From the NCBI GenBank assembly GCA_944332315.1, contig CALVJT010000004.1, forward strand, positions 1 to 35,760: a stretch of DNA of 35,760 nt, written 5' to 3'. Of this stretch, positions 1 to 35,760 are shown piece by piece. Below the pieces are notes generated by a model that worked only from the letters and a program-made list of their open reading frames with translations, was not told where the DNA came from and made no database searches. The first letter of the stretch is position 1. The number at the start of each line of letters is the position of its first letter. The translations under genes were made by a program, and so were the position numbers. This DNA comes from an uncultured Clostridia bacterium. GTDB taxonomy: Bacteria > Bacillota > Clostridia > Christensenellales > UBA1242.

Positions 1-1
1 A

Positions 2-169
2 TTTAACTACACAAGCTCACCAGATAAACCGAAATTCACAGTTGAAGAAAACATAGAAACAGAAAAGCAGATAAATTCTGCTTTATCTAATACCTCAAGT
101 TCGTGCTTATACCCTCAGTCCGCACCACAAAAACCCGAACTTTTAGTTCGGGTTTTTATATTTGTTTAA
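2..169 (+). CDS. Possible 3' end of a truncated gene
   Basis: Frame 2 is open from the window edge to a TAA at 167-169, giving about 55 residues. The first 30 (SSPDKPKFTVEENIETEK...) look like ordinary hydrophilic protein. The last part, reading QKPELLVRVFIFV, is simply the translated terminator hairpin, so if the gene is real its stop lies beyond its own terminator, which is unusual. The stretch could instead be the 3' end of an untranslated RNA. I do not recognise a family, and the start lies outside the window. Confidence 0.3.
   Translation, partial: FNYTSSPDKPKFTVEENIETEKQINSALSNTSSSCLYPQSAPQKPELLVRVFIFV
130..158 (+). terminator. Rho-independent terminator
   Basis: AAACCCGAAC and GTTCGGGTTT form a perfect stem around a TTTTA loop, followed by a T run. 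It is a strong intrinsic terminator for whatever enters from the left edge. The A-tract on its 5' side could also let it work on the other strand. Confidence 0.85.
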
Positions 170-258
170 ATTCTTTATTATTAATGGTGGTATTAATTAT
201 ATATTCTTTCTGCTAAATATTTAACTACCCCCTCTACACACTCAAATATTATAGAACC
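170..258 (+). repeat. Dispersed intergenic repeat, copy A
   Basis: First of nine copies of a roughly 100 bp element. In its forward sense the element starts GGTTCTTTATTATTAATGG and ends AATATTATAGAACC. It carries GGGGTA near the left end, CTACCCC near the right end, and TTTGCTAA once or twice in the middle. The two ends are imperfect inverted repeats of about 21 bp. Copy A keeps the left end from TTCTTTATTATTAATGG, a single CTGCTAAATATTTAACTACC core and the full right end. It lies directly behind the terminator of the upstream gene. Confidence 0.8.
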
Positions 259-345
259 TTTGTTTCTTTGCGAAATGTGGGGTATAAATGTTACATTCTA
301 TATAAAATGTTAGGAACGCAATTGCAAATTAATGTTAAAACTTAA

Positions 346-392
346 ATCAATACCCCAATTGTTGTTATTATATCTAAAATTGGGGTATTGAT
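346..392. repeat. Large perfect hairpin with A/T-rich loop
   Basis: The 15-base arm ATCAATACCCCAATT at 346-360 is perfectly complementary to AATTGGGGTATTGAT at 378-392, with a 17-base A/T-rich loop. The loop-proximal arm and loop are duplicated directly downstream at 393-423. There is no clean T-tract after the stem, so a role as terminator is uncertain. The surrounding 259-632 interval holds no gene that I can see. Confidence 0.75.
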
Positions 393-423
393 ATACCCCA
401 ATTGTTGTTATTATATCTAAAAT
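393..423 (+). repeat. Second copy of a 31-bp direct repeat
   Basis: Positions 350-380 and 393-423 are identical over 31 bases, starting ATACCCCAATTGTTG and ending ATATCTAAAAT. Only 12 bp separate them, and these belong to the right arm of the hairpin. The second copy lacks a right arm of its own. This looks like slippage duplication of half of a palindromic element. With two units and a 12-bp spacer it is not a CRISPR array. Confidence 0.85.
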
Positions 424-632
424 TTAATAATTGCTTTATTTTGAAATGACGGCGCAAAAATTATAGAAAATTTGCAAAGATTAGAACTATTTTGTAAATA
501 AGATAGAACCTAAATTGATTGTATCAACATTCTATAATCAAATTAAATGTTGTTTATAAATTATTGCGATTAAGTTGATTTTTATATTAGGTTTATGATA
601 TCCTTAATTGAAATAAAAATTAGGAGAACATT

Positions 633-1100
633 ATGAAAAATATTCGTTTTGAAAAACATTACTACAAAGGCGTTGTTTCCCCTTTTGCAACATCTTACGA
701 GGCAGTTGAGTTTGAATTTGGAGATGAGATTTACATAACTGTTGAACGCGAACATTATCTTGCAGTTGGGCACAAGACACAAGCAATTAAGGGCAAGGCT
801 AATATGAACGATATAGAATATGGCTTTGATAAAAAATTGATGACAAAAAATTTTAATCTTTTTGCTAAAGATTTGAAAAAAGATTACAAAGATGATTTTT
901 TTATAAATCAAGTGCCTTATAATTTATCCTACGATATTGTTATTGTTGATGGAGAGGAATACAAATTTTCAATTTGCGATAGCACGGATGAGGCGTATTA
1001 TGATTTGCTTGATTACATTGAGGATATACTAGATTTTATCTCAATGCCTACAAAACTTTTAGCAAGTGTATTATCGCAGGAGCCATTCCAAAAATGCTAA
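633..1100 (+). CDS. Hypothetical protein, 155 aa
   Basis: No family is recognised. The start is well set: AGGAGA sits seven bases before the ATG. The product is soluble, with no signal peptide or membrane segment. It has an N-terminal half rich in aromatic and acidic residues (YEAVEFEFGDEIYITVERE), a Lys/Asp-rich middle around residues 68-88, and a C-terminal segment (YDIVIVDGEEYKFSICDSTDE) followed by a predicted helix rich in Asp, Ile and Leu. It ends in a lone Cys. It is monocistronic, flanked by AT-rich spacers of several hundred bases with a dispersed repeat on each side, so context gives no clue to function. Its codon use resembles that of its neighbours. Confidence 0.7.
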   Translation: MKNIRFEKHYYKGVVSPFATSYEAVEFEFGDEIYITVEREHYLAVGHKTQAIKGKANMNDIEYGFDKKLMTKNFNLFAKDLKKDYKDDFFINQVPYNLSYDIVIVDGEEYKFSICDSTDEAYYDLLDYIEDILDFISMPTKLLASVLSQEPFQKC

Positions 1101-1303
1101 AAATTTTAGTTTAATAGACAAACTACATAAAAAAAATTGAAAATGATATTAAAATAAAATCACAACAGCACACCAAAACAAAATTTGCAATAAAATTAAA
1201 CGAATCTAATATAATTTATTTTTAATTTATTTTTACATTTAATCTTTGCCCTACAAAATGCAATTATTTGCATTTATAAAAAAAAATATTCGCAAAAATT
1301 AAT

Positions 1304-1407
1304 GGTTTTATAATATTCGTGGGAGGTTCACAAATTTAGCCGAAAAAGCTTAGTACTAGTTTGGATTTATAATTCACTCACCCACTCCCCAATTGATAAT
1401 AAAGAAC
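1304..1407 (-). repeat. Dispersed intergenic repeat, copy B
   Basis: Reverse-oriented copy of the element described at 170-258. The right end (TAATATTCGTGGGAGG on the plus strand) and left end (TTGATAATAAAGAAC) are both preserved, with the inner GCTTAGTA and AGCCGAAAAAGC core diverged. It lies between two genes on the same strand and ends 23 bases before the next start codon, so it may overlap the leader or promoter of that gene. The rest of the 1101-1430 spacer is AT-rich with nothing else recognisable. Confidence 0.75.
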
Positions 1408-1430
1408 AAAAATAATAAAAAGGATGCAAA

Positions 1431-1931
1431 ATGCAAATTATATACATACATCACGGTTTTATTGATAAATCTACGCCACACTCGCAACAAAAACCGCTAC
1501 ATAAATTAGGCAAAAAGGATGCAAAGCTAGTTGCCGAATTGCTAAACATTTTTCAGACGCAAAGCAACAGCATAAAGGCAATTTATTCCTCACCTTACTT
1601 GCGTTGCGAGCAAACTGCTAAAATTGCTAACAAACACTTAAAATTAGATATTGTTTATGACGATAGACTAAATGAAATTGAAAAAACTGAAACGCTTGTA
1701 GATTTGTACGCACGAACTAGAGAGTTTATGGCAGATATTGTACATAAGTATGATAAAAAAGATAGTGTTGTTTGCGTTACAAGCGGGCTTAATATTGTGC
1801 CATTTATATTTTTATCCTACAATTTACCAATGCACAATGATATGCCTACGATAGGAGTACCAAGTTGCTCCCCTATTGTTTTGACAATTGACAAGGAAAA
1901 TTTTGTAGTAGAAGGAGATGCAAAACTATGA
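1431..1931 (+). CDS. Histidine phosphatase (phosphoglycerate mutase-like) family protein, catalytic site altered
   Basis: The 166-aa product has the layout of the histidine phosphatase superfamily. An N-terminal strand ends in HHG (residues 7-9) where active members have RHG. It is followed by KLGKKDAK, then SSPYLRCEQTAKIA (residues 53-66), the conserved second phosphate-binding segment with Arg58, then DDRLNEIE around 77-84, and finally VVCVTSGLN (113-121) where the family normally has a second catalytic His in a VSHG-like motif. His8, the residue equivalent to the phospho-acceptor, is kept. The Arg before it is His and the second His is Ser118, so activity may be weak, changed or lost. AAAAAGGA lies six bases before the ATG. 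The stop overlaps the start of the next gene (ATGA), which implies translational coupling. Confidence 0.75.
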   Translation: MQIIYIHHGFIDKSTPHSQQKPLHKLGKKDAKLVAELLNIFQTQSNSIKAIYSSPYLRCEQTAKIANKHLKLDIVYDDRLNEIEKTETLVDLYARTREFMADIVHKYDKKDSVVCVTSGLNIVPFIFLSYNLPMHNDMPTIGVPSCSPIVLTIDKENFVVEGDAKL

Positions 1932-2206
1932 TACATTCGCTTGCTGGCGGAGATATGCGCTTTAATAATTTACACGATATTGTTAAAGTTGAAATTATTG
2001 AAGGAATGAGTACGGGCAACATCTATTGGTTTTTAACTAACCCTATGCTAGACTTAAAAGATGGCGATTTAGTGATTGTGCCTTTAGGCCGAAACGAGAT
2101 TTTTACTAAAGCAAAAGTTTTGCGAGTAGATAAAAATGTGCCCGAACATAACTTTCCTATGCCTATAAAGCGGATGAAAGAAGTTGTGCGCAAAATAGAT
2201 AGTTAA
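1928..2206 (+). CDS. Small hypothetical protein, coupled to the phosphatase-like gene
   Basis: A 92-aa soluble protein of no recognised family. Its central part (residues 40-70, including LDLKDGDLVIVPLGRNE followed by AKVLRVD) reads as a small beta-barrel of the kind found in nucleic-acid-binding or PriA N-terminal-like modules, but this is only resemblance. The ATG overlaps the preceding stop by four bases and has AAGGAG ten bases upstream, inside the end of the preceding gene. An internal ATG at residue 10 also has a GGAG, but too close to it. Co-translation suggests that it works with the histidine-phosphatase-like protein. Confidence 0.65.
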   Translation: MIHSLAGGDMRFNNLHDIVKVEIIEGMSTGNIYWFLTNPMLDLKDGDLVIVPLGRNEIFTKAKVLRVDKNVPEHNFPMPIKRMKEVVRKIDS

Positions 2207-2354
2207 TACAAATGCTACGCTATGAACGCTTTTTATAAATAAAACCTCTAAATAAATAATTAGCATTTATAAAATAGGTAGATAAGCCCTACTTTATAAG
2301 GTTAGAAAAAAATTTTAATATAGATTACTTTATGTTTACATTAATAATTAATCT

Positions 2355-2386
2355 AATACCCCCAGCAAAACTGGGGGTATTATTAT
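2355..2386 (+). terminator. Probable terminator at a convergent junction
   Basis: AATACCCCCAG and CTGGGGGTATT form an 11-bp perfect stem around CAAAA, followed by ATTAT rather than a continuous T run. It sits about 150 bases beyond the stop at 2206 and should end the 1431-2206 transcript. The rest of the 2207-2476 spacer is AT-rich with no gene and no copy of the dispersed repeat. Confidence 0.7.
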
Positions 2387-2476
2387 AAAAAAGCCTGTGC
2401 AAAATGTTGATTTTTTATATAATTATCTCATTTACCCCTCTATATTAACATTTCCCTTCTATATTAATTAAGGAGT

Positions 2477-2527
2477 AAAAAAAATTGCAAGAAATTTGCA
2501 ATGCTTTTTTAGCAAATTTTCTTACAA
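2477..2527 (-). terminator. Terminator of the glycolytic operon
   Basis: Directly after the phosphodiesterase stop, the minus strand reads an imperfect stem (TTGTAAGAAAATTTGC against GCAAATTTCTTGCAA), then a run of eight T. It marks the 3' end of the 8365-2528 operon. Confidence 0.8.
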
Positions 2528-3004
2528 TTAATATACTTGATAAATTTTAGTTGTAACTAAGCCTTTATCGTCTATAATTAGCATACCAAATGTGTTGTTT
2601 TTTAGCATCCCCTTGCCTAAGCTACCTGGGTTGAGCACAATTAAACCATTTTCGAGCTGAGTTTGAAAGGCTATGTGCGTATGCCCAAACACTGCAATAT
2701 CGGCTTTTAATTCATCCGCCTTTTGAAAGAGTTTGTTCATACCCATTTTTACTCCGTATTTATGCCCGTGCGTCATAAATATTTTTTTGCCACTTATTTC
2801 TATAAGCAAATCATCATCAAAATTGATATCTCCATCCCCATTGCCTTTAACGATGAATATTTTATCCTTTAGGGGTTTTATAAACTGCATTATATCTGCT
2901 ACATAATCCCCTAAAAAAAGCACATAATCGTAATCAATTTCGGTCAACACCCTTTTAAGGTTGCTAAGATTTTTGTGAGAATCGGATATAACTAATATAT
3001 TCAT
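2528..3004 (-). CDS. YfcE/MJ0936-family metallophosphodiesterase
   Basis: A 158-aa single-domain calcineurin-like phosphoesterase, the usual length for the YfcE/MJ0936/YsnB group, which hydrolyses phosphodiester substrates with bound divalent metals. The metal-ligand motifs appear in order: ISDSHKN (residues 6-12), LGDYVAD (31-37), KGNGDGD near residue 55, MTHGHK (about 75-80) and VFGHTH (about 104-109). The GNGD motif replaces the commoner GNCD, and the Asn is retained. It is the last gene of the pgk-tpiA-gpmI operon, 12 bases after a small membrane protein gene, and is followed at once by a terminator. The physiological substrate cannot be told from sequence. Confidence 0.9.
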   Translation of the reverse strand: MNILVISDSHKNLSNLKRVLTEIDYDYVLFLGDYVADIMQFIKPLKDKIFIVKGNGDGDINFDDDLLIEISGKKIFMTHGHKYGVKMGMNKLFQKADELKADIAVFGHTHIAFQTQLENGLIVLNPGSLGKGMLKNNTFGMLIIDDKGLVTTKIYQVY

Positions 3005-3016
3005 ACTTTTTTACCT

Positions 3017-3250
3017 TTACCAATAAATAATATACAGTATTAATATTGCAAAGAACAATAAACTTAAAAGAAACATCCCCGTTTTGAAAGGTATTAGTTT
3101 TTTATCTTTTGTGACAATTGATTTTGCTAGGCACAAACTGCCCAATGCAAAGCATACCAAGCAAATTAATGCCTTCCAATAATCTGGCAAGCTCCTTATT
3201 AACTCGTTTACTAGATTGTTCCACACATCCAGCATCATTGAAATATTCAT
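3017..3250 (-). CDS. Small two-span membrane protein
   Basis: A 77-aa protein with two hydrophobic segments (about residues 26-42 and 55-76) joined by a short Lys-rich loop (IVTKDKKLIPFK), so both ends should lie on the same side of the membrane. It ends in a Tyr/Trp-rich tail. GGAGG lies before the ATG. It is placed 51 bases after gpmI and 12 bases before the phosphodiesterase gene and is probably co-transcribed with both. No family is recognised. Confidence 0.65.
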   Translation of the reverse strand: MNISMMLDVWNNLVNELIRSLPDYWKALICLVCFALGSLCLAKSIVTKDKKLIPFKTGMFLLSLLFFAILILYIIYW

Positions 3251-3301
3251 CGCTTTCCTCCAACATACATTATATTATAAGTTGCAAAATTTGTCAAGGT
3301 A

Positions 3302-4810
3302 TTAGTGTTTAATAATGCTTTGGCAGGTCATCTCTTTAGGTTTTTGTATGCCCATAATATCTAGTATTGTTGGGGCTATGTTTGAAAGTGCAAAATCACC
3401 ATCATTAAATTTTACAGATTTATCGCACACTATAAATGGCACGGGATTGAGGGTATGCGCTGTTATAACTTGTCCGTTTTCGTCCACCATACATTCGGCA
3501 TTGCCGTGGTCGGCGGTTATTAAAATTGTATACCCATTTTTATTTTTGTACAATTTTTGCAAAGCTTTATCTACTGTTTTAACGGCAATTTCTGTTGCCT
3601 TTAGATTGCCTGTGTGCCCTACCATATCCCCATTTGCAAAGTTTAGGACAATTAAATCGAACTTTGCTTGTTGCATAGCCTGCACGGCGCTATCGGCAAT
3701 TTTTTCGGCTTGCATTTGGGGCTTTAAGTCGAAAGTTGCTACATTATCGGAATTGTGCAAAATGCGCTCCTCATTTTTATAGGGCTTTTCTCTTAGCCCA
3801 TTGAAAAAATATGTCACATGTGCGTACTTTGTTGTTTCGGCTATTTTTAGCACTTTACCGCCCGCTTTTGTAACAACTTCGGTAAGGTTATTTTTTATCA
3901 ATTTTTGCTTAAAGGCACACTCAACGCCCATAGCATCAAGTTCTGCGCTATAGCTTGTCATAGTGGTTAAATTATATGTTGCATCTGTAGGGAATTTATC
4001 AAATTTGCTATCTACCAAAGCATAGGATAGTTGCCTTGCTCTATCTGCTCTAAAATTCGTAAATATAACATAATCGCCCCTTTTGAACCCGCCATACTCG
4101 CTATTAACTAGTGGCTTAATAAATTCGTCAGTTTCGCCCAAAGATAACTTTCCCTTAAGAGTTTTTAGCATATCATCGGTCTTTTGCCCTGTACCTTTGA
4201 CAATTGCTTGATACGCTATGTTTGTTCTATCAAAGTGCGATTCTCTATCCATAGCATAGTATCTGCCAACTATGGTGGCTAGTTTACCAATTTTTAAGCT
4301 TTCTATGGCGCTCAATAACTCTTTTATGAAATTATCGCTTATACTAGGCAAGGTATCTCGCCCATCTGTGATGGCGTGTATAAATACCCTTTTTATGCCA
4401 CAACTTTTTGCCATTTGTAGCACAGCAATTATGTGCTGTAAACTGCCATGCACGCCCCCGTTGGATGCTATGCCTACTATGTGCAGTGCTTTGCGCTTTG
4501 TTTTGGCTTCGTTAATTGTATTTAGTAGCACTTGATTTTTATAAAAGGAGCCATCGTTTATTGCGGAATTTATGGTCAACAGCTCTTGCAATGCAACTCT
4601 ACCTGCGCCTATGTTTTGGTGCCCTACCTCGCTGTTCCCTATCTGCCCAGCAGGCAACCCAACATATTCGCTTGATGCGTGCAAAAGTGCGCTAGGAAAT
4701 TTTTTAAGCGCTTTGTTTAGAAATTTGGGTTTTGCCAATTTTACGGCATTGCCCACTTTTTTATCGCTTATGCCAATGCCATCCATAATTGCTAAAAGTA
4801 CTTTATTCAT
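3302..4810 (-). CDS. gpmI: 2,3-bisphosphoglycerate-independent phosphoglycerate mutase
   Basis: Converts 3-phosphoglycerate to 2-phosphoglycerate through a phosphoserine intermediate, using two Mn ions. The 502-aa length is typical. MDGIG (residues 9-13) supplies the first metal Asp, and GQIGNSEVGHQNIGAG carries the nucleophile Ser60. ITDGRDT and GRYYAMDR line the substrate site of the inserted domain. NFANGDMVGHTG and ITADHGNAE near the C-terminus supply metal ligands; the first has Gly where NFANPDMVGH is usual. It lies 11 bases after tpiA, with GGAG before the ATG, and continues the lower-glycolysis order pgk-tpiA-gpmI. Enolase is not in the window. Confidence 0.97.
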   Translation of the reverse strand: MNKVLLAIMDGIGISDKKVGNAVKLAKPKFLNKALKKFPSALLHASSEYVGLPAGQIGNSEVGHQNIGAGRVALQELLTINSAINDGSFYKNQVLLNTINEAKTKRKALHIVGIASNGGVHGSLQHIIAVLQMAKSCGIKRVFIHAITDGRDTLPSISDNFIKELLSAIESLKIGKLATIVGRYYAMDRESHFDRTNIAYQAIVKGTGQKTDDMLKTLKGKLSLGETDEFIKPLVNSEYGGFKRGDYVIFTNFRADRARQLSYALVDSKFDKFPTDATYNLTTMTSYSAELDAMGVECAFKQKLIKNNLTEVVTKAGGKVLKIAETTKYAHVTYFFNGLREKPYKNEERILHNSDNVATFDLKPQMQAEKIADSAVQAMQQAKFDLIVLNFANGDMVGHTGNLKATEIAVKTVDKALQKLYKNKNGYTILITADHGNAECMVDENGQVITAHTLNPVPFIVCDKSVKFNDGDFALSNIAPTILDIMGIQKPKEMTCQSIIKH

Positions 4811-4821
4811 AACTACTCCAT

Positions 4822-5520
4822 TTACGATATTATTATTTGATAAAATTCATCTGGCTCTAAACTTGCTCCGCCTACTAAAAAACCACTTATGCTATTTATA
4901 GTTTTTAATTCCTTTACATTTGTGGTTTTTACACTGCCACCATATAAAATAGGTAGCGTTGTATTATAGTTTTGCTTTAGTACGGAATTTATATAATTTG
5001 CCATTTCATCGATATCGGCATTTTGAGCTACCACGCCTGTTCCTATTGCCCAAACGGGTTCGTATGCAATTATAATGTTCGAATAGCTAGATAAATTATC
5101 CAAAGCACTTGTCAATTGCCTTTTTATGACATCAAACTTCTGCTCTCGTTCAAGCAAAGTTTCGCCCACGCAAAGGACAATTTCGACTTCATACTCTTTA
5201 GCAAGTTTTACTTTTTCTGCAATTAGTGCATCCGATTCGTTAAAAATGTGTCGTCTTTCGCTATGGCCAATAAGCACAGATTTGCAACCTAAATCTATAG
5301 CCTGCTCTATGCTGGTTTCGCCCGTAAATGCGCCCCACTTTTGCGATGCTATATTTTGTGTGCCAATTGGATGTTCGGTCGATTTTACTGCGCCATCTAT
5401 TAGTGCGGGTGAAACAAAGAAACACACTTGCTGGTTTATATTATATTGATTAAATTTTTCGAAGTAATCTACTACTTCTTTGCTAGTTTTGTTTAGCTTA
5501 AAATTTGCATAATACCTCAT
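4822..5520 (-). CDS. tpiA: Triosephosphate isomerase
   Basis: Interconverts dihydroxyacetone phosphate and glyceraldehyde 3-phosphate. At 232 aa it is slightly short for a bacterial enzyme (about 250). All catalytic elements are present: Asn6 and Lys8 in ANFKLN (NWKMN in most enzymes), His86 in IGHSERR, Glu154 in AYEPVWAIGTG, which also begins the mobile loop, and the phosphate-binding YGGSV and LVGGASL near the end. The start lies three bases after the pgk stop, and its Shine-Dalgarno sequence falls within the last pgk codons. Trp is replaced by Phe in the N-terminal motif, a tolerated change. Confidence 0.97.
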   Translation of the reverse strand: MRYYANFKLNKTSKEVVDYFEKFNQYNINQQVCFFVSPALIDGAVKSTEHPIGTQNIASQKWGAFTGETSIEQAIDLGCKSVLIGHSERRHIFNESDALIAEKVKLAKEYEVEIVLCVGETLLEREQKFDVIKRQLTSALDNLSSYSNIIIAYEPVWAIGTGVVAQNADIDEMANYINSVLKQNYNTTLPILYGGSVKTTNVKELKTINSISGFLVGGASLEPDEFYQIIIS

Positions 5521-5523
5521 AAT

Positions 5524-6714
5524 CTATTCTTTATCCTTTAAGTTTACAAGCCCTGGTAATTCCTCGCCCTCTAGCATAGCAAGCGAAGCTCCACCGCCTG
5601 TAGATACAAAGTAAAAATCTGGCTCGTATCCATAACTGCGCACTGCTGCGGCACTATCTCCGCCACCTACTATCATTTGATTAGGGTTTTGCGCCATTGC
5701 TTTTGCAATCGCTCTTGTGCCCTTTGAGAATCTTTTGTACTCGAATACGCCCATTGGTCCATTCCAATATGCGGTTTTTGCTTGATTTATTAGTTTTGTA
5801 TAAAGTCTTATAGTTTTAGGCCCAATATCCATACCTATGCCCCCCTCTGGAAAACGCTCTGTGGAGCAAACATCGTATTCGGCTAAAAACGAAAATTCCT
5901 TTGCTACCAAGTGGTCTACAGGCAAACCTATTTTTACTTTTTTGTTTTCTGCCTTTTCTAGCAACAGTTTTGCATACTCTATTTTAGATTCATCTACCTT
6001 GCTTGCACCAACATTGTAGCCCTGCGCAGCCAAAAATGTATATGCCATAGCTCCGCCTATTAGTATGCAATCTACTTTATCAATAAGGTTCGAAATCAAC
6101 TTTATTTTGTCACTGACTTTTGCCCCGCCCAGTATGACAACAAATGGTCGGTTTGGATTTTCAATTAGTCCAGAAAAGACTTCAACTTCCTTTGTCATAA
6201 GGAGCCCACAATAGGAAGGAATGAACTTTGTTATAGCAGCAATTGATGCGTGCGCTCTGTGAGCAGTGCCGAATGCATCGTTGCAATAGATATCTGCAAT
6301 ATCCGCAAGTTTTTTAGCAAACTCCTCATCATTTTGTTCCTCTTCCTCATAGAATCTAATGTTTTCTAGAACCATAACATCGCCGTTTTTCATTGTTCTA
6401 AGCATTTTTTGCATATGCTCCGAAAACAGTTCCTTTTCAAACAAAATAGGCATATCGAGCAGTTCTTTTAATTTTTCTACCACAGGCTGGAGCGAATACT
6501 CGGGCATCACTTTGCCTTTAGGACGCCCCAAGTGCGATACTATTATTACTTTTGCACCCTTTTCGATTAAAAACTTTATTGTTGGCAGTGCCTCTATTAT
6601 CTTTTTATCATCCGAAATAACGCCATTTTTGTTTATAGGCACATTAAGGTCATCCCTTAATAGCACTTTTGTCCCTTCAAGATACTTATAATCTGTAATA
6701 CTAGCTTTGTTCAT
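5524..6714 (-). CDS. pgk: Phosphoglycerate kinase
   Basis: Transfers the acyl phosphate of 1,3-bisphosphoglycerate to ADP. The 396-aa length is canonical. The N-terminal signature reads LLRDDLNVPINKNG where most enzymes have RVDFNVP. SHLGRPKG lies around residues 60-67, and VLENIRFYEEEE and AHRAHAS form the substrate side. VILGGAKVSDKI, NGPMGVFE and VGGGDSAAAV near the C-terminus form the nucleotide side. AAGGAGAGG lies before the ATG. It starts 16 bases after the Na/Pi cotransporter gene, so the two are almost certainly one transcript. gapA, the usual upstream neighbour, is absent here. Confidence 0.97.
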   Translation of the reverse strand: MNKASITDYKYLEGTKVLLRDDLNVPINKNGVISDDKKIIEALPTIKFLIEKGAKVIIVSHLGRPKGKVMPEYSLQPVVEKLKELLDMPILFEKELFSEHMQKMLRTMKNGDVMVLENIRFYEEEEQNDEEFAKKLADIADIYCNDAFGTAHRAHASIAAITKFIPSYCGLLMTKEVEVFSGLIENPNRPFVVILGGAKVSDKIKLISNLIDKVDCILIGGAMAYTFLAAQGYNVGASKVDESKIEYAKLLLEKAENKKVKIGLPVDHLVAKEFSFLAEYDVCSTERFPEGGIGMDIGPKTIRLYTKLINQAKTAYWNGPMGVFEYKRFSKGTRAIAKAMAQNPNQMIVGGGDSAAAVRSYGYEPDFYFVSTGGGASLAMLEGEELPGLVNLKDKE

Positions 6715-6730
6715 AATTTCCTCTCCTTTT

Positions 6731-8365
6731 TTAACAAATCTTTACTATTTGATTATTTATATAGTTTACTATATTTTCTAGCGATTGTATTATGGTAAAA
6801 ACTTCGTCAAACATTTGCATTTTTATTTTTTTATCTTTTACTGTTTTTGCCTTTGTTTCAAGGCGCTTATAGAGTAGCTTTTGTGTGCGAATTTTTAGTA
6901 GAGCCAACTCTTTATCGTACGAAAATTCATCCTCTATTTCAATATCTATATTATCTAGCAACTCCTTTTCCTTAATTTCAAAGATAACACCATATGCTTT
7001 ACTTATTTTTTCGATAAGCGCAAAATGTTCTTTTACGCATTCTTTTTCCTCATCGGTCAAATCATCAAAACTAACTGTTCGATTTATAATGTTTAGGCAT
7101 AGCGCGGCTATGTGCTCCGATTCCCCCAAGGCGCTACTATAGTACTGCAAGGTTGGCATGTAGTTAGATTCATCGGTAACTTTCATAATATTGCTTTTAG
7201 TTTGCGCTATGTTTGTATAGAATAGGTTAATTCGATTTACTAAATTTTGCTTTTTGCGTTTTGTAGGTTCGCTCAAATAGGCTTGAACCTTTTCAATAAT
7301 TTCTTTTTGCTCAAGCGCAAGCTCTTGCATCCCCTTTAATATTTGGTGGCTTGCAATAGGCAAATTGCTTATCAAGTTAGATTCTAGCACAAATATTTTT
7401 TGCTTTTCACTGCCGTTTTTATCGGGCAGTATTTTGTAGAGCAGTTTACTAATTGGCTTTACAAGCGCAAGTTGCAAAAATGCGTTTAGGATATTCATAA
7501 CCGCAAGTATCAACACTATCACAACCGCCTCGTTGGAAATTAAACTTGATACCCAATCTACCAGTGGCGTGAATGCGACAACTAGCACCATTATTATTGT
7601 TGTGCCAACCGACATATAGACATTAAAAATTGTTGCTCTTTTTGCAGTTAAATTAGATTTTAGGCACGCGAGTATTGAGGCAAAAGTTGTTCCAGTATTT
7701 GCACCTGCAATTAAATACATTGCGGATATAAGCGTCATTGTGCTATCGCCAAGCGACATTAGCGAGATGATTAAAGCAGTTGTACCTAGGCAATGTAGCC
7801 CCATTCCACAAACTATACCTATTAGTATCAGCACAAACGGATTTGTTAGTGATGCTATAAATGCCGAAACATTTGGGTCGCTTGTAACAGCCTCCATACC
7901 AATGCTTGTCATTTTTAGCCCACAGAACAGTAAGCCAAAACTTGTTATTGTTTTACCGATTTTTATCACTTGTGGGTTTTTAGAGAATGTGAAAATAAGT
8001 GCCCCTATTAAAGCGAACAAGCCAAAAATTTCTACTATATTAAACGATTCGAAACACAACAAAAACAAAACTATTGATGAGCCAACTTGAGCCCCCAAAA
8101 ATATAGGAAGTGCCTGCAACAGTGTGAGGGCTCCGATATTTATGAGGCCTATGTACATTATGGTTGATACACTTGAACTTTGCACCATAATTGTACTGCC
8201 CACGCCCGATAGAAACCCTACAAACCGATTTTTGGATAGTTTATTTATATTGCGCCTTATCGCTTTACCTGCTACACTTTCTAGCCCCTGACCGATGCCT
8301 TGTATTCCGTACAACAGCACGCCCAGCCCAGAAAGCAAAAAAAGCAGACCATATATTGCTTCCAT
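6731..8365 (-). CDS. Na/Pi cotransporter family protein with C-terminal PhoU-like domain
   Basis: A 544-aa inner-membrane protein of the NptA/YjbB type, predicted to move phosphate with sodium. Residues 1-310 hold about nine hydrophobic spans in two inverted Na_Pi_cotrans repeats. The first has VQSSSVSTIMYIGL (about 61-74). In the second, the place of the QSSS motif reads HCLGTTALIIS, while GANTGTTFA is kept, so the second repeat is somewhat eroded. Residues 330-544 are helical and hydrophilic, as in PhoU-like domains. AAAGGA lies six bases before the ATG. It is the first gene of the operon with pgk, tpiA and gpmI, which links phosphate supply to the phosphate-using arm of glycolysis. Confidence 0.9.
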   Translation of the reverse strand: MEAIYGLLFLLSGLGVLLYGIQGIGQGLESVAGKAIRRNINKLSKNRFVGFLSGVGSTIMVQSSSVSTIMYIGLINIGALTLLQALPIFLGAQVGSSIVLFLLCFESFNIVEIFGLFALIGALIFTFSKNPQVIKIGKTITSFGLLFCGLKMTSIGMEAVTSDPNVSAFIASLTNPFVLILIGIVCGMGLHCLGTTALIISLMSLGDSTMTLISAMYLIAGANTGTTFASILACLKSNLTAKRATIFNVYMSVGTTIIMVLVVAFTPLVDWVSSLISNEAVVIVLILAVMNILNAFLQLALVKPISKLLYKILPDKNGSEKQKIFVLESNLISNLPIASHQILKGMQELALEQKEIIEKVQAYLSEPTKRKKQNLVNRINLFYTNIAQTKSNIMKVTDESNYMPTLQYYSSALGESEHIAALCLNIINRTVSFDDLTDEEKECVKEHFALIEKISKAYGVIFEIKEKELLDNIDIEIEDEFSYDKELALLKIRTQKLLYKRLETKAKTVKDKKIKMQMFDEVFTIIQSLENIVNYINNQIVKIC

Positions 8366-8384
8366 ACTGTTTCCTTTAGAATAA

Positions 8385-8413
8385 AGTATATATTTTTTTT
8401 TGAATTAAAACAA
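8385..8413 (-). promoter_or_regulatory. Sigma-A promoter of the cotransporter-glycolysis operon
   Basis: On the minus strand TTGTTT is followed after 17 bases by TATACT, about 20 bases before the ATG at 8365. It is the only promoter-like pair found ahead of the six-gene operon. Confidence 0.6.
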
Positions 8414-8525
8414 GTAAATACGCTTTATTTTTATCATTTTTTAGCTAAAAATACACTTTTATTACATTTTATGCAATAAAAACTACAGTTTTATACTAAT
8501 TTTAGCACTATTTAACTATCATAAT

Positions 8526-8554
8526 TTGACTTTTTATGTAAATAATGATAATAT
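8526..8554 (+). promoter_or_regulatory. Promoter of dusB, predicted leaderless
   Basis: TTGACT, 17 bases, then TAATAT. The -10 ends six bases before the dusB ATG, so transcription should begin at or next to the A of the start codon. No Shine-Dalgarno sequence precedes the ATG, which agrees with a leaderless message. Confidence 0.6.
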
Positions 8555-8560
8555 ACTCTT

Positions 8561-9481
8561 ATGTTAAAATTCAAATCTAATATAATTTTAGCACCACTAG
8601 CGGGGTTCACCGATTGCGCTTTTAGAAAACTCTGCTATGATTGTGGTGCAGGGCTAACCGTCACCGAGATGGTGAGCGCCAAGGGCTTGCACTACAAAAA
8701 TGAGAATACCAAGTATTTGCTAAAGACGGCGGGCGAAGCGCCTATAAGTGCACAGATATTTGGTAATGACCCCGATATTATGGCGGAGGCTTGCTGTAGC
8801 GAGGCGCTGAAACCTTTTGATGGAATAGATATTAATATGGGATGTCCGGTTCCTAAAATTGTAAAAAATTTTGAAGGTAGCGCCCTACTAAATGATATAA
8901 ATTTAGCTGAAAAAATTATTTCCAAATGCGCAAAAAGCACAAGCAAGCCTATATCTGTCAAGTTCCGCATAGGCTTTAGGGCAGACGAGGATATTTGTGT
9001 AGAGTTTGCAAAAATGTGCGAAGGCGCAGGCGCACAGTTTATTACAATTCATGGACGAACAAGAGAGCAGTTTTATAGCGGAAATGCAAGGTACGATAGT
9101 ATTATAAAAGCATCCGAACAAGTAAAAATACCTGTTTTTGCTAATGGAAATATAAAGACTATTGAAGACTACGATTTTTTAGTAAAACAGAACAATGTTT
9201 TTGGCGTAGCAATTGGCCGTGGAGCTTTGGGTAACCCAAATATTTTTAGAGAACTAAACGGGCTTACCCCAATAGATAAATCTACCCTTATTGCTCAACA
9301 CTACAAATACCTTAAAGAAAACTTTGATGAGCATTATATACAAACCAACTTCAAAAAACACCTTTGCTATTATATAGATGGCACCGCTCACGCAAAAAGT
9401 ACCCGCAACCTTATATTTACATCACAAAATATAGAACAGGCTATAAATTTTGCCCTTGAAGCTATTAATGCTCAAAGCTAA
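8561..9481 (+). CDS. dusB: tRNA-dihydrouridine synthase, DusB type
   Basis: An FMN enzyme that reduces specific uridines of tRNA to dihydrouridine with NAD(P)H. The 306 residues form a TIM barrel: LAPLAGFTDCAFRKLC (residues 10-25) binds FMN, INMGCPVPKIVKN holds the catalytic Cys95, VKFRIGF and TIHGRTREQFYSG contribute FMN and tRNA contacts, and FANGNI and IGRGALGNPNIF bind the FMN phosphate. The C-terminal helical tRNA-binding part is present but short. It stands alone with a promoter whose -10 ends six bases before the ATG and no ribosome binding site. DusB is the best fit by the MGCPVPK motif; the exact target uridine is not deducible. Confidence 0.93.
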   Translation: MLKFKSNIILAPLAGFTDCAFRKLCYDCGAGLTVTEMVSAKGLHYKNENTKYLLKTAGEAPISAQIFGNDPDIMAEACCSEALKPFDGIDINMGCPVPKIVKNFEGSALLNDINLAEKIISKCAKSTSKPISVKFRIGFRADEDICVEFAKMCEGAGAQFITIHGRTREQFYSGNARYDSIIKASEQVKIPVFANGNIKTIEDYDFLVKQNNVFGVAIGRGALGNPNIFRELNGLTPIDKSTLIAQHYKYLKENFDEHYIQTNFKKHLCYYIDGTAHAKSTRNLIFTSQNIEQAINFALEAINAQS

Positions 9482-9501
9482 ATATAGCGTATTATAAAAA
9501 T

Positions 9502-9527
9502 ATAATACACTTTATATAGTGTATTTA
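9502..9527 (+). terminator. Palindromic terminator-like hairpin after dusB
   Basis: AATACACT and AGTGTATT pair around TTATAT, 22 bases after the dusB stop. The core matches the hairpin at 13276-13312 at 20 of 26 aligned positions, so it is one of a small family. The stem is A/T-rich and no strong T-tract follows, so termination would be weak. Confidence 0.55.
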
Positions 9528-9620
9528 ATAGTATTTGTAAACTATATTAAGGCTAAATTTTAATTTTCCCAAAAGGCATTGCAAAGGCGCTTTATCGCCC
9601 TATTATCCTAAACTAATACA

Positions 9621-9720
9621 CCTTTGTGGGGCTTAAAAAACTAGTGTAGAGTTTATATTTCTTTTAACTGCTTCTCGGGCTAATGCCCCTTTGTAGAGAT
9701 TATAAAAACAAGTAGAGCCT
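9621..9720 (+). repeat. Two imperfect ~31-bp direct repeats in a gene-free spacer
   Basis: CCTTTGTGGGGCTTAAAAAA... at 9621-9651 and CCTTTGTAGAGATTATAAAA... at 9688-9718 align along their length and both end in GTAGAG. The 9482-10149 spacer has no gene that I can support. It holds these two units, the dusB hairpin, two copies of the dispersed repeat and the HU terminator. Confidence 0.4.
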
Positions 9721-9834
9721 GCCTAAAAACATTGTAGACACTGCTAAAAATGTAAAAATTTTTAATATTATAATCTTGAGTTCGATATTTTATCGGGCTC
9801 ACTTTTTTAGCATTTTTATTAATTATTTTTTGGG

Positions 9835-9932
9835 GGTCTATAATATTAGTGGGATTATTTAATTATTTAGCAAAAAGATTTAGCATAGGTCTGAACCTAT
9901 AATTTACCATACCCCATTAATAATAAAGAACC
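9835..9932 (-). repeat. Dispersed intergenic repeat, copy C
   Basis: Reverse-oriented and nearly full length. The plus strand runs from GGTCTATAATATTAGTGGG to CCCCATTAATAATAAAGAACC, with TTTAGCAAAAAGATTTAGCA in the middle, which is the paired TTTGCTAA-like core in reverse. It sits between the convergent dusB and HU genes, 86 bases from copy D in the same orientation. Confidence 0.8.
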
Positions 9933-10018
9933 TTTTTTGTATAAATGTTGGGAGTTATAGTTCTAAAAGATAAACAGCATCAACACTGCTAACATACCGC
10001 CCATACTATTCAAAATTA

Positions 10019-10114
10019 GTTCTATGTTATTCGTATGGTTTAGTTAAAATATAAGAAAGCGTTTAGCAAAGTTTTGATTTAACTTACCATATATCACCGT
10101 TAATGATAAAGAAT
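10019..10114 (-). repeat. Dispersed intergenic repeat, copy D
   Basis: Reverse-oriented, more diverged copy. GTTCTATGTTATTCGTATGG and GTTAATGATAAAGAATC are its two ends, with GTTTAGCAAAGTTTTG in the core. The G/C arms are largely lost (CGTATGG where others have CGTGGGG). It abuts the HU terminator. Confidence 0.65.
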
Positions 10115-10143
10115 CAAAAAAAAATAGGTCTTTCGACCTATTA
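10115..10143 (-). terminator. Terminator of the downstream HU gene
   Basis: The minus strand reads AATAGGTC, GAAA loop, GACCTATT, then a run of about nine T, only seven bases past the HU stop. It is a textbook intrinsic terminator with a stable GAAA tetraloop. Confidence 0.92.
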
Positions 10144-10149
10144 TATATA

Positions 10150-10422
10150 CTACTGTATATCTGCTTTGAATTTTTTACCAGCTTTGAAAGATGGAGCTTT
10201 GCAAGCAGCTATTTTAATAACTTCTCCTGTTCTAGGATTTTTGCCTTCTCTTTCCTCTCTGGCACGAACTTCGAACTTACCAACGCCAGATATAGTTACA
10301 TCCTCGCCATTTTTAAGTGTTTCGGTTAAAACTTCGTAGCAAGCATCTAAAATTTCGCTACAATCTTTTTTGCTGATTCCAGTTTTATCTGAAACCGCAT
10401 CAACAAACTCTTGTTTATTCAT
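10150..10422 (-). CDS. hup: DNA-binding protein HU
   Basis: A 90-aa HU/IHF-family nucleoid protein that bends DNA as a dimer. It matches the family closely: an N-terminal helical part (MNKQEFVDAVSDKTGISKKD), ISGVGKFEVRAREEREGKNPRTGE containing the beta-arm with the intercalating Pro of KNPRTGE, and the C-terminal KAPSFKAGKKFKADI. AAGGAG lies ten bases before the ATG. It has its own extended -10 promoter behind the terminator of the other HU gene and its own terminator, so the two tandem HU genes appear to be separate units. This is the canonical paralogue of the two. Confidence 0.95.
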   Translation of the reverse strand: MNKQEFVDAVSDKTGISKKDCSEILDACYEVLTETLKNGEDVTISGVGKFEVRAREEREGKNPRTGEVIKIAACKAPSFKAGKKFKADIQ

Positions 10423-10457
10423 AAATTATAATCTCCTTGTTTTTAATTTACAGTTTG

Positions 10458-10463
10458 ATTATA
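10458..10463 (-). promoter_or_regulatory. Extended -10 promoter element of the downstream HU gene
   Basis: The minus strand reads TGTTATAAT, a TGn extended -10. A poor TAGACT -35 lies 18 bases upstream, inside the terminator hairpin of the preceding HU gene. Overlap of terminator and promoter makes the two genes adjacent but separately expressed. Confidence 0.5.
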
Positions 10464-10468
10464 ACATA

Positions 10469-10493
10469 AAATGCTAGGCAAAGTCTAGCATTT
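10469..10493. terminator. Terminator between the two HU genes
   Basis: AAATGCTAG and CTAGCATTT form a 9-bp perfect stem around GCAAAGT. T runs follow on both strands. On the minus strand it ends the upstream HU gene, 21 bases past its stop. Confidence 0.8.
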
Positions 10494-10514
10494 TTAGGTG
10501 TTATATTAAATTAT

Positions 10515-10787
10515 TTAAGCAACTTCATTTTTTAGTTTTTCGCCACATTTGAACACGGGCACGCGTTTTGCTTTATGTTTATCGAATCTTTTTTCGATGG
10601 GGTTATAGACGAGCCTTGCCTTTCTTTCAACAACCTTAAAACTGCCAAAATTCATAAGGCTTACAGTATCCCCTCTTTTTAGCGCATCAATTATAATTTT
10701 TTGAAATTCATCAATGGCATTTTTGCTTTCCTTTAGGGATAGTTTTGTTTTTTTAGATAATTCCTCTACTAATGTTTTTTTATTCAT
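10515..10787 (-). CDS. Divergent HU-family DNA-binding protein
   Basis: A second 90-aa HU-family protein directly upstream of the canonical one. It keeps the N-terminal helices (MNKKTLVEELSKKTKLSLKES) and the fold signature MNFGSFKVVERKAR. The beta-arm, however, reads LVYNPIEKRFDKHKAKRVPVFKCGEKLK instead of the usual GRNPRTGE-containing arm. Pro is retained in YNP, so bending is possible, but charge and arm tip differ and the contacted DNA probably does too. A strong AGGAGG lies before the ATG. A 19-bp tandem duplication sits in its upstream region. It is not in a visible operon with spoVB, whose stop lies 80 bases upstream. Confidence 0.88.
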   Translation of the reverse strand: MNKKTLVEELSKKTKLSLKESKNAIDEFQKIIIDALKRGDTVSLMNFGSFKVVERKARLVYNPIEKRFDKHKAKRVPVFKCGEKLKNEVA

Positions 10788-10826
10788 AATATCCTCCTAA
10801 AAGAATATTTGACAATTTTTATTTTC

Positions 10827-10864
10827 TTAATCAATATAATTTATTTTAATCAATATAATTTATT
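10827..10864 (-). repeat. 19-bp tandem duplication upstream of the divergent HU gene
   Basis: TTAATCAATATAATTTATT occurs twice head to tail (10827-10845 and 10846-10864). On the minus strand each unit carries TTGATT, a fair -35 element, so the duplication may double a promoter half-site for the HU gene at 10787. Confidence 0.6.
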
Positions 10865-10866
10865 AT

Positions 10867-12429
10867 TTATTCCTTATTCCTTTTAAGCTTTAGGGCATAT
10901 TTAAATATTGTATGTATATCATATTTTTCGCCATAAGACAAAACGCCATAAACCAAACAGTACACCACGCCCCCAACTATCAGCATAAATGGCACAAGCA
11001 TTATGCCTTGCCTTAAAGCAAAACGCACTGTTTGCATTGCAGTTATCATCATAACACTTGCAAGAATTGGCAAAAATATATCGTACCTTATAGAAACACG
11101 CACTTTGATATATTTTTTTAGTATAAACATATTTGCAAGTGCGCATACTCCATAGCAAACTACCGATGATATAATTGCGCCATATATATTTATATTTGGA
11201 ATTAAAACTAAAATTATTGTGAGTGCTATTTTTAGTAGACAGCTACCTATCATAGTGTAGATAGGTATTTTTGCTTTATTAATAGATTGCAGTATAGTAG
11301 TGGCGATTTGTACAAGCGCTATAAAAATTATACTTATGCTACCTATTCTTAAAAGCGTGGAAGCAACATAAAACTCATCAATTTCGCCCACCTTTAAGCC
11401 ATTTTTGAACAAAAAATTGATAATTAAATCGGGATACACGCAAAACACAAAAAAACAAGGTATGGCTATTAAAAGCGCAAGCTGGAAGGCGCTACTGCTT
11501 TTTTGCGCCACTTGCAGTTGATTGTTGTTTTTATACAGTTTAGATACTATTGGTATTACCATTGTGGCTACAGATAATGATAGCACAACTGGCAAGTTAA
11601 TTAAGGAATTGACCACCCCTGTTAGGATTCCATATAAATTTGTTGCTTCATTAACCGAAAAATTTATAGATTTTAGCAAATTTACAATTAAAAAACTATC
11701 CACCAATATAGTTATTGGCATTATCATACTACTAAATGTTATAGGCAAGGCTGTAGATAAAATATTTTTTATAGTGATGTCACTATTATTATAAGGCAAA
11801 AATTTTTGCTTTTTATTAAAAAATATGTACTCAATAGTTATAACGATAAGCGCGATAAATTCGCTAGCACTTACGCCCAACACTGCACCTAATGCTCCAT
11901 ACATAATGCCTTTAGGTATTAATAGTTGCGCAAAAAATAGCCCTAGGATTAACTTAAACACCTGCTCAACTATCATTGAAATAGATGTTGGCACTACATT
12001 TTGTTTGCCTTGAAAAAAACCTCTTAAAACAGATAGCACGCCCACAAATATAATTGCAGGAGCAATGCCTATGTAGACTACTGCAACTTGTGCGTTGCCT
12101 TGCAAAATGGCTATGTACTTTGAAAGCAAAACTAGCAAAAGTGCAAACACCAAGGATACCCCTGTAAAAAATAGCAGTGATAGTTTTATTGCTTTTTTGC
12201 CATCTTGTTCGGTTCCGGTAGCTATTATTTTAGCTATTGCGTTAGGAACACCCGTAGAGCAAAAAACTAGTATTGTAGAATATAGCGGAAATATTAATTG
12301 ATATAGCCCTAACCCTTCTGCCCCCAATATGTTTGTAAGCGGTATTCTATATATAGCCCCTATAACTTTAGATAAAAAACTTGCAAGGGCTAACAAAACA
12401 GTACCCAATAAAAAACTTTGCTTTTTCAT
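10867..12429 (-). CDS. SpoVB/MurJ-like polysaccharide flippase (MOP superfamily)
   Basis: A 520-aa integral membrane protein of the polysaccharide-transport branch of the MOP superfamily (SpoVB, YabM, MurJ). It is predicted to flip lipid-linked cell-wall or spore-cortex precursors. About 14 hydrophobic segments cover almost the whole protein. The N-terminus MKKQSFLLGTVLLALASFLSK, then GAIYRIPLTNILGAEGLGLYQ and STGVPNAIAK, are hallmarks of the SpoVB-type subgroup. Lys/Arg-rich cytoplasmic loops and the tail KYALKLKRNKE follow. It is divergent from spoVT; in Bacillus subtilis spoVT is next to the SpoVB-like yabM, so the pairing is conserved though the orientation is not. No clear Shine-Dalgarno precedes the ATG. 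Which precursor is moved cannot be told from sequence. Confidence 0.9.
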   Translation of the reverse strand: MKKQSFLLGTVLLALASFLSKVIGAIYRIPLTNILGAEGLGLYQLIFPLYSTILVFCSTGVPNAIAKIIATGTEQDGKKAIKLSLLFFTGVSLVFALLLVLLSKYIAILQGNAQVAVVYIGIAPAIIFVGVLSVLRGFFQGKQNVVPTSISMIVEQVFKLILGLFFAQLLIPKGIMYGALGAVLGVSASEFIALIVITIEYIFFNKKQKFLPYNNSDITIKNILSTALPITFSSMIMPITILVDSFLIVNLLKSINFSVNEATNLYGILTGVVNSLINLPVVLSLSVATMVIPIVSKLYKNNNQLQVAQKSSSAFQLALLIAIPCFFVFCVYPDLIINFLFKNGLKVGEIDEFYVASTLLRIGSISIIFIALVQIATTILQSINKAKIPIYTMIGSCLLKIALTIILVLIPNINIYGAIISSVVCYGVCALANMFILKKYIKVRVSIRYDIFLPILASVMMITAMQTVRFALRQGIMLVPFMLIVGGVVYCLVYGVLSYGEKYDIHTIFKYALKLKRNKE

Positions 12430-12492
12430 ACAATTATGTTGTGCAAAAAATAACTATTATTTCAAAAAATGCATTATTTTTACTTAAAGTTG

Positions 12493-12498
12493 TATAAT
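12493..12498 (+). promoter_or_regulatory. Possible -10 element of spoVT
   Basis: TATAAT lies about 50 bases before the spoVT ATG in the 114-base divergent spacer. No good sigma-A -35 is present; TGCATT stands 17 bases upstream. A forespore-type sigma is expected for spoVT in Bacillus, but this sequence does not establish one. Confidence 0.35.
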
Positions 12499-12543
12499 TT
12501 TTTGAAAAAAACAAATATTAGGTTAAGTACTAAGGAGAACTCT

Positions 12544-13059
12544 ATGAAAAAATCGGGCATTATTAGGAGATTAGACGATCTGGGCAGAATTGTCATTCCA
12601 AAGGAAATAAGAAAAACATTACATATTAAAGAAGGCACTCCACTAGATATAAATGTCGAGGATGAACAGACTATTGTATTGCGCAAATTTTCGCCTATAA
12701 TGGAACTTGGCAATATGGCTAAAATATGCGCTGAAGTGCTTTACGATGCCATTGGAGAACATGTTTACATTACGGACCTAGAAAAAATTGTGGCATTGGG
12801 TGGCACTAAAACTGCAGAACATATTTTAAGGGAAAACATAATAAAATTAGTTAATAAAAGAAGTGTTACACAACTTGATAGCTACAATGATACCCTTTTT
12901 ATTGATGAAGCCACCATACATAAAAACATTATAATTGCGCCCATTATTGTTGAGGGGGATGTGTTGGGTAGCATTATTGTGGACTACAAAGAGTACAGCG
13001 ATATTATGCTTGAAAGCACTAAACTTGCCTCGAACTTTGTATCTAAACTAGCATATTAA
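12544..13059 (+). CDS. spoVT: Stage V sporulation protein T
   Basis: An AbrB-type transcription regulator that tunes late forespore genes. The chosen start has AAGGAG six bases upstream and gives 171 aa; in-frame codons upstream have no ribosome binding site. Residues 1-52 are the swapped-hairpin DNA-binding domain (KSGIIRRLDDLGRIVIPKEIRKTL, then DINVEDEQTIVLRKF). Residues 60-171 form a GAF-like domain (AKICAEVLYDAIGEHVYITD ... APIIVEGDVLGSIIVDYKE). The length and both domains match SpoVT (about 178 aa) rather than the short AbrB. It is monocistronic and divergent from the SpoVB-like gene, and is evidence that the organism sporulates or descends from spore formers. Confidence 0.95.
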   Translation: MKKSGIIRRLDDLGRIVIPKEIRKTLHIKEGTPLDINVEDEQTIVLRKFSPIMELGNMAKICAEVLYDAIGEHVYITDLEKIVALGGTKTAEHILRENIIKLVNKRSVTQLDSYNDTLFIDEATIHKNIIIAPIIVEGDVLGSIIVDYKEYSDIMLESTKLASNFVSKLAY

Positions 13060-13275
13060 ATTAAAAGACAGCACAATAATCATATGTGTATTATAGCTAT
13101 TTTAGGTTTTATCCACTACAACCATTTATGACATTTAGTACAGTTATATTTAGGAGTTTATGTAAAATTTTGTGGTTTATTATTTTAAGATAGATTATAA
13201 TTTAATTAAACTCATCTACAACCCAATTCAATTTAGCACCATAATTAACTCTACCAACAAATAGTGAATAACTAA

Positions 13276-13312
13276 AAAATAGAATACACAACATATAGTG
13301 TATTCTATTTTT
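13276..13312. terminator. Palindromic terminator between spoVT and ftsY
   Basis: AAATAGAATACAC and GTGTATTCTATTT pair perfectly around AACATATA. The flanking A and T runs extend the stem and give a U-tract on either strand, so it may be bidirectional. It lies 217 bases past the spoVT stop. The intervening 13060-13275 sequence and the part after copy E (13463-13659) hold nothing else that I recognise. Confidence 0.7.
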
Positions 13313-13361
13313 ATAATACAATGCATTTAGTGTTTTATATTTTTTGACTGCATTATTTATA

Positions 13362-13462
13362 GTTTCTTTATTATTAAAGGGGGTAGAGTGAGTTATAGAT
13401 TCAAGCTTTTGCTAAGCTCTTTCCGCTTAATTTTTCATACCCCCCACGATTATTATAGAACT
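13362..13462 (+). repeat. Dispersed intergenic repeat, copy E
   Basis: Forward, full-length and one of the best copies. The left end is TTTCTTTATTATTAAAGG with GGGGGTAGAGTGAG, the core is CTTTTGCTAAGCTC then TTTCCGCTTAAT, and the right end is ATACCCCCCACGAT then TATTATAGAACT. It lies between the convergent spoVT and ftsY genes, just after the palindromic terminator. Confidence 0.85.
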
Positions 13463-13659
13463 AATTTATATTGTATTTCTTAAACACCCATTGGCAAAGA
13501 TAGCCCCCAAACACAAAATATATTTTATTATAAATTATTTTGCAAAATGTTCTTTTATTTAATTAAAAAGATTGGAGTATTGAAAAGTTAATTGTATGGT
13601 GGCTCATTATTTTGGTACTACCCCTAATTTTTATAAATTAAATATTATACTATGAATAA

Positions 13660-15078
13660 TTAAATAATACCTTCTACAAACTCTTGTGCATTAAATGGTA
13701 CAAGGTCGTCCATACCTTCGCCAACGCCTACAAATTTTACTGGTATTTCGAACTCGTTGCAGATGCTTACAACTATTCCGCCTTTTGCGGAGCCATCTAG
13801 TTTTGTAAGAATTATACCATCTAAATCTACGGCTTCGTTAAATTCGCGAACTTGATTTACGGCATTTTGTCCAGTTGTGGCATCTATAACGATAAGCCTT
13901 TCAAAATCGGCTTCATCCCAATTTTTCATAGCAACCCTATTTACTTTGGTAAGTTCATCCATAAGGTTTACTTTATTGTGCAATCTGCCTGCGGTATCCA
14001 CAAGCACCACATCAAAGCCTTTAGATTTGGCAAAACTTATGCCGTCAAACACCACGCTAGCGGAATCTGCACCTTCAGCTTGTTTGATAATTTTTACATC
14101 AACTCGTTTTGCCCACTCGGTAAGCTGGTCACTTGCGGCAGCCCTAAAAGTATCACCTGCAACTACCACAACTTTTTTGCCCAAACTTTTGTAGTAGTTT
14201 GCTAATTTACCGATTGTGGTGGTTTTACCTACCCCGTTTACCCCCACTATTATGCTGACTTTTGGATAAACATCTTTTGGAGTTTCTATATCAATCATAT
14301 CACTGATAATTTCGCGTAGCACGGCTTTTACATCCTCGGCAGTTTTTAGTTTATCCTTTTTTATACGCTCGCGCATTTCCTCTATAATATCGCTAGAGGT
14401 TTCAACCCCTAAATCTGAGGAAATTAGTATATCCTCTAAATCCTCAAAAAACTCGTCGGTTAGCTCGCCTTTGCCAAATATTTGCTCAATTTTATTTGAG
14501 ATTGATTCCTTAGTCTTTTTTAATGCATTTTTAATTTTCTTAAAAAATCCTACTTTTTGTTTTGGAGCTTCGGGCTCTACAAAATCTTGATTTTCAGCAG
14601 TTTTATCATTATTTAGATTTGCACCATTTTGAGGTTGTGCATTACTTGCGTCATCATCTATAAAATCAACATCCTGTTGCGTTTGCGAATTTTCATCAAT
14701 TAAAATTTCGCCATTTTTAATAACGCTATCGTTTGATATACTGCTTTGTGGCGTTTCTACTTTGCCGATATTATCTACTTGATTTTGTGATATATCTGCC
14801 TCATCAAAATTATTTGTAGTTTCCACTGTGTTTGGTTCGTTTGCATCTATGTAGGAATCACTATTTTGTGTATCTAATAATTCTAAATCTACATTATTTT
14901 GCTGTATGTTTTGGGCAACTGTGCTATTTTGAATATTATCTACATTAGTTTGCTTCCACGCGCCGTTCTTTTGCAGTTTTTTTTGCAATTTTTCTTGCCT
15001 TAACTGTTCTTTTCTTTCCAACTTTTCTTTTTTTATTTGCTCTTTAAGAGCTTTTTTTTCATCTCTACTTAATTTCAT
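13660..15078 (-). CDS. ftsY: Signal recognition particle receptor FtsY
   Basis: GTPase that docks SRP-bound ribosomes at the membrane. Residues 1-38 are a Lys-rich coiled segment. Residues 40-175 are a long Asn/Gln/Asp-rich linker of low complexity. Residues 176-472 are the NG domains: GVNGVGKTTT (P-loop, 279-288), AGDTFRAAASDQL (308-319), VDTAGRLHNK, and TKLDGSAKGG for guanine specificity. FtsY of Bacillus subtilis is about 330 aa, so the extension adds about 140 residues and resembles the acidic A domain of proteobacterial FtsY in position, though not in composition. It lies 11 bases after smc, with its AAGGAG overlapping the smc stop. It is the last gene of the plsX-rnc-smc-ftsY run. Confidence 0.96.
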   Translation of the reverse strand: MKLSRDEKKALKEQIKKEKLERKEQLRQEKLQKKLQKNGAWKQTNVDNIQNSTVAQNIQQNNVDLELLDTQNSDSYIDANEPNTVETTNNFDEADISQNQVDNIGKVETPQSSISNDSVIKNGEILIDENSQTQQDVDFIDDDASNAQPQNGANLNNDKTAENQDFVEPEAPKQKVGFFKKIKNALKKTKESISNKIEQIFGKGELTDEFFEDLEDILISSDLGVETSSDIIEEMRERIKKDKLKTAEDVKAVLREIISDMIDIETPKDVYPKVSIIVGVNGVGKTTTIGKLANYYKSLGKKVVVVAGDTFRAAASDQLTEWAKRVDVKIIKQAEGADSASVVFDGISFAKSKGFDVVLVDTAGRLHNKVNLMDELTKVNRVAMKNWDEADFERLIVIDATTGQNAVNQVREFNEAVDLDGIILTKLDGSAKGGIVVSICNEFEIPVKFVGVGEGMDDLVPFNAQEFVEGII

Positions 15079-15089
15079 TAATAACTCCT

Positions 15090-18000
15090 TTATGCTTGTG
15101 CGGGTTCTGCAACAGATAATGCTTCGGATAGTTTTACAGATACCATTTTAGAAACGCCCTTTTCCTCCATTGTAACGCCGTACAAGGAATCTGCCAACTC
15201 CATAGTAGGCTTACGGTGCGTTATAACAATAAACTGAGTTTCCTTGGAAAATCTATGCAAGTACTTTGCAAATCTTTCAACATTGCTATCATCCAAAGCC
15301 GCCTCAATTTCGTCTAGCAGACAAAACGGCATTGGCCTTAGTTTTAGGATGGCAAAAAGTATTGCTATTGCTGTTAGTGCTTGTTCCCCACCACTAAGAA
15401 GTGATAGATTTGTTACTTTTTTGCCCGGTGGTTCGGCTATGATATCTACGCCCGCTTCAAGCGAATCCTCGGATTCCGTGAGCATTAAACGCGCATTTCC
15501 ACCGCCAAAAAGTTCGCGGAAAGTTTTAGAAAAGTTTGCATTAATTTTATCAAAGGCATCATCAAACTTTTGAGTCATTTCGGTAGATAGCTCTTTTATT
15601 ATTTGTAGCAAATCTTCCTCTGCCTTTTTATCGTCATCCATTTCTTTGGTCATTTCCTCGTATCTAGCGGAAAGTTCTTTTATATCCTCTATAGCGGACA
15701 TATTTACATAGCCTAGTTTGGAAATTTCCTTTTTAATTTCGATAATACGAGGCATACTTTCATCGTAGTTAAATTCGGCGTTTTTATACATTTGGCAACC
15801 ATCAAAATCTAGTTCGTACTCCTCCTGTATTCTCGAAGCCATACTATTAAGGTCGTCATCAATTTTTTGTAAGTTCATTTCCTCGTGAATTTTGCGTTCT
15901 TGCACTTTGGTATAATCGCCGTTAATCATAACCCTTTCCTGCTCAATAAGTTTTAGGGTTACTTGGTGGTCTTGTTTAGTTTTATCTAGCTCCACAAGCT
16001 TTGCTTTGGCACTATCAAGCTCGTTTTGCAACCTAAAATAATCGGTAGAATCGGCATCATCCAATTGGGTAGATTTTTCTTTTTCTATCTCGCTTTGTGC
16101 TTTAGCAAGGTCCACGGTTAGCACAGATATACGCTCATCAAGTGCCTTTATATCGTCATTTAGCGCTCTTACATCCTCTTGATAGGCATCAATCTCGCTT
16201 TCGATAGTTGCTATTTGTACTTTTAGGTTTGTATTATCTATGTTGTACTGCTCTTTTTTAGATTTTAGCAAATCGTACTGAGTTTGCCTTTTGTTTATAC
16301 TTTCGTTAGCGTTTAGTTTACTATTTTTTATAGTATTTTCTAGCTCATCGACACTATTTATTTCGTCCTCTATAGATTTTGCGCGTGCGTTTGCCTCGCT
16401 AATTTCTCGGCGGAGCGTTTCCACATCTTTTTGTGTTTCCTCGTACTGGATGCTTGCTTTTTGGCTAGCTTCCCTATTAGTTGCTAAATCTATTTGACTT
16501 GCAACTAACTGCGCTTCGATACTCGTAATTTTATCATTTAGTGCCGATATTGCGTTAGAAAGCTCATCATTTTCCTGCGAAAGTGCTTTAAGGCTATTTT
16601 GCTTTTTTTGTATTTCGGCTTTTAGGGTTTCGATTTCCTTTTCTCTGCCGAGTATATTATTGATTTCTGCCTTTTTACTACCGCCAGTGATGGAGCCTTG
16701 CGGATTTACAATATCGCCCTCTAACGAAACTATACGAAAACTGAATTTAGATGATTTTGCCAAATTTACGGCAGTATCTAGCGTATCGACTATAACTGTT
16801 CCACCCAACAAGCTCCTAAACACGCTATCTAGATTTTTATCGTACTGAATTAAATCGCACGCAACGCCAAATACCCCTGCACTGTTCAACAGTTTGCGCG
16901 ATTCGTTATCCAAATTTCTTGGCTTCATTGAAGTTATAGGCAAAAATGTTGCCCTACCGTAGCGGTTTTCTTTTAGGTATGCCACTAATTTTTTAGCATC
17001 GTCCTCATCGCTAGTTACAATGTTTTGCACGGCATTGCCTAGGCTTGTTTCGATTGCAATTTGGAATTTTTCGGGCACTTTAATTAAATTTGCGACTACG
17101 CCGACAATTTTTTCTTTAACGGCTTTATTAGCTTCGGCATCCTTCATAAGTTTTTTTACGCTGTATGCAAAGCCATCATAATCGGTTTGCATTTCGCTCA
17201 AAAGTTTGTGCCTACTAATGTAGCTTGCAAGGCTGGTTTGAATTTCCTGCGTATCCAAAACAATTTGCTCTTTTCTAGCGTTGCTATCCTCGCGCTTGCG
17301 TTTTAGCACATCTAGGTTAAGGCTAATTTCGTTTACTTGAGTATTTAGTTTTGCTGTAGATTCCTCTGCCTGCAACTTTGTTTGCTTTGCTAGTTCATTT
17401 TTTTCGACTAAATTGGCAAGGCGCTGTTGTTTTTCGTTGCTAGATTTTACCAAAGCATCGTGCTCGGCATTTAGGCGCGAAAGGTTTGCTTTTATATCGC
17501 TGAGTTTATCCATAGATTCTAGCAGATTTCTTTGGTTGCGGTCAACTTCATCCTCATTTTCGGTCAATTCGTCGACAACTTTTAGATATTCATTGCTCAA
17601 TCTATCGGACTGCAACTGCAATTCTTTTAACTTTTTTTCGTTTTCATCCAACTTTTTTTGCTTATCATCGAGGGTTTTAAGAGTATCGGCTTTTTCGCTT
17701 TTAGCGTGGTTTAGCGCCTCCTCTTTGGACTGCATTTGTTGGGTTAAGTATCTCATTCTTTCTTGTATTAACTTAGTTTCGCCTGCTTGTTTTTCGATGC
17801 TTACAGAGAGTTCGACCACTTTATCGTGTATTTTAGCAATATCGGCATCTATTTTTTGAATTTGCTCCATAGATTGGTCGTACTTAGAATTGCAACTTTT
17901 TAATTGCTCCTCTTTTAGGTTCAATTCCTCTTGTATTGCTTGTATTTTATCGCGCACTTCTTGCCTGCGGGCGTTTGCTGTTTCGCACTGAACTAGATAT

Positions 18001-18686
18001 GCATTTACTTCCAAAACGCGCAACTCATCTTTTAGGGCTAGGCACTTGCGCGCATCCTCTGCTTGCTTTTTCATTGGGCCCAATTGGCGCTCCAACTCCC
18101 CTGCGATATCGGATAGACGCGTTAAATGGTCGTGCACGCGCTCTAGTTTGCGTTCCGCCTCGATTTTTCTTGCCTTAAACTTTGCGATGCCTGCTGCTTC
18201 CTCGAAAATGGCACGGCGGTTTTCGGGCTTAGAGTTGACAATTTCGGCAACTTTGCCTTGCCCTATGATAGAATAGCCATCTCTACCTACCCCAGTATCG
18301 TGCAGTAGATTGATGACATCTTTTAATCTACAAGGCGTACGATTTATGGCGTACTCGCTTTCTCCACTCCTATATAGTTTGCGCGTTATGATGATTTCAT
18401 CATAATCCATATTTAGTTGGTGGTCGGAGTTATCAAAGACAAGAGATACCTCGCAATAGGATAGAGATTTTCGAGTAGAGGTACCCTTAAAAATTACATC
18501 CTGCATACTGCTACCACGCAAAGTTTTGCTAGATTGCTCGCCAAGTACCCATCGCACGGAATCGGCAACATTGCTTTTACCGCATCCATTGGGGCCCACT
18601 ATGGCTGTTATTCCAGAATCAAAGTCTATTTCTATGCGGTCTGCAAACGACTTAAATCCAGCCATTTCAATTCTCTTAAAATTCAT
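15090..18686 (-). CDS. smc: Chromosome partition protein SMC
   Basis: ATPase that loops and compacts chromosomal DNA with ScpA and ScpB. The ATG at 18686 (AGGTG five bases upstream) gives 1198 aa starting MNFKRIEMAGFKSFAD; an in-frame ATG 15 codons earlier lies inside rnc and lacks support. Order: Walker A GPNGCGKSN (31-39), QGKVAEI region, first coiled coil to about residue 500, hinge (GFAYSVKKL to VSLEGDIVNPQGSITGGSKK, about 505-660), second coiled coil to about 1030, signature LSLLSGGEQALTA, and Walker B CLLDEIEAALDD. This is the full SMC layout at normal length. It starts eight bases after rnc and ends 11 bases before ftsY. Confidence 0.97.
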   Translation of the reverse strand: MNFKRIEMAGFKSFADRIEIDFDSGITAIVGPNGCGKSNVADSVRWVLGEQSSKTLRGSSMQDVIFKGTSTRKSLSYCEVSLVFDNSDHQLNMDYDEIIITRKLYRSGESEYAINRTPCRLKDVINLLHDTGVGRDGYSIIGQGKVAEIVNSKPENRRAIFEEAAGIAKFKARKIEAERKLERVHDHLTRLSDIAGELERQLGPMKKQAEDARKCLALKDELRVLEVNAYLVQCETANARRQEVRDKIQAIQEELNLKEEQLKSCNSKYDQSMEQIQKIDADIAKIHDKVVELSVSIEKQAGETKLIQERMRYLTQQMQSKEEALNHAKSEKADTLKTLDDKQKKLDENEKKLKELQLQSDRLSNEYLKVVDELTENEDEVDRNQRNLLESMDKLSDIKANLSRLNAEHDALVKSSNEKQQRLANLVEKNELAKQTKLQAEESTAKLNTQVNEISLNLDVLKRKREDSNARKEQIVLDTQEIQTSLASYISRHKLLSEMQTDYDGFAYSVKKLMKDAEANKAVKEKIVGVVANLIKVPEKFQIAIETSLGNAVQNIVTSDEDDAKKLVAYLKENRYGRATFLPITSMKPRNLDNESRKLLNSAGVFGVACDLIQYDKNLDSVFRSLLGGTVIVDTLDTAVNLAKSSKFSFRIVSLEGDIVNPQGSITGGSKKAEINNILGREKEIETLKAEIQKKQNSLKALSQENDELSNAISALNDKITSIEAQLVASQIDLATNREASQKASIQYEETQKDVETLRREISEANARAKSIEDEINSVDELENTIKNSKLNANESINKRQTQYDLLKSKKEQYNIDNTNLKVQIATIESEIDAYQEDVRALNDDIKALDERISVLTVDLAKAQSEIEKEKSTQLDDADSTDYFRLQNELDSAKAKLVELDKTKQDHQVTLKLIEQERVMINGDYTKVQERKIHEEMNLQKIDDDLNSMASRIQEEYELDFDGCQMYKNAEFNYDESMPRIIEIKKEISKLGYVNMSAIEDIKELSARYEEMTKEMDDDKKAEEDLLQIIKELSTEMTQKFDDAFDKINANFSKTFRELFGGGNARLMLTESEDSLEAGVDIIAEPPGKKVTNLSLLSGGEQALTAIAILFAILKLRPMPFCLLDEIEAALDDSNVERFAKYLHRFSKETQFIVITHRKPTMELADSLYGVTMEEKGVSKMVSVKLSEALSVAEPAQA

Positions 18687-18694
18687 AAATACAC

Positions 18695-19387
18695 CTATTT
18701 TATCATTTTCTTTAATGCAATTTCGGCACAAAGTTGCTCGGCGGAGCGTTTAGATTGTGCTGTTGCCGTGGATACTTGTTTATCCTGCACATAAAGCGCC
18801 ACTTCAAATGTAGGGCTATGTGCGGGACCAGATTTTGAAAGTGTTACATACTTAAAATCTGTTGAACCCAAACTTTGCAAATATTCTTGTAGCCTTGTTT
18901 TAGCATCGGCGGGTTTTAGCAAATCTTTTTCAAGCGCTTGCGAACTTAAATCGATAAACTTATAAACAAAGTGTTTGGCATTTTCTAGCCCGCCATCTAG
19001 ATATATTGCGCCTAGTATGCTTTCGAACAAATCGGCTTTTACATTTATAGGAAAGCCCATTTTTACTACTTGGGAATTTACGCCATAGTATTCGTTTAGC
19101 CCCATACTATCTACTATTTTACTCAAATTGTGTGCGGACACTAAATTTGCGCGTATATGCGATAAATCACCCTCGCTATTAAAGGTGTTTAGGTACAATT
19201 TTTCGGACACAATAAAACTTAAAATGCTATCTCCAAAAAATTCCAACCTCTCGTTGCTTTCGTAGCCGTACAAATTTGCCGTTGAGGAGTGCGTAAAAGC
19301 CTTATCAAGCAAATCTAGATTTTTAAATTTATAATCTAAAATTTTTTGAATTGCGCTTGCACTACTGTTTGTTAAAATATTCATCAT
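18695..19387 (-). CDS. rnc: Ribonuclease III
   Basis: Double-strand-specific endonuclease for rRNA, mRNA and small-RNA processing. Of 230 residues, 1-150 are the nuclease domain. The signature NERLEFFGDSILS supplies Glu46, Glu49 and Asp53; KADLFESILGA supplies Asp119 and the catalytic Glu122. Residues 160-230 are the double-stranded-RNA-binding domain (DAKTRLQEYLQSLG ... SKRSAEQLCAEIALKK). The start overlaps the plsX stop as ATGA; a second Met follows immediately. The acpP gene that often sits between plsX and rnc in Firmicutes is missing. Confidence 0.97.
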   Translation of the reverse strand: MMNILTNSSASAIQKILDYKFKNLDLLDKAFTHSSTANLYGYESNERLEFFGDSILSFIVSEKLYLNTFNSEGDLSHIRANLVSAHNLSKIVDSMGLNEYYGVNSQVVKMGFPINVKADLFESILGAIYLDGGLENAKHFVYKFIDLSSQALEKDLLKPADAKTRLQEYLQSLGSTDFKYVTLSKSGPAHSPTFEVALYVQDKQVSTATAQSKRSAEQLCAEIALKKMIK

Positions 19388-20424
19388 TCACCATTATTTT
19401 CATTAATCAAACTATCGCAAATATCTTTGGTTTGTTCTATTTGCTTTTCAATTTTATCATAAAGCTTATCTTTATCTATTTGTATAACTTGCTCGATACT
19501 TGCCAAAATGCTTGGGGCAAAGCTGGAGCCGTGCGACTTTATGAGTATCTTTCTAGCGCCCAAAAATGGTGAACCTCCCCACTTTTCATAGTCTAGCATA
19601 TTTTTGATAGCCTTAAAGGTTTTGCCCATAAACATAGCGCCTAGCATACTCATTTTGCGCGCCTTAATTTCGCTTTTAAGTATACTCATCAGCACTTTCA
19701 TAGCGCCCTCGGTAGATTTTAGCAGTACATTGCCTGAAAAGCCATCGCTAACCACAACATCGTACTCGCCCGAAAGAAAGTCTCTTGCCTCCATATTGCC
19801 CACAAAATTTATTGGTAGCTTTTGTAGCAGTGGGAACACTTGATGGCAAAGTTCGTTGCCCTTTTTATCCTCTACGCCCACATTTAGCAGTGCTACGCGT
19901 GGGTTTTTGATGTTGAACATATACTGCATATATGCCGATCCCATTAGCGCAAAGTGGCACAGATTTATTGGCTTACAATCCATATTGGCGCCACAATCTA
20001 TGAGCAGAACCATACCTTTCTTTTTAGTAGGCAAAAGAGGTGCCAATGCGGGGCGCGAAACGCCTTTCATTCTACCAATTTTCATAAAGGCACCAGTTAG
20101 CACAGCACCGGTGCTTCCGGCGGATACTAAGCCACAGACATCATCGCGTTCTTTCAAAATATTTAGCGCAACAACAAGTGAGGAATCTTTTTTTTGCCTT
20201 ATGGCTTCGGTTGGGGCTTCATCGTTAGAAACAATTTCGGTTGTGTGCACAATTTCGACACGAGAAGTTTCCTGCCCGAACTGGGCAAAAAGGTCAGATA
20301 AAATTTGCTTATCGCCTGTTATTACGACTTCAAGGTCGCTATATTTTTGCAAGGCAAGGCAGACACCTTTAACAATTTCTTGAGGTGAGTTATCTCCGCC
20401 AAACCCATCAATAACTATTTTCAT
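19384..20424 (-). CDS. plsX: Phosphate acyltransferase PlsX
   Basis: Makes acyl-phosphate from acyl-ACP for PlsY, the first step of phospholipid synthesis in most Firmicutes. The ATG at 20424 has AAGGAG and gives 346 aa beginning MKIVIDGFGGDNSPQEIVKG; the longer open frame upstream is spacer DNA and the promoter. Family motifs: DGFGGDNSP, SAGSTGAVLTGA near residue 100, RPALAPLLPT, LIDCGAN, LLNVGVEDKKGNEL, and VVSDGFSGNVLLKSTEG. The protein is peripheral to the membrane. First gene of the plsX-rnc-smc-ftsY operon, with a sigma-A promoter directly upstream. Confidence 0.96.
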   Translation of the reverse strand: MKIVIDGFGGDNSPQEIVKGVCLALQKYSDLEVVITGDKQILSDLFAQFGQETSRVEIVHTTEIVSNDEAPTEAIRQKKDSSLVVALNILKERDDVCGLVSAGSTGAVLTGAFMKIGRMKGVSRPALAPLLPTKKKGMVLLIDCGANMDCKPINLCHFALMGSAYMQYMFNIKNPRVALLNVGVEDKKGNELCHQVFPLLQKLPINFVGNMEARDFLSGEYDVVVSDGFSGNVLLKSTEGAMKVLMSILKSEIKARKMSMLGAMFMGKTFKAIKNMLDYEKWGGSPFLGARKILIKSHGSSFAPSILASIEQVIQIDKDKLYDKIEKQIEQTKDICDSLINENNGE

Positions 20425-20449
20425 AAAAATCTCCTTAACAATATAAATA

Positions 20450-20477
20450 ATTATACTACAAAAAATGTTATTTTCAA
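20450..20477 (-). promoter_or_regulatory. Sigma-A promoter of plsX-rnc-smc-ftsY
   Basis: On the minus strand TTGAAA, 16 bases, then TATAAT, about 25 bases before the plsX start codon. Confidence 0.7.
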
Positions 20478-20497
20478 AACAATTCAATACTAAAAAT

Positions 20498-20514
20498 GTG
20501 CTGATTTTCAGCAC
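20498..20514 (-). terminator. Terminator after the PucR-type gene
   Basis: GTGCTGA and TCAGCAC pair around three bases; on the minus strand ATTTTTAG follows. It lies between copy F and the plsX promoter and should stop transcripts of the 21663-20625 unit from entering plsX. Confidence 0.65.
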
Positions 20515-20524
20515 TATTTTTATT

Positions 20525-20621
20525 GGTTCTTTACTATTAATAGGGTACAGCGGGTTAAGTTTCACGCTTTTGTTAAGCTCTTTTTGCTAAATTTTTATCT
20601 ACCCCACGATATTATAGAACC
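20525..20621 (+). repeat. Dispersed intergenic repeat, copy F
   Basis: Forward, full-length copy with the cleanest termini: GGTTCTTTACTATTAATAGG at the left and CGATATTATAGAACC at the right. The core is CTTTTGTTAAGCTC then TTTTTGCTAAAT, with GGGTA and CTACCCCA arms. It begins three bases past the stop of the PucR-type gene and is the only clear copy placed between two genes on the minus strand. Confidence 0.85.
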
Positions 20622-20624
20622 TTT

Positions 20625-20981
20625 TTATTTATGTTTTAGGTTATTATAAAGAATAATCAATGTTTTTAGAGTGATGGCATCATCAAAATCTCGAATATTT
20701 AATCCTATTGCTTTATGTATTTTTTCGATTCTATAAACAAGCGTATTGCGGTGCATAAATATTTTTTCGCTTGTAATGGCAATGTTTAGGTTATTATCAA
20801 AAAATGCCTCTGCGGTGGCAATTAATTCCTCATCCTCCATAATGGCCATCACATTTTTTGCACTAAGCATTGAATACAGGCAATCGGGACATTCACGCCC
20901 CATTGTATCCATCATTATATTTAGCACGCAAGAATTATCTTTTAGTTCGTTTTTGTATTTGGTTATTTCATTGGTCGTCAT
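20625..20981 (-). CDS. PucR/CdaR-type helix-turn-helix protein, short
   Basis: A 118-aa protein whose C-terminal 60 residues match the PucR/CdaR C-terminal helix-turn-helix. AEAFFDNNLNIAITSEKIFMHRNTLVYRIEKIHKAIGLNIRDF corresponds to the usual pattern of a run of Asn/Leu followed by HRNTLxYRIxKI and a Gly-Leu-D ending. The usual large N-terminal sensor domain is missing; residues 1-50 are short and unassigned (they contain CxxC in RECPDCLY). Its start overlaps the end of the ABC-ATPase-like gene by 14 bases, so translation is coupled and the two products probably act together. Likely a DNA-binding regulator; the target is unknown. Confidence 0.8.
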   Translation of the reverse strand: MTTNEITKYKNELKDNSCVLNIMMDTMGRECPDCLYSMLSAKNVMAIMEDEELIATAEAFFDNNLNIAITSEKIFMHRNTLVYRIEKIHKAIGLNIRDFDDAITLKTLIILYNNLKHK

Positions 20982-21663
20982 AATTAGCCCCTATATTACC
21001 TATCTTTAATTTGTTGTTCTCTATTTTTTCGATAGCACCAAGTTTTAGATAAACAATTTTATCGCACAGGCTTTTAGCCTCGTTGATATCGCTAGTAGCA
21101 TAAAAAACGGTGGTATCTTTTTTCATAAAAGACATTAAAATTTCCTTTATAGTTTGGCGCTCGCTATCTACAAGCCCCTCTAGAATATCATCTACAAGCA
21201 ATAGGTCTATTTTTTGCCTAACGGATAGCATTGCAAACTGAAGTAGCCTTTTTTGATAAAGGCTTATCTTTTTTACTTTATTTTCGGCGTTAGCCGTTAA
21301 AGCAAAGTCCTCGAGTGCCTTATTTACTATTTTTGTTCTATCCTCTTTGCTAACTTTGCGCACTTTTAGCACATACTCTATGTTCTTTTTTACAGTTGAA
21401 TTTAGCAATATTGGCTTATTTGCTATGTACGCTACAGATATATCTTTAGAATAATCAATGCTTTCTAGCGGAACATCGTTGTAGTATATATCGCCCGAAG
21501 TAATCTTTTCAAGTTTAGCAAGCAAACGCAAAAAACTTGTTTTGCCAGAATCGCGCTCTCCTACTATAGCCACCTTTTCGCCGTTGCCGACCTTTAAGTT
21601 CAAATTGTACAATGCATAAAATTCTTTTATATACCCAAGTTTTACATTACAAAATTCTACCAT
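20968..21663 (-). CDS. ABC-ATPase-like protein with eroded active site
   Basis: The ATG at 21663 (GAGGG upstream) gives 231 aa with the overall plan of an ABC nucleotide-binding domain. Walker A is intact: IVGERDSGKTSF (33-44). Other conserved positions are changed. The Q-loop region reads VAYIANKPILLNSTVKKNI with no Gln. The LSGGQ signature is ISLYQKRLLQF (133-143). Walker B is LLLVDDI with Asp159 where the catalytic Glu should be. The H-loop is YATSD with Ser191 in place of His. It probably binds nucleotide but hydrolyses it poorly if at all. No membrane permease is nearby; the only partner is the overlapping PucR-type gene, which suggests a regulatory rather than a transport role. Confidence 0.8.
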   Translation of the reverse strand: MVEFCNVKLGYIKEFYALYNLNLKVGNGEKVAIVGERDSGKTSFLRLLAKLEKITSGDIYYNDVPLESIDYSKDISVAYIANKPILLNSTVKKNIEYVLKVRKVSKEDRTKIVNKALEDFALTANAENKVKKISLYQKRLLQFAMLSVRQKIDLLLVDDILEGLVDSERQTIKEILMSFMKKDTTVFYATSDINEAKSLCDKIVYLKLGAIEKIENNKLKIGNIGANYDDQ

Positions 21664-21815
21664 TCTACATCCCTCACTTAATCTATAATTAATATGATAC
21701 AATATTTATTTTCATTTTACAAGTATTTGCACCCATTTTATTTTGTAATATGCAAAAAATTTTTTTGTCATTTTTTGGAAATGTTGATAAACAAAATTTT
21801 TTACTTTCAAATAAT

Positions 21816-21844
21816 TTGCTAATTTTTGAAAAATATGTTAAACT
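21816..21844 (+). promoter_or_regulatory. Promoter of the AOS-family gene
   Basis: TTGCTA, 17 bases, TAAACT preceded by TGT (extended -10), about 28 bases before the ATG at 21873. The upstream 21703-21815 sequence, shared with the divergent ATPase gene, is A/T-rich. Confidence 0.45.
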
Positions 21845-21872
21845 AAATTATTAACACATAAAGGAGTTTACT

Positions 21873-23051
21873 ATGGATTTATTTCAAAAGTGCTATGACT
21901 ATGATACTGCAAACATTGCAAGGGCAAAGGGTATTTACCCCTACTTTCACGAACTAAACAGCGGACAAGATATTGTTGTGCAGATGGAAAACCACCGCAC
22001 CATTATGCTAGGCTCTAACAACTACTTGGGCTTGACATCTCACCCTGCCGTTATTGAGGCGGGCATAAAAGCGCTAGAAAAATACGGTTCTGGCTGTTCG
22101 GGTTCAAGGTTTTTGAACGGGACATTAGATATACATAAGGAACTAGAAAAAGAAATTGCAGAATTTTTGCACAAAGAGGATGCAATTACCTTTTCGACAG
22201 GATTCCAGACAAACCTTGGTATAATTTCGGCTATTGCAGGCAGAAACGATGTTATAATTGGCGATAAGGAAAATCACGCCTCCATTTACGATGCTTGCAG
22301 GCTAAGCTTTGCAAAACTATATAGGTACGAGCACAATGATATGCAGGACCTAGAAAGACAACTAGCAAGCGTTGATGACTCTAAAGGTATTTTGATTGTT
22401 ACAGATGGCGTGTTTAGTATGGGGGGTGACATTTGTAATTTGCCAGAAATTGTAAGGCTTGCCAAAAAGTACGGGGCGCGCGTGATGGTCGATGATGCGC
22501 ACGGACTTGGAGTTTTTGGCGAGCGCGGAGCCGGCACTGCAGAATACTACGGGCTTGAGGATGAGGTTGATATTATTATGGAAACCTTTAGCAAGTCTTT
22601 AGCAAGTCTTGGCGGTTGTATGGCGGGGAAAAAAGAAGTTGTAGATTTTGTGCGCCACAACTCTCGCCCATTCATTTTTTCGGCTTCTATGCCTCCTGCT
22701 AATGTTGCTTGCGCTAGAATGGCTTTGAAGCTGTTAAAAGAAAATCCTAAAATGGTTAAAAACCTACAAGAGATTGCGGACTATGTTAGGAAAGGAATGA
22801 AAGAAAGAAACATTGATATTAGAGATTCTGTTGCTCCTATTATTCCTATTAATACCTACGAGGATGAGTTTACTTTTATAGTTTGCAAAAAACTTTTTGA
22901 AAATGGCGTTTATGTGAACCCTGTTATCAGCCCTGCTGTACCAGTTGGCGATGCCATTATTCGCACAAGCTACACTGCTACCCACACAAAGCCACTTATG
23001 GATGAGGCTATGGATATTATTGCTGATACATTTAGGCAACTAAAAAAATAG
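21873..23051 (+). CDS. PLP-dependent alpha-oxoamine synthase, serine palmitoyltransferase-like
   Basis: A 392-aa fold-type I PLP enzyme that condenses an amino acid with an acyl-CoA or acyl-ACP. GSNNYLGLTSHP (47-58) and GSGCSGSRFLNGTLDIH (72-88) are followed by NHASIYD with His135 stacking on PLP, MVDDAHGLGVFG with Asp207 and His210, and TFSKSLASLGG with the PLP Lys241. The family includes glycine C-acetyltransferase (Kbl), BioF, HemA and SPT. The N-terminal GIYPYFHE, the SGCSGSRFLNGTLD segment and RPFIFSASMPPANVA resemble, from memory, bacterial serine palmitoyltransferase more than Kbl, so sphingolipid-like synthesis is possible. Kbl or another AOS remains possible: there is no tdh, bio or lipid gene beside it. 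AAAGGAG precedes the ATG. Monocistronic. Confidence 0.85.
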   Translation: MDLFQKCYDYDTANIARAKGIYPYFHELNSGQDIVVQMENHRTIMLGSNNYLGLTSHPAVIEAGIKALEKYGSGCSGSRFLNGTLDIHKELEKEIAEFLHKEDAITFSTGFQTNLGIISAIAGRNDVIIGDKENHASIYDACRLSFAKLYRYEHNDMQDLERQLASVDDSKGILIVTDGVFSMGGDICNLPEIVRLAKKYGARVMVDDAHGLGVFGERGAGTAEYYGLEDEVDIIMETFSKSLASLGGCMAGKKEVVDFVRHNSRPFIFSASMPPANVACARMALKLLKENPKMVKNLQEIADYVRKGMKERNIDIRDSVAPIIPINTYEDEFTFIVCKKLFENGVYVNPVISPAVPVGDAIIRTSYTATHTKPLMDEAMDIIADTFRQLKK

Positions 23052-23064
23052 TATATATAAACAA

Positions 23065-23153
23065 AATATTAAATAGATAGTTAATTATTTAGCAGAAGGA
23101 ACTCAGCAAAGTATGAATTTATTATTTGCTATAACCCCATTAATATAAAGAAC
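23065..23153 (-). repeat. Dispersed intergenic repeat, copy G
   Basis: Reverse-oriented. The left end (CCCCATTAATATAAAGAAC on the plus strand) and core (TTTAGCAGAAGGAACTCAGCAAAG) are clear. The right end is degraded (AATATTAAATAGATAG), with the outer GGTTCT lost. It lies between the convergent AOS gene and holA. Confidence 0.7.
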
Positions 23154-23168
23154 AATTAATTATACTAC

Positions 23169-23213
23169 ACAAAATATGGTGTATTCTAGCATAAAGAATA
23201 CACCATATTTTGT
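23169..23213. terminator. Long perfect hairpin between the AOS gene and holA
   Basis: CAAAATATGGTGTATTC and its exact complement form, with the flanking A-T, an 18-bp stem around TAGCATAAA. TTTTG follows on the plus strand and CAAAA precedes it. It probably terminates the AOS transcript. It shares GAATACAC with the hairpins at 9502 and 13276, and ACACCATAT with the tRNA terminator. The remainder of the spacer (23214-23474) contains nothing else that I can identify. Confidence 0.75.
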
Positions 23214-23474
23214 TTTGATTGAAAAATTATAAAAAGATGCTTAATAGATAGTTTATTGGATAAAACTTAAAGGAGTTTATCTAGTTTTTTGCATTTTTCA
23301 TCAAGCACTAAAAGAAAGAATAAATTCAAAAAGATGATTTTACAATTATGCTTTACAACATAATAACAAAACGATTCTATACAAAATGTAAAGTTATTAT
23401 CTTAAATGCAAATAATTACTAACTTATCAACACTTCAAAATTGATTATAGAATTAATAAAAAACATAGCCTTAC

Positions 23475-24446
23475 TTATAAATTTCTTGTTAAGTGTGTTA
23501 TAAGGGAGTACAGTGCATTTTCATCGGTCTGTCTACCCGATTTTATTTTGTAATCTACCAAAAGTATTTCGTTAAGAGAATTCATAAGTTCGTTCTTTTT
23601 AAGCACGCCACTTTCTTTTATCATCATTTTATAAGGGTACTCTCCTATCTTAAAAGTGTTCAGGCACAAATCTTTATCCTGTTTTGTGGCTTGCAAATAA
23701 AAGTATCTACGCATAAAATTGCCTAAGGCACCAATTAAATACTGTGTGCTACCCTTTTCCTGCATAATGTACTCAAACAATTTCATAGCGGTGCCATAAT
23801 CTCGCTGACATATGGCATTGGCTAATCGATATGTTTCGTAGTCAAGAGTTTTTGCAACATTAATATCTACATCCTCGGGTTTTATAACTGCATCCTCGCA
23901 GTAGCACGCAAGTTTTTTTATCTCGTTATTAATTCTGCCTAAATCGCGCGCGCAGTACTCTATTAGTTTGTGCATTGCGTTGGCTGTGATTTGCTTGCCT
24001 TCGGCACTGCACATTGCAGGCACCAAAGATTCAAGCGTTTTTTCGTCTAGATAATTGCAATCTACGGGTGCTCCACTGTTTTCGCATTTTTTGAAAAAGT
24101 CATTCTTTTCATCATCACACATAACAAACACAGTTGTTTTTACTGGCTTTTTTAGATAATCTAGAATCATCTTTTTATCGCTTTCTAGCATCTTATTAAA
24201 GCAATCTCTAATTAGGATAAATCTAAACTTACTCATAAAAGGCAAAGTTTGCGCTTCCTCAAGCATTTGTTGGACATTTAGATTTTCATCATTATAGATA
24301 GATTCGTTCATTTCTACAAAACTATCCACTGCAAATTGCTTTATTAAATTGATGCTTTTATCCTGCAAAAATCTATCTTGTCCATAAATTATATATACAT
24401 TTTGCACTTGCCCTTTTAATGACTGTTTTAGCTCGACAAATTTCAT
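23475..24446 (-). CDS. holA: DNA polymerase III subunit delta
   Basis: Clamp-loader subunit that opens the beta sliding clamp. The 323 aa match the low-GC Gram-positive HolA type. The N-terminus (QNVYIIYGQDRFLQDKSI, residues 15-32) is the degenerate P-loop region of domain I. LPFMSKFRFILIRDC (about 68-82) is the typical clamp-binding region. LIEYCARDLGRINNEIKKLACY (about 166-187) is a conserved helix of domain II. The C-terminal helical collar domain ends in ALYSLITHL. It has its own promoter in the 52-base gap after comEC. AAGGTGAG precedes the ATG. Confidence 0.93.
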   Translation of the reverse strand: MKFVELKQSLKGQVQNVYIIYGQDRFLQDKSINLIKQFAVDSFVEMNESIYNDENLNVQQMLEEAQTLPFMSKFRFILIRDCFNKMLESDKKMILDYLKKPVKTTVFVMCDDEKNDFFKKCENSGAPVDCNYLDEKTLESLVPAMCSAEGKQITANAMHKLIEYCARDLGRINNEIKKLACYCEDAVIKPEDVDINVAKTLDYETYRLANAICQRDYGTAMKLFEYIMQEKGSTQYLIGALGNFMRRYFYLQATKQDKDLCLNTFKIGEYPYKMMIKESGVLKKNELMNSLNEILLVDYKIKSGRQTDENALYSLITHLTRNL

Positions 24447-24463
24447 TAACTCACCTTTTTTAT

Positions 24464-24492
24464 ATTATACCACATATATTTATGTTTTACAA
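24464..24492 (-). promoter_or_regulatory. Sigma-A promoter of holA
   Basis: On the minus strand TTGTAA, 17 bases, TATAAT with an upstream TGG (extended -10), 18 bases before the holA ATG. The -35 lies just beyond the comEC stop. Confidence 0.75.
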
Positions 24493-24498
24493 GGACAT

Positions 24499-26634
24499 TT
24501 ACGCTATGGTGGAATATCCTGCAAAAAATTCATAATCGCTTGAATCGTAGCAAAGCAATTTTGTGTTGTTTGTCAAACAGCTTTTTACATAGTGGGCTTG
24601 GTTTTTATCTATATCTAGCACAAAGGCATAGTCTTGTTCGGCTAAATCGAACACAACTACCACTAGGCTGTTTTGATAGTATATTGGATACAAAGTTCCT
24701 CCCTTTATATCAACCACATCACTTGTTGGCAATGTCTGCACATTTATATCTTTTAGAGTTTCGAAAGCCGAACTCATTTGATTTGTTACATAAAGCATAT
24801 TTATTTTGCAAACATCTGCCAAAGCCTCGACATTGGTGCGCTGGGTGTAGGCATCTAGGCCACTGTTTAGCAATATTATGCCATTTAGTTCGTAAATTCT
24901 TGAGTTTTGTATTTTATCAATCACCTTGTTCGTATCGTACGAACCACCCACCCCTACTAGATATTTGCCATTATCTTTGGTTGTAAGTATAACGGCACTT
25001 TGATATGTATTTAGGTTGGTGGCATTATCTTGCTTAAACTTGTTCGGCAACAAATCTAGCACAAAGTAGATTATCATAGCTATGATAAGTGCAACTGTTA
25101 TTGGTATTTTTATTTTGTGATTGATAAAAACAAAGCTAGATATAAACACAAGCGCCACATAGTATAGGATTGAAAATGCACCCAAACTAAATACATATAG
25201 GTTTGCATATGGCAAATTTACAAATATTGTTGGAAACCAATTTACAAAGCTCATAACTACCGCTGGCACAACAAGTATGAACGACAGAAACGGCAGTATA
25301 TAGGATATTATTACCGAAGCAAACAACAGTACATAAGCTATCGAAAATATCGGCACTACCACTATGTTCGCTAGAATTGAATAAAGTGAAAAGCTATTAA
25401 AATATGATGCCATTATTGGATATATGCCTATTTGCGCTGATACTGTAACGGCTATGGATGATGCCAAAAAATTAGGAAATTTACATTTATCTCTCAAAAA
25501 TTTTGTGAAAGCGTTACAAAAGAACACTATGCCAATTACGCTGGCAAAACTCAACAAAAATCCGACATCGTAAATTGATAGTGGCCAAATTATGTTTATT
25601 ATTATAAACGCTAAACCTAAAGACGAAAGTATATCGCCTTGCCTGCCTATGAATTTTGCAAGCAACACCACAAGCGCCATTATTGTAGCCCTAACTACGC
25701 TAGGCGTAAAGTCGCACAAATAGCAGTAGCCAACAAGCACAAGTGCTATAATTATAAATTTTAGTAATTTGCGATTTTTTATGAATTTTAGTAAAAACAT
25801 CAATAGCCCAACGATTATGACAACATTCATTCCACTGACAGCTACAATGTGCGCCACCCCGCTAATCTTAAATGCATCGTTTGTAAAATCACTTAGATAT
25901 GAGGAATCGCCAAATAAAATAGAAAAAGATAAATGTGCTATGCTTGAGGGCATATTATCAAGTAAGTTTTCAAGGATATTTTGGCGTATGGTATCATCAA
26001 TCCCAACAGAACCGATATCAAGAATTTGCAAGGAGCTAGAAAACTGTGCCGAATAGCGAACATCATCCTTTATATCGTAGTAATTTAGGTTGCCATCCAC
26101 TATGGCAGAAACTGGTGTTATACTGCCCACAAAAGAAATTTGGTTGCCAACTTCTACTTCGCTTAAATGCAAATTGCCATCTCTATTAAAAGCTAATTGA
26201 GTTTTACCTTTTAATTCAATAGACCCGTTATTGTTTTCAATAAAAACATCTTTAAGGTAGATGATATCGCTAGAATAGTATTCCTCTACATCCACAACCG
26301 TGCCGATAACTGTATAATCAACATTTTCAATGCTTGTACTGTAGTAGTTAATTTTGTTAAACGAAAATAGCCCGCCTACTATGTAAAATATCAGGCAAAA
26401 CAGCCATATGAATCTATTTACTGATATAAATGTAAGTGCCCTTCCGCTAAAACTTTTACTAAATGCAAAAGCGTTTAGTACAAACGAGGCACCTGCTAAT
26501 ATAGTTAGTAGGAGCATTATTCCTATAAACCACCAAAGTGTATCGTCCTCTAGCCCTTTTACCATAAGAAATATGCCAAGGCACATTGTTAGAGCAACAA
26601 ACACTAGTGGACGCCTAGCAAATATCCTTATCAT
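24499..26634 (-). CDS. comEC: ComEC/Rec2-family competence protein, lactamase-like domain degenerate
   Basis: A 711-aa membrane protein forming the DNA channel of natural transformation. N-terminal hydrophobic spans (about 1-90) are followed by a soluble OB-like region (about 95-215, with GTVVDVEEYYSS). The competence domain follows, with HLSFSILFGDSS, GVAHIVAVSGMNVVII (about 255-270) and CDFTPSVVRATIMALVVLLAKF, in many transmembrane helices to about residue 520. Residues 535-711 occupy the place of the metallo-beta-lactamase-like domain, but the HxDxDH metal motif is gone: the matching stretch reads IILLNSGLDAYTQRTNVEAL. comEA is not adjacent in the window. Transformation may use the channel without this nuclease-like domain, or the gene may have another role. 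Confidence 0.9.
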   Translation of the reverse strand: MIRIFARRPLVFVALTMCLGIFLMVKGLEDDTLWWFIGIMLLLTILAGASFVLNAFAFSKSFSGRALTFISVNRFIWLFCLIFYIVGGLFSFNKINYYSTSIENVDYTVIGTVVDVEEYYSSDIIYLKDVFIENNNGSIELKGKTQLAFNRDGNLHLSEVEVGNQISFVGSITPVSAIVDGNLNYYDIKDDVRYSAQFSSSLQILDIGSVGIDDTIRQNILENLLDNMPSSIAHLSFSILFGDSSYLSDFTNDAFKISGVAHIVAVSGMNVVIIVGLLMFLLKFIKNRKLLKFIIIALVLVGYCYLCDFTPSVVRATIMALVVLLAKFIGRQGDILSSLGLAFIIINIIWPLSIYDVGFLLSFASVIGIVFFCNAFTKFLRDKCKFPNFLASSIAVTVSAQIGIYPIMASYFNSFSLYSILANIVVVPIFSIAYVLLFASVIISYILPFLSFILVVPAVVMSFVNWFPTIFVNLPYANLYVFSLGAFSILYYVALVFISSFVFINHKIKIPITVALIIAMIIYFVLDLLPNKFKQDNATNLNTYQSAVILTTKDNGKYLVGVGGSYDTNKVIDKIQNSRIYELNGIILLNSGLDAYTQRTNVEALADVCKINMLYVTNQMSSAFETLKDINVQTLPTSDVVDIKGGTLYPIYYQNSLVVVVFDLAEQDYAFVLDIDKNQAHYVKSCLTNNTKLLCYDSSDYEFFAGYSTIA

Positions 26635-26655
26635 TTTTTCTACCTTTATAGGGGC

Positions 26656-26661
26656 ATTATA
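26656..26661 (-). promoter_or_regulatory. Extended -10 promoter element of comEC
   Basis: The minus strand reads TGATATAAT, a TGn extended -10, 21 bases before the comEC ATG. The -35 (TTTTTA) is weak. AAAGGTAG serves as ribosome binding site. Confidence 0.6.
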
Positions 26662-26775
26662 TCAAATTTTGATAAAAATAAAAAACATTTTCGACAAATT
26701 ATGATAACATTCCTATTTTTATAAAATTTTACGCATATAATACTATATAAACTTAAAACTTTTTTTGATTAAATA

Positions 26776-26804
26776 TTGACAGATTGCGCATATAATGATA
26801 TAAT
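26776..26804 (+). promoter_or_regulatory. Perfect-consensus sigma-A promoter of the unknown gene pair
   Basis: TTGACA, exactly 17 bases, TATAAT: an exact match to the housekeeping consensus. Transcription should start near 26811, followed by AAAGGGG and the ATG at 26828. It is the strongest promoter in the window by inspection. Confidence 0.85.
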
Positions 26805-26827
26805 AATATCAAATAAAAGGGGTTATT

Positions 26828-27451
26828 ATGTTAAGTGGTAATGTTCAACATCATTTGCTTGACAGAATAGTTGTTTTAGATTGCTCGTTTAAGCCCATTT
26901 ATAATTGCGATAAAAAGACTTTTATGAGCTACGCAAGTTTGTTTAATTATAAATTAGCAGACATAAAAAATGCTATTATTGAACAAATTTACATACTAAA
27001 CAAGCTATACGATAAGCAAATAGATGCTAATAAAAAACAGCTGGATGCCTATGTAGAGGATTTTATTAGTAAGTGCAATATAAACTCTAAAAGCAAGGTT
27101 TTTTATAAGACAATGTTAAATAGCAAATACAAACAGCTAAAAAACAACATTCAAACTTTTAGTAAACTAGAAGGCGTTGTAAAAGAGAATATTGAAAAAT
27201 ACTACCAAAGTTTAAGCCAATTTAATTGCTACATAAATGAACAACTTGCAACATTTGAGTTAGATGAAAAATCTCTAGCAAAAATTGCGCCCGATAGTAC
27301 AAAGTTCAATCAATCTGTTCCGTGCGTACAGTATTGCAAAGATGACCTAAACAAAAAGGTGCGCTACCTAAACAGTTTGTACGGCGAAACCACAAAACAA
27401 AAACACCCTACTAATATTGATAAAGGAGATATTACTTATGGAAATTCCTAA
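26828..27451 (+). CDS. Hypothetical helical protein, first gene of a two-gene operon
   Basis: A 207-aa protein of no recognised family. No signal peptide or membrane span is present. Residues 1-30 contain a beta-like start (IVVLDCSFKPIYNCDKK). Residues 40-160 are strongly helical and Lys/Asn/Gln-rich (LADIKNAIIEQIYILNKLYDKQ ... YKTMLNSKYKQLKNNIQTF ... VKENIEKYYQSLSQFN), consistent with a coiled coil. The last 45 residues are polar, with three scattered Cys pairs in the protein overall. AAAGGGG precedes the ATG behind a perfect promoter. Its end overlaps the next gene by 14 bases, so the two are coupled and probably form a complex. Confidence 0.75.
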   Translation: MLSGNVQHHLLDRIVVLDCSFKPIYNCDKKTFMSYASLFNYKLADIKNAIIEQIYILNKLYDKQIDANKKQLDAYVEDFISKCNINSKSKVFYKTMLNSKYKQLKNNIQTFSKLEGVVKENIEKYYQSLSQFNCYINEQLATFELDEKSLAKIAPDSTKFNQSVPCVQYCKDDLNKKVRYLNSLYGETTKQKHPTNIDKGDITYGNS

Positions 27452-29009
27452 AATGCCAGAACCGCGCTATAAAAGTGCGCATGTAAACGACCCTAAATAC
27501 TTTACTTGTTTTTGCTACTATTTGCCCCCTACCGAGGCAAAGCGCGATGTTTTTGTTTCGCTTGCCGAAACGCTTAAAAACCCAAAACTTGTAAACAAGC
27601 AAATTGCGCGCGCAAAAGCGGGCAAAAAGCCTTATAGCAAAACTACAAGGATGCTTATGGATAAGTTTAATAATTTATCTGCAACTATAAACGAAAACAC
27701 AAGGCATGTTAGAACAAAGGCACACGCCTTTACTGATAAAACAAAAACTGCCTTTAGCGAGAAATTTTTGACTGAAAAAGAACCCGCTAAAGTGGCAGTT
27801 GATGAAACTACGGATGATAGTAGTGCAGTAAAACCTAGTAGGACAGCTTCGCTTAAAAAGTTTTTTGATAGAGCTACCGATGCAATCAATGAGTTAAAGG
27901 CAAAAATCAAAAACCCTGCCGAATCCACTACAGAGGCGGAAAAAACTGCTGAAACTGGAAAAGCAGTTGGGGCGGGAAAAACTGCAGCCGCTGGTGAAGC
28001 AGTTGGTACAGAAAAAACAGCTGGAACTGAAAAAAAATCAACCACAGAAAAAACAAAAGCGTTTTTTGAAAAGGTTAAAGGCAAAATTACTAATAAAGGA
28101 AGCGAATCTTCCTTTGGAGCAATTTCTCCCGAGGGGAGCAAAACTGAGACTGGTGACAAGGCTAAGACAGATGCTAAAGTTGCATCCCCTACCAAGGGTA
28201 CCGCTTCGGCAGTAGCTGATGAGGCATCAACAGCATCTGCACCTGCTTCTAGCGAGGCTACTTCGGCACCCGCATCTAGCGAGGCTACTTCGGCGCCTAG
28301 CGAAGCAACTTCTGCATCTAGCACAGAGGCATCATCAAGCGAAACGGCTCCTAGTACTGAGGCAGCAACTGCCGAAACCGCGCCTAGTACGGAGGCAGCC
28401 GAAACTGCACCTAGCACAGAAACATCGGAATCTGGCGAGGCAACAGCTAAACATGCAGAGGCGAGCCCTGCTCCTGGTACAGACGCTCCAGCTACCGAAA
28501 CAGGTAAACCTTCTGCCGAAACATCTGCACCTGCCGATACAAAGGGAAAATCAGAATCTCATGAAGGTGCAAGTACAGAATCTAAAGTAGAGGCTGATAC
28601 CAAGATTAAAGAAACAACCACTCCTAGTGGCTATAAAAGAATTTATAAATTTGTTGCTCCAGTTAGCGAAAAGTTAGCAAATGCAAAAACTCGAGTAAAA
28701 GAGTATTTCGCAGATACCAAAGAAAGCAAAACTTGGCAACGCATGGCGTCCGTTAAGGAAAAATGCAAGCGCTCTGTTTATTCGCTTGCGGGCAAACTTA
28801 AACTTGTAACTTTCCACGAAGTCGACTATTCTGCTTATGGTAAAAAAGAATCTAGAATAAAAACAGATGCAGACGAAAAGGATATTACCGAAAGCTTGCG
28901 CTACTTCTTTAACGAGTTAGATGGCATATCTGCCCCTCCTGCTGATGGTTCAACAGGCTCGGCTCCTGCTGGTGCTACACCATCAACAGATAAAGAAGCA
29001 GAAAGATAA
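27438..29009 (+). CDS. Unrecognised protein with Ser/Thr/Ala/Glu/Pro low-complexity centre
   Basis: The ATG at 27438 has AAGGAG nine bases upstream and gives 523 aa; a TTG seven codons earlier is not supported. There is no signal peptide, transmembrane span or sorting motif. Residues 1-70 are basic and ordered (DPKYFTCFCYYLPPTEAKRD). Residues 90-240 contain short Lys/Phe helices spaced by acidic linkers (KTAFSEKFLTEK, LKKFFDRATDAINELKAKI, KAFFEKVKGKIT). Residues 255-375 are almost entirely Ser, Thr, Ala, Glu and Pro, with repeated SSEATSAPA and SETAPSTEA units. Residues 390-500 are ordered again (YKRIYKFVAPVSEKLANAK ... VYSLAGKLKLVTFHEVDYSAYGKK). GC is raised over the repeat region relative to neighbours. 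Function unknown; a cytoplasmic scaffold or filament-like role is only one guess. Confidence 0.75.
   Translation: MEIPKMPEPRYKSAHVNDPKYFTCFCYYLPPTEAKRDVFVSLAETLKNPKLVNKQIARAKAGKKPYSKTTRMLMDKFNNLSATINENTRHVRTKAHAFTDKTKTAFSEKFLTEKEPAKVAVDETTDDSSAVKPSRTASLKKFFDRATDAINELKAKIKNPAESTTEAEKTAETGKAVGAGKTAAAGEAVGTEKTAGTEKKSTTEKTKAFFEKVKGKITNKGSESSFGAISPEGSKTETGDKAKTDAKVASPTKGTASAVADEASTASAPASSEATSAPASSEATSAPSEATSASSTEASSSETAPSTEAATAETAPSTEAAETAPSTETSESGEATAKHAEASPAPGTDAPATETGKPSAETSAPADTKGKSESHEGASTESKVEADTKIKETTTPSGYKRIYKFVAPVSEKLANAKTRVKEYFADTKESKTWQRMASVKEKCKRSVYSLAGKLKLVTFHEVDYSAYGKKESRIKTDADEKDITESLRYFFNELDGISAPPADGSTGSAPAGATPSTDKEAER
28248..28297 (+). repeat. 27-bp period tandem repeat inside the low-complexity gene
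   Basis: TCTAGCGAGGCTACTTCGGC at 28248 recurs at 28275, the 23-base units differing at one position. A third degraded unit (AGCGAAGCAACTTCTGCA) follows. The unit encodes SSEATSAPA and keeps the reading frame. This is a candidate for length variation between strains. Confidence 0.8.
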
Positions 29010-29109
29010 TTTTTGGGGTTAAATAAAAATGTATGGAGTTAATATTAAATTAATTAAATCGTAATCGAGCAAAAAACACTCCAAAACCCTACTATTACAT
29101 AACAAAATT

Positions 29110-29133
29110 CCACGGGTCAACCCGTGGTTTTTT
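29110..29133 (+). terminator. Terminator of the unknown gene pair
   Basis: CCACGGG and CCCGTGG pair perfectly around TCAA, followed by six T, 100 bases past the stop at 29009. It is one of the strongest terminators in the window, matching the strong promoter of the operon. Confidence 0.92.
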
Positions 29134-29146
29134 AGTAATATAAATT

Positions 29147-29246
29147 GGTTTTATAATATTCGTGGGGTTAGCTAAATATTTAGCAAAATAAGTCTAGCAA
29201 ATGTATGAGCCTTTAACTTATGTACCTCCATTCATAAAAATGAACC
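29147..29246 (-). repeat. Dispersed intergenic repeat, copy H
   Basis: Reverse-oriented and full length. The plus strand begins GGTTTTATAATATTCGTGGGG and ends ATTCATAAAAATGAACC. The core is GCTAAATATTTAGCAAAATAAG then CTAGCAAATG. It lies between the convergent low-complexity gene and xseB. The remaining spacer to 29378 is A/T-rich with no gene. Confidence 0.8.
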
Positions 29247-29378
29247 AAAATTTTAAGCTCTTTCAATATATGTTTTATTTATCATTTACGATAGTTTCCA
29301 CTAGCTTTTTGCATAAAATCATAGAAACATTTTGCTATAATTAATTTCACAAATGGAATTTTTATACAAAACTGTAAA

Positions 29379-29639
29379 TTAATTTTCTATGTTAGTATCA
29401 CAAATAGATTGCTCGTTTGTGCTTTGTTCAGCTTCGGCAACTTGTTTGCTATTATCCTCGCAAAAATCTTTATTTAATATTTCTATTTTGCCTTTTGCTG
29501 TGTTTAATATATCGTAGCACTCTTTGCAATTTTTCATTGCTTGCTCATATAGTTCGATAGATTCATCAAGTCCCACTTGGCCACTTTCAATTTTTTTTGT
29601 AGCTTCCTCAATTTTTTTTATTAATTCCTCAAATTTCAT
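29379..29639 (-). CDS. xseB: Exodeoxyribonuclease VII small subunit
   Basis: Small subunit that binds the long helical arm of XseA. Residues 1-58 are the family domain: MKFEELIKKIEEATKKIESGQVGLDESIELYEQAMKNCKECYDIL shows the conserved E-x-L-E-x-I-V-x-L-E-like spacing and a DESIxLYEQ motif. Residues 59-86 form an acidic Gln/Asn-rich tail beyond the usual end, so the 86 aa are slightly long. The ATG follows the xseA TAA with no gap. Last gene of the asp23-nusB-xseA-xseB operon. Confidence 0.93.
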   Translation of the reverse strand: MKFEELIKKIEEATKKIESGQVGLDESIELYEQAMKNCKECYDILNTAKGKIEILNKDFCEDNSKQVAEAEQSTNEQSICDTNIEN

Positions 29640-30848
29640 TTAACTACCTCTTTTATCTATATTTTTTACATCGGCTACAAATGCGCCATCGTAAACATTA
29701 ACTTTAATTTCTTGCCCAATGCTGATTTCGTTAACACTTTTTATAGGTCTGTTATCTATGTTTTCGATTAAGGCGTATCCCCTACGCATAAGTGTGAGCG
29801 GATTAGATTTTTCTAGAGCTTGCGATAATAAATTAATTTTATTGTACGATTTTAGTATGTGTTCATTTACATATCTATCTAATTTTTGCATATTCAAATT
29901 GACATCGCGTTTTGCGCTTTCTATAAAATTTTTAAGAATTGAATTCATTTTTTGAATACACACATCGGCACGCCTTTTGCCTTCGCTACACTCACGCATA
30001 ATGCCATTTCGCATACGCGCAAGCATATTGTTTACTAACTTTTTATATTCCTCCACATTGGCAACAACAAGTTCTGCCGCTGCAGATGGCGTTGGTGCCC
30101 TTTTATCTGCCACAAAATCGATTATAGTAAAATCGGTTTCGTGCCCAACTGCCGATACAATTGGTGTTTGACATTCGTACACTACGCGCGCAAGTGCCTC
30201 GCTATTAAAGCAATCTAAATCCTCGCTACTACCCCCACCTCTTGCCACAATTATGACATCAAGGTTCATTTTATCTAGCTCTTTTATAGCTTTTATTATA
30301 GTTTCATCCGCCTTTAAGCCCTGCACTCTACAACCGTAGACAAACAAATTGACGCCCGAATTTCTGCGATAAGATACATTTTTTATATCTTGTAGTACTG
30401 CGCCTTGCAAACTTGTTGCTACACCTATATTTATTGCGTTATTAGGCACACTCTTTTTATGTTCTTGGTCAAAAAGTCCTTCTTTTTGCAATTTTTCTTT
30501 TAATTGTAAAAATTTTAGATACAAGGCACCCTTGCCATAAGCTATCAGATTGCGTACATTAAAATTTAGTTTACCGCCTTTAACATAGTAGTTAGGTGAA
30601 CCTTTTACAATAACGCTTTCGCCCACTTGTGGCTGAACTTGCAATCTATCGGCACCAAACATAACACAATCTATCATTGCATTTTCATCTTTTAAGGTAA
30701 AGTACGCGGTATCGCCTCGATAGAGCTTGTATGCCGAAATTTCGCCAAAAATTGAGATGTTGTGCAACATCTCCTCGCTATCAATTATTCTTTTTATATA
30801 GGTACCTAACTGCGATACCGTTATAAAGTTTTGTTCCTCGTTCATCAT
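29640..30848 (-). CDS. xseA: Exodeoxyribonuclease VII large subunit
   Basis: Catalytic subunit of the single-strand-specific exonuclease that degrades DNA into oligonucleotides. Residues 1-100 are the OB-fold DNA-binding domain (ISIFGEISAYKLYRGDTAYFTLKDENAMIDCVMF). Residues 125-300 are the catalytic core, with VARGGGSSEDLDCFN, VGHETDFTIIDFVADKRAPTPSAAAE. A long helical arm and a short C-terminal beta part (RRGYALIENIDNRPIKSV) complete it at 402 aa, within the family range. Two Met codons begin the frame; the first overlaps the nusB stop (ATGA), and AGGAGA is better spaced for the second at 30845. Confidence 0.96.
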   Translation of the reverse strand: MMNEEQNFITVSQLGTYIKRIIDSEEMLHNISIFGEISAYKLYRGDTAYFTLKDENAMIDCVMFGADRLQVQPQVGESVIVKGSPNYYVKGGKLNFNVRNLIAYGKGALYLKFLQLKEKLQKEGLFDQEHKKSVPNNAINIGVATSLQGAVLQDIKNVSYRRNSGVNLFVYGCRVQGLKADETIIKAIKELDKMNLDVIIVARGGGSSEDLDCFNSEALARVVYECQTPIVSAVGHETDFTIIDFVADKRAPTPSAAAELVVANVEEYKKLVNNMLARMRNGIMRECSEGKRRADVCIQKMNSILKNFIESAKRDVNLNMQKLDRYVNEHILKSYNKINLLSQALEKSNPLTLMRRGYALIENIDNRPIKSVNEISIGQEIKVNVYDGAFVADVKNIDKRGS

Positions 30849-31261
30849 TCTCCTACAAAATTTGCAAGTATACCATTTATAAATTTAGGGCTTTTATCGG
30901 TTGAATACTGCTTTGCCATTTCTATATATTCGTTCAAAATAACTTTAGGTGGTGCCGATTTTAGGTAGTTCATTTCGGCTACAGCCATAAGCAAAAGGCA
31001 TTTATCTACTTTATATACCCTGTGCCATTCGTACCCTTTTAGCTTTTCGCTTATTTGATTGATAATATCTTGCTTATTATTTATAGCGCTGTTGTATAAC
31101 GACTTGATAAATTCATTATCTGCGGGTAAAACCTCGCTATTTGTTGCGCTTATAATTTCCTGCAACAAATCTTGCAAGGTGGTAGCATAATCAAAGTTTG
31201 CGTTATCTAGTGATGAAAAAACTAGCTTCATCGTAATTTCTCTGCATTCGTGGCGCGTCAT
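30845..31261 (-). CDS. nusB: Transcription antitermination protein NusB
   Basis: With NusE (S10) it binds boxA of rRNA leaders and supports antitermination. The 138 aa match the all-helical family: TRHECREITMKLVFSSLDNANFD (residues 2-24, arginine-rich N-terminus), the middle helices with FIKSLYNSAINNKQDI, and the C-terminal YKVDKCLLLMAVAEMNYLKSAPPKVILNEYIEMAKQYSTDKSPKFINGIL signature region read in pieces. Its start is one base after the asp23 stop, and it overlaps xseA by four bases. Confidence 0.95.
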   Translation of the reverse strand: MTRHECREITMKLVFSSLDNANFDYATTLQDLLQEIISATNSEVLPADNEFIKSLYNSAINNKQDIINQISEKLKGYEWHRVYKVDKCLLLMAVAEMNYLKSAPPKVILNEYIEMAKQYSTDKSPKFINGILANFVGE

Positions 31262-31262
31262 A

Positions 31263-31637
31263 CTATTCCCTCTCTAGGTTAGAAAAATCGACATCCACTA
31301 TGTTTATGTTGACTTCCTTTACTTTTACATTCATCATACTTTGCACTGCGGTGCGGATATTTTCTTGAATACGCCAAGCAATATCTCTTACATTTGCGCT
31401 AGATAAAATGTTTATATAAACATCTATAGTAACTTCATCTCCGTTTGTAGAAACTTTAACGCCATTATCATTTTTACCGCGAATTAACTTTATGATAGGG
31501 TTTTGGCTGGTTTTACTCATAGAAACAACACCATTAATTTCTTTTGTAGCCAAAGATATAATGGACTTTATTATGTCCTTATTATACATAACCTTGCCAG
31601 CCATTCTTTCTTCAACATCTTCTTGAATTTCTGCCAT
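31263..31637 (-). CDS. Asp23/Gls24 family envelope stress response protein
   Basis: A 124-aa member of the Asp23 (DUF322) family, small soluble proteins often anchored at the membrane by partners and linked to envelope stress. Typical motifs: MYNKDIIKSIISLATKEINGVVSM (residues 18-41), DGDEVTIDVYIN-like strand (NGDEVTIDVYINILSSANV), and IQENIRTAVQSMMNVKVKEVNINIVDVDF at the end. In Clostridia this gene commonly precedes nusB, as here. AAGGAG lies before the ATG, behind a good sigma-A promoter. Confidence 0.92.
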   Translation of the reverse strand: MAEIQEDVEERMAGKVMYNKDIIKSIISLATKEINGVVSMSKTSQNPIIKLIRGKNDNGVKVSTNGDEVTIDVYINILSSANVRDIAWRIQENIRTAVQSMMNVKVKEVNINIVDVDFSNLERE

Positions 31638-31658
31638 AATTAACTCCTTATTTATTGT

Positions 31659-31687
31659 ATTATATCATATTAATTTTTATTTATCAA
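31659..31687 (-). promoter_or_regulatory. Sigma-A promoter of asp23-nusB-xseA-xseB
   Basis: On the minus strand TTGATA, 17 bases, TATAAT with upstream TGA (extended -10), 21 bases before the ATG at 31637. Confidence 0.8.
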
Positions 31688-31728
31688 ATATTTGATAAAA
31701 TTCTTTTATATTTTGTTGCTTTTTTTAC

Positions 31729-31757
31729 TTGACTTTGCAAACATTATATTTTATGAT
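31729..31757 (+). promoter_or_regulatory. Promoter of the lipoprotein gene, predicted leaderless
   Basis: TTGACT, 17 bases, TATGAT; the -10 ends six bases before the ATG at 31764. The geometry and -35 are identical to the dusB promoter. No ribosome binding site is present. Confidence 0.65.
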
Positions 31758-31763
31758 TTAACT

Positions 31764-32594
31764 ATGAATTATAAATTACTTTTTGTGCTTATATTGCCTG
31801 TGCTATTTTTGGCACTAACCTCGTGCTCTACGCCGATTGTACTCAATGATAAATCTGCTGTGCAGGGTGTATGGTGGTGGGATGACTCATTAGACTATTC
31901 GTTTTTAGAGTTTGCTCACGAAAACGGCATTGATGAAATTTACTACTGCGATTCTAGCTTTGATGCGGATACCGAAAGCTTTATACAAAAATCAAATGCC
32001 TTAGGTATTAATGTTTACTTTTTGTGTGGAGAATATCAGTGGATAGAAAATAGAGATAGTTTTGATAGTTTAATATCCTGCTATATTGAATTTCAAAAAA
32101 ATCATACCTATATTTTTGAGGGTGTGCATTTAGATGTAGAGCCACACCAACATCCACAGTTCGAACAAAGGCGCACCGAACTAATTATCGAGTACATTAA
32201 TTTTATTTTGCAAACTACAAGCAACTATCCAAACATAAAATTTGATGCCGATATCCCCTTCTGGCTCGATGATATAATAACAGTTGATGGCCAAACAAAA
32301 GAGGCTTACAAATTTTTGATAGATTATTGCAATCGTACTTTTATTATGAGTTATAGAGATACTGCGCAAGGCATATATGATGTTGCAAAGGATGAGTTAG
32401 AATATGCAAAAACAGTGAATAAAATGCTGTTTTTAGGAGTAGAAACTGGGGATGAAGAGGATGTTGTTACCTTTGCGCAGGAAAACAAAAAGTATATGTA
32501 TGACGAGCTTAAAAAATTATACAATTTAGTTGATTATAACTATGGATTAAGCATACACCACATAAAATCGTGGTATGAGTTAAAAAGTGATTGA
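31764..32594 (+). CDS. Lipoprotein with a TIM-barrel-like hydrolase domain
   Basis: The ATG at 31764 gives 276 aa with a lipoprotein signal peptide: MNYKLLFVLILPVLFLALTSC, lipobox ALTSC, Cys21 as the lipidated residue. An in-frame TTG 24 codons earlier would add a second hydrophobic stretch and lies upstream of the promoter. The mature part alternates strands and helices: VQGVWWWDDSL, FAHENGIDEIYYCDSS, LGINVYFLCGEYQW, FEGVHLDVEPHQHP (residues 118-131, with His122, Asp124 and Glu126), IKFDADIPFWLDD, FIMSYRDTAQG, MLFLGVETG and YGLSIHHIKSWYEL. This order suggests an (alpha/beta)8 barrel with an acidic active site like that of glycoside hydrolases. I cannot name the family. Located outside the cytoplasmic membrane. 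Confidence 0.8.
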   Translation: MNYKLLFVLILPVLFLALTSCSTPIVLNDKSAVQGVWWWDDSLDYSFLEFAHENGIDEIYYCDSSFDADTESFIQKSNALGINVYFLCGEYQWIENRDSFDSLISCYIEFQKNHTYIFEGVHLDVEPHQHPQFEQRRTELIIEYINFILQTTSNYPNIKFDADIPFWLDDIITVDGQTKEAYKFLIDYCNRTFIMSYRDTAQGIYDVAKDELEYAKTVNKMLFLGVETGDEEDVVTFAQENKKYMYDELKKLYNLVDYNYGLSIHHIKSWYELKSD

Positions 32595-32671
32595 CAAACA
32601 GTTAAGAGTTAATAAACTTAATTCATAAATATAAATTCTATTAAGTTTTGAAAAAATAGAACAATAAAAAA

Positions 32672-32752
32672 AATCTTTATTATTAATGGTGGTATAGTAA
32701 GTTATATATTCAGGCTTTGCTAAGCTAACTCTCCTACCCCGACAAAAATTTA
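32672..32752 (+). repeat. Dispersed intergenic repeat, copy I
   Basis: Forward copy with a clear left end (CTTTATTATTAATGGTGG, as in copy A), the GGTATAGTAAGTTATATATTC segment, core GGCTTTGCTAAGCT and right arm CTACCCCGAC. The second TTTGCTAA and the outer right end are missing. It lies between the convergent lipoprotein gene and tRNA-Leu. Confidence 0.75.
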
Positions 32753-32840
32753 TTAAAAATTCGTTAGAAATCTTAAATTCCACATAACAAATTCCAGCTA
32801 AAACATATAAATACATGTTTTTGCCTAAATTGTGCCTAAA

Positions 32841-32898
32841 ACAAAAAAGAACACCATATATAAGTATTTCGATATTTTCAAACATACTACATATGGTG
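32841..32898 (-). terminator. Terminator of tRNA-Leu
   Basis: CACCATAT at 32852 pairs with ATATGGTG at 32891, with an inner AGTAT/ATACT stem and an A/T-rich loop. On the minus strand TTCTTTTTTG follows. It ends 12 bases past the tRNA. Confidence 0.75.
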
Positions 32899-32909
32899 CT
32901 TTTATTTAG

Positions 32910-32996
32910 TGGTGCCGAAGGTGGGACTTGAACCCACATGAAGTTGCCCTCGCAAGATTTTGAGTCTTGTGCGTCTGCCAATTCCGCCACTTCGGC
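32910..32996 (-). tRNA. tRNA-Leu (anticodon CAA)
   Basis: The 87-base minus-strand transcript has the acceptor stem GCCGAAG/CTTCGGC, discriminator A and an encoded CCA. The anticodon arm is CAAGA, loop CTCAAAA, TCTTG, giving anticodon CAA for UUG codons. The long variable arm (CGAGGGCAACTTCATG region) is typical of class II tRNAs, and the T arm is TGGG-TTCAAGT-CCCA. It is a single tRNA gene with its own terminator. Confidence 0.95.
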
Positions 32997-33166
32997 TTAA
33001 CAAAGTTAATATTATCATATTTTTTTATAAAAAGCAAGTATTTTTAGAAAAAATGTAAAAAATATACTTAATATTTTATTATTTTTTGTGTGGCTTTATA
33101 AATTAGCTATTCTCGTAAACTCAATTACATAGTTGATATTTTTATTAAAAACTTTATTTATTGTAA

Positions 33167-33194
33167 TTGTATTTAGTCAATTTTATGCTATAAT
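33167..33194 (+). promoter_or_regulatory. Extended -10 promoter of polA
   Basis: TTGTAT, 16 bases, TATAAT preceded by TGC (extended -10), 22 bases before the GTG start. The rest of the 32997-33166 spacer between tRNA-Leu and polA is A/T-rich with no other feature. Confidence 0.75.
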
Positions 33195-33216
33195 ACTTTT
33201 ATAAAGTGAGGATATT

Positions 33217-35757
33217 GTGGATTTTATTATAATAGATGGCAATTCGCTTGCCAATCGTGCATTCTATGCAATGCCACCTTTGAAAAATAAAAATGGTTTA
33301 GTATGCAATGCCATTTTTGGTTTTTGCAACATTTTAGTTAAGTTGATTACCGAAAACAAGCCTAAATACTTTGCCGTTGCTTTTGATGCGCACTCCCCTA
33401 CTTTTAGGCACAAAAAGTACCCAGATTACAAGGCGGGGCGCAATGCTATGCCAGAGGATTTAGTAACGCAGATGCCACTGCTACAAGATTTACTGAGGCT
33501 TATGAACATTGATGTTTTGATAAAAGACGGAATTGAGGCGGATGACATTGTGGGCACGCTTGCAAAGCGCTTTGATTTAGATACTGTTATAGTTTCGGGA
33601 GATAAAGATTTACTGCAGTTGATTGATGATAAAACTACCGTTTGGCTTACAAAAAAAGGCATTAGCGAAACTGAAGTATTTGATGCGCAACATTTTAGGG
33701 ATGTTTATGGGTTTGAACCCAAAAATATGGTGGACTTAAAGGCTATGATGGGCGATTCGAGTGACAACATCCCCGGTATTGTAGGTGTTGGCGAAAAGAC
33801 GGCGCTTGAATTTATGCACGAATTTGGCTCGCTTGATGGGCTATATTCGCACATAGACCAAATTAAAGGAGCAAAGCAAGCTAAAGTTGTTAATGGCAAA
33901 GAGCTTGCATATTTGAGCTACGAGCTTGCTACTATTGATACAAATGCTGATATAGAGTGTACATTAGATGATTTGAAATACGAATTTCCATTTAGTGCAG
34001 ATGTACAAAAAAAGTTTGCCGAATATGAATTTTCCTCGTTATTAAAAAGGAACATTTTTTCCGAAAACGCTAAATTAGAAAACACTAGCATCGTAAACCG
34101 CAAAGTAACCGAGGTTAGCACTTTGGGCGAACTTGAAAACATCATAAAAAGCAACAAGGCACCTAAAAGATTTTGTTGCCACTACGAAAAGTACTATGAT
34201 GCTTTTCATTTTGCCTTTAACATTGAGCAGGACTATTACTTTATTACGCAAAAGATTGGAGAGCACACAGCCGAATTTATACAAAAACTTAAACCTTATA
34301 TAGAAAATGACCAAATTGCTAAAACCTACTTTCAGTACAAAAAGCAAAAACGCTATTTGTATGATTGGGGTGTAGACATAAATATGCCTTGCTTTGATGT
34401 ATCGCTGGCGCAATACCTTGTAGATTCCTCGGTTCGTTTTGATATTATAGATAAAGCATTTGACTACTTGGGGCTAGATATAAAAGCAATGGCTTCTGGC
34501 ATACTGCAAGCACAAGATATTATTGAACCCCAATTAGATGAAAACCTTAAAAGACTATATAGCGAAATTGAACTTAAACTCGAGGATGTGCTTTTTAGGA
34601 TGGAAATAGAAGGCATAAAAGTAGATAGAAAAACTTTGGTTGAACTGTCTAATCACTTTTCTAAACAAGTAGATGAAATTGCTGATGCAATTTTTGAGAT
34701 GGCTGGCGAAAAATTTAATGTAAATTCTACAAAGCAACTGGCAGAGATACTGTTTGATAAACTACAAATACCTATACCTAAAGGTAAAAAACGCTCCACA
34801 AATGTAGAAATGTTGCAGGAAATTGAGTACGCGCACCCTATTGTTCCCCTACTAATGCGATACCGCAAAGTATCCAAAATTGTAAGCACATACCTTGATG
34901 GATTGATACCGCATTTAGATAAAAATGACATTGTTCACACCGAATTTAATCAAACTATGGCTACTACTGGCAGACTTTCGAGCCTTAACCCCAATTTGCA
35001 AAACATTCCTACGCGTGATGAGGAAGGCAGGAGTTTGCGCAAAATGTTTATTTGTAAAAAGCCCGAAAATGTGTTTGTATCTGCCGACTATAGCCAGATA
35101 GAACTGCGCTTGCTTGCCCATTATAGCAATGATGAGCATTTAGTAAATGCATTTTTGACTAATCACGATATACATCAATACACTGCAAGCCAAATATTTA
35201 ATGTGGATATAAATGATGTTACAGATGATATGCGCCGTATTGCTAAAACTGTAAATTTTGGCATTATTTATGGTATTAGTGATTATGGCCTTGCGCAATC
35301 TTTAAATATGCCACGCGCGCAAGCAAAGGCTTTTATTGAAAAGTACTTTGATAGATACAATGGCGTAAAAACATATATGGCAGAATGTGTGGAAAAGGCA
35401 AAACAAGATGGCTATGTTCTAACTATGTTTGGCAGAAAAAGGTATGTGCCCGAACTGCAATCTAAAAACAAAAACATACAAAAGTTTGGCGAACGCATTG
35501 CTATGAACACTCCCCTTCAAGGCACCGAGAGCGACATTATAAAAATTGCTATGATTCAAGTAGATGAACAGTTGCGAAAACGAAATTTGCAAAGCAAAAT
35601 GATATTGCAAATTCACGATGAACTTATGCTGGAATGCCCTGAAAATGAGGTGACGGAAGTTAGCAAATTGCTAAAGCAAATTATGGAAAATGTTGTGCAC
35701 CTTAATGTGCCACTAACAGTAAATATTTCTGTAGGCAAAACTTGGTACGATGTTTAG
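33217..35757 (+). CDS. polA: DNA polymerase I
   Basis: Gap-filling and primer-removing polymerase of 846 aa, complete in the window. It starts at a GTG with GTGAGG five bases upstream. Residues 1-260 are the 5'-3' exonuclease (IDGNSLANRAFYAMP, AFDAHSPTFRHKKYPDYKAGR, GIEADDIVGTLA, SGDKDLLQL, GDSSDNIPGIVGVGEKTA). Residues 290-450 occupy the 3'-5' exonuclease domain, but the FDTET metal site is replaced by FCCHYEKYY, so proofreading is probably absent, as in Bacillus and Thermus enzymes. Residues 460-846 are the polymerase: RLSSLNPNLQNIPTR, motif A VSADYSQIELRLLAHYS, motif B RRIAKTVNFGIIYG, motif C QIHDELMLECP. Confidence 0.98.
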   Translation: MDFIIIDGNSLANRAFYAMPPLKNKNGLVCNAIFGFCNILVKLITENKPKYFAVAFDAHSPTFRHKKYPDYKAGRNAMPEDLVTQMPLLQDLLRLMNIDVLIKDGIEADDIVGTLAKRFDLDTVIVSGDKDLLQLIDDKTTVWLTKKGISETEVFDAQHFRDVYGFEPKNMVDLKAMMGDSSDNIPGIVGVGEKTALEFMHEFGSLDGLYSHIDQIKGAKQAKVVNGKELAYLSYELATIDTNADIECTLDDLKYEFPFSADVQKKFAEYEFSSLLKRNIFSENAKLENTSIVNRKVTEVSTLGELENIIKSNKAPKRFCCHYEKYYDAFHFAFNIEQDYYFITQKIGEHTAEFIQKLKPYIENDQIAKTYFQYKKQKRYLYDWGVDINMPCFDVSLAQYLVDSSVRFDIIDKAFDYLGLDIKAMASGILQAQDIIEPQLDENLKRLYSEIELKLEDVLFRMEIEGIKVDRKTLVELSNHFSKQVDEIADAIFEMAGEKFNVNSTKQLAEILFDKLQIPIPKGKKRSTNVEMLQEIEYAHPIVPLLMRYRKVSKIVSTYLDGLIPHLDKNDIVHTEFNQTMATTGRLSSLNPNLQNIPTRDEEGRSLRKMFICKKPENVFVSADYSQIELRLLAHYSNDEHLVNAFLTNHDIHQYTASQIFNVDINDVTDDMRRIAKTVNFGIIYGISDYGLAQSLNMPRAQAKAFIEKYFDRYNGVKTYMAECVEKAKQDGYVLTMFGRKRYVPELQSKNKNIQKFGERIAMNTPLQGTESDIIKIAMIQVDEQLRKRNLQSKMILQIHDELMLECPENEVTEVSKLLKQIMENVVHLNVPLTVNISVGKTWYDV

Positions 35758-35760
35758 TTT

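Follow-up and report, generated by a model that had tools for sequence, protein, structure and literature searches.

What role might be played by a two-gene operon that has a perfect promoter and whose proteins belong to no recognised family? The locus that raises this question lies in a 35,760-nucleotide stretch of DNA (the window) from an uncultured Clostridia bacterium, and the original prediction was of a perfect TTGACA-17-TATAAT promoter, two coupled genes and a terminator. All of these elements are present at 26776–29133, and their coordinates are given in Table 1. The promoter boxes are located at 26776–26781 (TTGACA) and 26799–26804 (TATAAT), and the 17-nt spacer has TGA at its end, with the TG of the extended −10 at 26796–26797. 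The −10 element is 23 bases from the start of gene 1, and the two genes overlap by 14 nt. The promoter, the two overlapping genes with their own Shine-Dalgarno sequences, and the terminator constitute one bicistronic unit.

Table 1. Features of the two-gene operon. Positions refer to the window, residue numbers to the gene 2 protein.
Feature	Position	Strand	Basis or remark
Sigma-70-type promoter TTGACA-17-TATAAT, extended −10	26776–26804	+	12/12 match
Shine-Dalgarno sequence of gene 1, AAAAGGGG	26815–26822	+	sequence
Gene 1, ATG start, 207 aa	26828–27451	+	predicted helical-bundle protein, pI 8.9; 32–48% identity to the orthologues of four sister species
Shine-Dalgarno sequence of gene 2, AAAGGAG	27422–27428	+	within the 3′ end of gene 1
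Gene 2, ATG start, 523 aa	27438–29009	+	protein predicted to be mostly disordered
Conserved N-terminal module of gene 2, xRYKK..NPxYFxCLSY.. (residues 1–60)	27438–27617	+	five-species alignment
Predicted N-proximal amphipathic helices of gene 2 (residues 68–111, 135–158)	27639–27911	+	AF2; moment p ~0.02 vs shuffles; class-A zonation
Predicted short Lys/Phe amphipathic helix of gene 2 (residues 202–220)	28041–28097	+	AF2; alone not significant, p 0.09
Predicted acidic Ser/Thr/Ala/Glu/Pro disordered linker of gene 2 (residues 230–398)	28125–28631	+	net charge −16; unconserved in sister species
Predicted C-terminal basic amphipathic helices of gene 2 (residues 399–454), with conserved SxKxKCKRSxxS motif	28632–28799	+	AF2, alignment, moment
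C-terminal motif of gene 2, E(V/I)DYxxYGKKESRI, best-conserved stretch	28818–28859	+	alignment, 4/5 species
Intrinsic terminator CCACGGGTCAACCCGTGG-TTTTTT	29110–29133	+	hairpin and T run; also faces convergent xseBA

Isolated consensus matches are about as frequent as expected from shuffling (13 promoter-like matches against 13.1, and 4 terminator-like matches against 3.5), and among the promoter-like matches only the operon promoter agrees at 12 of 12 positions. Across the 1.33-Mb genome there are 40 perfect promoters, while a reversed control pattern occurs twice, and nine of the 40 have the TG. The genes behind the others include some that we take, from reading their first residues, to encode ribosomal proteins S10, L10 and L21, lexA and greA. 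Because the same type of promoter precedes these genes, that of the operon appears to be of the strong housekeeping class, and a perfect promoter is not unique in this genome. The codon bias of this genome (0.752 for gene 1 and 0.736 for gene 2, compared with 0.737 for the ribosomal set and a genome median of 0.702) is not strong enough to serve as a guide to abundance.

The surroundings of the operon include a repeated sequence of about 100 bp with the consensus GGTTCTATAATATTCGTGGGGGTAGTTAAATATTTAGCAGAAAGAGCTTAGCAAAAGTTTGAATCTATAACTTATATACCACCATTAATAATAAAGAACC. It is intergenic and is present in 9 copies in the window and 96 in the 1.33-Mb genome. One copy is located just downstream of the operon terminator (29147–29246, + strand), and the others in the window are at 171–258, 1304–1407, 9834–9932, 10019–10115, 13364–13461, 20525–20621, 23077–23153 and 32674–32749. 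The copies have imperfect terminal inverted repeats and a mean pairwise identity of 0.74; 33 are between convergent genes compared with 5 between divergent genes. There is no match to the repeat in Rfam and no consensus fold from RNAalifold, and the sister species G001–G003 retain only its first 21–45 bases, at a few sites. The repeat is MITE-like. Elsewhere in the window, two different HU-like DNA-binding protein genes adjoin (10150–10422 and 10515–10787, − strand), and the 136-aa ORF overlying a tRNA-Leu (CAA) at 32910–32996 (− strand) is spurious. A giant open frame of 4272 aa is present at G000:C6:31222-44040 (− strand).

The operon is not a chance arrangement, because the gene pair, its order, its place and the 12/12 promoter are kept in each of the five genus genomes, which are about 1.0–1.3 Mb in size. 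The gene order in each is comEC(−), gene 1(+), gene 2(+) and convergent xseBA. The orthologous promoters all match at 12 of 12 positions and have TGN-TATAAT, despite diverged surroundings, and a Shine-Dalgarno sequence lies ahead of both genes in every genome. At least four of the genomes have a recognisable hairpin-T terminator at the corresponding position, and the hairpins of G002, G003 and G004 differ in sequence. This is strong evidence that selection acts on the operon and on its strong promoter, the five species being related and not independent trials.

The proteins themselves have diverged considerably. Identity between this species and the others of the genus is 31–48% for gene 1, 55–67% for comEC and 72–75% for xseA, which indicates that the gene pair evolves fast. 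Between this species and G001, pN/pS for gene 2 is 0.37 in the N-terminal part, 0.89 in the middle and 0.50 in the C-terminal part, synonymous sites being near saturation so that only the ranking of these values is meaningful. The substitution patterns indicate that gene 1 and both ends of gene 2 are under purifying selection, with the middle of gene 2 nearly free.

Searches beyond the genus, by which the original prediction was to be checked, place the pair in five of five genus genomes with no clear relative outside them. Among the genomes of 99 relatives, gene 1 has clear matches only in the five of the genus; among 297 family genomes its profile recovers the five genus members at E < 1e-70 and nothing elsewhere better than 8e-4, and in an order-wide sample of 396 genomes it matches its own genome only. 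Clear matches to a profile of the gene 2 N-terminus are likewise confined to the genus. A scan of genome contigs matched only four sister MAGs, the pair was not found in a viral set of 2.9 million contigs, no paralogues of it were found in its own genome, and the comEC and xseA neighbourhoods of sister genera contain no such pair and no diverged counterpart. Weak family-level matches were rejected. Of the three gene 1 matches looked at first, one contains a stop, one is a dprA-like gene next to a Mg-chelatase-like gene, and one lies next to a collagen-like gene; the others score below 19 bits in unrelated frames. Matches of the gene 2 N-terminus are short, and several contain stops. Profile searches of both proteins against Pfam, NCBIfam, PHROGs and PADLOC gave chance-level or sub-threshold matches only (no significant match in PHROGs, best E 0.0099), and a PDB sequence search with the alignments of both gave nothing up to E 10. 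As had been supposed, the genes are of no recognised family, and these searches revealed no known surface or secretion family.

It has been argued that homology-detection failure can explain apparent lineage restriction (PMC7660931). From the decay of the gene 1 score with comEC distance, a homologue in a sister genus, at 30–36% comEC identity, is predicted to score about 13–23 bits (range 8–40), near or below detection, so that detection failure is sufficient to account for the apparent restriction to the genus. For this reason confinement to the genus is not accepted here as showing that the pair arose de novo, and, since the pair is fast-evolving, undetectable homologues may exist outside the genus. 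The pair is a real orphan family without detected relatives, not a demonstrated new mechanism.

Gene 1 had been described as coiled-coil-like, and this is supported in the form of a helical bundle. The AF2 model, built from a five-sequence alignment (pLDDT 80.3, pTM 0.73), comprises a short helix at the N-terminus, a pair of antiparallel helices some 55 residues long (29–82 and 87–143) and a C-terminal helix (168–184), and the protein is confidently predicted to be an antiparallel helical bundle. Its invariant residues cluster in the first long helix (IIxQxYIxNKLY) and in the C-terminal helix (PxxxYCxxD), and it is basic across the genus (pI 8.9–9.3). Foldseek comparison of the model with PDB and BFVD gave no match at E ≤ 0.001. 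In VIA-align, where a Z of about 13 is the level needed for helical bundles to be meaningful, the best match (Z 11.9) is to designed/viral coiled coils, followed by SPX domains, Smac, STAT and Vipp1; all are generic bundles below that level, and we claim neither an SPX nor an ESCRT-III assignment. The helices of the hairpin are similar in length to those of the ESCRT-III-like PspA/Vipp1 proteins, but the alignment to Vipp1 (Z 9.1, rmsd 3.5, 120 residues) is tied with unrelated helical bundles, and gene 1 has no sequence match to them: the PspA/IM30 Pfam family is absent among the matches of the five members up to E 0.1.

The gene 2 protein is predicted to be mostly disordered with several amphipathic helices. 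Its AF2 model has a pLDDT of 45, and the moderately confident helices are at residues 68–111, 135–158, 399–424 and 430–454. Ordered basic ends and amphipathic helices had been proposed for it; the ends are basic (+5 to +9 per ~50 residues) and amphipathic helices are predicted, but in the AF2 model the ends are only partly ordered. The proposed Ser/Thr/Ala/Glu/Pro centre is also present, but it extends over about 160–170 residues (about 230–398) rather than 120. The maximum 19-residue KD hydropathy is at most 1.02, in agreement with the proposal that there is no signal peptide or membrane anchor. The orthologues in the four sister species are 470, 364, 341 and 217 aa long, and the Ser/Thr/Ala/Glu/Pro composition is peculiar to this species, the sister linkers being rich in Asn/Lys/Glu/Thr. 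Because the centre is unconserved in relatives and has the high pN/pS noted above, it is probably a spacer. Because it is peculiar to one species, its composition does not speak for phase separation, and the case for DNA compaction is weakened as well. The short G003 orthologue, which is Lys-rich (pI 10), does not have the E(V/I)DYxxYGKKESRI motif, so the motif cannot be indispensable.

The amphipathic helices of gene 2 have a distinctive arrangement of charges. Four of the six predicted helices in this species have hydrophobic moments exceeding those of shuffled sequences (p ~0.005–0.024; 0.06 and 0.09 for the other two), and both the moments (~0.35–0.6) and the hydrophobicity are modest. Charge zonation was measured with the helix axis set while treating all charges alike, and angles were counted from the middle of the hydrophobic face. 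The mean angle in the amphipathic segments is 108 degrees for Lys/Arg, at the interface, and 137 degrees for Asp/Glu, opposite the hydrophobic face. The pooled difference of 29.8 degrees was reached in none of 5000 within-segment label permutations, in a test that covers five related and not independent species, and it is positive in all five (21–51 degrees). In this species the zonation of gene 2 is at the 98th percentile among 297 proteins of the same genome, and gene 1 has none (−2.9). The sign is stable over four thresholds and two helix pitches; significance in individual species is reached in about three of the five at most settings, and under the strictest threshold, which leaves three segments, the protein of this species loses the effect. 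Such a class-A pattern, with Lys at the interface and acids opposite, is established for the lipid-surface helices of apolipoproteins and synuclein, and LEA proteins share it. Because this charge pattern is of the lipid-binding type, we favour a tether associated with a lipid surface or membrane over a generic scaffold.

Matches of gene 2 to known families are all below their cut-offs. The G001 member matches Pfam Apolipoprotein (PF01442) at E 5.7e-5 over residues 138–234, with 23.3 bits against a cut-off of 90, and is the only one of the five to do so. The G003 member alone matches LEA_4 (PF02987; 0.0011, 19.3 bits against a cut-off of 51.1), and it also matches Phasin (PF05597; 0.015, 15.8 bits against 28.8). 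Gene 2 may therefore work like apolipoprotein, LEA or phasin-type proteins, by analogy, but is not a member of those families. It resembles apolipoproteins A1, A4 and E (PF01442) in having Lys at the polar/nonpolar interface with acids opposite, a pattern weaker in two species, and in the Pro-punctuated helices of the G001 member, which lie behind the sub-threshold match. Unlike apolipoproteins, it is bacterial, its helices are short and separated within disorder, and it has a bundle partner gene. LEA_4 and phasin proteins share its amphipathic, disordered, Lys/Thr/Ala-rich character. A PHA synthase (PhaC_N) was not found in any of the five genus genomes and was detected in one of 14 control genomes; its absence makes a PHA-granule role unlikely and the membrane the likelier surface. 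A search for WS/DGAT gave no match in the genus, but the control genomes were silent too.

Two further parallels are with lipid-droplet proteins. Perilipin 4 has long, weakly hydrophobic amphipathic helices able to coat lipid droplets, and perilipins have both a helical bundle and an amphipathic stretch (PMC5889406). Hydrophobicity autocorrelation in several gene 2 members peaks at 7, 11, 18 and 33–36 residues, which recalls the 11-mer-repeat proteins perilipin and alpha-synuclein (PMC5889406), but in gene 2 the repeats form no regular array, the bundle is encoded by a gene of its own, and there is no sequence relationship. The MLDS protein of Rhodococcus, which is likewise bacterial, acts at a lipid surface: it has an apolipoprotein motif, and through its PAKKA motifs it links lipid droplets with DNA (PMC5504291). 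Gene 2 would similarly combine an apolipoprotein motif with a basic part bridging a lipid surface to a partner, but its 523-aa sequence has no PAKKA motifs. The perilipin and MLDS parallels are to be read as functional analogies only.

Several other roles for the pair have to be weighed. Gene 2 could be a multivalent, disordered client-linker that gathers gene 1 bundles on its helices into a putative cytoplasmic assembly or condensate. One operon does pair a disordered protein containing repeated short helices with a folded partner, and the two genes co-occur in all five genomes; however, neither the composition nor the length of the linker is conserved, the whole protein shrinking from 523 to 217 aa, and an assembly of this sort has no need of class-A zonation, so that we think it unlikely. 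A nucleoid or DNA-associated pair, with DNA bound by the basic ends of gene 2 and the linker as a spacer, would agree with the basic character of gene 1 and with the Lys-rich G003 orthologue. We consider it quite improbable: the whole gene 2 protein is near neutral in three of the five species (net −2 to +3), no DNA-binding family matches above its cut-off, and the charge zonation of the helices resembles that of lipid binders.

Equally to be considered is a stress protectant, LEA-like or apolipoprotein-like, in which gene 2 shields membranes or proteins with no specific docking. Its high disorder and low hydropathy suit such a role, as do the sub-threshold LEA_4 and Apolipoprotein matches, but the promoter is of the housekeeping type rather than the stress type, and conserved end motifs together with a dedicated partner gene imply specific contacts; this reading is decidedly improbable. 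That the pair is a relic of a mobile element or phage, or a fast-evolving effector, which has settled in the genus is what orphan genes diverging faster than comEC and xseA might suggest. Its identical chromosomal place in five of five species argues against this, as does the failure to find a relative in viral contigs or a significant match in PHROGs, and we regard it as very improbable indeed.

We tentatively prefer, with somewhat less than even confidence, the reading of gene 2 as a peripheral lipid-surface tether with the gene 1 helical bundle as its partner. The operon would be a genus-specific two-component unit that is presumably transcribed constitutively. The gene 2 product would be a flexible cytoplasmic protein that is held against a lipid surface by several class-A amphipathic helices spaced along its length, and this surface would most probably be the cytoplasmic side of the cell membrane. 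The conserved N-terminal module and the C-terminal YGKKESRI motif would act as docking ends, and the variable linker would be a spacer only. The gene 1 product, putatively a soluble bundle of three helices whose translation keeps pace with that of gene 2, is its likely binding partner or adaptor, and the pair may fasten some component of the cell envelope, nucleoid or division machinery to the membrane. More specifically, the pair could be a two-component lipid-surface coat or membrane tether that evolved within the genus, made up of a class-A spacer-type protein and its dedicated bundle partner and expressed from a promoter of the ribosomal-protein class; it would be unrelated in sequence to known scaffolds and might help to organise the envelope or cell shape, a proposal that we find conceivable but doubtful.

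That the pair replaces a lost MreB or DivIVA was rejected as a simple story, since this genome and most sister species have both. As a separate observation, MreB is strikingly divergent in the small-genome family (G000:C21:131780-132736 and family-wide), scoring ~110–267 bits where found compared with 380–480 in many other families of the order, and an MreB search of G002, G005 and G020 gave no clear match.

Cell biology peculiar to single lineages of uncultured bacteria lies hidden in operons like this one, which are conserved, strongly promoted, restricted to a genus and without a family. Should the lipid-surface reading prove correct, the pair would represent a bacterial counterpart of the apolipoprotein- and perilipin-like surface proteins, with its own partner, in a genus of small genomes.
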